Source: Ruminococcus sp. (GTDB lineage Bacteria; Bacillota; Clostridia; Oscillospirales; Ruminococcaceae). Taken from it: a stretch of 64,000 nucleotides of DNA. Below, in pieces: positions 1 through 64,000 of this stretch; the first letter of the stretch is position 1; the number at the start of each line of letters is the position of its first letter. Made by a program: the position numbers and the translations under genes. The DNA lies in NCBI RefSeq assembly GCF_017549005.1, contig NZ_JAFYYT010000046.1, positions 18,326-82,325 of the forward strand, read 5' to 3'. The notes below the pieces were generated by a model. That model had not been told where the DNA came from. It did no database searches and worked only from the letters and a program-made list of their open reading frames with translations.

Positions 1-151
1 TTTAATATTGAAAAAATAATCCTGAACTTTGTATCATTGCACAAATATAAATATACGTTCTTGTGAGTGTTGTATATTTTCCGATGATAACTCGGTCATA
101 CTAATCACTCTGTCATGCACCGATGAATATAATGCAAGTGGGGGTGTTACC

Positions 152-766
152 TTGCTTAAAGAATTTTTACTGGCATTTATCGTAAGTATCGACATATACC
201 TTGCTTCTGCCGCCTGCTGTAACAGCGGCATAAGGATACCTTTCAGGTCAGCATTTATCATTGACCTTTTTTCGGCGGCTGTTATGTTTTTTTCCGTGAG
301 CCTTTCCGATATCATATCGGGATTCATAACCTCAGATACCTGCCATATTGTCGGAACTGTGGTGCTTATTGCCTTAGGCTCCCTGAATATCACAAAGAGC
401 CTTCTGCGCAATATCATGCGCCGTATTTCCGAAAAAGGCGGTTTTACACTGAAAATGGGAGAGCTTTCCATGTTCGTGCGGCTCTGTCTCGACGACGCTG
501 CCGCAGATATCGACAGCTCGAAGGTGCTCTCAGCAGGTGAAGCTTTTTTCCTTGCCCTTGCAGGCTCTCTTGACGCTGCCGCAACGGGCCTCAGCTGCGG
601 CGGTACGGATATTTCCGCAGTATACGCGGCTTCAGCCACCTGTATCTGCGGAGCTGCCGCCCTGACTCTCGGACCTCTCACGGGCAGAAAAATATCCTCC
701 CTGCGCCACGATCTCTCATGGTCGGGAGGATTACTTCTCATATTATTTGCCGTTTTCACGGCATAG
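152..766 (+). CDS. YtaF/MntP-like multi-helix membrane protein
   Basis: A 204-residue hydrophobic protein with about six predicted membrane segments, resembling the YtaF sporulation-membrane/MntP manganese-efflux superfamily. The family-like features are an N-terminal segment with an Asp (FIVSIDIYLASAA) and a second-half copy (ALAGSLDAAATGL), a typical inverted duplication with an acidic residue in each half. I chose the TTG at 152 because a GGGGG ribosome site ends 7 bases before it; the frame stays open upstream to 29 but without a site. It is convergent with the phosphoesterase that ends 3 bases downstream. Substrate is unknown; family call is moderate. Confidence 0.6.
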   Translation: MLKEFLLAFIVSIDIYLASAACCNSGIRIPFRSAFIIDLFSAAVMFFSVSLSDIISGFITSDTCHIVGTVVLIALGSLNITKSLLRNIMRRISEKGGFTLKMGELSMFVRLCLDDAAADIDSSKVLSAGEAFFLALAGSLDAAATGLSCGGTDISAVYAASATCICGAAALTLGPLTGRKISSLRHDLSWSGGLLLILFAVFTA

Positions 767-768
767 AC

Positions 769-1569
769 TCATATTTCATATATTACTATCTCGGGGGGAT
801 CAAACAATCTCAGCTTTCCGAGACCTGCCGACACGAGCAGCTTCTTTCCGCCGAAATCGAATACTCCCTTTGAGTATTTCGGGAAAAATCTTCTCTCGGG
901 TGAAAGCATTGCTTTTCCGAACAGTCTTACGGAACCGCCGTGAACATGGCCGCTGAAGGTGTATTTTGCTCCCCATTTTGCGTATTCTTCCCCGAAAAAG
1001 GGATTATGCGCTATAAGCAGCACCTCTCCCCCGGGGCATTTTCCCAGGAGCTTCTCTATGTCCTTTTCGGTTATAACGTCAAGGTCACGGTAGCCGCCGT
1101 TTTTCTTGTACACGCTGTAATCCTCAAGAAGTCCGTATATTTTCAGGACGCGCTCACCCACAAGGAGCTCCGCGCAGCTGTTTTTCAGCACTGTCTGATC
1201 GTTTCTAGCAAACATGGCTCCGAGCTGGGCGCGTCTTTCCTTTGGTACGCTCTGCTCGTGATTTCCGTATATAACATAAACGGATGCTATCCCGTGAAGC
1301 CCTTTCAGAAGAGCCTCGGCAGGCGAATAATCCGTATCATAACGGGTAATGAGGTCTCCGCTCACTATTATCAGATCGGGAGCCTCTGCTCTTACCTTAT
1401 TTACCAGCTTTATATTGTCCCTGCCGAATTTACGGTGATGAAGGTCGGAAATATGAGCGACTTTCACGCCGCTTCCAAGTTTTTCATGCCTTACTTTAAG
1501 ACAGAAAACGTTTTCATATACTGCATAAACTGCAAAGATAACAATAACAGCTATTACAAAATATATCAT
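769..1569 (-). CDS. Membrane-anchored metallophosphoesterase (calcineurin-like)
   Basis: A 266-residue protein with one N-terminal membrane segment (residues 1-20) followed by a calcineurin-like phosphoesterase domain. The metal-binding motifs appear in order: DLH in SDLHHRKFG, GDLIT, GNHE, an HNP-type His and GHVHGG. This is the YkuE-like architecture, whose members hydrolyse lipid pyrophosphates or other phosphoesters outside the cell; substrate here is unknown. It is the last gene of the gyrB-gyrA gene string, starting 6 bases beyond the gyrA stop. A second member with a longer membrane region lies at 30371-31474. Confidence 0.85.
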   Translation of the reverse strand: MIYFVIAVIVIFAVYAVYENVFCLKVRHEKLGSGVKVAHISDLHHRKFGRDNIKLVNKVRAEAPDLIIVSGDLITRYDTDYSPAEALLKGLHGIASVYVIYGNHEQSVPKERRAQLGAMFARNDQTVLKNSCAELLVGERVLKIYGLLEDYSVYKKNGGYRDLDVITEKDIEKLLGKCPGGEVLLIAHNPFFGEEYAKWGAKYTFSGHVHGGSVRLFGKAMLSPERRFFPKYSKGVFDFGGKKLLVSAGLGKLRLFDPPEIVIYEI

Positions 1570-1575
1570 AACAAA

Positions 1576-4206
1576 TTATTCTTCGCTGTCGTCCTCGTCG
1601 GGCTCAGCTTCTACAACAACCTCGTTCTGCTCTTCAAGTGCAGCTTCTTCTTCCGCAGCCTTTATCTGCTCGTCTGTGAGCTGCTCTACCTTTTCAGTCT
1701 CGGCATTATCGTCGTGCTCGGCACGGGTGAATGCAACTACATTTGCGCCTTCGTTGACTCTCATGACGCGGACGCCCTTTGCGATACGTCCCATGATACG
1801 GATATCGCTGGCGAGTATCCTTATGATGATTCCGTCGCTCGATACGAGGATTATATCGTCCTCCTCGTCAACTATCTTGATTCCGCATACGTGTCCGCGG
1901 ACATCGTCGACCTTGTAGTTGGTAAGTCCGTAGCCGCCGCGGTTCTGTATACGATAGCTGTCAAGGTCTGTCTTCTTGCCGTAGCCGTTTTCGGTAACGG
2001 TCAGGAGCGAAGCTCCCTCGCGGACTCTTGCCATGCTTACAACGTAGTCTCCGTCGCGGAGTTTGATAGCTCTTACGCCGTGAGCCGAACGTGAAAGGGC
2101 TCTTATCTTGCTTTCCTCAAGGCGGATAGCCATACCGTTCCTTGTTGCCACAAAGAGCTGTGCATTGCCGTCTGTCATGCGGACGCCCTCTATCTCGTCG
2201 CCCTCGTCAAGTCCGATAGCAATAAGACCGTTCTTGCGGACATTCTTGTAGAGAGAAAGGTTAGTCCTCTTGATCTTGCCGTTCTTGGTGACCATTGTGA
2301 TGAACTTATCCTCGCCGAAATCGGTGGTCTTTATCATTGCCGCTATCTTCTCGTTTTCAGTGAGAGGAAGCAGATTTATGAGGTTGAAGCCTCTTGAAGC
2401 CTTTGAACCGTCGGGGATCTCATAGCATTTCAGCTTGTACATTATACCCTTGTTTGAAATGAACAGGATATTGTCATGTGAGCCACAGATGAACATCTCC
2501 TGAACGAAGTCCTCTTCACGCTGCTTCATGCCTGTGATTCCGCGTCCGCCGCGGTGCTGAGTCTTGTACTCCGTAAGCGGCATACGCTTGATGTAGCCGT
2601 TGTTCGTAAGAGTTACGACACAGTCCTCCTCGGGGATAAGGTCCTCGATATCAACTTCACCGCTGACATTTTCGATGTCAGTGCGGCGCTTGTCGCTGAA
2701 CTTCTTGCGGATAGTGTTGAGGTCTTCAAGGATAATAGCGTAAACTCTGTTAACGTCTGCGAGTATATCCTCAAAATCGGATATTTTTGTGAGAAGTCCG
2801 TAGAGTTCGTCGGTTATCTTCTGTCTTTCGAGACCTGTCAGCTGTCCTAATCTCATCTGAACGATAGCCTCAGCCTGTTCCTGTGAAAGACCTGTCTGGT
2901 CTTCGACATGAAGTCCTGTAAGGTCGTACTGGGCGCGGTCAAGAAGAGCGGACATATCAACGTCCTTGAAACGCTCTATCATGCGGTCCTTTGCTTCCTG
3001 TACAGTTGCGCTGGAGCGGATTATCGCGATAACCTCGTCGATATTGTCTGCTGCAAGCACGAAGCCCTGTAAAATATGGGCTCTTTCAAGTGCCTTGCGG
3101 AGGTCGAAGCGTGTTCTTCTCTGTATTACGTCTACCTGGAAATCAAGGTAGTGCTGGAGCATCTGTTTTAGAGTGAGTATCTTCGGCTCGTTGTTAACGA
3201 GAGCCAGCATGATTATTCCCACTGTGTCCTGAAGCTGTGTGAGAGCAAAGAGCTTGTTGAGGACGATATTCGGAACAGCGTCCTTTTTCAGCTCGATAAC
3301 TACTCTCATACCGTCCTTGTCAGACTCGTCGCGGAGGTCGTAAAGTCCCTCTATACGCTTGTCTCTTGCGAGTTGGTTTATGCTCTTGAGAAGCCTCTCC
3401 TTGCGGAGCATATAAGGTATCTCGTCGATAATGATACAGTTTCTGCCCTTTATCTCCTCAAAATGAGTACGGCTGCGGAGAGTTATCTTTCCCTTTCCTG
3501 TAGCATAAGCCGCACGTATGCCGGCTCTGCCCATGATTATGCCGCCTGTAGGAAAATCAGGTCCCTGTATGTGCTCCATGAGCTGTTCAAGTGTGCAGTC
3601 GGGGTCGTCGATAAGAAGCTGAAGAGCGTCTATGACTTCGCCGAGATTGTGAGGCGGTATATTTGTCGCCATACCTACGGCGATACCTACAGAACCGTTT
3701 ACGAGAAGGTTCGGGAAACGGGACGGGAGCACCGAAGGCTCTTTAAGACGGTCGTCGTAGTTGGATACGAAATCAACAGTTTCCTTGTTGATATCAGTGA
3801 GCATATCCAGCGTGAGCTTTGCCATTTTTGCCTCGGTATAACGGTAAGCCGCAGGGCCGTCGCCGTCTATGGAGCCGAAGTTTCCGTGACCGTCAACAAG
3901 AGGATATCTCATAGAGAAGTCCTGTGCAAGTCTTACAAGTGCGTCATATACCGAAGCGTCGCCGTGCGGATGATAACGTCCCAGTACGGCACCAACTGTA
4001 TCGGCGCATTTACGGTACGGCTTCTCGGGAGTAAGTCCGTTTTCATGGAGCGTATACAGTATTCTTCTGTGTACAGGCTTCAGACCGTCTCTTACATCGG
4101 GGAGCGCTCTGGAAACAATTACCGACATGGCATAATTCAGCATGGAATTTTCCATTTCATTGACAAGTTCGGTATTTATTACCTTTGAGTTGTCTGTGTA
4201 AAGCAT
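1576..4206 (-). CDS. gyrA: DNA gyrase subunit A
   Basis: An 876-residue DNA gyrase A subunit, the breakage-reunion subunit that works with GyrB to introduce negative supercoils. The catalytic Tyr is residue 123 in [10 protein letters not shown], and the winged-helix motif [10 protein letters not shown] is at about 40-48. The C-terminal beta-pinwheel has a GyrA-box-like QHRGGRGI, which distinguishes it from topoisomerase IV ParC. The C-terminus is an acidic tail rich in Glu and Asp. It lies 38 bases downstream of the YcxB-like gene and reads away from the origin with gyrB. The start is an ATG preceded by a good AGGAGG site. Confidence 0.97.
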
Positions 4207-4244
4207 TTTTTCCTCCTGAGAGAATATATTTTAATTCGCTGTTT

Positions 4245-4817
4245 TCATTTCTGAGTGTTTCTGACCGTATTCAGCTCCTCCTCGGAAAAACCGTCCTTCG
4301 GAAGTATATATATGCTTTCCTTTCCCGACAATATCAGGAAAAAGCCGTCATATTCAAGAAGCTGATACTTTTCATCAATATTTATCCTTGTTTTTTCCGG
4401 GAGCGGATCATCTTTCTCTGAAGCTATCCTGTCTTCCTCTGAAAGGTCGCTCATATCGTCAGAAACTGTGGATATATCAACATATTTACCGGCTATGCCT
4501 ATCTTGTAGACAGGTTCGCCCAGCGACCTTACGGAGTCCGTAAGACTGCGGTGCTTTTTTCTCGGGTTGTACCACTCGCGGAAAGCAAATGCACAAGCCA
4601 TGAGAAATGCGAGGTATGTTATATATTTCTGTCTTTTTGAAGCGTCGTTCATTGCTAAGATCCCGAAAATAAACAATACAAAGGCTATTACTGCAAATAT
4701 TGCCATATAGATATAGCTTTTCGGGTATACGAATTTCTTCTGGAACGCACGGTAAGCCTCGCTGAATACCATTACGGGCACCTTGTATTCCTTTTCGAGC
4801 TTGTAGTTCTCTTCCAT
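4245..4817 (-). CDS. YcxB-like two-helix membrane protein between gyrB and gyrA
   Basis: A 190-residue protein with two adjacent membrane segments (about residues 37-53 and 64-82) and a C-terminal cytosolic half. The pattern of a short N-terminal region, paired helices and a beta-rich end (YDGFFLILSGKESIYILPKDGF) is typical of the YcxB-like family, whose function is not established. It starts 12 bases after gyrB and ends 38 bases before gyrA, so it is very probably co-transcribed with both gyrase subunits. An inserted membrane gene within the gyrase operon is unusual. Confidence 0.65.
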   Translation of the reverse strand: MEENYKLEKEYKVPVMVFSEAYRAFQKKFVYPKSYIYMAIFAVIAFVLFIFGILAMNDASKRQKYITYLAFLMACAFAFREWYNPRKKHRSLTDSVRSLGEPVYKIGIAGKYVDISTVSDDMSDLSEEDRIASEKDDPLPEKTRINIDEKYQLLEYDGFFLILSGKESIYILPKDGFSEEELNTVRNTQK

Positions 4818-4829
4818 GTTTTCCGACCC

Positions 4830-6800
4830 TTATATATCGAGATCCTGTGCAAATTTAGCGTTTTTCTCTATGAAAAGACGTCTCGGCTCTACCTTGTCGC
4901 CCATGAGTATGCTGAATGTCTCGTCAGCCTTGAGGGCGTCCTCCATGCCTATCCTTACGATAGTACGGTGTTCGGGGTCCATAGTGGTCTCCCACAGCTG
5001 TTCGGGATCCATTTCACCAAGACCCTTGTATCTCTGTACAGCAACGTCATTATATTTTCCGTCCTCAGAAAGCTCTGCGATGTACCTGAGTTTCTCTTCG
5101 TCGGAAAATGCATAGCGTACATTCTTCTTGCGCTCGACCTTGAAAAGAGGCGGCTGAGCTATATATACGTTTCCGTTGGTGATGAGAGGTCTCATATAAC
5201 GGAAGAAGAATGTGAGCAGCAGCGTTCTGATGTGCATACCGTCAACATCGGCATCGGCCATGATGATGACCTTGCCGTAGCGGAGCTTCTCTATATCGAA
5301 GTCCTCGCCGATACCTGTTCCGAGAGCCGTAACTACAGGCTCAAGCTTGTCGTTGCCGTATATCTTGTCTATACGGGCTTTTTCAACGTTGAGCATTTTT
5401 CCCCAAAGAGGAAGTATAGCCTGATAGCGTCTGTCGCGTCCCTGCTTTGCGCTGCCGCCCGCAGAATCTCCCTCGACGATGTATACTTCTGTATATCTTG
5501 CATCGCGCTCGGAGCAGTCAGCCAGCTTTTCGGGCATGGAATTATTTCCGAATGCGTTCTTTTTACGCTCTGCCTCTCTTGCGCGCTTTGCAGCTTCTCT
5601 CGCTCTTGAAGCTGAAAGGCACTTTTCAAAGATTATATTTGCGGTATCGGGATTTTCTTCAAGGAAGTTCATGAGCTTCTCAGTCACGAGCTTCTCAACG
5701 AAAGGCTTTACTTCGGGATTTCCGAGACGTCCCTTTGTCTGTCCCTCAAACTCGCATTCGGTAAGCTTTACGGAAACGATAGCGGTAAGTCCCTCTAAAA
5801 CGTCCTCTTTCCTGAGGCTCTCTATCTCTTTTTTCGAAGCGTCCTTGCCCTTTTTATTGCTGTCCTTTTCCTTGAACTTGCCGAATTTCTTTCCGTACTC
5901 GTTTATAACTTTCAGGAGAGCGTTTTTGAAGCCCGTTTCATGGGTTCCGCCGTCCTTTGTGTGGATATTGTTTGCAAATGAGAAAACAACGTCGTTGTAG
6001 CTGTCGTTGTACTGCATTGCTATCTCGGCAAAAGCGTCGCCCTGAGTACCCGAAACGTATATTACATCTCCGCTTATAGCTTCATTTCCGCGGACTGCGT
6101 TAAGGTGCTCGACAAACTGACGGATACCGCCCTCATAGTGGAGAGTTTCGCCAATAGTCTCGGTCTTGTTGCGCTTGTCTGTGAAAACTATCTTTATTCC
6201 TGCATTGAGGAAAGCCTGTTCACGGAGCCTCTTCAGAAGGACTTCGTACTCATAGACTGTGCTCTCGAAGATCTCGCCGTCAGCCTTGAACATTACGGTA
6301 GTACCTGTTTCCTTGGTATCGCCGATGACTTTCAGCTCCTCGTCGTAGTGACCGCGCTGGAAGCGCTGGAAGTAAACGTGCTCGCCGTCCTTTACGGTGA
6401 GCTCCAGCCATTCTGACAGAGCGTTTACAACAGATGCACCGACGCCGTGGAGACCGCCTGATACCTTATATCCGCCGCCGCCGAACTTACCGCCTGCGTG
6501 GAGTATGGTATATACGACTGTCGCCGCAGATATTCCTTCCTTCGGGTGGATACCTACAGGTATTCCTCGTCCGTTGTCGGAAACGCGGATAACGTCGCCC
6601 TCAAGTATCTCAACAGTTATCTCGGTACAGAAGCCTGCAAGGGCTTCATCTATGGAGTTGTCCACTATCTCGTAAACGAGGTGGTGAAGTCCGCCTGGTC
6701 CTGTTGAACCGATGTACATACCCGGTCTCTTGCGGACTGCTTCAAGTCCCTCGAGAACTTGTATGTCGTTTTCATCGTAGTTGTTGTTCTGCTGACTCAT
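4830..6800 (-). CDS. gyrB: DNA gyrase subunit B
   Basis: A 656-residue GyrB, the ATPase subunit of gyrase. The GHKL ATP-binding motifs are clear: [24 protein letters not shown] and [12 protein letters not shown]. The TOPRIM domain has [15 protein letters not shown] and DADVDGMHI, and the C-terminal [11 protein letters not shown] region is present. The ribosome site GGAGG lies 8 bases before the ATG and falls inside the 3' end of the RAYT remnant upstream, so that insertion now abuts the translation signal. Gyrase genes are often supercoiling-regulated, but no specific control element is visible. Confidence 0.97.
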
Positions 6801-6803
6801 GAT

Positions 6804-7333
6804 TTACCTCCAATGATTTTGGTCGTATATGTCATTTACCCAATTTATGGGGTTATTGTCAATGTAATCGCAAATTTCGATATATTCCTTTTCATTGCGG
6901 ATTATGTGGTCGTAAAAAGACCTTTGCCATACCGAAAAGACTATTTGTTTTGTTGATATCGTCTTTAAACCGTTTATATTATCAGATTAACAGACTTTGT
7001 AGGGGAGGCCGCCCTCGGCCTCCCGATGTCTTCTGTATCATAATCTGAAACAAACAATATCATGTGTATATGGTCAGGCATTATAACGTATTTTTCCACA
7101 GAAACATATTTATATATCTCATTTGTCTTGAGAATATTGTTATTTACAATTTTTCCAATATCCGTCAATTTTATATTCGGGAGGCCGAGGGCGGCCTCCC
7201 CTACAGGGGTATCCTCAGTTATTTCAGAAAAATAACGTGTCCTGTTTTTGGCACATATGGTTATAAAATATGATCCGTTAGACGAATAATCGTAATTTTC
7301 CAATCTGATATTTTTTCGCGTCTGCCCTTTCAT
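6804..7333 (-). pseudogene. REP-associated tyrosine transposase (RAYT) remnant, frameshifted
   Basis: A Y1-type transposase related to IS200/IS605 TnpA and to RAYTs. The N-terminal frame (7333 to about 6975) shows the family start RKNIRLENYDYSSNGSYFITIC and the HUH-type motif MPDHIHMI. It stops after SVNLII. The C-terminal part resumes in another frame (about 6970-6804) as GLKTISTKQI...VWQRSFYDHIIRNEKEY with YIDNNP and ends in NHWR. A net frameshift near 6975 therefore breaks the gene. The catalytic Tyr would lie in the downstream part (SFYDH). It sits between remB and gyrB and its last codons overlap the gyrB ribosome site. Confidence 0.85.
6999..7204. repeat. 26-bp perfect inverted repeat pair inside the RAYT remnant
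   Basis: A GC-rich 26-base sequence beginning GTAGGGGAGGCCGCCC at 6999-7024 recurs as its exact reverse complement at 7179-7204. The two arms are 154 bases apart. Each arm is itself partly palindromic (GGGAGGCC against GGCCTCCC), as REP elements are. Both lie within the transposase reading frame, where they encode GEAALGLP and GRPRAASP. Shorter relatives that begin GTAGGGGCGG or contain GCCGAGGGCGGCG occur near 23.9 and 26.6 kb. Confidence 0.85.
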
Positions 7334-7334
7334 A

Positions 7335-7595
7335 TCAGAATCCTCCGCCGTTTTTCAGGCGTTTTTTCAGCGTTGCTGCCGACAGCAATGATATATATAC
7401 CCTCTCTCTGCCGTTCTTCATGGTTATTATGAAGCTCTTCGGCATTTCGTAGGTCGTATAGATACAGTGGTGCTCCTTTTCTGCTCTTTCAAGCAGTTTC
7501 TTGGTACACTTTTCAACAGTTGTGTTCTCAATGTCGAAAATTCCCACCACATCTCTTATATCAACAGTATAATTATTCCCTATGTGAAGATACAT
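7335..7595 (-). CDS. remB: Extracellular matrix regulator RemB-like protein (DUF370, YaaB)
   Basis: An 86-residue small protein matching the YaaB/RemB family found next to recF in Bacillus. The start [26 protein letters not shown] matches the family well; the ATG at 7595 is therefore preferred over an upstream in-frame extension to 7622. In Bacillus, RemB relates to matrix and biofilm gene regulation. The gene overlaps the last 23 bases of recF, so the two are translationally coupled in the dnaA-dnaN-yaaA-recF-remB order. Confidence 0.85.
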   Translation of the reverse strand: MYLHIGNNYTVDIRDVVGIFDIENTTVEKCTKKLLERAEKEHHCIYTTYEMPKSFIITMKNGRERVYISLLSAATLKKRLKNGGGF

Positions 7596-8721
7596 CTTCT
7601 TCCACCTCAACAGCGCTCCCACCGCTGATATGCAGGACTTTTCCCTTTATTTCAGGAAGAAGCGCATTTTCATTCGGAGTTGTTATGAATACCTGCATAT
7701 CCTTGATGATATCAAACACGAACCTCTGACGATTTTCGTCAAGCTCGCCCATAACATCGTCAAGAAATATGACAGGTGCGTCCTTCGACTTCTGCATATA
7801 TATCTCAGCCTGTGCAAGCTTCATCACGAGAGCCGCACTCTTTATCTGTCCCTGGGAACCATAATCCTTGGCACTGACGCCGTTTATCTTTATGAGTATC
7901 TCGTCGCGGTTGACGCCTGCATGGGTGCTTCCCGTTCTGATGTCATAATCCGAAGTCTCCGAGAGCTTTCTGTAATACTGCTCGTATGCCTCCTCGCCGC
8001 AGGGCCTGGCAAAGTCCTCGGGTTTATAGACATTGGACCTGTATTCCAGCTCAAGCTCTTCCGTTCCTCCCGAGATAGTGCGGTAAAGTCTGCCGCATAT
8101 CCCGTTGAATCTCTCGATATATTCATGTCTCATATAGGATATGACGGCTCCTTCCTTTGAAGCCTGCCTGTCCCATATCTCAAGTATGCTTTTGTCGGTA
8201 TTTCCCTGCATTATGCCCTTTAACAGAGCATTTCGCTGATTCATTACGGCATTGTTCTTGTTGAGATGCATGACAAATACCGGATTCAGCTGAGAAGCTG
8301 CCATATCTATGAAATTACGCCTTTTTTCGGGAGAACCCTTTATTATGTCAACATCGTCGGGAATGAACGCGATACACTTGAAAACGTCGAATAAAGCCCT
8401 CGTACCCTTCTGTTTCACGCCGTTAAGGTGTATATTTTTCGGATTTGCAGCGCTTTTCGTCATCTCAAAGGATATCTTCTGTTCGCGGACGCTGTCAAGG
8501 AGCTTTATTTTCGACTCCATGCGGTTCCCGTCAAGGCAGATATAGTCCTTTTCCTTTGAGCCGCGGAAGCTTTTGCAGCCCGAAAGTATCCACATAGCTT
8601 CAAGAAGATTGGTCTTTCCCTGCGCGTTCGGTCCGACGATTATATTATACTTCGGATCGGGAGCAAAGGATATGCCGTTCAAATTCTTGAAACCGTCTAT
8701 GTCTGCGTAAGTGATTATCAC
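7573..8721 (-). CDS. recF: DNA replication/repair protein RecF
   Basis: A 382-residue SMC-like ATPase that loads RecA at single-strand gaps. The Walker A motif is [13 protein letters not shown] near residues 30-42, the signature region is SQGQ ([18 protein letters not shown]), and Walker B is [16 protein letters not shown]. Length is usual for RecF. It overlaps yaaA by four bases (ATGA), indicating coupling, and lies in the standard origin order. Confidence 0.95.
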
Positions 8722-8927
8722 TCTACGGTTACCTCTTGTCCGCCGAGCTCCACTTTGTCGCCGGGACGTATCTTTTTGCCCCTCATTGTGCAGACCTCGC
8801 CGTTTACGAAGACTTCTCCGTTCTGAATGAGCTGCTTTGCTTCTCCGCCGGAGCCGACAAGTGAGGCAAATTTCAGCAGAGCGTCAAGCTTTATGAACTC
8901 GGTAGTGATCTTTATCTTTTCAGCCAT
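8718..8927 (-). CDS. yaaA: S4-domain RNA-binding protein YaaA
   Basis: A 69-residue S4-domain protein. The S4 motif is visible as [20 protein letters not shown] followed by [21 protein letters not shown]. Such proteins bind structured RNA and in Bacillus YaaA is linked to 50S subunit assembly. It lies between dnaN and recF with a 31-base gap after dnaN and a four-base overlap with recF. Confidence 0.9.
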
Positions 8928-8958
8928 GATGACCAGCCTTTCAATAGCTTTTTATGCG

Positions 8959-10062
8959 TCAGTTCTTGAGCTGTATGGGCATTACCAGGAATATGAAGCT
9001 TTCTCCCTCAAGAGGAAGTATCTCTATTACCTTCATTGCGCCGTTGAAGCGAACACGGACCTTATCTCCCTCTGCGGCTCTGAGAGCCTCGAGGATAAGC
9101 TTGTTATTGAAGCCGATAGTAACAGTTTCACCTGAAATATCGGCAGAAATAGCGTCGTTGATCTTACCTATGCCCGTCTTGCAGCTTATCTTCATAACGC
9201 CGTTTCCAACTTCGCAGCGGATAGGCGACTTGTTCTTGTCGTCGATAAGCAGCGAGCAGCGCTCGAGACAGGTGGAGAAATCTCTCTTGCTGATTATGAC
9301 CTCTGTCTTGCAGCCGCTGGGTATACTTAACTTGTAATTGTGGAAAACGCCCTCGAGAAGTCTTGATATCACGAAAACATTTCCTATCTCGAAAATAATG
9401 TGGCGGTCATTGGTGCAGACAGTGCAGAGCTTATCGGTATCGTCCTTGATAAGGGTTGATACCTCGAGAAGAGCCTTTTTCGGTACCACGAAATGATACT
9501 TCTCGGTGCAGTCTGTCATTTCATTCCTGATCGCCAGTCTGAAGCCGTCAATGGCTACCATATTGAAGCTGCCGTCCTCGATATCGAAAAGCTCGCCTGT
9601 GAGTACGGGCTTGCTTTCATTGAGGGAAGCAGCATAGCTTGTCATATTTATCATTGATTTGAGAGTGCTCTGCTTTACAGAGAAGCTTCTTGCGGAATCC
9701 ACCTTCGGAAGCTCGGGATATTCGCTTGCGGACATTGCAGGGAAGCTGCACTCCGTAGCGCTGCATGATATGCTGATAACGAGGTTCTCGTCAACGTCGA
9801 AGGTGATCTCGTCTCCTGACATACGTCTTGTGAACTCGCTGAAAAGTCTTGCGCTTACAACAAATTCACCTTCACCCTCTGTATTTGCATTGATAGAGGT
9901 GCGTATGCCCATTTCGAGATTATAAGCGGTGAGCTCTACACTTCCCTGTGATACACGTACCTTTATTCCTTCAAGAGCGGGTATGGTGGATTTCTGTGAT
10001 ACTGCTCTGGAGACATTTCCTATTGCCTCGCTGATCTCTGTTTTATCGCAAATGAATTTCAT
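8959..10062 (-). CDS. dnaN: DNA polymerase III beta sliding clamp
   Basis: A 367-residue sliding clamp with the three-fold clamp architecture. Recognisable elements are the start MKFICDKTEISEAIG, YPELP near the end of domain 1, and a C-terminal ending in FIFLVMPIQLKN, equivalent to the family MPMR ending. I place the start at 10062, where AAAGGAG lies 9 bases upstream, not at 10089. The clamp ring tethers polymerase III to DNA. It is separated from dnaA by the 435-base putative origin segment. Confidence 0.96.
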   Translation of the reverse strand: MKFICDKTEISEAIGNVSRAVSQKSTIPALEGIKVRVSQGSVELTAYNLEMGIRTSINANTEGEGEFVVSARLFSEFTRRMSGDEITFDVDENLVISISCSATECSFPAMSASEYPELPKVDSARSFSVKQSTLKSMINMTSYAASLNESKPVLTGELFDIEDGSFNMVAIDGFRLAIRNEMTDCTEKYHFVVPKKALLEVSTLIKDDTDKLCTVCTNDRHIIFEIGNVFVISRLLEGVFHNYKLSIPSGCKTEVIISKRDFSTCLERCSLLIDDKNKSPIRCEVGNGVMKISCKTGIGKINDAISADISGETVTIGFNNKLILEALRAAEGDKVRVRFNGAMKVIEILPLEGESFIFLVMPIQLKN

Positions 10063-10089
10063 TGTATGTGACTCCTTTGAGCTTAACAT

Positions 10090-10524
10090 GAAAAGATAAG
10101 CTAAGATAAGAATAATTATATTGTTGTTGTTATTGGAGCGGTGGAAAAGTTAGGACAGGCTTTATTTGAAGATATACGCCGCATAACTCGTCCACAGTCA
10201 GCTGTTGTGAAATTTTTGAAATTGTGAAATAAGGGAGCTTGGGAAGAATTTTGTGTTTAAATGGTTTATCAGTGTTGAGTTGAAATGGAAAAAAAGTTGA
10301 GAAAAAAGTGGAAAGGGATATTTTGTAATTCTTTTTGATGTTTTATTTCACAAAGCTGTTAAGTGTTGAAAATTTATGATGTTGAAATCAGTTCCTGACT
10401 TTCATGCAGGGGCGGTCTGATATCAAACAATTACAGGACAAAATCTTATTGGCAGTGCCAACACAGTTTTAAACATTGTGTTGAAAACTGTGTTTAAAGA
10501 TCAGGTTTCAACATTATAAACAGT
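10090..10524. other. Probable oriC segment between dnaN and dnaA
   Basis: A 435-base AT-rich non-coding stretch. I find no exact TTATCCACA box. Instead TGTTGAAA motifs recur at 10364-10372, 10380-10388, 10479-10487 and, on the other strand, 10505-10513, with a weaker copy at 10273. TGTTGAAAA read on the other strand is TTTTCAACA, two bases from the canonical box and one from the variant TTTTCCACA. TGTGAAATAA also occurs twice, once per strand. With the cluster on the other side of dnaA this suggests a bipartite origin like that of Bacillus. The dnaN promoter should also lie here but is not clear. Confidence 0.6.
10460..10494. repeat. 11-bp inverted repeat carrying a TGTTGAAAA motif
   Basis: AACACAGTTTT at 10460-10470 pairs perfectly with AAAACTGTGTT at 10484-10494 around a 13-base centre. 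The right arm and centre include one DnaA-box-like motif, and the 16-mer TGTTGAAAACTGTGTT at 10479 recurs exactly at 12058 on the far side of dnaA. It lies 31 bases past the dnaA stop but lacks a T-tract in the dnaA direction, so I read it as a binding site, not a terminator. Confidence 0.6.
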
Positions 10525-11895
10525 TCAAACCTTGCTCTTGTCCTTGATGTTCTTGATGATGTCGTTTACGAGGTTTTTGAGGTTGTTGTCCTTTTCCATT
10601 GACTCTGTAACGCTTGTGACAGAGTAAACGATAGTGGAGTGGTCTCTGCCGCCGAACTCTGTACCGATCGAAGCAAGAGGCATCTGTGTGATCTCTCTTA
10701 CCACGTAGATAGCTACCTTACGGGCTGTGGATATCTGCGCGGAGCGCTTGCTGGAGCGCAGATCGTCGGGAGATACGCCGTATACTGTTGATACCTCCGA
10801 GATGATCTTCTCAACTGTTATCGGGATAGGCTGCTCGTCTGTGAGGACGTCGCGTATAACGCTCTGAGCCATTGATATGGTTATGGGACTTCCTGCGAAG
10901 TGGTTGAGAGCCTTTAAGCGTACAACTGCGCCCTCAAGCTGTCTGATGTTGGATTTCAGGCGGTTAGCCATGAATTCTGCGACTTCGCTGGGCATTTTGA
11001 GCTCCAGGAGCTCGGATTTTCTGTTTATGATAGCAAGTCTTGTCTCGTAGTCCGGAGCTGAGATATCAGCTATGAGACCGCCCTCGAAACGTGTTCTCAG
11101 ACGCTCTTCAAGGGTGAGCAGCTCCTTTGGCGGCTTATCGGAGGTGATAACTATCTGCTTGCCCTCCTGGTGGAGTTTGTAGAAGGTGTGGAAGAACTCC
11201 TCCTGCATACGTTCTCTGCCAGAGAAGAACTGGATATCGTCGATGAGGAGTATATCCGCATTCCTGTACTTGTCGTGGAAATCGGATATGGAGCTCTTGT
11301 TGAGAGCGCTTACCAGGTCGCTGCCGAAGGTCTCGCTGGTAACGTAAACGATATTGAAATCAGGATGATTCTTTCTTACCTCGTTTGCAATAGCAGTGAT
11401 GAGGTGAGTTTTACCCATTCCCGACGGTCCGTAGATGAAAAGCGGATTATAATCGGGAACTGCCTTTGAGCCGCAGTTTTTAGCCACGGACTTGCTGCAG
11501 GCAAGTGCAAACTCGTTTGATCTTCCCTCGATGAAGGTGTCAAATGTGTAATCGTAATTTGCGAATTTATAGGACTGCTCGAACTCGGCGTGCTTCTGTT
11601 CGAGTTCTGCGTCTGTGGGCACCTTGATCTTTTCGGGTTCGTCAGACTGGACGTTTATAACGATATTGACGTTAAGTCCGAGGACGTTGAAGAAGGCGTC
11701 CTTTAATATCTCGTTATATGTAGTCATTACGATATTTTTCTGAAAGTCTGTCTGTACGCTGAAAATAGCTTCCGATCCGTTGAAATTGACAGGAACGAGC
11801 GGATCAATCCATGTTTTGATTCCTATTTCGGGTATTTTTCCGTTTTCGAGACAGTAGCTCTTTACTGTTTCAAAAACCTCGTCAAATGAATTCAT
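10525..11895 (-). CDS. dnaA: Chromosomal replication initiator DnaA
   Basis: A 456-residue DnaA with all four domains. Walker A is GPSGMGKTH (156-164), Walker B LLIDDIQFF (about 216-224), and domain IV carries EFGGRDHSTIVYS. In the domain IV basic loop the usual RPRQ-like stretch reads STARK, while the Arg equivalent to E. coli R399 is kept; T435 is replaced by Ser. These changes may go with the non-canonical boxes nearby. An AGGAGG-type site precedes the ATG. The promoter at 11968-11996 has a box-like motif in its spacer, consistent with autorepression. Confidence 0.97.
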   Translation of the reverse strand: MNSFDEVFETVKSYCLENGKIPEIGIKTWIDPLVPVNFNGSEAIFSVQTDFQKNIVMTTYNEILKDAFFNVLGLNVNIVINVQSDEPEKIKVPTDAELEQKHAEFEQSYKFANYDYTFDTFIEGRSNEFALACSKSVAKNCGSKAVPDYNPLFIYGPSGMGKTHLITAIANEVRKNHPDFNIVYVTSETFGSDLVSALNKSSISDFHDKYRNADILLIDDIQFFSGRERMQEEFFHTFYKLHQEGKQIVITSDKPPKELLTLEERLRTRFEGGLIADISAPDYETRLAIINRKSELLELKMPSEVAEFMANRLKSNIRQLEGAVVRLKALNHFAGSPITISMAQSVIRDVLTDEQPIPITVEKIISEVSTVYGVSPDDLRSSKRSAQISTARKVAIYVVREITQMPLASIGTEFGGRDHSTIVYSVTSVTESMEKDNNLKNLVNDIIKNIKDKSKV

Positions 11896-11967
11896 AAAAA
11901 CCTCCGAATGATTGTAAGTTTTGATGGAGAAAAAATACGATACTCTCCTATATTAATATATAAATCC

Positions 11968-11996
11968 ATTATACCATAAACAGTGTTGAAATGCAA
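11968..11996 (-). promoter_or_regulatory. dnaA promoter with an overlapping DnaA-box-like motif
   Basis: On the minus strand TTGCAT (11996-11991), a 17-base spacer and TATAAT (11973-11968) form a good sigma-A promoter about 75 bases before dnaA. TGTTGAAAT at 11984-11992 occupies the spacer and touches the -35, so a bound DnaA would block polymerase. Confidence 0.75.
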
Positions 11997-12296
11997 GCAA
12001 AAATCACTGTCAAGTATTTAAAAAATGAATGGTTTTTTAACACGTAAATTGACATATTGTTGAAAACTGTGTTGAATCAACAGAAAATTTATTTTTTTGA
12101 GCCCTATTTTCAGCCTGTGAAAAAGTTGAATGATGACTGTGAAATAGTCTTTAAAACTTTTTGCAGCACATATGTGATATTTTTTGCCCGAAAATAAAAA
12201 TCAGACAATGTGTTGAAATTTCAAGGTTTAATATTCAAGATATATTGGTAAAAAAACTGAAAATGATATCAGGCGCAAAAAAATTTCCCGAATTGC
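11997..12296. other. Probable oriC segment between dnaA and rpmH
   Basis: A 300-base AT-rich non-coding stretch between divergent dnaA and rpmH. TGTTGAA motifs occur at 12058-12066, 12070-12076 and 12211-12219, with GTTGAAT near 12126, adding to the copy in the dnaA promoter. Gene orientation switches here from almost all minus to all plus, as expected at a bidirectional origin. A T-rich run around 12085-12095 could be an unwinding element, but this cannot be shown from sequence alone. Confidence 0.6.
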
Positions 12297-12325
12297 TTGA
12301 CACAGAAGCTTTTTTAATATATAAT
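12297..12325 (+). promoter_or_regulatory. rpmH promoter
   Basis: TTGACA (12297-12302), a 17-base spacer and TATAAT (12320-12325) form a consensus sigma-A promoter. It leaves a leader of about 100 bases before rpmH. Confidence 0.85.
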
Positions 12326-12432
12326 GATTTAGTGTAATGCAGGGCGAGTTGTCTCTGTACGCAAAAAAAGATAATCAGAGCTGTTGTTTGAACGGCTCTT
12401 GTATATGATCCGAAGAGAGGAGGACACTGAAT

Positions 12433-12567
12433 ATGAAAAGAACATATCAGCCTAAGAAGCTCCACAGAAAGAAGGAGCACGGTTTCATGAAGAGAATGGC
12501 TACCAAGAATGGCAGAAAGGTTTTAGCTCGTAGAAGATCTAAGGGCAGAGCAAGATTAACTCACTGA
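12433..12567 (+). CDS. rpmH: 50S ribosomal protein L34
   Basis: A 44-residue, very basic protein with the unmistakable L34 sequence [18 protein letters not shown] and ending [10 protein letters not shown]. It is a component of the large ribosomal subunit. GAGGAGG about 10 bases upstream supports the ATG. The gene has its own promoter and is followed at once by an intrinsic terminator, so rnpA downstream must depend on read-through or another promoter. Confidence 0.98.
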
Positions 12568-12574
12568 CGAGGCT

Positions 12575-12606
12575 GACCACAAAATATAAATTTTGTGGTC
12601 TTTTTT
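12575..12606 (+). terminator. Intrinsic terminator after rpmH
   Basis: GACCACAAAAT and ATTTTGTGGTC pair around a short loop and are followed by six T. It lies between rpmH and rnpA and probably reduces rnpA expression relative to L34. Confidence 0.9.
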
Positions 12607-12633
12607 GTTAGGACGCTGTATGCAGGTGCAAAT

Positions 12634-13002
12634 ATGCTTTATACGGAAATATTGAACGATAACAAGGACTTTCTCGCCCTTTACAAGAAGGGCAGATACG
12701 TTGCCTCGAAATATTCGGTGATTTATGTCAGACCTAACGGCAGACCTTTCAACCGCCTCGGTATTACCGCAGGGAAAAAAGTGGGAAATGCCGTCTGCCG
12801 CAACCGCGCCAAAAGACTTATCCGCCTCGCCTATCGCAATTCTGAGGTAAATATGCCCGTGGGCATGGATATAGTCATAGTGGCAAGAGCTGCCATATGC
12901 AGCATAAAATCAGACGAATACTGCGGCTATATCGAAAAATACGGTCTTAATGACATAAATAAGATGTTCAGAAGCTTTGATGTCAAGAATAAACGTATAT
13001 GA
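12634..13002 (+). CDS. rnpA: Ribonuclease P protein component
   Basis: A 122-residue basic protein of the RNase P protein family, which helps the catalytic RNA process tRNA 5' ends. The signature [14 protein letters not shown] is at about residues 57-70. The ATG at 12634 is preferred because the in-frame start at 12595 lies inside the rpmH terminator; AGGTG is 7 bases upstream. It overlaps yidD by four bases (ATGA), which implies coupling. Confidence 0.95.
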
Positions 13003-13280
13003 AATATATTGTTCTGGGGATCATTAAATTCTATCGGAAATTCATTTCTCCGCTTTTTCCCCCTAAATGCAAATATTATCCCACCTGCAGCACCTACGCT
13101 CTGAAAGCTGTTGAGCGCTTCGGCGCTGTGAGAGGTTCGGCTCTTGCCGTGTGGAGGATACTCCGCTGCAATCCATGGTCAATGGGCGGCATAGACTACG
13201 TTCCCGAAAAATTCACTTTCAGGGTGAAAAAGTACGACTTCATCGATCCCGATTACGGCGATGATGATAATAAGATTTAA
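12999..13280 (+). CDS. yidD: Membrane protein insertion efficiency factor YidD
   Basis: A 93-residue YidD homologue with the conserved [27 protein letters not shown] start, including the Cys-x5-Cys pair, and the [13 protein letters not shown] motif. It assists YidC-dependent membrane insertion. It overlaps rnpA by four bases and is followed by yidC after 12 bases, a conserved order near bacterial origins. Confidence 0.95.
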
Positions 13281-13292
13281 GAGGGATGAATA

Positions 13293-14438
13293 TTGAACGC
13301 ACTTTATGATATTATCGGTGTGCCTTTCGGCTATCTGATGAGACTTATTTACTCGTTATGCAATAACTATGCCGTGGCAATCATACTGTTTACGGTAGTT
13401 ACGAGAATACTGCTCTTCCCCGTCAACTATAAGACACAGAAGGGCGCTGCAAGAATGCAGCTTTTAAACCCAAAGCTTGAAAAGCTCAGAAAAAGCTTCG
13501 CAAACAATCCTCAGAGACTTCAGGAGGAACAACAGAAGCTTTATCAGCAGGAAGGCGTAAACCCTATGGGTTCATGTCTCCCCGCATTTATACAGATGTT
13601 CCTGCTTTTTGGCGTTATCGACGTTATCTACAAGCCGATAACCCATATCCTTAACATATCCAAGAACGTTATCGAAAGCGCTGTCGATATTGCAAAAGGT
13701 ATCACAGGCGATAAGAACCTCACAATGTCAAACCTCAGATGTGAGCTCATGACTATGGAAAATCTCAGGGACAACGGGGAAAAGTACGCTTCCCTGGGAG
13801 AGAATTTCTTATCAAAGGTAAGCGAATTCGGCGAGAAGTTCACACTTTTCGGTGCAAATCTCGGAAAAACCCCTACTTTCAGTCCGGAGAGCGGTTGGAC
13901 AAAGGAAGCGATAATACTCGTTATGATCCCTTTCCTTGCAGGTCTTTCACAGCTTCTCGTATCTGTTTACGGTCAGATACATCAGAAGAAAACAAATCCT
14001 GTTACACAGCCCGGCGGCGGATGCATGACAGTTATGATATATGTACTTCCGCTCCTTTCGATATGGTTTGCATTCCAGGTGCCCGCAGGTATCGGTTTCT
14101 ACTGGATATGGTCATCAGTATTTTCATTCATTATAACCTTTGCGCTTAACTGCTACTTTACTCCCGAGCGCGTTAAGGTGATAAATGAGCAGGAAAAAGA
14201 AAAAGCAAGAATTTATGCAGAAAAACATCCGAATAAGAAGACTTTCATGCAGAAGATGCTTGAACAGCAGGCTGCTCTCGAAGAACAGCAGAAGGGCAGT
14301 TCTTCTTCTGGCAAGTCAAGCGGCGTTTCACGTTCAGAACAGAACAAGGCTAACCGCGACAAGCTCAAGGAAGCAAGAAGACGTATGGCTGAAAAGTATG
14401 GAGATTCTTACGAAGATGATAATGATGAAGAGGACTGA
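13293..14438 (+). CDS. yidC: Membrane protein insertase YidC/OxaA
   Basis: A 381-residue insertase with the conserved NPKLEKLRKSF and NPMGSCLPAFIQMFLLFGV segments and five or so membrane helices. The region between helices (about 115-200) is longer than in short Firmicute homologues. The C-terminal tail is charged and rich in Ser, Lys and Asp, suited to ribosome contact. Start is TTG, with GAGGG 7 bases upstream; the nearby ATG at 13286 is out of frame. Confidence 0.95.
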   Translation: MNALYDIIGVPFGYLMRLIYSLCNNYAVAIILFTVVTRILLFPVNYKTQKGAARMQLLNPKLEKLRKSFANNPQRLQEEQQKLYQQEGVNPMGSCLPAFIQMFLLFGVIDVIYKPITHILNISKNVIESAVDIAKGITGDKNLTMSNLRCELMTMENLRDNGEKYASLGENFLSKVSEFGEKFTLFGANLGKTPTFSPESGWTKEAIILVMIPFLAGLSQLLVSVYGQIHQKKTNPVTQPGGGCMTVMIYVLPLLSIWFAFQVPAGIGFYWIWSSVFSFIITFALNCYFTPERVKVINEQEKEKARIYAEKHPNKKTFMQKMLEQQAALEEQQKGSSSSGKSSGVSRSEQNKANRDKLKEARRRMAEKYGDSYEDDNDEED

Positions 14439-14459
14439 GTCCTCAGGGAGGTATAAAGT

Positions 14460-15563
14460 ATGACAGAAATTTTCACAGCACGATCCGTTGAAGAGGCTAA
14501 GGAAATGGCCGCTGAGAAATTCGGAAAAAAGATCAGTGAGATCAGATTTGAAATTCTTGACGAAGGCAAAAAGGGTCTTTTCGGAATTGGTTCAAAAGAA
14601 GCAAAAGTCAAGGCAACTGTTGCAGACAGTGCTCCTGTACAGGAAACAGCTCCCAAGGCTGCTCCCGAAGCTCCTAAGACTACAACAGCTCCTGAAAAGA
14701 AGGCTGAGCCTGTAACAAAGACAGTTGCAGCTGAAAAGTCCGTTGTAACAACAGAAACAAAGGCTGCAGAGAAAGCATCTGAGCCTGTAAAGGCAGAAAA
14801 AACCGAGAAAAATGCTGCCGGCGAAGCTGAAAATGCTCCCGAGGCTCTTGATGAAGAGGCATATTCACTTGACAACTTCACTCTTATCGAGGACGAAGCT
14901 CTTATCAATCCTAAGGTAAAGCTCGCTATGGATTATATCACAAGCATACTCAGAGCTATGGACGTTGACGTTGAATTCAAGGTTTATCAGAACGAGACAG
15001 GCGCTGTTATCAATCTCGAAAGCGATAATAACGGTACTATCATCGGCAGACGCGGTGAGACTCTCGATTCTATCCAGTATCTCTGTTCTATCATTGCAAA
15101 TAAGGGCGATAAGGATTATTACAGGATCACTATCGACTGCCTCGGCTACAGGAACAAGAGAAAGGATACTCTTGAGCAGCTCGCTGCAAAGGTTGCAAAG
15201 TCCGTTCTCAGAACAGGCCGTTCACAGCCACTCGAGCCTATGAATCCTTATGAGAGAAGAGTTATCCACTCTGCTATCTCAAATATCGAGGGAGTTTCTT
15301 CACGTTCAGTCGGCGAAGAGCCATACAGAAAGATAATCATTTCTTCAAATAACCCGAGAAGAGGCGGCGGCAGACGCGATAACAGACGCGACGGCGGCAG
15401 AAGAAATGACAACAGAAGAAACGGCGGTCAGAGAAACCGCGACAGAGAGGTAAATATGGAGCGCAGAAGCGTTAACCTCTCAACAAGCTTTGAAAAAGAC
15501 TATAAGAGACCAAAGCCTGAGGACGAGATCCAGGGCGGTCTTTACGGAAAGATAGAGCTTTAA
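14460..15563 (+). CDS. jag: Jag/KhpB RNA-binding protein (SpoIIIJ-associated)
   Basis: A 367-residue Jag protein. The N-terminal Jag domain is at 1-50 (ARSVEEAKEMAAEKFGK...GLFGIGSKEAKVK). A low-complexity Ala/Pro/Glu/Lys/Thr linker covers about 58-130. KH (GTIIGRRGETLDSIQYL) and R3H (YERRVIHSAISN...SRSVGEEPYRKI) domains follow, and the C-terminus is an Arg/Gly/Asp/Asn-rich tail (RRGGGRRDNRRDGGRR). KhpB partners with KhpA in RNA binding and cell-wall control in other Firmicutes. The RGG-like tail is longer than usual for the family and should add nonspecific RNA affinity. Confidence 0.93.
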   Translation: MTEIFTARSVEEAKEMAAEKFGKKISEIRFEILDEGKKGLFGIGSKEAKVKATVADSAPVQETAPKAAPEAPKTTTAPEKKAEPVTKTVAAEKSVVTTETKAAEKASEPVKAEKTEKNAAGEAENAPEALDEEAYSLDNFTLIEDEALINPKVKLAMDYITSILRAMDVDVEFKVYQNETGAVINLESDNNGTIIGRRGETLDSIQYLCSIIANKGDKDYYRITIDCLGYRNKRKDTLEQLAAKVAKSVLRTGRSQPLEPMNPYERRVIHSAISNIEGVSSRSVGEEPYRKIIISSNNPRRGGGRRDNRRDGGRRNDNRRNGGQRNRDREVNMERRSVNLSTSFEKDYKRPKPEDEIQGGLYGKIEL

Positions 15564-15627
15564 TCGAATATCTGAAACAACGGCTTTAAATGTTATATAA
15601 AATAAAGGCTTATGGGTATTTATCGGG

Positions 15628-15740
15628 GAAAACCTTTCTGAGGAAAGGTTCTTCCCCGAACCCCTTTCCAAAGACTTTTAATCCAAAGTTTTAGGAGAGG
15701 AGTTTGAGGAGAAACCCTTTTTAAAAAGAGGTCTCCTCAA
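15628..15740. repeat. Structured intergenic element between jag and mnmE
   Basis: Two strong hairpins lie here. The first pairs CGGGGAA and ACCTTTC with GAAAGGTT and TTCCCCG (15628-15661). The second pairs TTGAGGAGA (15704-15712) with TCTCCTCAA (15732-15740), with a further AT-rich inner stem. Between them is a CCTTTCCAAAGACTTT stretch typical of dispersed intergenic repeats in this group of bacteria. No reading frame of note is present. It may end jag transcription, though the T-tracts are weak. Confidence 0.5.
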
Positions 15741-15800
15741 TAAATATACACAAAACTTATTTATATACATATACGCCGTTGTTTTTTTAGGAGTGGTTTA

Positions 15801-17162
15801 ATGTCAACAATAGCTGCGATATCGACTCCGAATGCTATAGGCGGAATCGCTGTTATACGTATCTCAGGTGAGGGTGCGATAGAAGTTGCGGAGAAGATAT
15901 TCTCACCTTTCGGCAGTAAAAAGGTCTCGGAAATGGAGGGCTATACCTGCGCTTACGGGATCGCTCATAACGGGAACGAGCGCCTTGACGACTGTATTCT
16001 CACTGTGTTCCGGGCTCCTCACAGCTACACTGGCGAGGATATTGCGGAGCTTTCATGTCACGGCGGACTTTACGTTACAAGAAAGGTCCTCAGGGCGGCT
16101 CTTGCAAACGGAGCAGTCAATGCGGAAGCTGGCGAGTTCACAAAAAGGGCGTATCTTAACGGAAAACTTGACCTTACACAGGCAGAAGCCGTTATGGATA
16201 TAATTTCCGCTAAGGGCGAGCGTGAGCTGAAAATGGCGGAAAGTCTACGCGAGGGTGCAGCTTTCAAAAAGGCTAAGAAATGCTCGGACAAGCTGCTGAA
16301 AATTCTCGGCGACCTTGCTGCCTGGGCGGATTATCCCGAGGAGGATATCCCCGAGGTCCGTCCCGAGGTGCTGTCCGAGGAACTGAAAGGCGTTCGTGAC
16401 GAGCTCAGGTCGCTTATCGCAAATTACGACAGCGGACGTATTCTTCGCGAGGGTGTGGCTACGGCGATAATCGGCCGCCCGAATGTGGGTAAGTCCACGC
16501 TGTTCAACTGTCTTAGCGGCTGTGAAAGAAGTATCGTTACGGAGATCGCAGGCACGACGAGAGATGTCATTGAGGAGTCGGTTCGTATCGGCGATATAAC
16601 TCTCAGGCTTTCTGATACGGCGGGTATCCATGAGACCGATGATGTTATCGAGGGTATCGGCGTGGAAATGGCTGAAAAAATGATATCAAAGTCGGAGCTC
16701 GTAATTGCAGTTTTTGACGGAAGTTGTCCGCTCACCGAGGACGATTTATATTTAATTAATAAAATTAATAAAGATAATACAGTCGCGGTCATCAATAAAA
16801 ATGATGTTGAGCAGCTGCTGGACACTTCCCTTCTTGAACAGAAAATACAACATATAGTATATCTTTCAGCTAAAGAAAACACAGGTGTTGATGAACTTTA
16901 CGATAAGATCCAGACCATTTTTAAACTTAATGAAGCTGATTTTGATACTGCAACAGCTGCAAATGAGCGACAGAAAAAGTGTATCGACAAGGCGCTTGAA
17001 GGTATTGAAAGTACTATTTTATCACTTGAAATCGGTGAAATGCTTGACGCTGTCAATATTCTCGTTGATGAGGCTGAGCAGTCGCTTCTCATGCTTACAG
17101 GCGAGAAAGTTACCGACGCTGTTGTTGATGAAGTTTTTTCACGTTTTTGTGTGGGAAAATAA
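15801..17162 (+). CDS. mnmE: tRNA modification GTPase MnmE
   Basis: A 453-residue MnmE with an N-terminal tetrahydrofolate-binding domain (IAAISTPNAIGGIAVIRISG), a central G domain (GRPNVGKSTLFNCL, DTAGIHETDD, NKND) and the C-terminal CxGK motif as FCVGK. With MnmG it forms cmnm5U34 in tRNA. AGGAG precedes the ATG. The sequence directly after the stop is a parS-like palindrome and mnmG follows 33 bases later. Confidence 0.97.
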   Translation: MSTIAAISTPNAIGGIAVIRISGEGAIEVAEKIFSPFGSKKVSEMEGYTCAYGIAHNGNERLDDCILTVFRAPHSYTGEDIAELSCHGGLYVTRKVLRAALANGAVNAEAGEFTKRAYLNGKLDLTQAEAVMDIISAKGERELKMAESLREGAAFKKAKKCSDKLLKILGDLAAWADYPEEDIPEVRPEVLSEELKGVRDELRSLIANYDSGRILREGVATAIIGRPNVGKSTLFNCLSGCERSIVTEIAGTTRDVIEESVRIGDITLRLSDTAGIHETDDVIEGIGVEMAEKMISKSELVIAVFDGSCPLTEDDLYLINKINKDNTVAVINKNDVEQLLDTSLLEQKIQHIVYLSAKENTGVDELYDKIQTIFKLNEADFDTATAANERQKKCIDKALEGIESTILSLEIGEMLDAVNILVDEAEQSLLMLTGEKVTDAVVDEVFSRFCVGK

Positions 17163-17178
17163 TGTTTCATGTGAAACA
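17163..17178. promoter_or_regulatory. parS-like site (one mismatch) between mnmE and mnmG
   Basis: TGTTTCATGTGAAACA differs from the near-universal parS TGTTTCACGTGAAACA at one base. It starts at the base after the mnmE stop codon. It is the exact reverse complement of the site at 20721-20736. ParB or the ParB-like Noc could bind it. Confidence 0.75.
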
Positions 17179-17195
17179 TTAAAGGAGGGATATTT

Positions 17196-19085
17196 TTGAA
17201 TTACGAAATGGGTGAATTTGATGTAGCGGTAGTCGGTGCAGGTCATGCAGGAGTGGAGGCGGCTCTTGCCGCCGCAAGACTCGGCTGTAAAACTGTCATG
17301 TTTACTATATCGCTGGATCAGATCGCTAATATGCCTTGCAACCCCTCAATCGGTGGAACTGCAAAGGGTCACCTGGTCCGTGAAATAGACGCTTTGGGCG
17401 GAGAAATGGGCAAAGCTGCCGATAAATGCTTCATTCAGAGCCGTATGCTAAACCGCGGAAAGGGTCCTGCAGTACACAGTCTGAGAGTTCAGGCGGACAG
17501 AGTTGAGTACCATAAGTACATGAAAAATGTCTGTGAAAAGCAGAAAAATCTGTATGTTAAGCAGGCGGAAATATCAGACGTACTTGTTGATAATAATAAA
17601 ATTACAGGTGTGCGGACAAAACTCGGAGCTGAGTATCGTGTGAAAGCAGTCATAATCGCAACGGGTACTTATCTCAAAGGTAAGATTCACATAGGCGAAG
17701 TTTCATATGAAAGCGGTCCTGATTCTGCGTTACCCAGTAATTTACTATCGAAAAGTCTTATTGAAAGCGGCGTTGAGCTCCGCAGATTCAAGACAGGAAC
17801 TCCGTGTCGTGTTAACAAGAGAAGTATTAATTTTGATATAATGGAAAGACAGGACGGTGACGAAAAAATTGTCCCCTTTTCATTTGAAACGGATCCTGAC
17901 AAGCTTGATAATAAAGTAAGCTGTTTTGTGACATATACCAACAGTAAAACCCATGAAGTCATACTTGCAAACCTTGACAGGTCACCATTATACTCGGGTA
18001 GAATAGAGGGAGTAGGTCCACGATACTGTCCGTCAATCGAGGACAAGATAGTGAGATTTTCAGACAAACCCCGACATCAGCTTTTTGTGGAGCCCATGGG
18101 AATGAGTACAGAAGAGTACTATTTACAGGGAATGTCATCATCACTGCCTGAGGACGTGCAGCTCGCGTTTCTTAGAACAATAGACGGACTTGAAGACGTA
18201 GAGATAATGAGACCTGCATACGCAATCGAGTATGACTGCTGCAACCCGAATCAGCTTCTTCCGACCCTTGAATTCAAAAACGTAGAGGGACTTTACGGGG
18301 CCGGTCAGTTCAACGGAAGCTCGGGATATGAAGAAGCAGCTGCTCAGGGAATAGTTGCGGGAATCAATGCTGCACTGAAAATAAAGGGTAAAGAGCCTAT
18401 GATACTTGACCGTGCGAGCTCTTATATCGGCACTTTGGTCGATGATCTTGTAACTAAGGGCTGTTCAGACCCCTACAGAATGATGACTTCACGAAGCGAG
18501 TACAGGTTGATTCTTCGTCAGGATAACGCAGATCAGAGACTTACGCCTATCGGCTACAAGCTCGGACTTATCTCTCAGGAGCGTTATGACGCGCTGCTTG
18601 AGAAGGAAAGGCTCACTGCAGAGGAGATCGAGAGAGTTTCGAAGCTAAATATTTCGCCGTCTGTGGAGCTTAATGAGTTCCTTGAAGCACATGGAACTTC
18701 CCCTCTTGCGACGGGCTGTAAAATGTCTGATCTTATCCGCCGTCCGCAGATCTACTACAATGATCTTAGCGAATTTGATGAGGAAAGACCTGAACTTCCG
18801 CCCGATGTTGCGGAACAGGTGGAACTTCAGATTAAATACGAGGGATACATTCAGAAACAGCTTCAGCAGATCGAGCAAATGCGTAAAATGGAGTCGAAAA
18901 AGCTCCCGAAGGACCTTGATTACAGCATGATATACGGTCTCAGGCTCGAAGCTGCGGAGAAACTGAACAAGATAAAGCCCTTGTCAATAGGTCAGGCGTC
19001 CAGAATTTCTGGTGTTTCGCCTGCCGACGTGTCAATGCTTGCTGTTTGGCTCATGCACGAGAAGGGAGAAAACAATGCTTCCTGA
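17196..19085 (+). CDS. mnmG: tRNA uridine-5-carboxymethylaminomethyl modification enzyme MnmG
   Basis: A 629-residue FAD enzyme (GidA). The dinucleotide motif [17 protein letters not shown] is at about 15-31, [25 protein letters not shown] follows, and the second half has the GASS-type [18 protein letters not shown] and [19 protein letters not shown] motifs. The TTG at 17196 is chosen because AGGAGG lies 7 bases before it, while the ATG at 17208 would be 19 bases away. Its end overlaps rsmG by 11 bases. Confidence 0.96.
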
Positions 19086-19779
19086 ATTTGATTTATGCTG
19101 TTCCGAATTTCAGTCCGTGGGATTGGAACTGTCGCAGGAACTCTATGAAAGGCTCGATATATACGCAGATTTTCTTGTTGAGTACAATGAAAAGGTAAAT
19201 CTTACGGCTATTATAGACGGTTCCGAGATACTGAAAAAGCATTTTATAGATAGTATAATTCTAAGCAAATATGTAGAAATTCCCGAAAATTCGACATTTA
19301 TTGATGTCGGAACGGGTGCGGGATTTCCGTCGGTACCTTTAAAGCTGTTTTGTCCTGATATAAAGATAACTCTTCTTGACAGCCTAAACAAGCGTGTGGA
19401 GTTCCTACGTCAGCTTTGTGATAGGCTTGGTATAGAGGCTGATTTTATTCACGGACGTGCCGAAGACTTCTCAAAACTTCCCGAATACAGGGAACAATTT
19501 GATTTTTCATGTGCCCGTGCAGTTGCCAATCTTTCTCTTCTCAGTGAGTTTTGCATTCCCTTTGTAAAGGTAGGCGGCAGCTTCATTTCCATGAAGGGAC
19601 CGTCAGAAGATCTGTCAGAGGGCGAAAACGCTGTGAAGCTTCTTGGCGGCAAGATCGGGAGTATTGCTGAGTACGAGCTTTTTGGCGAGCAGCGCAGGAT
19701 AGTCGATGTAAAGAAAATATCGCAGACTCCGCCAAAATACCCGAGAAACAGCGGTCAGATCAAGAAGAAACAGCTCTGA
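19075..19779 (+). CDS. rsmG: 16S rRNA (guanine-527-N7) methyltransferase RsmG
   Basis: A 234-residue SAM-dependent methyltransferase. The family motifs are [28 protein letters not shown] and [24 protein letters not shown]. It methylates G527 of 16S rRNA. The ATG at 19075 has AAGGGAG upstream and overlaps mnmG; the longer in-frame extension to 19012 would lie within mnmG. A terminator follows. Confidence 0.95.
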
Positions 19780-19801
19780 TAAATGATAAATAAGTCAAAT
19801 G

Positions 19802-19838
19802 ATCCGTCGTTTTAGTGAAAAACGGCGGATTTTTTTTA
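19802..19838 (+). terminator. Intrinsic terminator after rsmG
   Basis: ATCCGTCGTTTT pairs with AAAACGGCGGAT across a short loop, followed by a run of T. It closes the jag/mnmE-mnmG-rsmG block before noc. Confidence 0.85.
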
Positions 19839-19898
19839 TAGAAATTATTTCCGACAGGTATTATAATAGATTTATAAATTTGATCGGAGGTCATAATA

Positions 19899-20714
19899 AT
19901 GGCAGGATTTTTGAACTTTACCAAGGAGCGGCTCATAAATAGAGTCGTAGAAATATCAACAGACGACATAATTTCTAACCCAAATCAGCCTCGGTCGGAC
20001 TTTTCGGACGATATATCACAGCTCGCGGAGTCCATTGCACAGAACGGAATTTTGCAGCCTATATCTGTACGAAAGAAGGGGTCGAAGTATGAACTGATCG
20101 CAGGTGAGCGAAGACTTCGTGCTGCGAAGCTATGCGGTTTCCCTGTTGTTCCGTGTATTGTACATGATGTGAGCGACCGTCATTCCGCTGTGCTTGCCCT
20201 TGTTGAGAATATCCAGCGTCAGGATCTGTCTTTTTTTGACGAAGCTTCTGCAATCGAGAAGCTCATAACCCTTTACGGCATGACTCAGGAGGACGCAGCT
20301 TCAAAGCTGGGACGCGCTCAGAGTACTATTGCAAACAAGCTGAGACTTTTAAGGCTTACCGAGAAGGAACGGACGCTTATCACGCAGTACGGACTGACTG
20401 AGCGCCATGCGAGAGCACTTCTCCGCCTTGGAAGTGCTGAGGACAGGCTGTTTATACTTGACAAAATAATAAAAAGCGACCTGAACGTGGAGCGCTCGGA
20501 AAAGCTTATCGACGAGTTCATTGGAAGTAAGAAGGACAAGGTAAGTTATAAGAAACGCTCGGTTGTGTTTCAGAATGTCAAGCTTTTTGTAAATACTATT
20601 AATAAAGCTATAGAAACTATGCAGGCGGCAGGTATTTCGGCTGACTCCAGAAAGATACAGAGCGAGGACTACATAGAATATCGCGTCAGGATTCCTATTC
20701 AGAAGAAGTCTTGA
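19899..20714 (+). CDS. noc: Nucleoid occlusion protein Noc (ParB-family)
   Basis: A 271-residue ParB/Noc protein. The CTP-binding ParB fold shows NQPRSDFSDDISQLAESI, GERRLRAAK and LVENIQRQDLS. The helix-turn-helix has GRAQSTIANKLRLL and TERHARALL, a Noc-like version of the DNA-reading helix. The ending EYRVRIPIQKK also matches Noc. The N-terminus MAGFLNFTKERLINRV could be the amphipathic membrane-binding helix. Noc blocks division over the nucleoid. The gene sits between rsmG and parA as in Bacillus. A TATAAT -10 element lies near 19857. It could be called a second ParB, since the paralogues are close. Confidence 0.87.
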   Translation: MAGFLNFTKERLINRVVEISTDDIISNPNQPRSDFSDDISQLAESIAQNGILQPISVRKKGSKYELIAGERRLRAAKLCGFPVVPCIVHDVSDRHSAVLALVENIQRQDLSFFDEASAIEKLITLYGMTQEDAASKLGRAQSTIANKLRLLRLTEKERTLITQYGLTERHARALLRLGSAEDRLFILDKIIKSDLNVERSEKLIDEFIGSKKDKVSYKKRSVVFQNVKLFVNTINKAIETMQAAGISADSRKIQSEDYIEYRVRIPIQKKS

Positions 20715-20720
20715 TATAAT

Positions 20721-20760
20721 TGTTTCACATGAAACATTTTTATGTTTCATGTGTTTTTTT
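20721..20760 (+). terminator. Intrinsic terminator of noc built from a parS-like site
   Basis: CACATGAAACAT (20726-20737) pairs perfectly with ATGTTTCATGTG (20742-20753) around TTTT and is followed by seven T. The left arm belongs to TGTTTCACATGAAACA (20721-20736), a one-mismatch parS. So one sequence can act both as a transcription stop and as a partition or Noc site. Confidence 0.8.
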
Positions 20761-20769
20761 GTTACAGAG

Positions 20770-20785
20770 TGTTTCACGTGAAACA
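20770..20785. promoter_or_regulatory. parS, perfect consensus
   Basis: TGTTTCACGTGAAACA is the exact 16-base palindromic parS bound by ParB/Spo0J. It lies 26 bases upstream of the parA -35 element, so ParB spreading could also affect parAB expression. Confidence 0.95.
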
Positions 20786-20811
20786 AATTTCAAAAAAATC
20801 TCAGTTTCTTA

Positions 20812-20840
20812 TTTACAATACGCTTCAAAAGTGCTATAAT
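20812..20840 (+). promoter_or_regulatory. parA promoter
   Basis: TTTACA (20812-20817), 17 bases and TATAAT (20835-20840), ending 30 bases before the parA start codon. Confidence 0.8.
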
Positions 20841-20870
20841 ATTAGAAGTAAATCTTGAAAGGAAGATAAT

Positions 20871-21698
20871 ATGGGCAAGATAATAGCTGTTGCCAACCAG
20901 AAAGGTGGCGTAGGAAAAACAACAACCGTCATAAATATCGCAGCATATCTCGGTTCACGCGGATTCAATGTCCTTTGTGTGGACGTGGACCCTCAGGGTA
21001 ATACCACAACGGGCTTCGGTATTAAAAAGAAGTCAGTGACCGTTTCAGCTTACGATGTTATAACGGGCAAGGCTCGGGCACAGGAAGCTGTACATACAAC
21101 TGAGTTTGAGAATGTCTCAATTATACCTGCAACGGAAAATCTTGCAGGCTGTGAGATAGAGCTTGTGGAGTTTGAAAACAGGGTCAACAGACTGAAAATG
21201 CAGCTTCTCACCTGTAAGGAAGAATTTGATTACATTTTCATCGACTGTCCGCCTGCACTTGGAACAATTACTATCAACGGTTTTGTTGCCTGCGACAGTA
21301 TCATCGTGCCTATGCTTGCAGAGTTCTATGCACTCGAGGGACTTTCTCAGCTGGTGAATACTATAAAAATAGTTAAAAATAATTATAATCCGGCGCTGGA
21401 AATAGAGGGAATCCTCTTTACCATGTTTGACGGAAGGCTCAATCTTGCAAACGATGTTGTTTCTGAGGTGGAGAAGTACTTCCCGGACAAGGTCTTCAAG
21501 ACAAGGATACCGAGAAATGTCCGTATTTCCGAAGCTCCCAGCCACGGAAAGCCGGTAATGTACTATGACAAGGGCTCAAAGGGCGCAGAGTCATACGAGC
21601 TTGTCTGCCATGAGATTCTTGGCGAGCCGCTGGAGCTCCCTGCAAAGAAAAAGATCTTTTCTTTCAAAAAAACAAAGAAAGGAAAACGTTCGTCTTGA
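20871..21698 (+). CDS. parA: Chromosome partitioning ATPase ParA/Soj
   Basis: A 275-residue deviant Walker ATPase. NQKGGVGKTTTVINIA is at 9-24, the Walker A' CVDVDPQGNTTTGFG follows, and DYIFIDCPPALG is present. ParA binds DNA nonspecifically when ATP-bound and works with ParB and parS; Soj also modulates DnaA. The C-terminus is a Lys-rich tail. GAAAGGAAG precedes the ATG; parB follows after 17 bases. Confidence 0.97.
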   Translation: MGKIIAVANQKGGVGKTTTVINIAAYLGSRGFNVLCVDVDPQGNTTTGFGIKKKSVTVSAYDVITGKARAQEAVHTTEFENVSIIPATENLAGCEIELVEFENRVNRLKMQLLTCKEEFDYIFIDCPPALGTITINGFVACDSIIVPMLAEFYALEGLSQLVNTIKIVKNNYNPALEIEGILFTMFDGRLNLANDVVSEVEKYFPDKVFKTRIPRNVRISEAPSHGKPVMYYDKGSKGAESYELVCHEILGEPLELPAKKKIFSFKKTKKGKRSS

Positions 21699-21715
21699 CG
21701 AATGAGGTTTGAACT

Positions 21716-22567
21716 ATGGCAAAAGGTGGTTTAGGCGTAGGTCTTGACGCGCTTTTCATTGACAACGCCAATGAGGTACAGGTGAAAAAGACGCTGCGTA
21801 CTGCTGAATTAGAGCCTAACCGCGATCAGCCCCGTAAGGCGTTCAGCGACGAGGCAATAACAGCTCTTGCTGACTCTATCCGCGAGCACGGTATGCTCCA
21901 GCCGATACTTGTACGTCCGATAAGCTCGGGCGGCTATCAGATAGTTGCAGGCGAAAGAAGATGGCGGGCTGCAAGAATGGCAGGCCTTGATGAAGTACCT
22001 GTTACGATCCGCGAGCTCAGTGACCTGGAAACGATGCAGATCGCGATTATTGAGAACCTGCAGCGTGAAAATCTTAACCCTATCGAAGAAGCCGCAGGCT
22101 ATAACGATCTTATTGAGAAATTCGGCATGACACAGGAAAAAGTCGCAAAAATGGTGGGACGTTCCCGTTCCGCAGTTGCAAATGCCGTGAGAATACTCTC
22201 ACTTCCCGACAGAGTGCTTAAAATGGTGGAGAACGGCGAGCTTTCCGCAGGTCATGCAAGGGCATTGCTCGGATTTGAGGACGAGGAAATGCTTATCGCT
22301 ACAGCTCTAAGGGCTGCCGACGGAGGACTGACCGTTCGTCAGGTTGAAAAGGCTGCTCAGAAATCCGCAGAGCATACGGAAGAAGCTGCTGCAAAGACAA
22401 ACAGAAAAATTGATAATTATTTTAAGGAAATGGAGCTTTCTCTTAACGAGCGACTCGGCAGAAAGGTCAAGGTCGACTACGGTAAGAACAAGGGCGCTCT
22501 GATCCTTGAATTTTATGATAAAAACGACCTCGCAGCACTGGCTGAAAAGCTTGCAAAAGAGGACTAA
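21716..22567 (+). CDS. parB: Chromosome partitioning protein ParB/Spo0J
   Basis: A 283-residue ParB. It begins KGGLGVGLDALF, the conserved ParB N-terminus that stimulates ParA ATPase, and continues with NRDQPRKAF, GERRWRAARMAGL, IIENLQRENLNPIEEA and the parS-reading helix region GRSRSAVANAVRILSLP with GHARALL. The C-terminal dimerisation domain is present (RKVKVDYGKNKGALILEFYD). It is distinct from the noc product in both termini. It lies between parA and serS. Confidence 0.97.
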   Translation: MAKGGLGVGLDALFIDNANEVQVKKTLRTAELEPNRDQPRKAFSDEAITALADSIREHGMLQPILVRPISSGGYQIVAGERRWRAARMAGLDEVPVTIRELSDLETMQIAIIENLQRENLNPIEEAAGYNDLIEKFGMTQEKVAKMVGRSRSAVANAVRILSLPDRVLKMVENGELSAGHARALLGFEDEEMLIATALRAADGGLTVRQVEKAAQKSAEHTEEAAAKTNRKIDNYFKEMELSLNERLGRKVKVDYGKNKGALILEFYDKNDLAALAEKLAKED

Positions 22568-22579
22568 GGAGAATATATT

Positions 22580-23872
22580 ATGATAGATATCAAGCTTATA
22601 AGAACCAACCCGGAAATGGTAAAGGAAAACATCAGGAAGAAATTCCAGGACGACAAGCTCGAACTCGTTGACAAGGTAATAGAGCTTGACAAGCAGTACA
22701 GAGAGACCAAGCTTGCCTGCGATAACCTCAGAAATACACGTAACGTAAAGAGCAAAGAGATCGGCGGACTTATGAAGAACGGTCAGAAGGACGAGGCTGA
22801 AAAGATAAAGGCTGAGGTCTCTGCAATGGGCAGGGAGCTCGAGGAAAAGGAGCAGCTCGAGGTAAAGCTCGAAGCTGATATCCGCGAGATAATGCTGGTC
22901 ATCCCGAATATCATCGACGAGACCGTTCCGATAGGAAAGGACGATACAGAGAACGTCGAGGTAGAGCGTTTCGGCGAGCCTGCTGTTCCTGCATTTGAAG
23001 TTCCTTACCACGTTGATATCATGGAAAAGTTAAACGGTATCGACATCGACAGCGCACGTAAGACAAGCGGAAACGGCTTCTATTATCTCTGCGGAGATAT
23101 CGCACAGCTCCAGAGCTGCATACTCTCTTACGCAAGAGACTTCATGATAGACAAGGGCTTCACATATTACATTCCTCCATTCATGATAAGAAGCAACGTT
23201 GTTACAGGCGTTATGAGCTTCGCAGAAATGGAAGGCATGATGTACAAGATCGAGGGCGAGGATCTCTACCTTATCGGTACTTCCGAGCACTCTATGATAG
23301 GCAAGTTCATTGATACTATCGTTCCCGAGGAGGAGCTTCCAAAGACTCTCACAAGCTATTCTCCATGCTTCCGTAAGGAGGTAGGTGCTCACGGTATCGA
23401 GGAGCGCGGCGTTTACCGTATCCACCAGTTTGAAAAGCAGGAAATGGTCGTTGTATGTAAGCCCGAGGAGTCTATGGACTGGTTCCATAAGCTCTACAGC
23501 TATACAGTTGAGTTCTTCCGCACACTTGATATACCTGTACGTACTCTTGAATGCTGCTCGGGAGACCTTGCAGACCTTAAAGTCAAGTCTATCGACGTTG
23601 AGGCATGGTCGCCCCGTCAGAAGAAGTACTTCGAGGTGGGAAGCTGTTCAAATCTCGGCGACGCACAGGCAAGACGTCTTGGTATCAGAGTAAAGGCTGA
23701 GGACGGCAGCAAATACTTTGCACATACACTTAACAATACAGTTGTTGCTCCTCCGAGAATGCTCATCGCATTCCTCGAGAACAACCTCAACGAGGACGGC
23801 TCTATCCGCATTCCAAAGGCTCTCCAGCCATATATGCGCAAGGACATCATAAAGGTTCCTGAGAAGAAGTAA
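22580..23872 (+). CDS. serS: Seryl-tRNA synthetase
   Basis: A 430-residue class II synthetase that charges tRNA-Ser. The N-terminal antiparallel coiled coil for the tRNA long arm is at about 28-100. Motif 2 (CFRKEVGAHGIEERGVYRIHQFEKQEM) and motif 3 (NTVVAPPRMLIAFLENN) are both clear, and TSEH precedes motif 2. Spacing of 12 bases after parB suggests joint transcription. A terminator follows the stop. Confidence 0.96.
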   Translation: MIDIKLIRTNPEMVKENIRKKFQDDKLELVDKVIELDKQYRETKLACDNLRNTRNVKSKEIGGLMKNGQKDEAEKIKAEVSAMGRELEEKEQLEVKLEADIREIMLVIPNIIDETVPIGKDDTENVEVERFGEPAVPAFEVPYHVDIMEKLNGIDIDSARKTSGNGFYYLCGDIAQLQSCILSYARDFMIDKGFTYYIPPFMIRSNVVTGVMSFAEMEGMMYKIEGEDLYLIGTSEHSMIGKFIDTIVPEEELPKTLTSYSPCFRKEVGAHGIEERGVYRIHQFEKQEMVVVCKPEESMDWFHKLYSYTVEFFRTLDIPVRTLECCSGDLADLKVKSIDVEAWSPRQKKYFEVGSCSNLGDAQARRLGIRVKAEDGSKYFAHTLNNTVVAPPRMLIAFLENNLNEDGSIRIPKALQPYMRKDIIKVPEKK

Positions 23873-23879
23873 TCAGTTA

Positions 23880-23902
23880 GGGCGGCTTTTGCCGCCCTTT
23901 TT
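23880..23902 (+). terminator. Intrinsic terminator after serS
   Basis: GGGCGGC, TTTT loop, GCCGCCC and five T form a compact terminator seven bases past the stop codon. Confidence 0.9.
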
Positions 23903-23909
23903 GTACAAT

Positions 23910-24018
23910 GTAGGGGCGGATATTATCCGCCCGTTAAATATATATGAAAAAACAGGTGGGCGATGTTTACATTACCCACCTGCATTTTTTTTGATTTGCG
24001 GACGCCAATTTGGCGTCC
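23910..24018. repeat. Three successive intergenic palindromes
   Basis: GTAGGGGCGGATATTATCCG opens a REP-like palindrome (23910-23933). CAGGTGGG at 23953-23960 pairs with CCCACCTG at 23975-23982 and is followed by eight T, making it a possible second terminator. GGACGCCAATTTGGCGTCC (24000-24018) is the third. The first shares the GTAGGGG start with the arms in the RAYT remnant at 6999 and 7204. Confidence 0.7.
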
Positions 24019-24039
24019 CTAAAGGCTAACAGCTAAAGG

Positions 24040-24165
24040 CTAATGGATGTTTATATGCTCGTCGCCCCACTTTGCCGCTGTACAGAGACACATTGTTATT
24101 ACACCAATAGTCCCGCCGAACATTGTACCTAATATAAAACTTACCATTTTATCACTCGCTTTCAT
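24040..24165 (-). CDS. Small DUF3789-like membrane protein
   Basis: A 41-residue reading frame on the minus strand, MKASDKMVSFILGTMFGGTI and on to GVITMCLCTAAKWGDEHINIH. The hydrophobic core with GTMFGG and TMCLCTAA matches the small DUF3789 family as I remember it; the function is unknown. One membrane segment covers residues 8-30. AGGAC lies five bases before the ATG at 24165; an internal Met at residue 7 is an alternative start. The palindrome at 24000-24018 lies just downstream of its stop and could serve as its 3' end. Confidence 0.7.
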   Translation of the reverse strand: MKASDKMVSFILGTMFGGTIGVITMCLCTAAKWGDEHINIH

Positions 24166-24284
24166 TTTGTCCTGAATATATTATGCGCTTTTTACGGCTG
24201 CATAATCATCGGAAAGCGTGAATATTTTTGTGTAATATAAGACATAATAAAAGAAATATCTTTAAATTTGTTGCAAATGCCACT

Positions 24285-24312
24285 TTTCACGGCTCTGTAT
24301 TTATGGTATAAT
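24285..24312 (+). promoter_or_regulatory. Putative promoter of the flavodiiron gene
   Basis: TATAAT at 24307-24312 with TTTCAC 16 bases upstream. The -10 is strong and the -35 weak, which suggests an activator. GAGG precedes the start codon 45 bases later. Confidence 0.6.
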
Positions 24313-24357
24313 TATCCCATAGCGCATAAGCGTAAATAATGAAAAGAGGTAATTACC

Positions 24358-25515
24358 ATGAATAAAATAACAAATGACATTTACTACATCGGAGTCAACG
24401 ATCATCAGGTCGACCTCTTTGAGGGACAGTATGATGTGCCTAATGGTATGGCATATAACTCATATATTATAGTTGATGAAAAAACAGCTGTTTTTGACAC
24501 TGTTGACGGAAATTTCACAGACGAGTGGCTCGGTAATATCTCGGAAGTGCTTGGGGACAAGGCTCCCGATTATATCATCGTTCAGCATATGGAGCCCGAC
24601 CATTCCGCAAATCTTGCAAACTTCCTCAAAAAGTACCCTGATACGGCAGTTGTTGGCAACGCAAAGACTTTCGGCATGATAGACAGTTTCTTCGATGGTC
24701 TTGCTATAGCAAACAAGCTGGAAGTCAAGGAGGGAGAGAAGCTTTCTCTCGGAAAGCATGAGCTTTCATTCGTATTCGCTGCTATGGTACACTGGCCTGA
24801 GGTAATGTTCACTTACGACAGCACAGACAAGGTGCTCTTCTCAGCAGACGCTTTCGGAAAGTTCGGAGCTCTCGACGTTGAGGAGGACTGGGCTTGCGAA
24901 GCTCGCCGCTATTACTTCGGTATCGTCGGAAAGTACGGCGTACAGGTACAGGCTGTACTGAAAAAGGCAGGAGCTCTTGATATTCAGACTATCTGCCCTC
25001 TCCACGGACCTGTTCTCAAGGAGAACCTCGGATACTATCTCGGACTTTACAATACATGGTCAAGCTATGGTGTTGAGTCTGAGGGTATATTCATCGCTTA
25101 CACATCGGTTTACGGCAATACAAAGAAGGCTGCCGAGCTCCTCAAGGAGAAGCTTGAAGCAAAGGGCTGCCCGAAGGTAGCTATCGCCGACCTTGCAAGA
25201 GAGGATATGGCTGAGTCTGTGGAGGACGCATTCCGCTACGGAAAGCTTATTATCGCTACGACAACATATAATGCCGATATCTTCCCGTTCATGAAGCACT
25301 TCATTCTCGACCTTACCGAGAGAAACTATCAGAACCGTACTATCGGTATCATCGAAAACGGAAGCTGGGCTCCTCTCGCTGCAAAGACCGTAAAGGCAAT
25401 GTTCGAGAAGTCCAAGAACATCACATGGACAGATACAACCGTATCTATCAAATCAGCTTTAAAGCCTGCAAATATCGCTCAGATAGAGGCTCTTGCAGAC
25501 GAGCTTATGAAATAA
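24358..25515 (+). CDS. Flavodiiron protein (FprA-type, oxygen or NO reductase)
   Basis: A 385-residue A-type flavoprotein with an N-terminal metallo-beta-lactamase-like diiron domain and a C-terminal flavodoxin domain from about 245. Diiron ligands appear in QHMEPDHSAN (H-x-E-x-D-H), VHWPEVMF and CPLHGPVL. The FMN motif is AYTSVYGNTKKAAELL. These enzymes reduce oxygen to water or NO to N2O in strict anaerobes, fed by rubredoxin or similar donors. It opens a redox cluster with the FTR-like protein and thioredoxin. Confidence 0.95.
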   Translation: MNKITNDIYYIGVNDHQVDLFEGQYDVPNGMAYNSYIIVDEKTAVFDTVDGNFTDEWLGNISEVLGDKAPDYIIVQHMEPDHSANLANFLKKYPDTAVVGNAKTFGMIDSFFDGLAIANKLEVKEGEKLSLGKHELSFVFAAMVHWPEVMFTYDSTDKVLFSADAFGKFGALDVEEDWACEARRYYFGIVGKYGVQVQAVLKKAGALDIQTICPLHGPVLKENLGYYLGLYNTWSSYGVESEGIFIAYTSVYGNTKKAAELLKEKLEAKGCPKVAIADLAREDMAESVEDAFRYGKLIIATTTYNADIFPFMKHFILDLTERNYQNRTIGIIENGSWAPLAAKTVKAMFEKSKNITWTDTTVSIKSALKPANIAQIEALADELMK

Positions 25516-25558
25516 AGAATACAGCTTGTCTGTATGAAAAATAAAGGAGGGACTGATT

Positions 25559-25762
25559 ATGAAAGTAACACTCAATCCCGACAAAGAAGTAGTTGACAGA
25601 ATAAAAGAGGGACTTAAACTGAAGGACGGCTACTGTCCGTGCAGACTGGCAAAAACTCCCGAAAACAAGTGTATGTGCAAGGAGTTCCGCGACCAGATAG
25701 CAGACCCGGAATTTGAGGGCTTCTGTCACTGTATGCTCTATTACAAATCACTGGAAGACTAA
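25559..25762 (+). CDS. Ferredoxin-thioredoxin reductase catalytic-type protein
   Basis: A 67-residue protein with three Cys pairs, CPC (26-28), CMC (38-40) and CHC (56-58), the pattern of the ferredoxin:thioredoxin reductase catalytic subunit, which holds a 4Fe-4S cluster beside a redox disulfide. It is shorter than plant FTR-beta but of the length seen in anaerobic bacteria. It follows the flavodiiron gene, with AAAGGAGG about 11 bases upstream, and is three genes from a thioredoxin that could be its substrate. No FTR alpha subunit is visible. Confidence 0.85.
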   Translation: MKVTLNPDKEVVDRIKEGLKLKDGYCPCRLAKTPENKCMCKEFRDQIADPEFEGFCHCMLYYKSLED

Positions 25763-25764
25763 AT

Positions 25765-26211
25765 ATGCTGACCATAAGTAAGGTATATAAGGACACTCCG
25801 CTTGCTCAGGAGCTCCTGCAATTCGTTGAGGAATGCTCATGGCATGAGGTTAAGGAGCACATCGCTGATATGCTAAGGTCGTGGGAGTTCACAGAATGGG
25901 AGTGTATGCTTGCCGCGATTCAGGACGGAAAAATAGTTGGTATGGCTTCCATAATGAAAACGGACTATTACCCTCTGCCCGATATATATCCGTGGATATC
26001 CTGCATCTTCGTCACGGAGAGCGCAAGGGGACAACGTATCAGCGGACAGCTCATAGACTTCGCTAACGGATACGTGAGGGAGCTTGGATTTAAAAAGACT
26101 TACATTCCCACGGAATATACAGGACTTTATGAGCATTACGGATATGAATATATCCATGACATAATCAATTACGGCGGCGGAACCGACCGCCTTTACGCAA
26201 AGGAACTTTAA
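25765..26211 (+). CDS. GNAT-family N-acetyltransferase
   Basis: A 148-residue GNAT protein. The acetyl-CoA loop is FVTESARGQRISGQLIDFA (Q/R-x-x-G-x-G/A variant). The C-terminal YTGLYEHYGYEYI is usual for the family. Substrate is unknown. The start is two bases after the FTR-like stop and uses a ribosome site inside that gene, so it is co-translated. Confidence 0.85.
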   Translation: MLTISKVYKDTPLAQELLQFVEECSWHEVKEHIADMLRSWEFTEWECMLAAIQDGKIVGMASIMKTDYYPLPDIYPWISCIFVTESARGQRISGQLIDFANGYVRELGFKKTYIPTEYTGLYEHYGYEYIHDIINYGGGTDRLYAKEL

Positions 26212-26228
26212 TAAACAGGAGGTAAAAT

Positions 26229-26546
26229 ATGAGAGAAGTAGTTATCACAAAGGAAAACTTCCAGAGAGAAGTCCTGAACTATAAGGACACGCCCATTCTT
26301 CTTGATTTCTGGGCAATGTGGTGCGGACCCTGCATGGCTCTCGGACCTGTTATCGAGCAGATAGCGGACGAATACGCAGGCAGGATAAAGGTCGGCAAGG
26401 TAAATGTTGACGAGCAGCCCGAGCTTGCGGCAGCTTTCAGAGTTGAGAATATCCCCATGCTCGCGGTAGTAAAGGACGGTATCCCTGTCAAGATAGCTGA
26501 GGGACTTCGTCCAAAGCAGGATATACTGGATATGCTGGAACTTTAA
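26229..26546 (+). CDS. trxA: Thioredoxin
   Basis: A 105-residue thioredoxin with the WCGPC active site at 31-35, the cis-Pro motif NIPML and the buried Asp in LLDFWA. It reduces protein disulfides. Located 17 bases after the GNAT gene with AGGAGG upstream. With the FTR-like gene, reducing power may come from ferredoxin instead of NADPH, which suits a strict anaerobe; this is inferred from context. Confidence 0.95.
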   Translation: MREVVITKENFQREVLNYKDTPILLDFWAMWCGPCMALGPVIEQIADEYAGRIKVGKVNVDEQPELAAAFRVENIPMLAVVKDGIPVKIAEGLRPKQDILDMLEL

Positions 26547-26559
26547 TAATAATTGCAGA

Positions 26560-26665
26560 GAACGCCGAGGGCGGCGTTACGAAAAGCTCACTGAAAAACA
26601 GTGGGCTTTTTAGTTTGTAGGTGGCTTTCCGAGCGTCCGCAGATAATTTTCGGGCGAGCGGAACT
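26560..26665. repeat. Terminator flanked by REP-like palindromes after trxA
   Basis: AACGCCGAGGGCGGCGTTA (26561-26579) is a palindrome related to the elements near 7.0 and 7.2 kb. It is followed by AAAGCTCACTG paired with CAGTGGGCTTTTT (about 26582-26610), a likely terminator. GGCGAGCGGAACTCGCC (about 26653-26669) is a third short palindrome. No reading frame is supported. Confidence 0.65.
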
Positions 26666-26762
26666 CGCCTATACAAATTTTTTCCTTTTTAATGCACGAA
26701 AATGCTCCTCAGGATTGTTTATATTTATGAAGCGACGCTTCCGACAGAAAGGAGGAATTGCC

Positions 26763-27260
26763 ATGAATGACAGTTCGGCGCTGTATGCGTTTAATAAGTT
26801 CGGCGACACTGTTCTGCGGGCTGCCTTTGCCATGACAGGAAGCTATTCCGAGGCAGAGGACATCACTCAGGAGATATTTCTCTCCCTCCATGCAAAGCCG
26901 CAGAGATTTGAGTCCGATGAACATCTGAAAGCATGGCTGCTCCGTTCAGCCATAAACCGCTGCAAAAACTACAGAAAAAGCGCACGTATACTCAGGAATA
27001 CCGCTCTTGACGAGAAGACCGCAAATACTCTCAGCTGCGAGTTTACTCCGAAAGACAGCGAGATACGCGACAGGATAGCAAAGCTCCCCGAGAAATATTC
27101 ATCGGTGATATTCCTTTATTATTATGAGGAGTACACCATAAAGGAGATAGCTTCGCTCATCGGAAAGAATGAGAATACGGTCAGCTCGCTTTTGCAGCGC
27201 GGAAGAAAGAAACTGAAAACAGAGCTTGAAGAGGAGGGTTTCATTTATGAAACGAGATGA
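26763..27260 (+). CDS. ECF-type RNA polymerase sigma factor
   Basis: A 165-residue sigma-70 family factor with regions 2 and 4 only. Region 2 is AMTGSYSEAEDITQEIFLSLHA and LKAWLLRSAINRCKNYRK. Region 4 is LPEKYSSVIFLYYYEEYTIKEIASLIGKNENTVSSLLQRGRKKL. AAGGAGG before the ATG at 26763 decides the start; the open frame upstream crosses the trxA terminator. Its last 14 bases overlap the next gene, a membrane protein with the position and topology of an anti-sigma factor. Confidence 0.9.
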   Translation: MNDSSALYAFNKFGDTVLRAAFAMTGSYSEAEDITQEIFLSLHAKPQRFESDEHLKAWLLRSAINRCKNYRKSARILRNTALDEKTANTLSCEFTPKDSEIRDRIAKLPEKYSSVIFLYYYEEYTIKEIASLIGKNENTVSSLLQRGRKKLKTELEEEGFIYETR

Positions 27261-28611
27261 ATATAACAATTTTCTCCGCAAAGTGAAGTGCAGCGACGAT
27301 TTTCGCAGCCGTATGCAGGAAAAGCTCTCAGCTCCCACTATAGAGGTGCATGAGTATGAGGAAAGCGTAAGCGGTACGGACGTTATCACTTCAAGGCATA
27401 ACTGGGGCAGGATAGCAGCAATGGCAGCGGCTTTCGCCCTTGTCTGCGGAGCTGTGGGCGGCGGAGCTTATCAGCTTGCGCGCTATAACTTCAAAACAGA
27501 AGAAAGTACAAATATAAATACAGACGAGAAAGCTTCGGTTTACAGCAAGCTGAAAGCTAATAAGGACAGCTATAATGCTGAAATAAAATTATGGGAAGAC
27601 CTCAGCGGCGATATATACAGCAAATCTGATATCGACAAGGATAAGATCTTTGAGTATCTTGACCATTTTGATATGTCAAAAGGAATAGAAGCTGATGATT
27701 TTACATCTACTTTGAGAGGCATAAAGATATTTTTCAATGGCACAGACAGCAAGGCAAAAGGCGTTACCTATAGCTTTGAACTGTTCGACAACGGTGAACT
27801 GAGACTGACCGAAAAAGTAAAAAGTGAGGAGCGTGTTTCTTACCATAGCTACATTGACGGTCAAAGAGTCTTTAACGACATTTTGTATATGCTCGTAGAT
27901 GATGAAGAAGCTATTGCAGAGTTTGAAAAGGTTACAAACAAGGAGCTTGAAAACGAGATAAGCAACGGCTTCAAGAACAATCCATATGACAAAGCGTACT
28001 ATTATATAGCAGACGAAAACAGGCAGGAAGAATATACTCTTACAGGCAGAGAAGATCTTGCTTATGAGCTCATGGATTTTGAATGGGAAAGAGCTTCTAT
28101 AAGAAGCGGCGATGTAAACAGCTATTCTATTGGTTTTGTTGTAGCAGAGGACGGCTATATGCAGTTTGGTATCGGAAGAACTTACAAGCTGAAAAACGAC
28201 AGTGACCTTGAAGCTTACAACGCTGTTCTGAAAAAGTATCTTATCAAAAAGGAATTCGGAGAAGCTGTTTCTGAGGAAGATATACGGAATGCCTTTAAGG
28301 ATATGCCTGAGGATAAAGCGCAGTTTTTCGATGAATCAGAGTTTAAAAACACTTTCTATAAATATAATGAAAGTGATTTTGAAAACTTTAAGGAAAAGCT
28401 TTCTTCTCTTGAATGGGAGACCTGTTCAAAAGTTGAGCACAGTATGACTGATTTAACAGTTAAGGATTGTCTCATCGACTGTGAGGGAGTTATCATTCCT
28501 GCAAACAGGTCAAATTTATGCTACAAGCTGAAAAATGAAAGCGACAAGGCAGAGTTCAGGAGCATATTTGACGAGTTCATGGACGGTTTTGAGGAAACAG
28601 AGAGCGAATAA
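27247..28611 (+). CDS. Putative membrane-spanning anti-sigma factor
   Basis: A 454-residue protein with a cytosolic N-terminus of about 50 residues (MKRDEYNNFLRKVKCSDDFRSRMQEKL), one membrane segment at about 56-75 and a long extracytosolic domain. That domain seems to contain degenerate internal repeats: YKLKNDSDLEAYNAVLKKYL near the middle and YKLKNESDKAEFRSIFDEFM at the end. The overlap with the sigma gene and the topology are typical of anti-sigma partners. No RsiW/ZAS zinc motif (HxxxCxxC) is visible, so inhibition would rely on another fold. The signal sensed is unknown. Confidence 0.75.
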   Translation: MKRDEYNNFLRKVKCSDDFRSRMQEKLSAPTIEVHEYEESVSGTDVITSRHNWGRIAAMAAAFALVCGAVGGGAYQLARYNFKTEESTNINTDEKASVYSKLKANKDSYNAEIKLWEDLSGDIYSKSDIDKDKIFEYLDHFDMSKGIEADDFTSTLRGIKIFFNGTDSKAKGVTYSFELFDNGELRLTEKVKSEERVSYHSYIDGQRVFNDILYMLVDDEEAIAEFEKVTNKELENEISNGFKNNPYDKAYYYIADENRQEEYTLTGREDLAYELMDFEWERASIRSGDVNSYSIGFVVAEDGYMQFGIGRTYKLKNDSDLEAYNAVLKKYLIKKEFGEAVSEEDIRNAFKDMPEDKAQFFDESEFKNTFYKYNESDFENFKEKLSSLEWETCSKVEHSMTDLTVKDCLIDCEGVIIPANRSNLCYKLKNESDKAEFRSIFDEFMDGFEETESE

Positions 28612-28644
28612 GCCGGATTTGAAAGGAATAGTAACAATAGAAAG

Positions 28645-28673
28645 TTGCATTTTTAGATATTCTATGATATAAT
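28645..28673 (+). promoter_or_regulatory. Promoter upstream of exonuclease III gene
   Basis: TTGCAT (28645-28650), 17 bases and TATAAT (28668-28673). Predicted transcription starts near 28680, directly before a terminator-like hairpin. Confidence 0.75.
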
Positions 28674-28682
28674 GTTATAAAG

Positions 28683-28717
28683 TCTCCGCAGTTGTCAGGA
28701 CTGCGGAGAGATTTTTT
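28683..28717 (+). terminator. Terminator or leader attenuator before xth
   Basis: TCTCCGCAGT pairs perfectly with ACTGCGGAGA around seven bases, followed by GATTTTTTT. It may end the sigma/anti-sigma transcript. Since the promoter at 28645 starts RNA just before it, it would also form the first bases of the xth mRNA and could attenuate it. Confidence 0.8.
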
Positions 28718-28731
28718 TCGGAGGTATAACA

Positions 28732-29478
28732 ATGAAGCTCATTTCATGGAACGTAAACGGCTTTCGCGCTTGTCTGCAAAAGGGCTTTGAGGACTTCTTC
28801 AAGGCTGCGGACGCTGATATATTCTGCCTGCAGGAAACAAAAATGCAGCCCGATCAGGCGGACTTCACGCCCGAAGGCTACCACATATATTTTCACAGCG
28901 CCATAAAGAAGGGCTACTCGGGAACGGCTGTTTTCAGCAAAACAGAGCCGGTCTCAGTTAATTACGGTATAAACGGTACTCATCTCGACGAGGGAAGAGT
29001 AATTACCTGCGAGTATGAGGACTTTTACTTCGTGTGCTGCTATGTTCCCAACGCTCAGGACGGTCTCAAGCGTATCGACTACCGCATGGAGTTCGAGGAC
29101 GATATGAGAGCGTATCTCTCGGAGCTCGACAAGAAAAAGCCCGTTATCTACTGCGGCGACCTCAATGTTGCTCATGAGGAGATAGACCTGAAAAATCCCA
29201 AAACAAACCGCGGCAACGCAGGCTTTTCCGACGAGGAGCGCGGCAAGTTCACGGAGCTTCTCGGTGCAGGATTTGCGGACACTTTCCGCAGGCTCTATCC
29301 CGATACCGTTACGTATTCGTGGTGGTCGTACCGCTTCAGAGCCCGCGAGAAGAACGCAGGCTGGCGTATAGACTATTTCGTGGTCTCAGAGCGCCTTATG
29401 GAGCGCGTGGTGAACTCTGAGATACTTACAGATGTAATGGGCAGCGACCACTGTCCTGTGATGCTGACGATAAAATAA
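28732..29478 (+). CDS. xth: Exodeoxyribonuclease III
   Basis: A 248-residue AP endonuclease/exonuclease III of the EEP fold. Motifs include SWNVNGFRA, CLQETKMQPDQ with the metal-binding Glu, CGDLNVAHEEIDLKNPK, the RIDYFVVS segment and the final GSDHCPVML with the catalytic His. It cuts at abasic sites in base-excision repair. GGAGG lies eight bases before the ATG. A palindromic terminator follows. Confidence 0.95.
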   Translation: MKLISWNVNGFRACLQKGFEDFFKAADADIFCLQETKMQPDQADFTPEGYHIYFHSAIKKGYSGTAVFSKTEPVSVNYGINGTHLDEGRVITCEYEDFYFVCCYVPNAQDGLKRIDYRMEFEDDMRAYLSELDKKKPVIYCGDLNVAHEEIDLKNPKTNRGNAGFSDEERGKFTELLGAGFADTFRRLYPDTVTYSWWSYRFRAREKNAGWRIDYFVVSERLMERVVNSEILTDVMGSDHCPVMLTIK

Positions 29479-29481
29479 AGA

Positions 29482-29510
29482 AACGGGTACACATATGTGT
29501 ACCCGTTTTG
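29482..29510. terminator. Palindromic terminator after xth
   Basis: A perfect 26-base palindrome, with arms AACGGGTACACAT and ATGTGTACCCGTT, ends in TTTTG. It also carries A residues on the other side, so it could stop RNA from both strands. Confidence 0.8.
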
Positions 29511-29568
29511 TGTGTATAATAATTCTCTAAAACCGTGCAGGAGATGATGCATACACCGCCCTTACAAA

Positions 29569-30366
29569 TTAACTGCCAAAAGTTTTTTTGAAGCTGAGAT
29601 AATTCCGTCCGTCTGATTTGCCATAGACTGCAAAGCAGACATTATCGAAAAGCTTTCCGAAGCCTTCGTCCATAAGGACTTTCCTGAAATATTCCGATAC
29701 TTCATCGGGTTTATTGCCGAAGGCTCCGCAGCCCCAGGCGCCGAGAACGAGGTTTTTATGGCCGTTTTCCGCAGCTATCGCAAGCATTATGCGTATGCGT
29801 CTTGTCATTGTTTCCGCTGTCTTTTTACCCGAAGCAAGCAGTGCTGCTCCGCGTTTGTTTGGCGCGGGAACAGTTATCACAGCCGCCGTAAAAGTCTCAT
29901 CGAGCAGCTCGCAGTGATGATCGCGGAAGACGCATACATCAGGAGAATAGAGCATATAATCGGACTCTACGGAGCTGAGATGAGTGTTATTGAAGCGGTA
30001 CATCTCCTTTGCTGCGTCGGAGGTTATTGAGGCGTAAAGAGTGCTGCACCTGCACAGAGCTTCCTCCTGAGCGTTTGCTCCGAGTCTGAAGCCGCCGCCT
30101 GCTTTGTGGGCGTTGGCGAAATTCATGACGAAAGGCTTCTCAAAGCGGCTCGCAGCGGTAAAGGAATCCTCGGTAGTAACGGTCAACTCACACATTTTAC
30201 CGTCGGGAATTACCGTGTTTTTGAGCAGCTCTGCGCCTTTTTCGGGAGAATATACAATAACTGCCGTAAAGTCGTTTTTTGGCAGCTCCATGCGCTTTCC
30301 GTCTTTTTCGTAGAAACCGTCAGCGGTTATTTTTATAGTCTCGTTTGCAATTGCGATATTATTCAT
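29569..30366 (-). CDS. TIGR02452 family microbial PARG/macrodomain protein
   Basis: A 265-residue protein of the microbial poly(ADP-ribose) glycohydrolase type. The signature AGGGFRLGANAQEEALCR holds the GGG-x6-8-QEE motif used to remove ADP-ribose, and VPAPNKRG and LGAWGCGAFGN are typical of the second half. Such enzymes reverse protein or nucleic-acid ADP-ribosylation. It is four bases downstream of a metallophosphoesterase gene on the same strand. No ADP-ribosyltransferase partner is visible in the window. Confidence 0.9.
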   Translation of the reverse strand: MNNIAIANETIKITADGFYEKDGKRMELPKNDFTAVIVYSPEKGAELLKNTVIPDGKMCELTVTTEDSFTAASRFEKPFVMNFANAHKAGGGFRLGANAQEEALCRCSTLYASITSDAAKEMYRFNNTHLSSVESDYMLYSPDVCVFRDHHCELLDETFTAAVITVPAPNKRGAALLASGKKTAETMTRRIRIMLAIAAENGHKNLVLGAWGCGAFGNKPDEVSEYFRKVLMDEGFGKLFDNVCFAVYGKSDGRNYLSFKKTFGS

Positions 30367-30370
30367 ATTT

Positions 30371-31474
30371 TCACTCCCTGCCCTTGATATTGATAATATT
30401 GTACTCGGATACAGTTCCCGTCTTGAAAGGGATAGCCCAGCCCGAAATGCCCGAAGTCACGATGAAATCCGTATTGCTGCGTTTTGTGTGACCATAAACG
30501 AAGTCATTGGCGCCTATCCACAGACCCACATAGCCTGATGGCCATATATGACCGCCGTGAGTGTGTCCCGAGTAGACAAGGTCAACATTCGCTGCGGCTT
30601 CGTTGTTGTAGTCGTTGGGCTGGTGGTCGAGTACAAGTGTGTACACAGATGAAGGTATATCCTTTGTGAGTTCGCTTACAGCCTTCCGTGACTCGTCATG
30701 CTTGTCCTTTCTGCCTATTATTGCGAAATTGTCCGTAACCATTACAGCTTCGTCCTCGAGGACTGTAACATTGTTCTTTTCGAGCTCAGAATATAGCTCT
30801 TCTATGGTGAAATCGCGGCTGTCAGGCATATAGCCCTTGTCGTGATTGCCGCTTACGAAGTAAACACCGTAGGTAGTATGCAGCTTTCCGAGCGCCTCGC
30901 AGGCTTTGACCATATCGCTGCGTTTGGAGTCGTCGTCTGCGAAATCTCCCGCAATAACGACAATATCGGGATCTTCTGCCTGTATCCGCTCAATTTGCCG
31001 TGCCATGCCGTCACCGTCGAGAGTTATGCCGATATGAGAGTCTGCAAAGCCGGCTACTTTTATACTTCCGCCGTCTATGGTTTTATCGGTAGTTACCGAA
31101 TAGGGCGTAACTATGATATTATGAGCGTTGTACCAGCCTATGCACAGATATACCGCCGTAAACAGCAGTACGCATACTCCCTCGGTGTTGCGGCGGCGTT
31201 CTTTTTTTGCGGCTTTCCGCACGATAAATGCGAAAAGGTCGGCAATGAGCCAGAATATTATAAGATGAAGTATCACAACGATAACGCTGTAGAAGTTTAT
31301 GAAGCCGAGGCAGGCTATCCCGCCAAGCGGCAGTATGCTTGCAAGCCATGAGAGAAGCCTGTGTTTCCCGCCCAGCTTTTCGATGAAGCTGAATCGGTGA
31401 AACCGCGTGATAAGATAGACAGTGCCGCCTACGGACATTAAAAGCAGTATTGCAAAAAGTAAAATCCAGTTCAT
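30371..31474 (-). CDS. Multi-helix membrane metallophosphoesterase
   Basis: A 367-residue protein with about four N-terminal membrane helices (residues 1-125) followed by a calcineurin-like domain with ADSHIG, GDFADDD, GNHDKG, DHQP and GHTHGGHIWPSG motifs. The ATG at 31474 has a GGGGG ribosome site; the open frame upstream to 31519 has none. It belongs to the YkuE/YaeI-like group that hydrolyses phosphoesters at the membrane; substrate unknown. It is co-transcribed with the PARG-like gene. Confidence 0.88.
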   Translation of the reverse strand: MNWILLFAILLLMSVGGTVYLITRFHRFSFIEKLGGKHRLLSWLASILPLGGIACLGFINFYSVIVVILHLIIFWLIADLFAFIVRKAAKKERRRNTEGVCVLLFTAVYLCIGWYNAHNIIVTPYSVTTDKTIDGGSIKVAGFADSHIGITLDGDGMARQIERIQAEDPDIVVIAGDFADDDSKRSDMVKACEALGKLHTTYGVYFVSGNHDKGYMPDSRDFTIEELYSELEKNNVTVLEDEAVMVTDNFAIIGRKDKHDESRKAVSELTKDIPSSVYTLVLDHQPNDYNNEAAANVDLVYSGHTHGGHIWPSGYVGLWIGANDFVYGHTKRSNTDFIVTSGISGWAIPFKTGTVSEYNIINIKGRE

Positions 31475-31654
31475 ATATTTCCCCCTGATATATTTTTGAT
31501 ACTTATATAGAGGTATCAAAGATATGGCTGTGTATCATATCAGATTGTTATTTCATGTCTTGTAATTACTATAACAGTTTTGTGTTGCAATGTCAAGCTA
31601 TGGGGAAAAAAACAGCTTCTTTGTTGCAAATAATCTTCTTTGCTTTATATATGG

Positions 31655-31683
31655 TTGAAATATGGGGATTTATGTGATATAAT
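31655..31683 (+). promoter_or_regulatory. Promoter of the GH5 gene
   Basis: TTGAAA (31655-31660), 17 bases and TATAAT (31678-31683), about 64 bases before the start codon. Confidence 0.75.
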
Positions 31684-31746
31684 ATGTGTAAGATTTTACG
31701 GTAGGATATTGTTTTTTGGTCAGAAATAAAATAGGGGGAACTCCCA

Positions 31747-32940
31747 ATGGAAAGAACAAAAGGAAAATTCATCATATCAGCCAATGAAATAGCGGAAAAA
31801 ATGGGCGCAGGCTGGAATTACGGAAATACACTCGAGGCGAATTTCGGCGGAACTCCCGACGAAACGGTATGGGGAAACCCGAAGGCTTCGCAGGAGATGG
31901 TGGACGCAGTTGCAGAGGCAGGCTTTGATACAGTCAGGATACCCATTTCCTATCTCAGTATGATAGATGACAGCAACGGCTTTAAAATAAACGATGCATG
32001 GCTCGAAAGGATAGCAGAGGTCGTGGATTACTGCTATAACAGGGGAATGTTCGTTATTATAAATATGCACGGCGACGGCTACCATACTATAAACGGCGGC
32101 TGGCTTCTCTGCGACAGCGAGGATCAGGACTACGTTAAAGCTAAGTTTGCCGCTGTATGGAAACAGGTCGCTCTCCGTTTCGCAGACCACGACGAGCACC
32201 TTATTTTCGAGTGCATGAACGAAGTATTCGACGGGGTATATCATGACCCTGTTCCCGAATACTATGAGAATATAAACGATTACGATCAGATATTCGTTGA
32301 TACCGTCAGGAGCGCAGGGGGCTGCAATACTCACCGCTGGCTGCTGGTTGCGGGCTGGAATACGGATATAAAGTATACCTGCGGCAATTACGGCTTCAGG
32401 TTCCCCGAGGACAGGGGCAATACCGCGGACGAGGGCAGACTTATGCTTTCGGTACACTGTTATGACCCGTGGGAGTACTGCGGCGACGATGTGAAAAAGA
32501 TATTCCTCTGGGGACAGAAGGGTCAGGAGATAATCGAAATGACCAATATCGACCCCATTTACGACGCAGACTGGGGCGAGGAGGAGCACATAAAGGCTCA
32601 GCTCTCGATGCTCAAGGAAAGGTATGTGGATAAGGGCATACCTGTAGTAATAGGCGAGTTCGGCTGTATCGACAAGACCCTCGAGCACTCCGAGCTTCCC
32701 GACAGGATAGCCGAGAACCGCGCTTATTACGACGGCTTTCTGGCAGGAACTGCGGCTCAGAACGGAATAACTCCCGTGTACTGGGACAACGGCTACAACG
32801 GACCAAACGGCTTCGGACTTTTTGACCGCCGCAAGCTCACACAGACTCAGCCCGAGCTTATCGAGGCTATAGTATGCGGCGTGAAGAACAAGGACCCCAT
32901 GTCGGGCAGAAGCGCATATATCGACAGATACACAGGCTGA
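31747..32940 (+). CDS. Glycoside hydrolase family 5, apparently cytosolic
   Basis: A 397-residue GH5 enzyme of the endoglucanase type. The conserved start GAGWNYGNTLEA is at 20-31, and RIPISYLS, INMHGDGYH, the acid/base E159 in ECMNEVFD, SVHCYDPW and the nucleophile E304 in VVIGEFGC are all present. The usual NxHH is NMHG here. There is no signal peptide, linker, carbohydrate-binding module or dockerin: the catalytic domain begins at about residue 11. GGGGGGA just before the ATG makes a missed upstream start unlikely. It probably acts on imported oligosaccharides. Confidence 0.9.
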   Translation: MERTKGKFIISANEIAEKMGAGWNYGNTLEANFGGTPDETVWGNPKASQEMVDAVAEAGFDTVRIPISYLSMIDDSNGFKINDAWLERIAEVVDYCYNRGMFVIINMHGDGYHTINGGWLLCDSEDQDYVKAKFAAVWKQVALRFADHDEHLIFECMNEVFDGVYHDPVPEYYENINDYDQIFVDTVRSAGGCNTHRWLLVAGWNTDIKYTCGNYGFRFPEDRGNTADEGRLMLSVHCYDPWEYCGDDVKKIFLWGQKGQEIIEMTNIDPIYDADWGEEEHIKAQLSMLKERYVDKGIPVVIGEFGCIDKTLEHSELPDRIAENRAYYDGFLAGTAAQNGITPVYWDNGYNGPNGFGLFDRRKLTQTQPELIEAIVCGVKNKDPMSGRSAYIDRYTG

Positions 32941-32942
32941 CG

Positions 32943-32981
32943 AAAAAAGCTGTAAAGATAAAATCTTTACAGCTTTTTTTT
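32943..32981 (+). terminator. Intrinsic terminator after GH5
   Basis: AAGCTGTAAAGAT and ATCTTTACAGCTT pair around AAA and are followed by a T run. The A-rich left side makes it usable in both directions. Confidence 0.9.
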
Positions 32982-33040
32982 ATAAAATCTCCGGCTGTTT
33001 GAAAAACAGAAAAAAATTATTGAAAAACGATAATTTTCTA

Positions 33041-33069
33041 TTGACAAATGATATTTTATGTGTTATACT
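33041..33069 (+). promoter_or_regulatory. Promoter of the DUF2975-XRE pair
   Basis: TTGACA (33041-33046), 17 bases and TATACT (33064-33069). Just upstream AAAATTAT (33013-33020) and ATAATTTT (33030-33037) form an inverted repeat that could bind the XRE regulator encoded downstream. Confidence 0.75.
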
Positions 33070-33106
33070 ATAGTCACAGTAAAACAATACAAAGGAGAGC
33101 GGACTT

Positions 33107-33574
33107 ATGTGGAACAAGGATAAATCACTTATTCTTTCGCGTATTCTTACTATTGCAGCGGCTATTGCAGCCATAATAGTTGCGGTCTTTATACCTGCCA
33201 TATCGGAATGGTACCAGTTTGAAATGGCTGCCGAGGCGAACAGCGTTTTTGACAGGAGCACCATGTTCATTCCCATGTGCGTTACTCTGTACGTGTGCGA
33301 CGCACTTGCTCTTGCGGCGCTGTGGAACCTGCATATGCTTCTCAGGAATATCAGCAGGGACGAGGTGTTCATACAGAAAAATACCAATTGCCTGCGTCGG
33401 ATATCATGGATATGTATGGGAGTAGGCGTGATGATGATGATTTTCGGACTGTGGAGCTCGATATTCATATTCTTCGGAATGTGCGCGCTGATGTTCGGAC
33501 TTATCATGCGCGTTCTGAAAAACGTATTTGAAAAGGCAGTAGAAATAAAGTCGGAAAACGACTTTACAATATAA
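33107..33574 (+). CDS. DUF2975 membrane protein
   Basis: A 155-residue protein with about four membrane helices. The central conserved part (LHMLLRNISRDEVFIQKNTNCLRRISW) matches DUF2975, a family almost always next to a small XRE repressor, as here with a 14-base gap. Function unknown; the pair is often viewed as a membrane-linked regulatory unit. Confidence 0.8.
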   Translation: MWNKDKSLILSRILTIAAAIAAIIVAVFIPAISEWYQFEMAAEANSVFDRSTMFIPMCVTLYVCDALALAALWNLHMLLRNISRDEVFIQKNTNCLRRISWICMGVGVMMMIFGLWSSIFIFFGMCALMFGLIMRVLKNVFEKAVEIKSENDFTI

Positions 33575-33588
33575 TGGAGGTGTTTTCC

Positions 33589-33795
33589 ATGCCGATTATA
33601 GTAAATCTTGACGTTATGATGGCAAAGCGGAAGATGTCCTCGCAGGATCTTGCAGAAAAGGTGGGCATTACTACCGCTAATCTTTCGATACTGAAAACAG
33701 GCAAGGCAAAGGCGGTGCGCTTTTCGACCCTTGAAAGGATATGCGACGAGCTGGACTGCCAGCCGGGAGATATACTGGAATATCAGAGAGAATAA
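33589..33795 (+). CDS. Small XRE/Cro-type transcriptional regulator
   Basis: A 68-residue helix-turn-helix protein, nearly all HTH: AKRKMSSQDLAEKVGITTANLSILKTGKAKAVRFSTLERICDELDCQPGDILEY. This is the YozG-like single-domain type. GGAGG lies 8 bases before the ATG at 33589. It probably regulates its own operon with the DUF2975 partner. Confidence 0.9.
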   Translation: MPIIVNLDVMMAKRKMSSQDLAEKVGITTANLSILKTGKAKAVRFSTLERICDELDCQPGDILEYQRE

Positions 33796-33880
33796 ACGAA
33801 TGCATGGGGTAAACCATGATACAGGGGTATGATATACAGGGGAGCAGAAATGCTCCCCCACCAACCGGAGCAAATGCAAT

Positions 33881-33908
33881 ACTTACTATACACATATTTA
33901 TAGTAAGT
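33881..33908. repeat. Perfect 10-bp dyad upstream of a membrane protein gene
   Basis: ACTTACTATA (33881-33890) and TATAGTAAGT (33899-33908) are perfect arms around eight bases. With no T-tract after it, it looks like an operator instead of a terminator. A GC palindrome, GGGGAGCAGAAATGCTCCCC (33839-33858), lies just upstream and may end the XRE transcript. Confidence 0.65.
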
Positions 33909-33927
33909 TAATCAAAGGCGGTGCTTA

Positions 33928-34350
33928 ATGGATACAGAACTTAAAAAAGTGCTGAGAAATTCCGTTTTAGAGCTTGTACTTCTGCTTTCTCTGCCATTTA
34001 TAATATTTAGAATAGGAGCTGTCTATGATTACTTTGACAAGCATTATACGCATTTTAATGCTGAAAGAACTGCAATCATGGAGCATATATTCGATATAAA
34101 CGTTGATGATAATGTTAAACTGAAACGATATTCAGATGACAGTATACTAATTGCGATAGATCAGAGACTTGAGCTGGAAACAGATGATTATGAGAGGTTC
34201 ATTGCAGAAAATGTAAATGCCGCTCTGAAGTCTGATGAAAGACGTGGAGACAGTGAAATAATTTATAAGTATGTAAATTCCCGCACAGATATGAAGATAA
34301 CTGAGCTTGAAAAAGGAGGCTATCTGATAGTATTACATCATTGGGAGTGA
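33928..34350 (+). CDS. Hypothetical single-pass membrane protein
   Basis: A 140-residue protein I do not recognise. One membrane segment lies at about 11-30 (LELVLLLSLPFIIFRIGAVY), followed by a charged domain of about 105 residues with mixed alpha/beta character. AAAGGCGG lies nine bases before the ATG. Codon use is more AT-rich than its neighbours. It sits between the XRE gene and a large membrane protein, all on the same strand but with gaps of 132 and 67 bases. Confidence 0.6.
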   Translation: MDTELKKVLRNSVLELVLLLSLPFIIFRIGAVYDYFDKHYTHFNAERTAIMEHIFDINVDDNVKLKRYSDDSILIAIDQRLELETDDYERFIAENVNAALKSDERRGDSEIIYKYVNSRTDMKITELEKGGYLIVLHHWE

Positions 34351-34417
34351 AAAACGTTACTGACAGTGCCGTATCCATTTAAAATTGCTTTTATAAAATT
34401 AAAAAGGAGTAAACGTC

Positions 34418-35929
34418 ATGAATAACAATATTTATAACGGAACACAGGCTCATTATATACCGCAGCCTGTGGCAAAGGTAAAGGAAAAGCCCGAATACTC
34501 AAAGGCTGAGGTCGTTCTTTCGGTGTTTGCGATAATTGCCGCGTTCGCTTTCGTGAGATATGTCCTGTACTATGTTATGGGGTTCTTCACTACGGGAGTT
34601 TTTATTGCCATTATTACCGCGGCAATAGTCTACATGAAGAAAAAAGGCTGCAAATTCTCGGCTTTCAATAAGATAAATGCAGCTGTACTCTATATTTTCA
34701 GCTTTGTATTCTCGATAACAGCAAACAACTTCATCAAGGACCTTAATGCTATATTCCTTTTCGGCGCAGGAGCTTACCTTGTGTACTCTGCTTCGGCAGG
34801 AAACAAGGATATCGAGCGCTATCTGCCGTTTGCTGTATGCAAGGCGATATTCGAGTACCCGTTCTCACATTTCGGCAAGCAGGCAGCTATAACTCAGGAC
34901 CGCCTTTCAAAGTCAAAGGCAGGCTCAAATGTTAAGTACATAATAATAGGCCTGCTTATCACTATCCCTGTCACAGCTGTAGTTGCATCGCTTCTTATGT
35001 CCGCAGATGACGGGCTGGAGGAAATGCTCACGGATATGTTTTACAGGATATTCAGCGATGAGATATGGGAGATCATTTTGCAGCTTTGTTTAGCTGTTCC
35101 ATGTTCGATGTATCTTTTCGGAATGCTTTACGCGAATACTCACCGCGACAAGATTCGTCCGCTTGAAGAGCAGAACTGCATAAAGACTCTTTTCAGTATG
35201 CGTTTTATAAGCAACCTTGTAATGTATACAGCCGTAACTCCCCTCTGCATACTTTATGTGATGTTTTTCTTCTCACAGGCGAGCTACTTCCTGTCCGCGT
35301 TCAGCGGCGAGCTACCTAACGGCTTTACCTATGCTGACTACGCAAGAAAGGGATTCTTCGAGCTCTTTGCAGTTGCAGTGATAAACCTTCTTGTACTCTG
35401 CTTCATCAGTCTCTTTTCCAAGAAAGCAGGCAAGGAAAAGCCTTTTGCCCTCAAGCTTTACAGCGTTGTGCTCAGCATTTTCACTCTTATCCTCATTGCA
35501 ACAGCTATGAGCAAAATGGTAATGTACATCGACAATTACGGTCTTACTGAGCTCAGAGTGTATACAAGCTGGTTCATGGTGCTTCTTGCGCTGATATTCG
35601 TGCTTGTTATCATAAAGCAGTTCCGTTATGATATGAAGTTCACAAAGCATCTTGCAGTTATTTTCACACTTTTGTTTGCGGTCCTCTGCTTTTCACGCCC
35701 CGAAGCTCTTATTGCCAAGTACAACATAGAGATGTACAGGTCGGGACATCTTGAAGAGCTGGATACAGACGCGATACTAAGAATGTCCGACGACGGACTC
35801 CTTGCAGCCTTCAACGAGGATGCCATAACCGTTGAAGAGGTCAACAGGAATAAGAAAAGGATATATGAGCCTTACTGCTACAGAAAGTACAACCTTTCAG
35901 CCATGATACTTGACAGCAAGACAGAATGA
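34418..35929 (+). CDS. DUF4153/DUF4173-type polytopic membrane protein
   Basis: A 503-residue membrane protein with about eleven hydrophobic segments. The segments YARKGFFELFAVAVINLLVLCF and YGLTELRVYTSWFMVLLALIF match the DUF4173/DUF4153 group, which has no established function. The N-terminal 35 residues are cytosolic and Pro/Lys-rich; the last 60 are soluble. AAAGGAG precedes the ATG. A convergent terminator follows. Confidence 0.75.
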   Translation: MNNNIYNGTQAHYIPQPVAKVKEKPEYSKAEVVLSVFAIIAAFAFVRYVLYYVMGFFTTGVFIAIITAAIVYMKKKGCKFSAFNKINAAVLYIFSFVFSITANNFIKDLNAIFLFGAGAYLVYSASAGNKDIERYLPFAVCKAIFEYPFSHFGKQAAITQDRLSKSKAGSNVKYIIIGLLITIPVTAVVASLLMSADDGLEEMLTDMFYRIFSDEIWEIILQLCLAVPCSMYLFGMLYANTHRDKIRPLEEQNCIKTLFSMRFISNLVMYTAVTPLCILYVMFFFSQASYFLSAFSGELPNGFTYADYARKGFFELFAVAVINLLVLCFISLFSKKAGKEKPFALKLYSVVLSIFTLILIATAMSKMVMYIDNYGLTELRVYTSWFMVLLALIFVLVIIKQFRYDMKFTKHLAVIFTLLFAVLCFSRPEALIAKYNIEMYRSGHLEELDTDAILRMSDDGLLAAFNEDAITVEEVNRNKKRIYEPYCYRKYNLSAMILDSKTE

Positions 35930-35949
35930 CCGAAAATATATTGCAGAAA

Positions 35950-35975
35950 CCCCGCGTCCGATACCGGACGCGGGG
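35950..35975. terminator. Bidirectional terminator between convergent genes
   Basis: CCCCGCGTCCG and CGGACGCGGGG pair perfectly around ATAC. It lies in the 60-base gap between the membrane protein and the hydrogenase-like gene, which converge. Confidence 0.85.
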
Positions 35976-35989
35976 CAATTTCGTTATTA

Positions 35990-37744
35990 TTACTTCTTTT
36001 CCTCGGGGTTCTTTTCCTCAGCGGGCTTTTTTACGCCTGTAACGTCGGAAATATCAACCTTTTCGGTCTGCTCAGCCTTAACGAGTACATTATTGATATC
36101 GCCGACAAGGGAAATGATATCGTTTATGGACTTGTTGATAGTCTCTGAGCTCTCGTTTGTGATAGTTACGTTATCATCAAGAGCGCTGAACGCATTGATG
36201 GTAGTTTCAAGGATAGATGTGAGCTGTGAAACGCTGTCAGCGTCCATTGTGGAGTTATCGTTACAGAACGAAACGACATTCTCAAGGAGGTCCTTAACTA
36301 CAGCAGCTCTTTCGCTGGTAGCAGCTGTGGACTCGCCGATATTCTCCATATTCTCGGTGATATTTGAAACATTGCTCTTGAGCTTTTCGGAAAGAGCAAG
36401 AACTTCCTCGGTGATCTCGGCAAGCTGTTCATTCTGTCTGTTGAGGGCAGAGTGTCTTGCGATGAGGACTGATTTAGCGTGTACGATACAGTTATCGGGA
36501 GTATTGAGACCTCTGTAGATAGCCGTAGCCATATCACGGCAGGTATTGTATCCGCAGGCATGGCAGTCATAGCTGCGGTCCTCTTCTGTATGCATACCCA
36601 TTTTCTCGAAGATAGGCACAAGCTGTGCCACATTCGGAACAGGTGTGGGCATTGACGGCTTGTAGTTTCTGAGGAAGTCAGCAACACGGAGCTCATCGTC
36701 GAACTTCTTGAAGAGCTTGTCGTCGCCTCGTCCCATGATACCTGTTGACTTGCGGCGGCTCTTTGCCTCTGTTTCGATAGCTCTTGAAGTAGCCATTACA
36801 TCGAAAACAGTCTGCTTTGTACCCGAAGCGGGTCCGATGTTACATCCGAATTCACATGAGAGCACGTCGAATACCTTCGGGTGCTTGGATTCGGGCATTC
36901 TTCCGTACATATCTATTTCTCCGAAAACCTTGTGTACGCCCTCGGAATTTGTGATATTGACATCCGGATCCTGCATCCAGATATTGTCTCTCAGTCCGCC
37001 GGGACGTGAGTATATGGAGCCGAGCTGTCCCTGCATATCGTCGAATTTGTACTCAAAATTCTCGGAAGTGTCTATCGGGATGATGATATCGTTTCTCTCG
37101 AAGTATTCGAGAAGCTTCTTGATAGTAACGTTATACTTTACGAGACCCGTATCCTTTGCCTCATAAGCCTCGGCGATACATGGAGAAATAACAGCTATGG
37201 GGTTATTTCTGCGGAGATACTTCTCTATGTATATAGCGCTGCACGCAATAGGGCTGTGTATAGGCGAAAGGTTCTGGAGCAGCTTGGGCTGGTATGTTTC
37301 GATATACTTAACTATGGCAGGACACTGCTGTGTGATTATATTGCCGATCTTGTCCTGATCGATAGTTCTTGCGTGAGCCCATGTGCAGATATCAGCACCG
37401 AGGGATACGTCGAATATAGTACATCCCTGTTTCTTGAACCAGTCGAGAACGCCCTTCCACTTTGTGGGGAGAATGGTCTTGATAGCAGGAGAAGCCATAA
37501 TGATGATCTTTTCCTTGAGGAGGTCGGTGATACATTCGTCAGTATCGTCGATATAATCTCTTGCACCGTGGTTGCACTTCTTAACGCATTCGCCGCAGGC
37601 GATACACTTGGAAGGGTTTACCATAGTGATAAAGCGGCCGTCCTCCAGCTGCTTGGTCATATTGGCTTCGGGTGCGGGACATTCTCTTACACAAGCGTTA
37701 CATCCCACGCATTTTTCAGGTTTTACAATGATCAATTCACTCAT
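35990..37744 (-). CDS. [FeFe]-hydrogenase-like redox sensor with C-terminal coiled coil
   Basis: A 584-residue protein. Two ferredoxin-type 4Fe-4S motifs lie at 12-22 and 47-57. A hydrogenase H-domain follows with cluster ligands C141 (QQCPA), C189 (SPC), C297 and C301 (SCEFGC). A further FeS motif is CHACGYNTC near 400, and the end is a helical region of about 120 residues with a charged tail. The Cys before CP that relays protons in catalytic enzymes is Gln here, and GGG after the last ligands is lost, so a sensory role is more likely than hydrogen turnover. It is transcribed after a DivIVA-like gene, 43 bases apart. Confidence 0.85.
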   Translation of the reverse strand: MSELIIVKPEKCVGCNACVRECPAPEANMTKQLEDGRFITMVNPSKCIACGECVKKCNHGARDYIDDTDECITDLLKEKIIIMASPAIKTILPTKWKGVLDWFKKQGCTIFDVSLGADICTWAHARTIDQDKIGNIITQQCPAIVKYIETYQPKLLQNLSPIHSPIACSAIYIEKYLRRNNPIAVISPCIAEAYEAKDTGLVKYNVTIKKLLEYFERNDIIIPIDTSENFEYKFDDMQGQLGSIYSRPGGLRDNIWMQDPDVNITNSEGVHKVFGEIDMYGRMPESKHPKVFDVLSCEFGCNIGPASGTKQTVFDVMATSRAIETEAKSRRKSTGIMGRGDDKLFKKFDDELRVADFLRNYKPSMPTPVPNVAQLVPIFEKMGMHTEEDRSYDCHACGYNTCRDMATAIYRGLNTPDNCIVHAKSVLIARHSALNRQNEQLAEITEEVLALSEKLKSNVSNITENMENIGESTAATSERAAVVKDLLENVVSFCNDNSTMDADSVSQLTSILETTINAFSALDDNVTITNESSETINKSINDIISLVGDINNVLVKAEQTEKVDISDVTGVKKPAEEKNPEEKK

Positions 37745-37787
37745 AATTATAAAAACTCCTTATGGCATTTAAGAAACTTATTCTGCT

Positions 37788-38876
37788 TTATTTCTTTCCG
37801 ATAGAATTAGCCTTTGCTGCAAGAGCGGCAAGGTCTATCTTACCTTTCTTTTCGCCGCCTTCATTTTTTGCGTCGCTCTTTTTCTGTTCGCTGTCGTTTT
37901 CGTCTTTTTTCTCGTCGTCCCTGTCGTTTTCGTCCTTCTTCTCGTCGTCCTTCTTAGCGCCTATGGATTCAGCCATCTGCTTGAGCTTGTCGAGCTCTTC
38001 CTGCTGCTTGCGCTTTTCGTCGTCATTTTTCATTTTCTCAGAGAGCAGTGTAGGTCTCTCGGGGATCTCGGGCTCGAAGACCTCGGGCTGCTTGAATACA
38101 GGGACTCCGCCCTCCTTGATAGTAGCCTCCGTTTTGTTGAGGCACTCGTCTGCTTCGATAAGGCGGCTTATACCGTCTTTGCGGAAGCCCTCGAGGGAAT
38201 CTCTTACCAGACCCATATGTCTCTTCAGCGTATTGACGTTCTCGAGGATAGAAGCCCTGAGATTATTTGAAGCAACGTTCATTTCCTCAGCCTTGTTCTT
38301 TGCCTCGGCGATCTTTTCGGCAGCTTCTCTTTCAGCCTCGAATATTATCTGTTCTGCTTCCGTATTTGCTTCCGAAACTATACTTTCGGCGAGCTTCTTT
38401 GTTTTGAACTCTATTTCCGCAGCCTTTGATTTGGCTGTACCTTCCAACATGGAAGATGACTTCTGAGCTTCGATGAACACGTTGCTGAGAGCCATAGCCT
38501 CGTCCTGAGCCATAAGAGCAGCACATTTTGACTCGGCGTTCTTGAGCTTGTCATTGACCCCTGCAATTTCTTCCTTGAGCTTCTTTATCTCTTCCTGGAG
38601 ATTAGTGTTTTCGTCTTCTGTTGCTTTCAGCTTGAGGCTTAGAGTATTGTTCTGAACCTGGATCTGCGTGAGCTTTGCGCGTTCTTCCGAAAGAACCGAT
38701 TCCAGAGCTTTTTCGGGATCTGTTCCCTTTTTGTAAGCTTCCAGCTGAAGCTTGGTCACTCTCAGCTCGTTCCTGAGATCATGCACCTGTTCGTTGAGAT
38801 ATTCAAATCTTCTTATAACGGCTTCCTTGTCATAGCCGCCGAAAGTCACGGTTTTGATAAATCTTGGTTCAGCCAT
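37788..38876 (-). CDS. DivIVA-like coiled-coil protein
   Basis: A 362-residue protein with an N-terminal DivIVA-type motif (FIKTVTFGGYDKEAVIRRFEYLNEQV) and long coiled coil from about 25 to 210. It ends in a highly charged tail containing two copies of DDEKKDEND. DivIVA proteins bind curved membrane and recruit partners to poles and septa. The genome context, first gene of an operon with the hydrogenase-like sensor, suggests it positions that sensor; this is inference. It has its own sigma-A promoter at 38968-38996. Confidence 0.8.
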   Translation of the reverse strand: MAEPRFIKTVTFGGYDKEAVIRRFEYLNEQVHDLRNELRVTKLQLEAYKKGTDPEKALESVLSEERAKLTQIQVQNNTLSLKLKATEDENTNLQEEIKKLKEEIAGVNDKLKNAESKCAALMAQDEAMALSNVFIEAQKSSSMLEGTAKSKAAEIEFKTKKLAESIVSEANTEAEQIIFEAEREAAEKIAEAKNKAEEMNVASNNLRASILENVNTLKRHMGLVRDSLEGFRKDGISRLIEADECLNKTEATIKEGGVPVFKQPEVFEPEIPERPTLLSEKMKNDDEKRKQQEELDKLKQMAESIGAKKDDEKKDENDRDDEKKDENDSEQKKSDAKNEGGEKKGKIDLAALAAKANSIGKK

Positions 38877-38967
38877 CTTTATATCCTCCTTATAAACAAC
38901 CGACCGCGGTCAGCGGTCACCCGATCAAGACAAAATAAATGTTTTTATCGTGTACTGATACATAATT

Positions 38968-38996
38968 ATTATACACCATAAATGGAATATAGTCAA
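38968..38996 (-). promoter_or_regulatory. Promoter of the DivIVA-like/hydrogenase-like operon
   Basis: On the minus strand TTGACT (38996-38991), 17 bases and TATAAT (38973-38968). A short dyad (GACCGC and GCGGTC, near 38903-38917) lies in the leader close to the ribosome site. Confidence 0.8.
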
Positions 38997-39002
38997 TAAA
39001 AA

Positions 39003-39058
39003 AACTGCACAAAAAACAGGGCGATTTTATGTAAATCACCCAATCTTATCGTGCAGTA
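39003..39058 (-). terminator. Nested terminator after the 192-residue gene
   Basis: On the minus strand an outer stem ACTGCAC/GTGCAGT followed by seven T encloses an inner stem GGGTGATTT/AAATCGCCC followed by its own T-rich run. It lies between the 39075 gene and the DivIVA promoter. Confidence 0.8.
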
Positions 39059-39074
39059 TCGACATTTACAATAA

Positions 39075-39653
39075 TTACCAGTCATTTTCGCTGTCTTTGA
39101 TGAGCTTTTTTACTTCCTCGTTCTCATAAAGCCCGAGATCGAAGAGGCGGTCAGCCTGTTTGCTGGTAATTTTTCCCTGATCTGTGAATACGAATTGTCC
39201 GTGGTGCTGTTCGGTGCCGTTCCAGGAGTCTATTACCTGTAACCAGCCCTGTCTGTCGAGCTCTGTTTCGGGATATTTTGAATCGGGATAGAACTTCTCA
39301 ACGATCATTTTTGCACATTTGCTGTGATTTGTGAACGCGCAGGAGTAGGTATCGCCGTCGGGGGATATCCAGCCGAGCTTGAAATCGGGGGAATTCTTGT
39401 CGAACATCTCCTCAAGGGAGAGGGGCTGTTCCTTATCTGACTCGATTATACGCAGAAAACCGTAATCGTTCTCTCTGAAATGGTAGTAGCCGCCGCGTCC
39501 GTCAAAGACTACGGGGAGCTGTTCTTCGGAGATTATGTCCTCAAAGCCTGTGCCTTCGAGGGCTTCGGGAGTATCGACGTAGAGATAGCAGTAGGAGCCT
39601 GTTGAGGACTTGTAGACTGCATATTTCTTTTTCTTCTTCTTTGCTCTCTTCAC
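39075..39653 (-). CDS. Hypothetical cytosolic protein
   Basis: A 192-residue soluble protein I do not recognise. It starts with a basic stretch (VKRAKKKKKKYAVYKS) and has an acidic, aromatic-rich body including GWISPDGDTYSCAFTNHSKCAKMIVEKFYP and a C-terminal segment about a test for something at the protein level is not evident. The GTG at 39653 is chosen because AGGTAGGTG lies seven bases upstream; the ATG at 39674 sits close to the predicted transcript start and lacks a ribosome site. It is monocistronic, with its own promoter and terminator. Confidence 0.6.
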   Translation of the reverse strand: MKRAKKKKKKYAVYKSSTGSYCYLYVDTPEALEGTGFEDIISEEQLPVVFDGRGGYYHFRENDYGFLRIIESDKEQPLSLEEMFDKNSPDFKLGWISPDGDTYSCAFTNHSKCAKMIVEKFYPDSKYPETELDRQGWLQVIDSWNGTEQHHGQFVFTDQGKITSKQADRLFDLGLYENEEVKKLIKDSENDW

Positions 39654-39687
39654 TCCGGAACACCTACCTTTCATATAACATAGGTAT

Positions 39688-39716
39688 ATTTTATCACAGT
39701 TTCTACGTAATGTCAA
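39688..39716 (-). promoter_or_regulatory. Promoter of the 192-residue gene
   Basis: Minus-strand TTGACA (39716-39711), 17 bases and TAAAAT (39693-39688). Confidence 0.75.
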
Positions 39717-39755
39717 TTATTATCTTTATTTTTCTGCAATTTGCCATAAAAACAA

Positions 39756-39779
39756 GCGGCTGTCAGTGTTGACAGCCGC
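39756..39779 (-). terminator. Terminator after the GGDEF-like gene
   Basis: GCGGCTGTCA and TGACAGCCGC pair perfectly around four bases; on the minus strand it is followed by TTGTTTTTA. Confidence 0.85.
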
Positions 39780-39794
39780 CATATTTTTACAATA

Positions 39795-40994
39795 TTACAT
39801 ATTCATAACATTGTTGATCATGTTTCCGCCGTTCATCTTAGCATTTCTCATAGCTGTATCGAGTTTAACAAGCAGTGAGTTTACGTTGAGGCAGTCGCCG
39901 GGGAGGTAGTGGTATACCGCACCTGAGCAAGGAAGCTGAACGTTGAGGTTCAGTACCTCGTAAGGACTGCTCATTACGCGCTGGATGTTCTGAGCGATGC
40001 CTGATGCCTGGCTCTCGGAGATATTCTTGTTGAATACGAAGCAGAATTCGTTACCTGTGATGTTGTAGATTTCTGCAACATCGCCGAACTCTTCCTTGAG
40101 CTTTTCAGCAACAGCAGCAAGGTACTCGTCACCGAAGTCATAACCGTAGGTATCGTTGATACTTCTGAAGTTATCCATATCGAATACTGCGATCTGGAAT
40201 CTTCCTGATTCGAGTCTTTCGCTGATATCGTTATCGAGAGCGTAACGGTTCTTCATACCTGTAAGAACGTTTGTTACAGCGAGGTCGCTTGCCTTCTGAC
40301 GTGTATTCTTGAGCTTAGCGTCAACCTCGGCAAGACGCAACTCACGCTCTTCGAGTTCTGCTCTTGCCTTCTTGGCTCTGCGTGCGAAGAGCCAGATAGC
40401 GAGCTCGGAGAGGATAGCGATGAGCGCCATAAGTCCCATAAGGATATAAGCTCTCATAGCGTTTCTTCTGAGGAGCTTCTGAGTTTCTGCATTAACGATG
40501 CTTATAGTAGCTGTAAGCATCTGTGCAGCCGTTATTTGCAGAGGGTAAAGGTCCTGTTTAAGTGTTTCAGTCATTGTTGCTTCGTCGCCGCTTTCGAGCT
40601 GGTTGGTACCGAGGGACTCAAGTCTTGTTCTGAAAGTAGCGATCATAGACTTAGCATAGTTATATCTGGTCATGACCGACTCAGGCAGGTCAAGGCTTTC
40701 AAACAGTTTCTCGTTTGCTTCGATATTTGCGTAGATACGCTCTGTATCGGCAACTATTTCAAGGGGGTTATCATAAAGGTTGGCAGCAAGACCAACAGAG
40801 TTTGTACTTACCTTCTGTAGCTCACCGTTGATACTGTTTATAGCACGGTTAGCTGTTGAAGTCATGTTGTTAAGATCCATATTGTTGCTGTAGATGTTCC
40901 AAACGAGGATAGTATCCAGAACATAGATTATCGCAACGAGGATCGCAGCAAATACATATCCGCTCGAGGCGCCTTTCTTCTTATTCTTTGCCAT
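39795..40994 (-). CDS. Membrane protein with degenerate GGDEF domain
   Basis: A 399-residue protein with a membrane segment at 12-33, an extracytosolic helical domain (about 34-175), a second membrane segment at 180-203, a coiled linker and a GGDEF fold from about 230. The fold is clear (LTGMKNRYALDNDI, AVFDMDNFRSINDTYGYDFGDEYL), but the GG[D/E]EF signature is TGNEF. Loss of the glycines argues against diguanylate cyclase activity; it may bind nucleotide or c-di-GMP. It lies 15 bases after a sugar-binding lipoprotein gene in one operon, so that lipoprotein may be its ligand sensor. Confidence 0.85.
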   Translation of the reverse strand: MAKNKKKGASSGYVFAAILVAIIYVLDTILVWNIYSNNMDLNNMTSTANRAINSINGELQKVSTNSVGLAANLYDNPLEIVADTERIYANIEANEKLFESLDLPESVMTRYNYAKSMIATFRTRLESLGTNQLESGDEATMTETLKQDLYPLQITAAQMLTATISIVNAETQKLLRRNAMRAYILMGLMALIAILSELAIWLFARRAKKARAELEERELRLAEVDAKLKNTRQKASDLAVTNVLTGMKNRYALDNDISERLESGRFQIAVFDMDNFRSINDTYGYDFGDEYLAAVAEKLKEEFGDVAEIYNITGNEFCFVFNKNISESQASGIAQNIQRVMSSPYEVLNLNVQLPCSGAVYHYLPGDCLNVNSLLVKLDTAMRNAKMNGGNMINNVMNM

Positions 40995-41009
40995 ATATCC
41001 GCACCTCCA

Positions 41010-42374
41010 TTATGAATTGTTTCCTGCAGACGAACTTGCCGACGCCGGATCAAGCATGAGCTTGATGAAGTCATCGTTCATGTTGTCGGCCTTAACAAAT
41101 GAAACGCCTGTATTCAGGTGATTGGTCAGCTGCTCGCCCGTTATGGCTGCTGTAGCAAACTTAACGCCAACATATCCCATAACATAAGGATTCTGTACAA
41201 CAGTTCCGTAGAGGACGCCGTTCTTGATGTTACTGATGATCTCGTCATCGGAGTTGAAGCCTACAGCAAATACCTTGCCTGAAAGGCCGAGCTCATTGAT
41301 AGCGTCACAGATACCGAGTGTTGAATTGGTGTTTGTGCCGAAAAGGACAGAGAAACCGTTTCCGTCGGTTCCGAGAAGCTTCATAGCCTGTTCCTTTGCT
41401 TCCTTACGCTTTGAGCATGGCTCGGACTGTACGAAGCTCATCATGATATCCTGACGGATACGCTCATCGGCAGCGTCCTTTTCCTTCTGCTTTGCGAGAA
41501 GCTCAAGCTCAGCAGGTGTGAGTTCTTCTGTGTTCTGCTCTTCGGCTGCAGCTGCGCCGTCAGCACCGTATGCAGCAGCGTCTCCGCCTGCGGCTGCACC
41601 TTCTGCATCGCCGAAAGCAGCACCTTCTGCACCTGAACCGTCAGGAGCTCCGCCCCAGTCGCCTTCACCGCCGGGAGCTCCGCCGCCCATTGCAGCACCT
41701 GCGCCGCCCATGATGATAGCCATCATGTTGAGTGCGTCAAATTCAACGCCTCTTGTCTTACCGATGGATCTCTTGAGAGTATCGGTAAATCCGAGGACAC
41801 GCATATCAGATGTGGAAGCTGTGCTTCCGATGATACCGATCTTCTTGATATCGGCTACGTCCTTGCCTTTTTCTCTCCAGCCCTTTACAACGTTTCTTGC
41901 AGCAGCTACGCCGCCGTCAAAGTCTGACGAATTTATCAGTGAAAGTGTAAGAGGATTGTTGGAATCAGGCGATATAACGTTAGAGTTGATAGCGATTACC
42001 TTGATACCCTTGTCAACAGCCTGCTGAAGAACATCATTGAGGTCTGTCTGACTGTTTGGTGCGATAACGATCGCTCTGACGCCGGCATTCATTGCCTGTT
42101 TGATATAGTCTACCTGTGAAGCGTAATCATTATCGCCCTCGGCAACGTTGTAAATGATCTCATAGCCGAGTTCCTTTCCTGCGTCCATAGCACCCAGCTT
42201 TACGTCATCCCAGAATGCGATCGGCTGTTTGGTGATAACTGCGATCTTTCCGCCGCCCGGTCTTCCGCCCTGCCGGCCTCCCTGTGGTCCACAACCGCCG
42301 CTCAGAAGCATTGCAGCTGACAGCGTACAAGCAGCGACGGTTCTGAAAACGCCATTTTTCTTGTTTCTGTTCAT
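41010..42374 (-). CDS. Sugar-type substrate-binding lipoprotein with low-complexity insertion
   Basis: A 454-residue RbsB-like periplasmic-binding-protein fold. The signal peptide ends in a lipobox-like LLSGGC with Cys28. Family motifs are IAVITKQPIAFWDDVKLGAMDAGKELG, AGVRAIVIAPNSQTDL and SVLFGTNTNSTLGICDAI. Residues about 221-310 are an insertion rich in Gly, Ala, Asp and Glu, followed by a charged helix, absent from ordinary members. No ABC permease or ATPase genes are nearby; instead the degenerate GGDEF membrane gene follows directly. This points to sensing, not transport. Confidence 0.87.
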   Translation of the reverse strand: MNRNKKNGVFRTVAACTLSAAMLLSGGCGPQGGRQGGRPGGGKIAVITKQPIAFWDDVKLGAMDAGKELGYEIIYNVAEGDNDYASQVDYIKQAMNAGVRAIVIAPNSQTDLNDVLQQAVDKGIKVIAINSNVISPDSNNPLTLSLINSSDFDGGVAAARNVVKGWREKGKDVADIKKIGIIGSTASTSDMRVLGFTDTLKRSIGKTRGVEFDALNMMAIIMGGAGAAMGGGAPGGEGDWGGAPDGSGAEGAAFGDAEGAAAGGDAAAYGADGAAAAEEQNTEELTPAELELLAKQKEKDAADERIRQDIMMSFVQSEPCSKRKEAKEQAMKLLGTDGNGFSVLFGTNTNSTLGICDAINELGLSGKVFAVGFNSDDEIISNIKNGVLYGTVVQNPYVMGYVGVKFATAAITGEQLTNHLNTGVSFVKADNMNDDFIKLMLDPASASSSAGNNS

Positions 42375-42523
42375 TATTCGAACCTCCTTTGATCAATTAG
42401 ACCTTATACTGCCGCCGGATATCTGCAAACGCTTCTTTTTTCATGTCTCTGTAATTCATGTATCATGAACCGTAAGCCTGCGGCATTACCCCTGTACAAG
42501 TCCACTATTGATATCCATAATTC

Positions 42524-42552
42524 ATTTTAGCACATTTCTTTAAGAATTTCAA
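42524..42552 (-). promoter_or_regulatory. Promoter of the lipoprotein-GGDEF operon
   Basis: Minus-strand TTGAAA (42552-42547), 17 bases and TAAAAT (42529-42524), giving a leader of about 140 bases. The stretch 42553-42797 is AT-rich and holds nothing I can assign. Confidence 0.7.
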
Positions 42553-42797
42553 CAACTTTTTGTAAATCAATAGTCCGCGTGATAAACAAAATTAATCAAA
42601 AAAATCTATGCATTTTAATCAATTTTATACCTGTGGTTTAATCGAAAATCAAGTATACAAAAATTGGTACGACCAAATCTGCCGCTGATATTTTTTGCCG
42701 ATATTACGCTCTGTAATGAACTTAAAAAATTTGCACAAATACAGTACGCTGTTTTTGTAAAAGATAATTCAATTTTGTATAACACCCCTTTTTTCCC

Positions 42798-42826
42798 TTG
42801 ACATCAATATGGAAAAGTGTTATACT
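42798..42826 (+). promoter_or_regulatory. Promoter of the TerY-P-like signalling operon
   Basis: TTGACA (42798-42803), 17 bases and TATACT (42821-42826), 72 bases before the first gene. No other promoter as good is seen until 48473, so it may drive five genes. Confidence 0.8.
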
Positions 42827-42898
42827 AATCGTGATAACAATATAAATACGCAAATATTTTAATTGCGCTGCTATATTCTTATGTCAGGAGGAGAGACC

Positions 42899-43942
42899 AT
42901 GCAATGCGAAAAATGCAACGCACCACTTGACCCGAAGCTGTCTGCCTGCCCCAACTGCGGTGCCCCTGTTCCGCAGAATATCGAGGGATTTGAGAATACA
43001 ATGGAGTTTCAGCATGAGCTTCGTGCGATCGTTGTAAATGACGGAACACGCGCTGTAGCCAATCAGGACAGATTTATAGGTCTGCTCAGCGATCATATAC
43101 CGGATTACGATAAGGAGCGCCGGCTTCTTATTAATATGTACAAAATGGGTATCCTCAAGATACTTCTTGAAGACAAAAACCATGAAATATCCATAATGAA
43201 AGCCAAAAGCTTCATGCTCGGCGACCTTTTCCTCTCGGAAAGCGCTTCGGAATTTGTAGTTGCCTGCTATACCTACCTTCTCGGCTGGCCCTACGAATCG
43301 CATCTGAAGGTCCTTCCCGAGGACGAGAACGACGCGGACAGGAAGGAAGAAAACGCCAAGAAGAGACCTGTGGATATCAACGAGATGGTGTTCATGCCGC
43401 GTAACGCTCTGAGATACAGACTCAGCGGAAATATCGTCATTCCCGACGGATATACCAAGCTCGAAGCTTTCTGCTTCGATAAGTTTGGTTCGCTGAGAAC
43501 TATCAAGCTGCCCTCTACCCTCCTTGCTATCGGAGAATATGCCTTCTCCTCGTGTAAGAGACTGAGAGGACTTGAGCTCCCCGAAGGACTGAGGATAATC
43601 AAGCAGGGCGCATTCAGTCAGTGTTCAAACCTTGTGGTAGTTAAGATACCGGACGGCGTTCTTGAGATCGAGGACAGTACATTCTCATTCTGTACAAGCC
43701 TCGAAGTCATCGAGATACCGCCGAGCGTCAGCAGTATAGGCGCGGAGGCGTTCTCGGGCTGTGATAAGCTCAGAAAGCTCTTCCTCCCCGAAAGCATCAA
43801 GTTCATCGACGCGAACGCTTTCTCATACTGCCCCAATCTTGTAATCTACTGCATTGAAAATTCATACGTTCATAAATACTGTTTAGCCACTGGAATAAGG
43901 TTCATCCTCGTGACCTCGGCTGAAGAATATGAGCTTGACTAA
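42899..43942 (+). CDS. Zinc-ribbon and BspA-type leucine-rich repeat protein
   Basis: A 347-residue protein. The N-terminus is a zinc ribbon with Cys at 3, 6, 18 and 21 (CEKC and CPNCG). A helical region covers about 45-150. Four to five LRR_5 repeats follow (LPSTLLAIGEYAFSSCKRLRGLELPEG and similar), and the end is CIENSYVHKYCLATGI. No signal peptide is present, so unlike surface BspA proteins it should be cytosolic. AGGAGGAGA before the ATG decides the start. It leads the operon with the kinase 20 bases downstream and may be a target or scaffold for it. Confidence 0.8.
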   Translation: MQCEKCNAPLDPKLSACPNCGAPVPQNIEGFENTMEFQHELRAIVVNDGTRAVANQDRFIGLLSDHIPDYDKERRLLINMYKMGILKILLEDKNHEISIMKAKSFMLGDLFLSESASEFVVACYTYLLGWPYESHLKVLPEDENDADRKEENAKKRPVDINEMVFMPRNALRYRLSGNIVIPDGYTKLEAFCFDKFGSLRTIKLPSTLLAIGEYAFSSCKRLRGLELPEGLRIIKQGAFSQCSNLVVVKIPDGVLEIEDSTFSFCTSLEVIEIPPSVSSIGAEAFSGCDKLRKLFLPESIKFIDANAFSYCPNLVIYCIENSYVHKYCLATGIRFILVTSAEEYELD

Positions 43943-43962
43943 GAAAGAAAGGATGAGATCAT

Positions 43963-45306
43963 ATGATAGAGCTTGAAATAGGTCAGGAGGTCGAGATGGA
44001 ATTTGGCGGCAAAGCCAAGGTACTCAGCGTCATTGGCAGCGGTGGTCAGGGTATCGTTTACCTCGTTCGTTTCAACGGTCAGAAATGGGCGCTGAAATGG
44101 TACGACATCAATAAGATGAGCAAGCCTGCCGCATTCCGCAAGAATCTCCAGAACAATATAAACGACGGCCCCCCGAGCAATAAGTTTCTGTGGCCGAAAT
44201 ACCTTACAAAAGAAGCGGAGGACGGTACCTTCGGATATATCATGGAGCTCAAGCCCGAGGGCTTCGACTCCTTCGTTGATATACTGAATACCTATAAGCT
44301 TGAGATTGATCCGCTCACGGGACGCGGTGTAAAACGTCCCGTCAAGTTCAACACTCTCAGCGCTATGGTGACCTGCGTCATCAATATCGTAAACGCTTTC
44401 CGACAGCTCCACCGTGCAGGTAAGAGCTATCAGGATCTTAACGACGGAGGCTTCTTCATCAATGTGAATACAGGAGCTGTCCTCGTCTGCGACTGTGATA
44501 ATATCGCACCTGACGGAAGCAACTTCGGTATCGGCGGTAAACCCGGATATATGGCTCCCGAAGTCGTAAGAGGAATCGCCAAGCCGAACGTACAGACAGA
44601 TAAGTATTCTCTTGCGGTCGTACTCTTCAAGCTCCTCTTCAGAGGAGACCCGATGGAGGGCGAAAAGGTCGTAAGGGACGTATGCCTTACAGAATCGTCA
44701 GAGCTAAAGCACTACGGTCAGAACGCAGTATTCGTATATGACCCCAACGACGATTCAAACCGCCCCGTAAGAGGTATCCATGACAACATCATCAAATTCT
44801 GGAGGATCTACCCCGATTACATAAAGGACGCTTTCATACGTTCCTTTACAACGGGCGTTACCGATCCTACAAAGCGTATCATCGAGAACGAATGGCAAAA
44901 GCTGTTCATACGCCTCAGAGCAGAAATAATCCAGTGCGGCTGCGGAAGAACGAATTTCAGCTCGATGTTCATCCAGCATAACGAAAAGACGTTCAAGTGT
45001 CCGAAATGCGGAATGGAATTTGTAACGATAGGTTTCAGCAACCGCGAATACCGCACGCCCCTCTATCTCGGATGTAAATTCTACACCTGCGAGATAGTTC
45101 CCGAATCCGACGACTTCACGTCTGTTGCAGGCGAGCTTGTTGAGAATAAAGTCAAGCAGGGCGTCCTCGGAATCAAGAATTGCTCCGACAGACAGTGGAA
45201 GGCAAAGATGCCTGACGGAGTTTTCTACGATATCGCTCCCGGTAAGGGCTTCCCCGTATGGCAGGGGCTCGAGATCGATTTCGGCGAAGTTAAAGCACAG
45301 ATATAA
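43963..45306 (+). CDS. TerY-P-type protein kinase with C-terminal zinc ribbon
   Basis: A 447-residue kinase-fold protein. The glycine loop is GSGGQG (25-30), the ATP-binding Lys is K45 (ALKWY), the catalytic Asp is D158 in YQDLNDGG, and the metal motif is DCD (177-179) in place of DFG. The residue five after D158, usually the metal-binding Asn, is Gly163. A zinc ribbon follows (CGCGRTNF...CPKCGMEF, about 323-353) and then a beta-rich C-terminal domain. Kinase, vWA and PP2C genes in a row are the TerY-P triad described by comparative genomics. Activity is uncertain because of the changed catalytic residues. Confidence 0.85.
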   Translation: MIELEIGQEVEMEFGGKAKVLSVIGSGGQGIVYLVRFNGQKWALKWYDINKMSKPAAFRKNLQNNINDGPPSNKFLWPKYLTKEAEDGTFGYIMELKPEGFDSFVDILNTYKLEIDPLTGRGVKRPVKFNTLSAMVTCVINIVNAFRQLHRAGKSYQDLNDGGFFINVNTGAVLVCDCDNIAPDGSNFGIGGKPGYMAPEVVRGIAKPNVQTDKYSLAVVLFKLLFRGDPMEGEKVVRDVCLTESSELKHYGQNAVFVYDPNDDSNRPVRGIHDNIIKFWRIYPDYIKDAFIRSFTTGVTDPTKRIIENEWQKLFIRLRAEIIQCGCGRTNFSSMFIQHNEKTFKCPKCGMEFVTIGFSNREYRTPLYLGCKFYTCEIVPESDDFTSVAGELVENKVKQGVLGIKNCSDRQWKAKMPDGVFYDIAPGKGFPVWQGLEIDFGEVKAQI

Positions 45307-45350
45307 TCTGCTGAGCCAGAGCAGTAATACTGAAAGGATGTATGTAAATT

Positions 45351-46226
45351 ATGAGCAATGAACGTTTTACAGAACCCGAAGTAAATGAGAACCAGAGCGT
45401 TACTCCTTCGGATGAATTGAATAACAATGTATCTGTATCTTCAGCTCCTGAAACAGACGACAGCATTCTCGATTTTGACGACGATCCCCTCAGCGCTACA
45501 AGCGTTTCCAAAAAGAGCCTTGTAGTATTCTTCCTGATAGATACTTCGGGAAGTATGAAAGGAAAGAAGATGGGCGAGCTCAATACCGTTATGGAAGAGC
45601 TCATCCCCGAGATACGCAGAGTCGGCGAAGCTGATACAGATGTAAAAGTCGCTGTTCTTACCTTCTCTACAGAGGTAAGATGGATGTACTCAAATCCTAT
45701 CCCGATAGAGGATTTCGAGTGGGCAAGGCTCCGTGCGAGCGGCGTTACCAGCATGGGCGCTGCATTCAAGGAGCTCAACCACAGAATGTCAAGAAACAGC
45801 TTCCTCAATTCGCCTTCACTCTCATTCGCACCTGTTATATTCCTTATGACAGACGGATATCCTTCCGATGATTACAAGGAAGGCCTCAGAGAGCTCCAGA
45901 CGAACAGCTGGTACAAGTTCGGCCTCAAGGCTGCACTGGGTATCGGTCAGGAAGCAAACGATAATATCCTTGCAGAGTTCACAGGCTCTAAGGATACAGT
46001 CGTTCACGCATACTCAGGCGGTCAGCTTGCTCAGATGATCAAGATCATCGCTGTAACATCAGCTCAGATAGGCAGTAAGAGTATGACGCTCTCTGATGAT
46101 ACAGGACAGGAGCTCGGTGAAGAAAATGTATTCGCCGCTAAGCAGAAGCTTCTCGGTCAGCAGATCCAGGAGCTCGTAAATACCAACGGCGAAGGCGACG
46201 ATGTACCGTTCGATACAGGCTGGTAA
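45351..46226 (+). CDS. TerY-like von Willebrand A domain protein
   Basis: A 291-residue protein. Residues 1-55 are acidic and probably disordered. A vWA domain follows with a complete MIDAS: DTSGSM at 64-69, Thr in SGVTSMGAAF and Asp in MTDGYPSDD. The TerY class of vWA proteins works with the neighbouring kinase and phosphatase in metal- or stress-linked phospho-signalling. The N-terminal acidic Ser/Thr-rich tail is a reasonable phosphorylation target. It lies 44 bases after the kinase and 40 before the phosphatase. Confidence 0.9.
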   Translation: MSNERFTEPEVNENQSVTPSDELNNNVSVSSAPETDDSILDFDDDPLSATSVSKKSLVVFFLIDTSGSMKGKKMGELNTVMEELIPEIRRVGEADTDVKVAVLTFSTEVRWMYSNPIPIEDFEWARLRASGVTSMGAAFKELNHRMSRNSFLNSPSLSFAPVIFLMTDGYPSDDYKEGLRELQTNSWYKFGLKAALGIGQEANDNILAEFTGSKDTVVHAYSGGQLAQMIKIIAVTSAQIGSKSMTLSDDTGQELGEENVFAAKQKLLGQQIQELVNTNGEGDDVPFDTGW

Positions 46227-46266
46227 TAAACTATCAGAAATTATTCCTGAGGAGGACTGAAATAAT

Positions 46267-47181
46267 ATGTTCAACGGCTTCAGCCATTCGGTAATGGGCG
46301 CAAGTCATGAAAAAACGAACCTGGTTTGTCAGGACAGTTCTGCTTTCAAGGCAGAAGATCATTATGCTATCGCTGTCGTTGCCGACGGACACGGAAGCAA
46401 AAAGCACTTCAGAAGTCACCTTGGCTCAAAATTCGCTGTCGAAGCCGCTATAGAGGCTGTAGACAGATATTATGAGGACCGCGAGGCACTGGAAGCTAAT
46501 CTTCCCGATAACTACAAATTAATACTGAAGAATATAGAGAAGCAGATCATTTCAAACTGGAATGTGAAGATCGAAAAGCACCTTGCGGAAAATCCTGTTA
46601 CCGAAGAGGAAAAGAGTAAGTTCACAAAGGAGGAATTCGAGGCTATACTCCCCGAATCCTACTACGGCTCTACTCTCGTTGTCGCTGTTGCAGGCGAGGG
46701 CTATACCTTCGGCGTGCAGATAGGTGACGGAAGCCTTGTAGCTATCTTTGAGGACGGCAAGGCGGTAATGCCAATGGAATATAACGAGGCTGCACCTGCA
46801 AACGTAACAGCTTCCGTGTGCAATTCAAATGCGGCGGGAATGTTCAGCAGCTTCTACGCTCCCAACAAGAGGCTCATAGCGCTCTATGGTTCTACCGACG
46901 GACTTTATACTTCATTCGGAAGCGAGCATGATTTCCTCGATTATCATACCATAATCACAAGTCAGCTCGTAAATCTTGAGACATTCAAGACAGTCATAAA
47001 AAACAATCTCAGCAAGAGGTCGCATTTCGGTACAGAGGACGATATATCCCTCGCTTGTATCTATGACGACACTCTTCTCAAAGAAAAGCTGGATCTTATC
47101 AATCAGCGCGTAGCTGAAAACAAGAAGTCGGCTGCCGAAAGAAAGGCGGCTGCTCTCAGCAAGCAGGTCGAAGTCGAATAA
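46267..47181 (+). CDS. PP2C-type protein phosphatase
   Basis: A 304-residue PPM phosphatase. The metal-binding motifs appear in order: CQDSSAF, VADGHGSKKHFRSHLG, IGDGSLVAIF, STDGLYTSF and EDDISLACI. It is the likely partner that reverses phosphorylation by the upstream kinase. The C-terminus is a basic helix rich in Ala and Lys (about 275-304). GAGGAGG lies upstream of the ATG. Third member of the TerY-P-like triad. Confidence 0.92.
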   Translation: MFNGFSHSVMGASHEKTNLVCQDSSAFKAEDHYAIAVVADGHGSKKHFRSHLGSKFAVEAAIEAVDRYYEDREALEANLPDNYKLILKNIEKQIISNWNVKIEKHLAENPVTEEEKSKFTKEEFEAILPESYYGSTLVVAVAGEGYTFGVQIGDGSLVAIFEDGKAVMPMEYNEAAPANVTASVCNSNAAGMFSSFYAPNKRLIALYGSTDGLYTSFGSEHDFLDYHTIITSQLVNLETFKTVIKNNLSKRSHFGTEDDISLACIYDDTLLKEKLDLINQRVAENKKSAAERKAAALSKQVEVE

Positions 47182-47244
47182 CTTCGATAATCAGGCTAAA
47201 ACGCATTAACTGCGTTCAATATTTAAAGAAAAGTGGTGTTTTTT

Positions 47245-48399
47245 ATGGAAATAGGCTCATTATATAATACAGCCAAAAACTTTGCAGAAACTTTAAAGCA
47301 GAAGAGGCCGGAGCTGACACAGTATGACGCAAATCTCTGCCTTATCATCGCAGATACGGGGGATATCTTTTCAGGCGTATCGACTGTATCCATAAACGAA
47401 GGCGCAGTTGAGGACGTTTCAGCTGAAAAGATTGCAGTAATGTCCATCGCTACTGCAAAGCACGTTATCGCAAAGCAGCTTATCGTCATCTCACTTGACG
47501 ATTTCATCTATATCAGACCCGATGACGAGGCATTAGGCATTCTCGTTAATTCAAGCGTCGACAACAGCAGCTGTGAGGTCGTTCTCTCACCCGAAGAGGC
47601 AGTTACTGCCGCAAGTCTTGTTCCCGCTTCAGAGGCACCTGATTTCCTCAGCGGCTACGACGAGGCTGAGCTCGGCGCACCTGCCGAATTTGCAAACAGC
47701 ATAGACGTTGATTCCACTAACCCGTTCAATAATGAGACAAGCAGTCAGGACGGCGTTCCGAATTCTCTCTATGAGCATCCCGAGGAGGCTCAGCAGCAGG
47801 GAGCAAGCGGATTTCCGAACATCAACCCGAACCAGCAGCACGGCTACCCTCAGGGTTATCCACAGCAGGGCGGCTTCCCGCAGCAGGGCTATCCGCAGCA
47901 GGGCTTCCCACAGCAGGGTTATCCGCAGCAGGGCTTCCCACAGCAGGGCTATCCGCAGCAGGGTTACCCGCAGCAGGGCTATCCTCAGCAGGGCTTCCCG
48001 CAGCAGGGTTATCCTCAGCAGAGCGGTTTCCCACAGCAGGGCTATCCGCAGCAGGGTTACCCGCAGCAGGGCTATCCACAGCAGGGCGGTTTCCCGCAGG
48101 GCATGAATGCTGCTCCTTACAGACAGGGATATACAGGCCATTCAGTTCATGGCGGTGCAGCACCTATCAGAAATAGCGTGTATCAGCAGTCCCAGAGCGT
48201 AAGCGTTACTCTCACCTCAAAGCCGGGCGGAGAAAGCGCTTTCAAGAAGAGACTTAGCAACTTCCTTGACACAGACGATGATGATATGTCAACAGGCGCA
48301 GATTCATCCGCTGACGCAGGTATGTCTAAAGAAGATATGCTCAAGCAGGCAAAGGACAGAAAGAAGATCGCAAAGGCAAATCTCAACTTAAAGAAATAA
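47245..48399 (+). CDS. Operon protein with Pro-Gln-Gly-Tyr repeats
   Basis: A 384-residue protein. Residues 1-130 form a compact domain whose outline ([17 protein letters not shown], then [11 protein letters not shown], a beta strand, and VVLSPEEA) recalls the cytidine-deaminase fold without the zinc residues; this is tentative. Residues about 197-287 are tandem [10 protein letters not shown] repeats. The C-terminus has a basic helix ([15 protein letters not shown]). The ATG at 47245 is taken over the earlier GTG. It ends the TerY-P-like operon, 63 bases after the phosphatase. The repeats suggest a multivalent scaffold or condensate-forming segment. Confidence 0.75.
47833..48105 (+). repeat. 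Coding tandem repeats for [10 protein letters not shown]
   Basis: About seventeen near-identical 15-18 base units of the type CCGCAGCAGGGCTAT lie in the coding frame of the preceding gene. Third positions vary (CCG/CCA/CCT, GGC/GGT), which shows selection on protein sequence instead of a very recent expansion. Confidence 0.9.
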
Positions 48400-48472
48400 G
48401 ATTTGATTTGTTTTGGTCATTTTAATGACAAACGGTCTTAATGCTTGGCAATTATTACCAAAGTTTTGGGTA

Positions 48473-48501
48473 TTGCATTTTCTGTATTTATGTGTTATAA
48501 T
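48473..48501 (+). promoter_or_regulatory. Promoter of the 179-residue membrane protein
   Basis: TTGCAT (48473-48478), 17 bases and TATAAT (48496-48501), 105 bases before the start. Confidence 0.75.
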
Positions 48502-48605
48502 TACTTTGTATCACTGCGACAGTACTTTAAACCATTACTTTGAACGGACACTGCACACTCCCAGGGTGCAGCAGAATATATTTTGCGTTAAGGAAAGGGA
48601 TAGCT

Positions 48606-49145
48606 ATGAATTATTTGCTCAATATTGATGAAGCGGTTGACCGAAAGTTTCTTGTAACAAAGGCAATGCGCGGTCAGGCTGAGGTCGGCACAATTATCCA
48701 TGTAATGGACGCCGAGCAGCAGGGACAGGCTGTGATAGTATATTACCGAGTTACAAGATATAATGAAAAATTCCACGATTATCAGGACTATACAGCAAAG
48801 TTTGAAAATCTTTCTGCGTTCTGTAAGTGGTGTCAGCCTGACAACTTCATCGCTCGAAATTATGAATGCTTCAGTATAAGAGATATACAGCACTACATAA
48901 AGGTCAAGAACAGGAACTTTGCTTCATTCTGCCTTCCTATCATTCTGATAGCTGCAATTATCATATGGGTAGTATTGGCTCTGCTTATGTTCAAGGATAA
49001 TCTTATTATCGGAATCATAATCGGTGCTGTCCTTACTCTTCTTGTGCTTATCGGAGCTGTTTATCTGCTCAAGGTCCAGAAGAAGAAGGAAAAAATGCGC
49101 CTTTACCGAAAGGTAAGTGCAGGCTGGGGCGTAGTTTTTGAATAA
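48606..49145 (+). CDS. Hypothetical membrane protein next to the TerY-P operon
   Basis: A 179-residue protein not recognised. Residues 1-103 form a soluble domain (MNYLLNIDEAVDRKFLVTKAMRG...), followed by two membrane helices at about 106-128 and 133-154 and a short basic tail. The ATG at 48606 follows AAGGAAAGGG; the frame upstream to 48540 lacks a site. It has its own promoter, so it may be regulated apart from the kinase operon although adjacent and co-oriented. Confidence 0.65.
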   Translation: MNYLLNIDEAVDRKFLVTKAMRGQAEVGTIIHVMDAEQQGQAVIVYYRVTRYNEKFHDYQDYTAKFENLSAFCKWCQPDNFIARNYECFSIRDIQHYIKVKNRNFASFCLPIILIAAIIIWVVLALLMFKDNLIIGIIIGAVLTLLVLIGAVYLLKVQKKKEKMRLYRKVSAGWGVVFE

Positions 49146-49233
49146 ACACCCCTATTTCATACCGTAAAACGTTATGCTTCATCACATAATAACACTTTAC
49201 GCACTTTCCCTTATAGCTTAGGAAGTAATACAT

Positions 49234-49263
49234 CGCCCCTTCAAGTTACGGCTTGAAGGGGCG
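49234..49263. terminator. Bidirectional terminator-like hairpin
   Basis: CGCCCCTTCAAG and CTTGAAGGGGCG are perfect 12-base arms around six bases. It lies between two convergent genes. Confidence 0.7.
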
Positions 49264-49285
49264 TTTGAGCGTCATGGGATAAAAC

Positions 49286-50341
49286 TCACTTTATTTTGCA
49301 GTCAAGTGCGAATTTTTCAAATATTTCGGGGAGCTTTTCTGTCAGTTTCTTCTTCTTTGAAGGTGACGTGAGCTCCAAACAGCATTCGAGGGCAGTACCG
49401 TCGTTCAGTTCGCGGAAGTATGCTATGCGGTACATCTTCTTGTTTCTGAACTCTGCACGGTACCGGAATATGCCATATTCCGTTTCAGTTACATCAAGCT
49501 CGTCGGCTTTGCCGAAAGCTTCGAGCCATGCGGAACGGATATTATCACAGCTTAGGTCTTCATATATTTCAGGAGCTGCCGTTAATAAGAAGTCCGCTGA
49601 TGATTCGGAGCCTTCCCTTGCTATGTACGCATAGTCCTGGTATATCTCGCCAACGCCTGCGTCGTCGTAATCCGCAAAATGCTTGTCTTTTGGCGGAGTG
49701 ACCTCGACTATGGTACCTTCAAACAGATCGATCTCCTTTGGCGGGCATACTCCGCTTGACTTTACCTCAGCCATTTTTCGGCTTCTGTCAAAGGCTTCCA
49801 ATATCATTTCTCCGAGGCGTTCAGGAGCAACATCATTGTCAAATTCAAGGGGGGCGCTGAATGTCAGTACGCCTTTTTCACCTGTTGACAGCGAGCTGTC
49901 GTTCCATTTCTTTCTGCCCTCCTGATAGACATAATCAAGAACGAAAGCATAATGATCCTTTACGACCAGGTAATCAACAGAACATTCATCATAGCTCAGA
50001 CGAAGCTCTTTGCCATTTTTAGCGCCGATGAACCGGCATATTTGCTGACGTTGCTCATCTTCAAAAGCTTCAATATCATCACAGCCCGTAAGTGCTTTGA
50101 ATTCGTCAATAGTAAGGTCAGACAGCTCATGGAACCGAGCGAGCATCCTTTTAGCGATCATGCCTATTTCTTCAAGAGGAGCGTCAGCGCTTATTTTATC
50201 AAATTCGCAATATCTTCCTGCACATAAACCATCTTCTCTTGCTATTTCAATCTGCGACTGAAAGTAAACAATACCATTCCTCCTGCGAAATAACAGTGGG
50301 ATACGGCTGCCGTTCATATATTCCTGTAGCTTAGCAATCAT
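49286..50341 (-). CDS. Hypothetical cytosolic protein
   Basis: A 351-residue soluble protein I cannot assign. It has no signal peptide or membrane segment, and is rich in Glu and Asp. Features include WNDSSLSTGEKGVLTFSAPLEF in the middle and an ECCLELTSPSKKKKLTEKLPEIFEKFALDCKI end. Some of this resembles a duplicated domain: two stretches each contain LTGCDDIEAF-like or FRYRAEF-like beta segments, but I cannot prove homology. It is monocistronic and convergent with the TerY-P region. Confidence 0.55.
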   Translation of the reverse strand: MIAKLQEYMNGSRIPLLFRRRNGIVYFQSQIEIAREDGLCAGRYCEFDKISADAPLEEIGMIAKRMLARFHELSDLTIDEFKALTGCDDIEAFEDEQRQQICRFIGAKNGKELRLSYDECSVDYLVVKDHYAFVLDYVYQEGRKKWNDSSLSTGEKGVLTFSAPLEFDNDVAPERLGEMILEAFDRSRKMAEVKSSGVCPPKEIDLFEGTIVEVTPPKDKHFADYDDAGVGEIYQDYAYIAREGSESSADFLLTAAPEIYEDLSCDNIRSAWLEAFGKADELDVTETEYGIFRYRAEFRNKKMYRIAYFRELNDGTALECCLELTSPSKKKKLTEKLPEIFEKFALDCKIK

Positions 50342-50480
50342 TTATTAGCCTCCTGTCTTATTATGGTCGTTCAGACTATAGCTGCTGATTTCATTTTATC
50401 AGTATCCAATAAAAAAATCAAGTCCCTTTTTGCGGTATCAGACACAAAAGGGACAGACAAACCTTTCACATATCAATAAA

Positions 50481-50521
50481 AAATGCCCCGTAGCTGCGCT
50501 TATCAAAGCGGTTTACGGAGC
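50481..50521 (-). terminator. Terminator after the glycosyltransferase gene
   Basis: On the minus strand GCTCCGTA pairs with TACGGGGC around an inner CGCTT stem and is followed by ATTTTTTA. Upstream in the same transcript GTAAAAGTCTG (50535-50545 and its partner 50560-50570) forms an additional 11-base perfect stem without a T-tract. Confidence 0.7.
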
Positions 50522-50634
50522 GTTTGTTAGAGAGGTAAAAGTCTGAGAGATAACTCCCCCAGACTTTTACTAATGAAGAATACTAACCCCATGAACACAG
50601 GGAAGGGACAGGAGGTTGTATTGGGGGGAAAGCG

Positions 50635-51594
50635 TTAGTTAGCTTCCGCAAAGGAATTCTTTCCTGCGGATAATTCAAGATGCTTGTATACTTCAAGCCA
50701 GATATTCTTGCCAGGTTCGGCTTTTCTGAGGCGTTCCCTGCGAACAGGGTCGAAAAAGGTCTTGAACTCGGTAAGTCCGTCAAGAAGCCTGTCGTTGTAC
50801 TTTGTGAGCAGAGTTTCGAGGTTCGTTTTCCACTCGCTGTAGCGCTTGTTGTCGAATTTTTCCTTTTCGTAGAGTTTCAGCACTGCAACCTGCGGATTAT
50901 ACATGAGCTCAATGCCGTTTTTCATCATTCTGTAGCCGAACTCCCAGTCCTCTATCTCCTGTCCGCAGAATTCCTCGTCAAGTCCACCGAAGCGCCTGAT
51001 ACATTCCATAGGAATGGAGAGGTTAGAGGTCTGAGCGAATATCATCTTATAATGAACCTTATCGAATTCATAGCGGTAGGGCTCCATCATCTTTATGCGG
51101 ATATCCTTTATGTAGTAATAGCTCTTGTTCTTGTCGAGACCGTATTTCTCGGGCTCTGTGAGCCAGTAGCGGATACCGTTCCTGAAAATATCGGAATTGT
51201 CGTCTGAGGTTCTTGTTTTGTCCTCAAAGACCTGCTTTGTGAGACCAAACTGCATTACAGGCCTGCCGACTTCCTTATAGGTGTTGTAATGACCGGATAT
51301 AAAAGTTCTTGTGGCGATCTCGTCGCCGTTCAAGAATATCACCAGTTCTCCCGAAGCTTTTCTTATGCCGAGGTTTTTTGCCTCGCCCACGCTTTTGCCG
51401 TAGAACGGTATACAGCGGACTCTGAGATTAGGCGAACTCTTTTCGATATACTCCTCAAAGCTGTCCTGCTTGCCGTAATTTACGAAGATAAGCTCAAAAT
51501 CGCTTTTGCTGAAGTCCTGGTTTTCCAGTGAATGAAAAAGTCTTACTGCCCTTTCAGTAGAAAAGGCGTAGGGAATTATAACACTGCATTTCAT
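50635..51594 (-). CDS. Family 2 glycosyltransferase
   Basis: A 319-residue GT-A fold enzyme. The start CSVIIPYAFSTERAVRLFHSL, the nucleotide-binding LVIFLNGDE (the DxD equivalent reads NGD) and the C-terminal acceptor loop GGLDEEFCGQEIEDWEFGYRMMKNG are typical of GT2 enzymes. No membrane segment is visible. Substrate is unknown; roles in surface polysaccharide or protein glycosylation are common. It is alone in its transcript and divergent from the agr-like locus. Confidence 0.87.
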   Translation of the reverse strand: MKCSVIIPYAFSTERAVRLFHSLENQDFSKSDFELIFVNYGKQDSFEEYIEKSSPNLRVRCIPFYGKSVGEAKNLGIRKASGELVIFLNGDEIATRTFISGHYNTYKEVGRPVMQFGLTKQVFEDKTRTSDDNSDIFRNGIRYWLTEPEKYGLDKNKSYYYIKDIRIKMMEPYRYEFDKVHYKMIFAQTSNLSIPMECIRRFGGLDEEFCGQEIEDWEFGYRMMKNGIELMYNPQVAVLKLYEKEKFDNKRYSEWKTNLETLLTKYNDRLLDGLTEFKTFFDPVRRERLRKAEPGKNIWLEVYKHLELSAGKNSFAEAN

Positions 51595-51726
51595 ACTTTT
51601 CCCTTCTCCTTTTTGAAACCTAATATCCCATACCGCGCTCTAAGGCGCACCTGCTCGCTGAGGAGGTGCATACCCTGCGCTATATTTTTATTATAATATA
51701 CTGGTCGGATAAATGCAACAAAAAAT

Positions 51727-51839
51727 GCGTAAAGTGTAAAAAAAAAGCGCGAAGTGCCTAATTTTGTTCATAGTTTATTCATTTTATTATTAGAAATAGT
51801 TGAAAACCGATTGACAAATTATGAATAATATAGTATAAT
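51727..51839 (+). promoter_or_regulatory. agrA promoter with upstream direct repeats
   Basis: TTGACA (51811-51816), 17 bases and TATAAT (51834-51839) form a consensus promoter. Upstream, GCGTAAAGTG (51727-51736) and GCGCGAAGTG (51747-51756) are direct repeats 20 bases apart. Read on the other strand they are CACTTTACGC and CACTTCGCGC, close to the CATTTCACG pair before agrB. They may bind the LytTR regulator encoded here. Confidence 0.6.
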
Positions 51840-51943
51840 CAAATAGCAATGATATGTTCAAGCAGCCGCAATAATACGTCGTTCAACATCCGAAACATAG
51901 TCAGCCGAGTAAAAAACATGATGACAGTCAGGGGGGACGGCCT

Positions 51944-52651
51944 GTGAATATAGCTATATGTGATGATGAACAGAAGTATATTTCCAAAGTTAAGGAAGAG
52001 CTTTGTTCATTACAGTCCTATGAGAACGAATTCAGTTTCGATGAATTCAGCAGCGGAAAGGATCTGCTTGAAGACTTTTACAAGGGAAAGTATGATATCA
52101 TAGTCCTCGATATCGAAATGGAAGGCATGACAGGCCTTGAGGCCGCCGAGTTCCTGCGCGACATCGATGAAAAGGTCATCATAGTTTTCCTTACGGGATA
52201 TGAAAAATTCGCCTGTCAGGGCTATGCGGTAAGAGCTTTCAGGTATATACTGAAAAATCAGCCGCGCTCCGTTTACATGAAGCAGCTCGAGGACGCAGTA
52301 CGCGAATGCTACAGGACCACGCGGTATATCATCGCCTCGGACGGCGATAAGGAGGAAAAGCTCTCCACAGACGACGTGTATTTCATAGAGGTATTTTCGC
52401 ACAAGCTGCTGATACATACGAAAAACGGGGATTATTTCACCAAAGGTACTCTTTCCGAGTGTGAAAAACAACTTGCCGATCTTATGTTTGTAAGGCTTGA
52501 CAAGAGCAGTCTTGTCAATATCGCAAATATAGACTATATACGGAAAAATGAAGTTATACTCACCAATGGTACTACCTTGTTTGCGAGCCGTAACCATATA
52601 AAAAACATAAAACAGTGTTTTATGGAATACAGCAGAAGCAGGTGGAGCTGA
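51944..52651 (+). CDS. AgrA-like LytTR response regulator
   Basis: A 235-residue response regulator. The receiver domain has CDDE at 6-9, the phosphoacceptor D56 in VLDIEM and a conserved Thr and Lys region. The LytTR DNA-binding domain (about 130-235) shows DVYFIEVFSHKLLIHTKNG and FVRLDKSSLVNIANIDYI. Start is GTG with GGGGGG nine bases upstream. Its stop overlaps the sensor start by one base in TGATG. Together with the following genes it forms a complete agr locus. Confidence 0.92.
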   Translation: MNIAICDDEQKYISKVKEELCSLQSYENEFSFDEFSSGKDLLEDFYKGKYDIIVLDIEMEGMTGLEAAEFLRDIDEKVIIVFLTGYEKFACQGYAVRAFRYILKNQPRSVYMKQLEDAVRECYRTTRYIIASDGDKEEKLSTDDVYFIEVFSHKLLIHTKNGDYFTKGTLSECEKQLADLMFVRLDKSSLVNIANIDYIRKNEVILTNGTTLFASRNHIKNIKQCFMEYSRSRWS

Positions 52652-53919
52652 TGAAAATAGCGGATATAATCATTGAATCTGTTAATTCGCTTTGCGAGGC
52701 AGGAATAATCGTTTTTTATCTTTATAAGATCATGAAGCACAAGTTCAGGTATCAGCCTGTGTTCCTGGCGCTTGCTGTTGCCGCTATGTTCGGAATCATA
52801 AACAGTATTACCCTTCTCGGAACCAACGAATGGGTGAGTATAGGAATAACGCTGGTGGCAATGATAATCATGTCGCTGATACTGTTTGAGAGCAGATTAC
52901 GGGACGTCATCTTCTATTCCCTCCTGTTCTGCATAGGTATCATAGCTGCGGAGGTACTGGCGGCAGGAGCCCTTATGCTGCTGAATTTCGGCAATGTGTC
53001 TATACTGGGCATGGGGCGTATTATCGGCATGGCTGCCTCTAAGCTCTTCTGCTTCTGGATAGCAATGTACATTTCCGAGTATCTCAAGCCAAAACAAAGG
53101 GAGATCCCCTTCAAGAACTGGCTTCTTATCATATTTGTTCCGCTTCTTAGCATTATCACGCTCAACGGCATTTATGTCTCAAAAGAGCTTGATCCCCGTA
53201 AAACCGTGATATATCTGGTGTCGGTTGCAGGAATATTACTGCTGAATATATTCGTTTTCGACTTTTTCGACACCTATGCCAATACTATCAAGCTCCAGCT
53301 CATGGAGCAGCGATTGAAGTCGGAGGAAGAGAACTACAAGCTCATAGAGGAAAAATATACCGAGATACGCCAGCTCAAGCATGATTTCAGCAATCAGCTT
53401 GCTGCCGCCAAGAGAATGTTCAGTCAGGGCGAAAGTCCCGAGGCTCTCGATCATCTGGACAAGCTTTATTCCTCGGTAATGTCGGCAGGCGGCGTCTGCT
53501 ATACGGGAATATCCTCCATTGACGCTATCGTCAATATGAAATGGGACCGTTCGCTCCAGCTGGAGCTCCCCTTTACCTGCAAGGTGGTATTCCCCGACAA
53601 AATGGACATAGACGAGCTCCTGCTGTGCAGGATAATCGCAAATCTCCTCGATAACGCCATAGAGGGCGCGGAAAACTCCTCGGCGGAGGATAAATTCGTG
53701 TATATCGCCCTTATTCAGAACAGCAACAAGCTGCGTATCTGCGTTATGAACTCCTCAGACGAGGTGGACGCGGATCATCTGAGAACAAAGAAAAGCGGCT
53801 TTGGTCACGGTATCGGCGTAAACAGCGTCAAAGAGGCGGTGAAGCAGCTTGACGGGATATTCTCCTTCAAGTGGGCTAACGGTATATTTACAGCTGATAT
53901 CATGATAGCATACAAATAA
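52651..53919 (+). CDS. AgrC-like sensor histidine kinase
   Basis: A 422-residue sensor with six or so N-terminal membrane helices (about 1-205), a dimerisation helix, the H-box LKHDFSNQL (His near 250) and a GHKL ATPase domain with NLLDNAIEGAE and GHGIGVNSVKEAV. This is the AgrC/HPK10 architecture that detects cyclic peptides. The ATG overlaps the regulator stop; AGGTGGAG lies upstream. It should phosphorylate the preceding regulator when the peptide made by agrB and agrD is bound. Confidence 0.92.
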   Translation: MKIADIIIESVNSLCEAGIIVFYLYKIMKHKFRYQPVFLALAVAAMFGIINSITLLGTNEWVSIGITLVAMIIMSLILFESRLRDVIFYSLLFCIGIIAAEVLAAGALMLLNFGNVSILGMGRIIGMAASKLFCFWIAMYISEYLKPKQREIPFKNWLLIIFVPLLSIITLNGIYVSKELDPRKTVIYLVSVAGILLLNIFVFDFFDTYANTIKLQLMEQRLKSEEENYKLIEEKYTEIRQLKHDFSNQLAAAKRMFSQGESPEALDHLDKLYSSVMSAGGVCYTGISSIDAIVNMKWDRSLQLELPFTCKVVFPDKMDIDELLLCRIIANLLDNAIEGAENSSAEDKFVYIALIQNSNKLRICVMNSSDEVDADHLRTKKSGFGHGIGVNSVKEAVKQLDGIFSFKWANGIFTADIMIAYK

Positions 53920-53973
53920 TATGAAATCTGCACATTCTGTTACAAAGTATTAACAAAATATGAACAAAAATCG

Positions 53974-54040
53974 CATTTCACGTCTAAAAAATCACATTTC
54001 ACGCTTTAATCTTGATTTGAACGCCCCGATACGATATTAT
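53974..54040 (+). promoter_or_regulatory. agrBD promoter with 21-bp-spaced direct repeats
   Basis: CATTTCACG occurs at 53974-53982 and again at 53995-54003, exactly 21 bases or two helical turns apart. TTGATT (54012-54017), 17 bases and TATTAT (54035-54040) form a promoter directly downstream. Paired direct repeats at this spacing are the usual LytTR operator layout, so positive autoregulation by the AgrA-like protein is likely. Confidence 0.75.
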
Positions 54041-54048
54041 TAGAAGTA

Positions 54049-54118
54049 GTCTGCTCCGTCTGAATGCAGACATCTATCCACGGCAAATGCCGTGGATACT
54101 CCGCTTATTATCGCGGAG
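54049..54118 (+). repeat. Three consecutive hairpins in the agrBD leader
   Basis: GTCTGC/GCAGAC (54049-54071), the near-perfect palindrome ATCCACGGCA...TGCCGTGGAT (54076-54097) and CTCCGC/GCGGAG (54099-54118) follow one another between the promoter and agrB. None is followed by a T-tract. They could protect the mRNA 5' end or control translation. Confidence 0.75.
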
Positions 54119-54175
54119 CTTCGGTATTGTCATCGGGAAAACTACCCCACCCCTGCTGACAAAGAAGGAGTATCC

Positions 54176-54760
54176 GTGATAGAGAAATTAGCCTTGAAAA
54201 CTGCGGTTTTCTTTTCAAATAACAGGATCATCGATTCAGATGATGTGGAAGCCTGTGCTTTCGGACTGGAGATACTGTTCTCCACTGTCATTAATTTTGC
54301 TGTGGTGCTTGCTGTTGCGGTACTCACAAGGGAATTTCTTGCATTTGCGGTCTTTTTTGCTTCATTCATACCTTTCAGGTTGAATGCGGGAGGATTTCAC
54401 GCAAAGACTCATAAAGGCTGTACTGCAGTGCTCGTTGCGGCGCTTCTTTTGTATATAGCGGCGCTGAGGTTCATGCCTGCCACTGCAAAGACTATTTCAG
54501 CGGCGATGTCCCTGATCATCTCCATAATTATCATTTTCAAGTTTGCGCCCGTTGAACATCCCAACAATCCTCTTTCCAACAAATCAAGACATAAACTCAG
54601 GAAAAGATCAATTATACTTTTGTGTATATGGTCTGCGCTCTGTATTTTATTATTTTTTATACGTCCCGGTCTGGCGTTTTATACAGTGTCGGGAGTTTCA
54701 CTTTCAGCTGCTTCAATGCTTGCTGAAAAGATAAAAGTGTCATTGATGAGAGAAAAATAA
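54176..54760 (+). CDS. agrB: AgrB-type autoinducer-processing membrane protease
   Basis: A 194-residue membrane protein. The catalytic His75 and Cys82 lie seven residues apart in RLNAGGFHAKTHKGC, exactly the AgrB arrangement; several hydrophobic helices follow and the PVEHPNNPLS loop is typical. AgrB cuts AgrD and forms the thiolactone ring. Start is GTG at 54176, five bases after AAGAAGGAG; the longer in-frame extension would run into the leader hairpins. agrD follows 20 bases after the stop. Confidence 0.95.
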   Translation: MIEKLALKTAVFFSNNRIIDSDDVEACAFGLEILFSTVINFAVVLAVAVLTREFLAFAVFFASFIPFRLNAGGFHAKTHKGCTAVLVAALLLYIAALRFMPATAKTISAAMSLIISIIIIFKFAPVEHPNNPLSNKSRHKLRKRSIILLCIWSALCILLFFIRPGLAFYTVSGVSLSAASMLAEKIKVSLMREK

Positions 54761-54780
54761 TTGGAAGGAAGGTCATGATC

Positions 54781-54933
54781 ATGAAATTGTTGAGATCGTT
54801 CATGTTGAAATACGGTACAATCATCGCAGTCGCTGCACTCACAACGGGAAAATACGCGGCAAATCAAGCCTGCTGGTTCATTTTCAATCAGCCTAAGGTT
54901 CCCGAAAGTATGAAGAAATACATAAAAGAATAA
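54781..54933 (+). CDS. agrD: AgrD-type cyclic autoinducer peptide precursor
   Basis: A 50-residue precursor. An amphipathic leader (MKLLRSFMLKYGTIIAVAAL) is followed by a core ending NQA-CWFIF and by the conserved recognition tail NQPKVPESMKKYIKE. By analogy with staphylococcal AgrD, cleavage after F35 would give a five-residue thiolactone ring from C31 to F35. The ATG at 54781 has AAGGAAGG eight bases upstream; the ATG at 54775 is too near it. The gene directly follows agrB and precedes a terminator. Confidence 0.93.
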   Translation: MKLLRSFMLKYGTIIAVAALTTGKYAANQACWFIFNQPKVPESMKKYIKE

Positions 54934-54940
54934 AGCAAAA

Positions 54941-54966
54941 GCGCGGAATTGATCCGCGCATTTTTT
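54941..54966 (+). terminator. Terminator of the agr operon
   Basis: GCGCGGA and TCCGCGC pair around five bases and are followed by ATTTTTT. Confidence 0.9.
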
Positions 54967-55012
54967 GTTTATAAGGTTTATTGGGTTGAGTTGATATTTT
55001 GACTTGTCAATT

Positions 55013-55055
55013 ATTGCTTTTTTGTGTACAGAAATTGCTTTTTTCACTGTATAAT
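55013..55055 (+). promoter_or_regulatory. Promoter region of the xylanase-esterase gene
   Basis: ATTGCTTTTTT occurs at 55013-55023 and again at 55034-55044, 21 bases apart. TATAAT lies at 55050-55055, and no good -35 is present at the proper distance, so activation by a factor bound to the repeats is plausible. A leader of about 155 bases follows. Confidence 0.6.
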
Positions 55056-55218
55056 CTTTACAAATCTGTACAAATGGTGTATATTGTAGTTGAAAACGAA
55101 TAATATAGAACGGGAAAACGGGAGATTTTTTATCTTACTTTAACTAAAAAAGGAGGAAAGCCCAAAACACTGATAGGCAAAGAGAAAACAGACAAATGTA
55201 TAATGAGGAGTGATTTTT

Positions 55219-57372
55219 TTGAATTTTAAAAACTTTAAAAGGGCAGTCAGCGGCACAGTTTCCGCGCTTATGGTCGCAGCAAGCTTACCTGCAGCTACAG
55301 CAGTAAATGCTGCCGATCAGCAGACAAGAGGAAACATAGGCGGCTATGACTACGAAATGTGGAACCAGAACGGTCAGGGCAACGCTCAGATGAATCCTTC
55401 GGCAGGCTCTTTCACCTGTTCATGGAGCAACATTGAGAACTTCCTTGCACGTATGGGCAAGAACTTCGACAGCCAGAAGAAAAATTACAAGGCTTTCGGA
55501 AACATTGTCCTCACTTACGACGTTGAGTACACACCTCGCGGAAACTCATATATGTGCGTATACGGCTGGACAAGGAACCCTCTCATGGAGTACTACATAG
55601 TTGAAGGCTGGGGCGACTGGCGTCCACCCGGAAACGACGGCGAGAGAAAAGGCAACGTGACCCTCAACGGCAACACATATGAGATCGCCAAGACAATGCG
55701 TTACAACCAGCCCTCTCTCGATGGTACAGCTACTTTCCCTCAGTACTGGAGCATAAGGACCACAAGCGGTTCTGCAAATAATCAGACAAACTATATGAAG
55801 GGCACTATCGACGTATCCAAGCACTTCGACGCATGGTCGCAGGCAGGACTTGATATGTCAGGTACTCTTTACGAAGTATCTCTCAATATCGAGGGTTACA
55901 GATCAAACGGACAGGCTAACGTCAAGAGCGTAACAGTTACCACGAATGCAGGCGATGACCAGATGGGTCAGGAGTCTCAGGGCGGCGGCAATGCAGGCGG
56001 CGGACAGGGCGGCTTCGACTTCGGACAAGGCGGCGGCCAGCAGGGCGGCTTCGACATGGGCAACTTCGACTGGAGTCAGTTCCAGGGCGGCGGCGGACAA
56101 GGCGGCTTTGACTTTGGTCAGGGCGGCGGTCAGCAGGGCGGCTTTGACTTCGGACAGGGCGGCGGCCAGCAAGGCGGCTTCGACTGGAGCCAGTTCCAGG
56201 GCGGCGGTCAGCAGGGCGGCTTTGATTTCGGACAGGGAGGCGGCCAGCAGGGCGGCTTCGGCGGCGACAACGGCGGCCAGCAGCAGGGCGGCAATAACGG
56301 CGGCGGTGCTGCAGCTACAGACAAGCTCATAAAGATAATGCCCGTCGGCGACTCTATCACCAACGGTGACGGAGAGCAGGGCGGTTACAGAAAGTACCTC
56401 TACGACGCTCTCACAAAGAAGGGCTATAAGATAGATATGGTAGGTCCCAACGGCAGAAACAGCGCTTCAGCCAACGGAATCACATATGACGACAATCACG
56501 CAGGCTACAGCGGATATCAGATAAAGGAAGTTCCAAGCTGGGGACAGCAGCAGGGCGGCAAGGGCAGCTTATACAACGAGCTCAAGAACGCCAATGCTGT
56601 TAAACAGGCTCAGCCTGATATCATACTTCTCATGATCGGTACAAACGACCTGACAGCTAACCGCTCAATGGACGCTTGTGCTTCCGACCTCCGCGCAATG
56701 CTTGATTATATGCTTGCAGATATGCCATCTGACGGCATGATCTTCCTCTGCTCAGTTCCCGAGCATACAGCTTACGGCGGAAATACTCAGAAAATAGGCA
56801 ACTACAACAACACCGTAAAGCAGGTTGCTGAGGAGTACGCAGGCAAGGGCAAGAACGTAAAGTTCGCAGACGTTCACGGCTGTCTTGACGGCATGAACGA
56901 TATCGGCGGCGACCAGCTCCACCCCAACGGCGGCGGCTACAAGAAGATAGGCAACTTCTTCGCAGGAGTCATCGAGGATTATGTAGCAGCTTCTGCACCT
57001 GTAGTTACAACAACAACTACTACGACTACAACCACAACTACTACCACTACAACTACAACAACGACAACAACTACTACCACAACTACCGCAGAACCTACAA
57101 CAACAACTACTACAACTACAGCAGAGCCTGAATTAAAGATGACAAAGGCAGGCGACGTAAACTGCGACGGCGAGCTCGATATGGGCGACGCAGTCCTCAT
57201 CATGCAGTCACTTGCAAACCCCAACAAGTACGGCGTAGGCGGTACTGACAAGAACGCTCTCACAGAGCAGGGCAAGGTAAACGGTGACGTTTATACCGAA
57301 TCCAAGGGACTTACGTCAAATGACGCTCTCAAGATACAGCAGTTCCTGCTTGGTATTATCAAAAGCTTATAA
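55219..57372 (+). CDS. Secreted GH11 xylanase - CE3 acetyl xylan esterase - dockerin
   Basis: A 717-residue cellulosomal enzyme. A signal peptide (about 1-31) is followed by a GH11 domain to about 243 with catalytic Glu in LMEYYIVEGWG and in LNIEGYRSNG. A Gly/Gln/Phe/Asp-rich linker spans about 244-365. A CE3/SGNH esterase (about 369-590) has GDSIT, GTND and DQLHPN. A Thr-only linker leads to a dockerin (GDVNCDGELDMGDAVLIMQSL and a second calcium repeat TSNDALKIQQFLLG). It removes xylan chains and their acetyl groups within a cellulosome. TTG at 55219 is used, with GAGGAG nine bases upstream. Confidence 0.93.
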   Translation: MNFKNFKRAVSGTVSALMVAASLPAATAVNAADQQTRGNIGGYDYEMWNQNGQGNAQMNPSAGSFTCSWSNIENFLARMGKNFDSQKKNYKAFGNIVLTYDVEYTPRGNSYMCVYGWTRNPLMEYYIVEGWGDWRPPGNDGERKGNVTLNGNTYEIAKTMRYNQPSLDGTATFPQYWSIRTTSGSANNQTNYMKGTIDVSKHFDAWSQAGLDMSGTLYEVSLNIEGYRSNGQANVKSVTVTTNAGDDQMGQESQGGGNAGGGQGGFDFGQGGGQQGGFDMGNFDWSQFQGGGGQGGFDFGQGGGQQGGFDFGQGGGQQGGFDWSQFQGGGQQGGFDFGQGGGQQGGFGGDNGGQQQGGNNGGGAAATDKLIKIMPVGDSITNGDGEQGGYRKYLYDALTKKGYKIDMVGPNGRNSASANGITYDDNHAGYSGYQIKEVPSWGQQQGGKGSLYNELKNANAVKQAQPDIILLMIGTNDLTANRSMDACASDLRAMLDYMLADMPSDGMIFLCSVPEHTAYGGNTQKIGNYNNTVKQVAEEYAGKGKNVKFADVHGCLDGMNDIGGDQLHPNGGGYKKIGNFFAGVIEDYVAASAPVVTTTTTTTTTTTTTTTTTTTTTTTTTTTAEPTTTTTTTTAEPELKMTKAGDVNCDGELDMGDAVLIMQSLANPNKYGVGGTDKNALTEQGKVNGDVYTESKGLTSNDALKIQQFLLGIIKSL
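55975..56310 (+). repeat. Coding repeats for the Gly/Gln/Phe-Asp linker
   Basis: Repeats encoding GQQGGFDFGQGG occur about six times, with two FDWSQFQGG variants. The region links the GH11 and CE3 domains and is unusual among cellulosomal linkers, which are mostly Thr/Pro-rich. A second low-complexity stretch, ACA/ACT codons for about 30 Thr, lies at 57003-57122. Confidence 0.9.
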
Positions 57373-57395
57373 GACATAATTTACCCTATACCGGG

Positions 57396-57432
57396 AAAAG
57401 GCATAAAGAATTTACTTCTTTATGCCTTTTTT
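57396..57432 (+). terminator. Intrinsic terminator after the xylanase-esterase gene
   Basis: AAAAGGCATAAAGAA pairs with TTCTTTATGCCTTTT around TTTAC, followed by further T. Confidence 0.9.
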
Positions 57433-57441
57433 CTTTTGATA

Positions 57442-57497
57442 GTGACAATACTCACTTGATAGGTGACAAATCTCACGCAGAAAGTGACAAATGACAC
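57442..57497 (+). promoter_or_regulatory. Three 21-bp-spaced operator repeats before the Ig-like gene
   Basis: GTGACAA begins at 57442, 57463 and 57484, exactly 21 bases apart. Each is followed by a TCAC- or ACAC-type half-site, so the unit is GTGA-N6-TCAC (GTGACAATACTCAC, GTGACAAATCTCAC, GTGACAAATGACAC). This is an array for a dimeric activator on one face of the helix. A TATCAT/CATAAT -10-like stretch lies near 57520 and a leader with AAAGGAGG but no gene follows. Confidence 0.7.
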
Positions 57498-57649
57498 GTT
57501 CCAAACGGCTTCCGTATGTGATATCATAATGACAGTGAAGAACACGGATAACAAAATTCAAAAAAGGAGGTGAAAACTCAGGGGGTAACTGTTATCCGGT
57601 AACGTTCACAGGTGGATATCAAAAATTTATTTTAACGGAGGTTGTTATT

Positions 57650-60517
57650 ATGAAAAAGTATTCAAAGAAAATGCTGGCATTATTACTGGGAGCTATGACT
57701 CTGCAGAATGGTATCACAACTGTTTCGGCAAGTGCAGCTGAAACAATTTCACGCCAATCAGAATTAAGAACAGTCGCATTTGAAGAAACCGAACCTGATT
57801 TTTCCGAGGACGAACAGATGCTGTTCAAAAATGGCGGTATCAGACCTTCTTCCGTAAACGGTCTGAACACGGAGCCTATCTTCACAATGCCGTCTTCCGC
57901 TGAAAGAGGTCCTTACGCTATCGTTATAACAGGGAAGAAGAAGCAGAAGTTTGAACCCGAGATAGAGCATGAGGCAGGCTTAGGAAAGAAAAAGACCAAA
58001 GAATATGAAGAGCTGTGCAATCAGATAGACGCCGCTCTCGAAAATGGTCCTGTTCTCTTCTGTGTGGGTGTCACAGAAGCTGACGCAGAAAAGATTGCCA
58101 CTATCCTTTCCCGTGATTACGAGCTTGAGATAGTCGGAAGAAAAGGCAACATTTCTGTAAGCGTTACCAATGATAAGGACGCGTACATACTGAAATACGG
58201 CGAGTCCGTGGAGCTCGGCGTTGAAGTAACGGGCGGCTTCGGTACACTTTCTTATCAGTGGTACAAGGACGGTTCGGCGGTAAGGGGCGCGACTTCCGCA
58301 GTATATACAGCTTCAGAGGTCGGCAGTTACACCTGCAAGGTTACCGATTATATCGGCTTCAAAGCCACATCAAAGGCTGTCAATATCGTATCAACACTGT
58401 CATTCACAAAGCTTCCCGATGATATCTTCATCGCAAAGGGCGGAAGCGGAGAGATGTCGGTAGAGATATCGGGCGGACTTGCTCCGTATACCTATCAGTG
58501 GTACAAGGACGGCGCAGAGATAGCCGATTCCGATTCCGCGTCATATACCGTTACAGCCGCAGGCAGGTACAACTGCAAGGTAACTGACTCCCTCGGTCAG
58601 GAGATAACGGGAAGATACGGAACGGTCTATGTTGCCGAGGATCTGGTCCTCACCACCGATCTCAGTGATAAGGAGATCATGCCTGCAAGCGGAGTAGTGC
58701 TAAAGGTCGCTGCAAAGGGCGGATACGGAACATACTCCTATCAGTGGTACAAGAACGGTTCAGCTGTAAGCGGAGCAACAAGTCAGAGCTACGGCACTAC
58801 AACAGCAGGAAGCTATTATTGTATCGTTTCCGACAATTTGGGACAGTCCGTAAAGAGCAGGACCTGCGAGGTCATTGCAAAGCTTGCTGTTACTTCACAG
58901 CCTCAGTCAAGGACAGTGGTTAGCGGAAAGACAGCTGCCCTCTCAGTCAGCGTAAGCGGCGGCAAAACACCTTATACATATCAGTGGTACAGGAACGGTT
59001 CGGCTGTAAGCGGAGCAAATTCAAGTACTTACAATGCTTCTTCTTCGGGCAATTACTACTGCCTTATCAAGGACGCTTCAGGACAGAGCATTACTACAAA
59101 TACAGCTATAGTTACAGTTGCAAACGCTATATCCATCACATCACAGACTCAGAATTACCCCGTACTTTCACCGGGCGGAACAGTTTCACTCAAGGTATAT
59201 GCAAGCGGCGGCTATGGAACTCTCAAGTATCAGTGGTACAAGGGCAACGGCACAGCTGTAAGCGGAGCTGACAGCTATATGTACAGCGCAACAGCGGCAG
59301 GCATATATTACTGCAAGATAACGGACGAACTGGGACAGTATAAGTATTCAAGCAATATCACCGTAGTAAACAAGCTTGCTATCTCTTCACAGTCAGGAAA
59401 CGTAAGTATCAACAGCGACAGCAGTACTACACTTTCAGTTATCATGACAGGCGGCTACGGAACTCTCAAGTATCAGTGGTACAAGAGCAATGGTACGGCT
59501 ATAAGCGGCGCTACATCAAGAACTTACACCACAGGTACGGCAGGAACATACTACTGCAAGATAACAGACCAGGCAAATCAGACAGTATATTCAGCAAACA
59601 AGACAGTAACAGTTATCACATACCGTATCACATCACAGCCTAAGAGCGGCGTTATCGCTTCCGACAAGGGCTACAAGCTCTCAGTAGGAGTAACAGGCGG
59701 TAAGACTCCGTATAAGTACACATGGAGAAAGGACGGCGGCTATATAGGCAATACAGCTGGCCTCACAGCATATGAGCCTGGTAAGTACTACTGCACTATC
59801 GTTGACGCAGACGGCAAGACGCTCACAAGCGACACAGTTACACTTAAAAAGGATTACCTCAGATTTACAAACACTTTCCCCGTATATGCAGTAAGAGAAG
59901 GCAATTACTACCACCTCAAGGCAAGTGCGGCAGGCGGCTCCGGTAATTATTATTACTACTACTGGCAGAAAATGGCAGCAGGCACGAATGAGTGGGTATA
60001 CACAGACTGTCACGACCCCGAGCTCTACGTATATGCAGGCACATCAAAGGGTGATATCTACAGATGCTGCATTACCTGCGAGCATTCTTACGAACCCGGA
60101 TATGCATATCTCTGGGGACCAAGAGTATACATTGCCGATCCTATGACTATTACAACAAAGACATGGTTCGGCAGCACATACGGTTTCCTTACAGTAAATG
60201 GCAAGGAAGGCTTCGGTCCTTATACCGTCAAGTGGTACAAGAGAACTGCGGAGGACAGAGAAAACTACAAGGCGGCAAAGCTTATATCGACAACTTACGC
60301 AAACGATATCTCAACTATCAACTACACGGTATATAAGAGCAGGACAACATCGGGAACATATACATATTACGTAGATTACTTCAATTCGATATGGGATTAC
60401 GGAAAAAAATCCTATAAAGCTGATAATTTTGACCTGTACACTTGTGAAATAACAGATGCAACAGGTACGACTGTAAAAACTTCGGAATTCTATGTAAGCA
60501 CAAGCATATTCAACTGA
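57650..60517 (+). CDS. Large secreted Ig-like repeat protein
   Basis: A 955-residue protein with a signal peptide (about 1-30, ending TVSASAAET). After a 140-residue N-terminal domain come seven clear Ig-like repeats from about residue 165, each with YQWYKDG and a SGxYYCKITD-type Cys-bearing end, and two more divergent ones toward the C-terminus. No dockerin, sortase signal, SLH or catalytic domain is visible. Such repeats usually bind carbohydrate or other cell surfaces. GGAGG lies nine bases before the ATG. Its promoter carries the 21-base operator array, next to the cellulosomal enzyme gene. Confidence 0.87.
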   Translation: MKKYSKKMLALLLGAMTLQNGITTVSASAAETISRQSELRTVAFEETEPDFSEDEQMLFKNGGIRPSSVNGLNTEPIFTMPSSAERGPYAIVITGKKKQKFEPEIEHEAGLGKKKTKEYEELCNQIDAALENGPVLFCVGVTEADAEKIATILSRDYELEIVGRKGNISVSVTNDKDAYILKYGESVELGVEVTGGFGTLSYQWYKDGSAVRGATSAVYTASEVGSYTCKVTDYIGFKATSKAVNIVSTLSFTKLPDDIFIAKGGSGEMSVEISGGLAPYTYQWYKDGAEIADSDSASYTVTAAGRYNCKVTDSLGQEITGRYGTVYVAEDLVLTTDLSDKEIMPASGVVLKVAAKGGYGTYSYQWYKNGSAVSGATSQSYGTTTAGSYYCIVSDNLGQSVKSRTCEVIAKLAVTSQPQSRTVVSGKTAALSVSVSGGKTPYTYQWYRNGSAVSGANSSTYNASSSGNYYCLIKDASGQSITTNTAIVTVANAISITSQTQNYPVLSPGGTVSLKVYASGGYGTLKYQWYKGNGTAVSGADSYMYSATAAGIYYCKITDELGQYKYSSNITVVNKLAISSQSGNVSINSDSSTTLSVIMTGGYGTLKYQWYKSNGTAISGATSRTYTTGTAGTYYCKITDQANQTVYSANKTVTVITYRITSQPKSGVIASDKGYKLSVGVTGGKTPYKYTWRKDGGYIGNTAGLTAYEPGKYYCTIVDADGKTLTSDTVTLKKDYLRFTNTFPVYAVREGNYYHLKASAAGGSGNYYYYYWQKMAAGTNEWVYTDCHDPELYVYAGTSKGDIYRCCITCEHSYEPGYAYLWGPRVYIADPMTITTKTWFGSTYGFLTVNGKEGFGPYTVKWYKRTAEDRENYKAAKLISTTYANDISTINYTVYKSRTTSGTYTYYVDYFNSIWDYGKKSYKADNFDLYTCEITDATGTTVKTSEFYVSTSIFN

Positions 60518-60536
60518 TAATCAAACAGCAATAATG

Positions 60537-60575
60537 ACCTCTCCCCGAACCGCAATGGTCCGGGGAGAGGTTTTT
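60537..60575. terminator. Bidirectional terminator between convergent genes
   Basis: ACCTCTCCCCG (60537-60547) and CGGGGAGAGGT (60561-60571) pair perfectly, followed by T on the plus strand. Confidence 0.85.
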
Positions 60576-60628
60576 ATGTCTTTAGCTGTATTATTGCCTA
60601 AGGGCGATATATCATGCGTATTTGCTGA

Positions 60629-61531
60629 TTAACCTTTTATCTTCGATACCATGATGTCGTATTCCTCACGGCTCTTTTTTAATAAAGCATAGTCGTGAGC
60701 TCCGCCCTTTTTCTCGAAATAAGTGAAAGGGTGTCCCTCTTTTTTCATTTTTGCGGCAAAACGCCTTGCGGGAATGTTCATCATATCATGAGTTCCAGAA
60801 AACATTGTTATATGCGGGAGCTCCCTGATACTGCCCTTTGTGGCGTCAGCCCTGTATTCGCTCACGTCCAGGTCGCCGAGCCACAGCTCGCTTATCTTGC
60901 TTACGGGGAAGAGTCCCAGGATAGCGTCGTTCTTTTTTATATATTCCGCCCTTTTCTGCTCTTTTTCGTTCATTTCTCCGATTATGAAGCCCGGAGAGAT
61001 AAGAATTATCTCGTTTGCAAGTGGGAGTCCCCTGTCTCTTGCGAGCATTGACAAGGAAAGGGAAAGAGTTCCGCCTGCGGAGTCCCCTATTATGGTCACA
61101 TCTTCGGGACGGCTGTTTTTCATGAGTTCCCTGTAGACCTCCATGAGCATTATATGGCACTCCTTGGCGTTGCTCTCGGGGACCATAGGGTACTCGGGAA
61201 ATATTATCTCACAGCCCGTATCTCTTGCAAGGCGCTGACAAAGTCTCCAGTGCAGGGGCAGGGCTTCGAGGAAAAAACCTCCTCCGTGTATAAACAGGAC
61301 CTTTTTATTGCTCCTGTTGTTTTTGTCTCTTACTATGTAGTATAAACCGCCTTTTACTCTGCGTTTTTTAATGTCCATTTTTGCTTTTACGCTTTTGGGC
61401 GGAGCAGAGTTCTGAGGGAGCTTTTTTTTCAGCTTTGCAAGTCCTTCGGCAAATTCGGGATTATCGAGTTTTGTAAGCGCGATGAAGTCCCTCATGGAAA
61501 AACGTATCAGCTTTTTTAATATAAAATTCAT
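60629..61531 (-). CDS. Alpha/beta hydrolase of the hormone-sensitive-lipase group
   Basis: A 300-residue esterase/lipase-like enzyme. The oxyanion motif is HGGGFF, the nucleophile elbow GDSAGGTLSLSL, the acid lies in FSGTHDMM and the His in KKGGAHDYALL. The N-terminus is basic and hydrophobic (ILKKLIRFSMRDFIALTK) but is not a clear signal peptide. It probably hydrolyses short-chain esters. The flavodoxin gene ends 32 bases upstream on the same strand. Confidence 0.88.
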   Translation of the reverse strand: MNFILKKLIRFSMRDFIALTKLDNPEFAEGLAKLKKKLPQNSAPPKSVKAKMDIKKRRVKGGLYYIVRDKNNRSNKKVLFIHGGGFFLEALPLHWRLCQRLARDTGCEIIFPEYPMVPESNAKECHIMLMEVYRELMKNSRPEDVTIIGDSAGGTLSLSLSMLARDRGLPLANEIILISPGFIIGEMNEKEQKRAEYIKKNDAILGLFPVSKISELWLGDLDVSEYRADATKGSIRELPHITMFSGTHDMMNIPARRFAAKMKKEGHPFTYFEKKGGAHDYALLKKSREEYDIMVSKIKG

Positions 61532-61563
61532 GAATAGCGTCCTTTTGTAAGAATTTCCTGATA

Positions 61564-62007
61564 TCAGAGCACCTCATCAGCGGAGGTGACTCTTTTTGCG
61601 TCCTCTATCTTTCCGCCCCTGACATAGGGTTCAAGCTTCTCGGCAGTCTTTCCGATGCCGCTGCTGCCCGATGTGGCGAAAATGCGGATAGTCTTGCCTG
61701 TCCAGTCATAGTCCTTGCAGAAGGTATTGACCACATTGGGAGCTGCATAATACCATATGGGAAAGCCGAGATAAACAGTGTCGTATTCTTCCCAGTTCTG
61801 CACCCTGTCGGCGACGGGAACGTCCTTTTTGCCTATTTTCTCGCGGTTGCAGCGCGCAAGCGGATTCATCCACCTGAGGTCGGCAGCGCTGTAGGGTTCA
61901 ACAGGCTTTATCTCGTGGATATCTGCGCCGAGCTTTTTCGCGAGTTCCTCTGCTATCTTTCGTGTCTTGCCTGTTTCTGCGCTGAAATATGCTACTAATG
62001 TTTTCAT
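61564..62007 (-). CDS. Flavodoxin-like protein
   Basis: A 147-residue flavodoxin of the type with a small FMN loop (YFSAETGKTRKIAEELAKKL). The YLGFPIWYYAAPNVVNTF and FATSGSSGIGKT segments are characteristic of the group that includes NADPH-quinone-reductase-like flavodoxins. It carries electrons for reductases and lies divergent to a flavin-dependent fumarate-reductase-like gene with a shared 155-base upstream region. Confidence 0.9.
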   Translation of the reverse strand: MKTLVAYFSAETGKTRKIAEELAKKLGADIHEIKPVEPYSAADLRWMNPLARCNREKIGKKDVPVADRVQNWEEYDTVYLGFPIWYYAAPNVVNTFCKDYDWTGKTIRIFATSGSSGIGKTAEKLEPYVRGGKIEDAKRVTSADEVL

Positions 62008-62097
62008 GGTGTATCCCTGCCTTTCAGAAAAATAGGTATCTTATGGAATGATTATACCACAACTGCGTTTTTATTTCAAGGTGTTTTCATAAATGAA

Positions 62098-62125
62098 TTG
62101 ACTTTTCGGTCAGAAGTGGTATAAT
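62098..62125 (+). promoter_or_regulatory. Promoter of the fumarate-reductase-like gene
   Basis: TTGACT (62098-62103), 16 bases and TATAAT (62120-62125), 38 bases before the ATG. Confidence 0.75.
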
Positions 62126-62162
62126 TTAATCATACAGTTTTTTACGGAAGGAATGATATATC

Positions 62163-63818
62163 ATGGATAATACAACATTTGCAGTACCTGATGGAATAAC
62201 TGCGGCGGAAGTAGGCGATTCCTGCTGCGAACTGGGAAATATAGTCCCCGACCGCACGGAAGGCCACGAAATAGTAGTCGTAGGTGCAGGCGCTTCGGGA
62301 GTCCCTGCGGCAGGCTGGGCGGCTGAGCTTGGTGCCGATACCGTGCTCCTGCAAAAGGAAGCAACTGTCATATCACAGGGCAACTGCGGCTCTGCTATTA
62401 TAAAGTCGCGCTCCACCGAGGCAGGTATTTCCAAGTGGATACACCATACCAACAGCCTCTGCGACTGGAGAGCCGATACGAAGCAGCTCCGCGCATATGT
62501 CGAGTATTCCGAGGAAGCCATGATGTGGTTCCTCAACCGTGCGGGACTTACAAAGGAGACCGAATACGGCGACGGCAGCAAGGTGGACAACAACGCCGAA
62601 AGCGCAAAGCTCCTCAACGACGGGGACAAGCTCTGTGCTTTCAGAAGTACCAGCGGCGACTTCACAGGCGTGTGGAGAGACCGCATGAACAGCTACGATT
62701 ACGGTGACGACCACTGCTATTTCTGGGCTCCGTGGATAGGTCCCAAGCCTCTCAACGTGGGAAATGCCCTTCACAATGTCCTCAATAACATAATGGCAAA
62801 GCATGACAATCTCCGCGCTTATTTCTCAACGCCTGCGGTAAAGCTGGTCATGGACGGAAAGAGAGTTGCAGGTGTTATCGCAAGAGACAGGGACGGAAAG
62901 TATATACAGTTCAACGCCTCAAAGGCGGTCATACTCGCTACCGGCGACTATACAAACAACGCCGCTATGGTAAGGCGCTGGTGTCCGGATATCGCAGAGT
63001 TTGACAAGAAGCAGTTCGGCAAGACGGGCGACGGACATATCCTTGCCATAAGCGCAGGTGCGAAAATGGAGAACCTTGGTCATACAAAAATGATGCACGA
63101 TTTTGACTCTGCCCTTATGTTCGAGGAGCCTTTCCTCTACCTCAACATGGACGGTGAGCGCTTTACAAACGAGTACACAGGCTTCGTATATATGGGAAAT
63201 CTGCTGAAATATCAGCCGAAATTCAAGGGAACGATGCTGGACGCAGACCACAAGGACGGTTCAAAGGGCTGGTACTGCGCTGTTTATGACAGCAGCTACA
63301 CCGAATGGAGCAAGGACGAGTTCGTGGACGGCTGCGTTCCGCCTTTCGTTATGGAGAAGTTTATCCCGGGAGCTGTCGAGGAGCCTCAGGGCGTTTTCAA
63401 GAACCTCATCGACCTTCACAGGTGCGATACTCTTGAGGAGCTCGCAAAGGAGCTTGGCATTCCGTATGATAAGATGAAGGCTTCGGTAGACAGGTATAAC
63501 GAGCTCTGCGAAAAGGGCTGCGATACGGACTTCGGCAAGCCGGCGAAGTATATGCATAAAATTGAAAAAGCTCCCTTCTGGGGAGCAAGGAAGCATATCC
63601 GTGTTTCTGCCGAAGTATCAGGAGTTATCACCAATGAGAACGCACAGGCTCTCGATTCCGGTGGCAAGCCGATAGAAGGACTTTACTGTGCAGGCAATCT
63701 CGGAGGTCCGTTCTACGGCGGAGCTGATTATCCGTTCCACCAGACGGGACTATCGCTCGGTCGCTGCTACACATTCGGAATGATAGCAGCAAAGCACGCA
63801 CTGAGAATGCTTAAATAA
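62163..63818 (+). CDS. FAD-dependent fumarate reductase/succinate dehydrogenase-like flavoprotein
   Basis: A 551-residue flavoprotein. The FAD motif VVVGAGASGVPAAGWAAELGA starts near 38; ILATGDYTNN, HIRVSAEVSGVITN and GLYCAGNLGGPFYGGADYPFHQTGLSLGRCYTFG are typical of the FAD_binding_2 fold. There is no FMN-binding domain or signal peptide. Family members reduce fumarate, acrylates or steroids; the substrate here is not evident. The flavodoxin on the opposite strand could be a donor. A strong promoter and AAGGAA site precede the ATG. Confidence 0.88.
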   Translation: MDNTTFAVPDGITAAEVGDSCCELGNIVPDRTEGHEIVVVGAGASGVPAAGWAAELGADTVLLQKEATVISQGNCGSAIIKSRSTEAGISKWIHHTNSLCDWRADTKQLRAYVEYSEEAMMWFLNRAGLTKETEYGDGSKVDNNAESAKLLNDGDKLCAFRSTSGDFTGVWRDRMNSYDYGDDHCYFWAPWIGPKPLNVGNALHNVLNNIMAKHDNLRAYFSTPAVKLVMDGKRVAGVIARDRDGKYIQFNASKAVILATGDYTNNAAMVRRWCPDIAEFDKKQFGKTGDGHILAISAGAKMENLGHTKMMHDFDSALMFEEPFLYLNMDGERFTNEYTGFVYMGNLLKYQPKFKGTMLDADHKDGSKGWYCAVYDSSYTEWSKDEFVDGCVPPFVMEKFIPGAVEEPQGVFKNLIDLHRCDTLEELAKELGIPYDKMKASVDRYNELCEKGCDTDFGKPAKYMHKIEKAPFWGARKHIRVSAEVSGVITNENAQALDSGGKPIEGLYCAGNLGGPFYGGADYPFHQTGLSLGRCYTFGMIAAKHALRMLK

Positions 63819-63843
63819 AATACTGATCCGGCATCGGATATAA

Positions 63844-63877
63844 AATGAGCTCTGTTTCAGCAACAGAGCTCATTTTT
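63844..63877. terminator. Bidirectional terminator
   Basis: AATGAGCTCTGTT and AACAGAGCTCATT are perfect 13-base arms around five bases, followed by TTT on the plus side and preceded by A on the other. Confidence 0.88.
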
Positions 63878-63882
63878 GTTAT

Positions 63883-64000
63883 TTACTTTCCGATATTTCT
63901 GAGAATATCAAAAACTCTTGAGGATTTAGCGGTTGCCGCACCAAAAATAATCATCATGAATGCTGCAAGAGCTATAAATACGTTTGTCAGAGAGTAATTG
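63883..64000 (-). CDS. C-terminal fragment of a membrane protein, cut by the window edge
   Basis: The last 38 codons of a minus-strand gene continue past the window. They encode one hydrophobic segment (NVFIALAAFMMIIFGAATA) and a short basic end (KSSRVFDILRNIGK). The family cannot be decided from this part. Confidence 0.55.
   Translation of the reverse strand, partial: NYSLTNVFIALAAFMMIIFGAATAKSSRVFDILRNIGK

Follow-up and report, generated by a model that had tools for sequence, protein, structure and literature searches.

Stress and defence loci are the known settings of TerY-P triads, whose phosphorylation targets are not known to have been described. As defined in the accessible part of a recent comparative study (eLife 2024 RP94800), a triad comprises a TerY-like vWA protein, a PP2C phosphatase and a Ser/Thr kinase with a C-terminal zinc ribbon. 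Stand-alone TerY-P anti-phage systems likewise consist of kinase, phosphatase and vWA protein (Gao et al. 2020, as cited in the accessible parts of PMC7699616, PMC10889362 and RP94800).

Here we analyse a triad in a 64,000-nucleotide stretch of a Ruminococcus contig (the window). It resembles the triad of RP94800, as far as the accessible text of that study describes it, in its three proteins, their identical domain make-up and the adjacency of their genes; it differs in being chromosomal, in being common in one genus, in its flanking genes for an LRR/zinc-ribbon protein and a deaminase-fold protein, and in that no Ter, restriction or nuclease genes were seen beside it. The kinases of the stand-alone anti-phage systems are reported to have an OB-fold where a zinc ribbon would otherwise stand (RP94800, accessible part), whereas the window kinase has the zinc ribbon, and the available portions of PMC7699616, PMC10889362 and RP94800 name no deaminase-fold partner. 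The literature we searched, with most subscription papers outside its reach, contained no publication that pairs a deaminase-fold protein with TerY-P, and the accessible part of PMC7159879 does not mention TerY. Our leading, though tentative, reading is that the locus encodes a phospho-switch of the TerY-P kind, chromosomal and inherited vertically, and that its dedicated client in this lineage is a pseudo-enzyme with a cytidine-deaminase fold.

A conserved five-gene operon around a TerY-P triad

The five open reading frames named in a preliminary description of this DNA lie where it placed them, in the same order on the forward strand, separated by 20, 44, 40 and 63 nt. The first (42899–43942) encodes a 347-amino-acid protein with a zinc ribbon, a helical domain (about residues 36–139) and BspA-type LRRs (Pfam LRR_5, E 3e-35). 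It is followed by a Ser/Thr kinase whose C-terminal part has a zinc ribbon and one more conserved stretch (43963–45306; Pkinase, 40.3 bits against a cut-off of 31.7), a TerY-like vWA protein with the MIDAS residues DTSGS..T..D (45351–46226; VWA, 42.1 bits, cut-off 23.8) and a PP2C-type phosphatase with metal-binding motifs (46267–47181; PP2C_2, 116 bits, cut-off 24). These Pfam matches and motifs identify the three middle genes as a TerY-P triad, as had been proposed. The last gene (47245–48399) encodes a pseudo-deaminase head (about residues 1–125), an NPF motif, a Pro-Gln-Gly-Tyr/Phe repeat and a basic C-terminal tail, assigned by fold and by motif and Pfam matches of orthologs.

Functional motifs of the triad are widely kept. 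The kinase lysine motif and QDLND are invariant (86/86 aligned rows), and the P-loop and DxDN are retained, as is the second Cys pair of the zinc ribbon in the 86-kinase alignment; C325, C327, C346 and C349 are invariant in nine kinases and in 12 aligned C-terminal parts. The DxSxS, T and D residues of the vWA MIDAS are conserved, and the metal motifs of the phosphatase are kept, in variants, across aligned orthologs. Annotated triads at other places also contain related kinases; one such kinase, on a Prevotella plasmid, is accompanied by a TerY-C protein, a vWA protein and a PP2C. The window's genome also holds, at distant places, a second TerY-P-like kinase (L033, 9405–10721) and a separate vWA–PP2C pair (L035, 7364–9226).

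In the LRR protein, the zinc ribbon (CEKC..CPNC) scores below the Pfam cut-off. Of 86 aligned rows, 82 show the first Cys pair of this ribbon and the other four have gaps there. Most orthologs retain both the ribbon and the helical domain; the ORF taken for locus L031 has no ribbon. A 42-row set was selected by the ribbon pattern, and its invariant Cys residues are not counted as evidence. The helical domain has a predicted model with a mean pLDDT of 87 over residues 1–170, for which no solved fold stood out in structure comparison. By hhalign (probability 94) it matches a protein encoded next to a TerY-P triad in another family, and it appears to be an adaptor domain associated with TerY-P. 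At a distant triad (L176), whose vWA protein is 41% identical to that of the window, two adjacent proteins (3134–4815) carry this helical domain and are 60% identical to each other.

To trace the operon, we searched with the kinase in a set that holds a single genome for each species; of 201 relatives the best 80 were retained, so the locus set leans to near kin; nearly all of these 80 come from Ruminococcus, Oscillospiraceae or Clostridia. All five genes are present in order in 75 of the 80 loci, and in the other five (L040, L054, L074, L076 and L084) the contig ends before the full set, so that the outer two genes are indeed conserved with the triad. The lack of such conservation, which would have refuted the preliminary description, is thus not seen. 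Two loci, L028 and L029, are copies of L106 and L108 and were dropped from the zinc, GGDEF-pairing, gene-order and motif counts, but kept in the 86-row alignments. In the genus, searched across 125 genomes, the deaminase-fold domain gave 91 strong matches, of which 85 lie at most 12 kb from an operon-type kinase; kinase and last gene are linked in 83 of the 125 genomes. We take 83/125 as the prevalence, since the count of operon-type kinases (92/125, E up to 7e-164) includes those of sister operons.

The operon is uncommon in the rest of the family: among 80 family genomes, 11 gave a kinase match, six of these at 63% identity or higher. Other genera of the family nevertheless show the identical order in L030, L031, L190 and L191, and in L192 and L193 the last gene is convergent with its GGDEF partners. 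Compared with the window, loci L028–L031 have kinases of 71–81% identity and heads of the last protein of only 26–41%, which argues that the gene order does not merely reflect recent ancestry, although shared regulation alone can preserve order. The gene set is under purifying selection, by dN/dS values that are rough because dS is near saturation.

Position 42798, given in the preliminary description as the start of the operon, is the first base of a sigma-A type promoter, TTGACA-17-TATACT (42798–42826, forward strand, 11/12 matches). A scan of the window alone gave no excess of such sites over shuffles (11 versus 9.6), so the case for this promoter is carried by conservation: of 44 loci checked, namely the window and 43 of its 80 relatives, 41 have a site with at least 11/12 matches no more than 200 bases ahead of the LRR gene. 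A single promoter for all five genes, as first proposed, is supported, and it is strong and conserved.

Uncoupling from Ter genes

Ter proteins such as TerD often accompany TerY-P triads but are no requirement. The stated lack of Ter genes nearby also held among the neighbouring genes examined, and TerD had no match in the window's genome, which is 93.8% complete. TerD occurs in 44 of the 125 genus genomes and is absent from 49 of the 83 in which the kinase and the deaminase-fold gene are linked. Given these absences, the operon is a Ter-type switch uncoupled from TerD.

The genus also holds Ter-linked sister operons (L207–L210 and L214), whose kinases are 49–63% and PP2C phosphatases 57–62% identical to those of the window, but which have no LRR, vWA or deaminase-fold gene within three genes. 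All five contain phosphomannose isomerase and TerD, and AIM24 was seen in four; TerD and AIM24 were called by Pfam in L207, L208 and L214 and by eye otherwise. In L208 (4892–13849) and L209 the sister operon diverges from RNA repair genes of the Hen1 and PNKP-ligase types, labelled by Pfam in L208 and by eye in L209.

The last gene encodes a deaminase fold

The head of the last protein has a fold of the cytidine deaminase-like superfamily. It matches blasticidin-S deaminase and cytidine deaminase (PDB 2z3g and 3mpz) over 119–120 residues, at an identity of only 12–19% to deaminase structures (rows 1–33 of the structure comparison), and some orthologs share the zinc motif of these enzymes. The window protein, by contrast, lacks all three zinc ligands, reading SAE..PDDEA where the motif (H/C)xE..PCxxC would stand, and adds a long tail with linear motifs. 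Among 76 orthologs (L061 and L071 omitted, their motif columns being gapped), the motif is intact in 11 and the zinc site lost in 65. Pfam PF00383 had no match in the window, and four of eight chosen orthologs scored above its cut-off, the other four below. When 291 genomes of the class were searched with the head, the six matches outside the window's genome were all 126–137 residues long, the size of plain cytidine deaminases.

Comparison with anti-phage systems

One alternative is that the operon serves anti-phage defence, the triad sensing infection and the deaminase-fold protein acting as effector or decoy. Such a role is possible because TerY-P protects against T7-like phages (PMC7699616) and, in Pseudomonas, against Autographiviridae (PMC10889362), and it joins CoCoNuT restriction systems (eLife RP94800), each according to the accessible part of the source. 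In addition, some relatives of the kinase are plasmid-borne, one in an annotated triad and another by PP2C, CARF and AAA proteins. Against defence stand the spread of the linked pair through two-thirds of the genus genomes, the loss of the zinc site in most orthologs and a recurrent chromosomal place amid household-looking genes (labels by eye), behind a strong conserved promoter. PADLOC gave kinase-domain matches (PD-T4-6, mad6 and one other), with none for the vWA protein, the PP2C or the last gene. We therefore consider defence unlikely; chromosomal place, genus prevalence and promoter speak for a household role.

A probable variable linker in the deaminase-fold protein

The preliminary description had characterized the last protein by its repeat, encoded in the window by a 15-bp tandem repeat of 14 copies (47872–48087, forward strand; TRF) that specifies PQQG(Y/F) units, and had suggested a phosphorylation-controlled scaffold or condensate driven by it. 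A repeat of like composition is indeed found in 65 of 69 full-length orthologs, at lengths of 37–153 residues and with units that turn over, and conserved short motifs surround it, among them NPF in 67 of the 69. The remaining four (L030, L081, L097 and L112) have no repeat but keep the deaminase-fold head and basic tail, so the view of the repeat as the essence of the protein is not supported. The conserved mass is the folded deaminase domain, whereas the condensate reading rests on composition. A condensate thus seems quite unlikely to us, and our main reading of the repeat is a flexible linker of variable length.

The full-length counts leave out L036, which has a masked stretch, and contig-cut orthologs; tail counts lean high because the full-length set was selected by the tail. 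A looser count finds the repeat in 72 of 78 orthologs, but two of the six without it (L061 and L094) are contig-cut, and 65/69 is preferred for this reason. The contigs of L043, L044, L096, L105 and L113 stop within the repeat, and draft assemblies consequently under-report the full last gene. At L024 (G010:C44:5474-5692), a weak match to the repeat falls in a frame with 14 TAG codons and represents either low complexity or a recoded element.

GGDEF partners and other neighbours

While the triad, the promoter, the lack of TerD and the conserved outer genes of the preliminary description stood, its emphasis on the repeat did not, and it had missed the deaminase fold, GGDEF partners, a small hydrophobic protein and the TerD sister operons of the genus. 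Divergent from the operon, on the reverse strand, lies a gene for a sugar-binding-type protein (Peripla_BP_4; 41010–42374) with relatives in 60 of the best 80 of 201 loci, though not always in divergent orientation. Beside it, on the same strand, is a gene for a GGDEF protein (39795–40994), with relatives upstream in 57 of those 80. This protein has no GG(D/E)EF motif of an active diguanylate cyclase; it carries a degenerate TGNEF instead, found in 57 of 65 aligned rows, and its gene evolves fast (dN/dS 0.23, a rough value).

In 14 of the best 80 of 201 loci, including that of R. albus, an extra gene stands between PP2C and the last gene, while the operon has no GGDEF gene within it in the other 66. 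The extra gene encodes a membrane GGDEF protein: PF00990 was found in five that were scanned (from L029, L031, L109 and L115), as well as in one GGDEF partner each from L192 and L193, and the GGDEF motif is retained in 14/14 of the 80-locus set (the best 80 of 201). Locus L031 (10978–17736) has seven tandem GGDEF-family membrane proteins between PP2C and the deaminase-fold gene, just two of the seven with a GGDEF-like motif by pattern search. With only one to three independent pairs, the presence of a GGDEF gene in the operon could not be shown to go with an intact zinc site.

The deaminase-fold protein also has short paralogs that carry HAE..PCxxC, and these adjoin a GGDEF gene in all nine loci examined. 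One of these lies in the window's own genome (L183, 548–2847, G000:C43), where a zinc-intact paralog (HAE..PCNNC) is followed by a dCache-GGDEF protein (GSDEF). A long relative of the last gene with a Gln-rich end and no zinc motif (L194) falls outside the nine short paralogs. This recurrent GGDEF neighbourhood suggests a nucleotide signal.

The paralog raises the further alternative of an active nucleoside or nucleotide deaminase pathway under phosphorylation, in which the window copy would be a decayed or regulatory subunit acting with a zinc-intact partner. Cytidine deaminases are multimers that share active sites, and both the 11 intact orthologs and L183 would suit such an arrangement. 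The NxE motif with which these enzymes contact ribose, however, was found in none of the alignments of the head, and L183 is located elsewhere with a GGDEF partner of its own. We judge this pathway improbable.

Downstream of the operon, a 179-amino-acid protein with hydrophobic C-terminal stretches (48606–49145, forward strand) has downstream relatives in 61 of the best 80 of 201 loci, often on the opposite strand, and also by the paralogous triads L205 and L206; it probably has two membrane helices, judged by eye. The window also contains, at 35990–38876, a DivIVA-like coiled-coil gene and an iron-hydrogenase-like ferredoxin gene (labels by eye). That phosphorylation tunes the DivIVA-like neighbour and envelope proteins, making the operon a regulator of the cell envelope or division, is highly improbable: 61 of the best 80 of 201 loci, R. 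albus included, have a DivIVA-like gene (by eye) close to the operon, and the small hydrophobic protein is conserved downstream, but the DivIVA-like neighbour is on the opposite strand in the window and may merely share the chromosomal place.

A proposed phospho-switch and its meaning

We return to the TerY-P switch with a deaminase-fold client. The fold and conservation of this client are direct observations; for its ligand, substrate and function we infer the following. Envelope sensors, namely the binding protein and the membrane GGDEF proteins, would make or sense a nucleotide signal, and the deaminase-fold head would bind it, catalysis having been lost in most lineages. The kinase may phosphorylate, and the PP2C dephosphorylate, the disordered part or the tail of the deaminase-fold protein, with the LRR protein perhaps a second substrate. 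Through its bound metal, the vWA MIDAS protein could dock acidic linear motifs such as VDxxNPF, and the phosphorylated complex would then alter a stress or nucleic-acid-related process. Several observations count against this reading: the degenerate motif and fast evolution of the divergent GGDEF gene, the 66 of the best 80 of 201 loci whose operon contains no GGDEF gene, the altered motifs of most tandem GGDEF proteins in L031, the rarity of the operon outside the genus and the plain cytidine-deaminase size of the six head matches in other genomes of the class.

A bolder version, rather unlikely as it stands, is that a Ser/Thr phospho-switch core to Ruminococcus is wired to nucleotide second messengers, with a membrane GGDEF protein supplying the messenger, the deaminase-fold protein reading or editing it and TerY-P exerting control. 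If true, the deaminase-fold protein would be catalytic in some species and a nucleotide-sensing pseudo-enzyme in others, and the operon would represent a new signalling pathway.

A triad fixed with two constant partners offers candidate clients for TerY-P phosphorylation in the deaminase-fold and LRR/zinc-ribbon proteins. With its zinc site lost again and again while selection persisted, and with zinc-intact relatives kept by GGDEF genes, the last protein would be a natural case of an enzyme turned sensor. Together, these features point to a possible link of protein phosphorylation to nucleotide messengers in major fibre-degrading gut bacteria.
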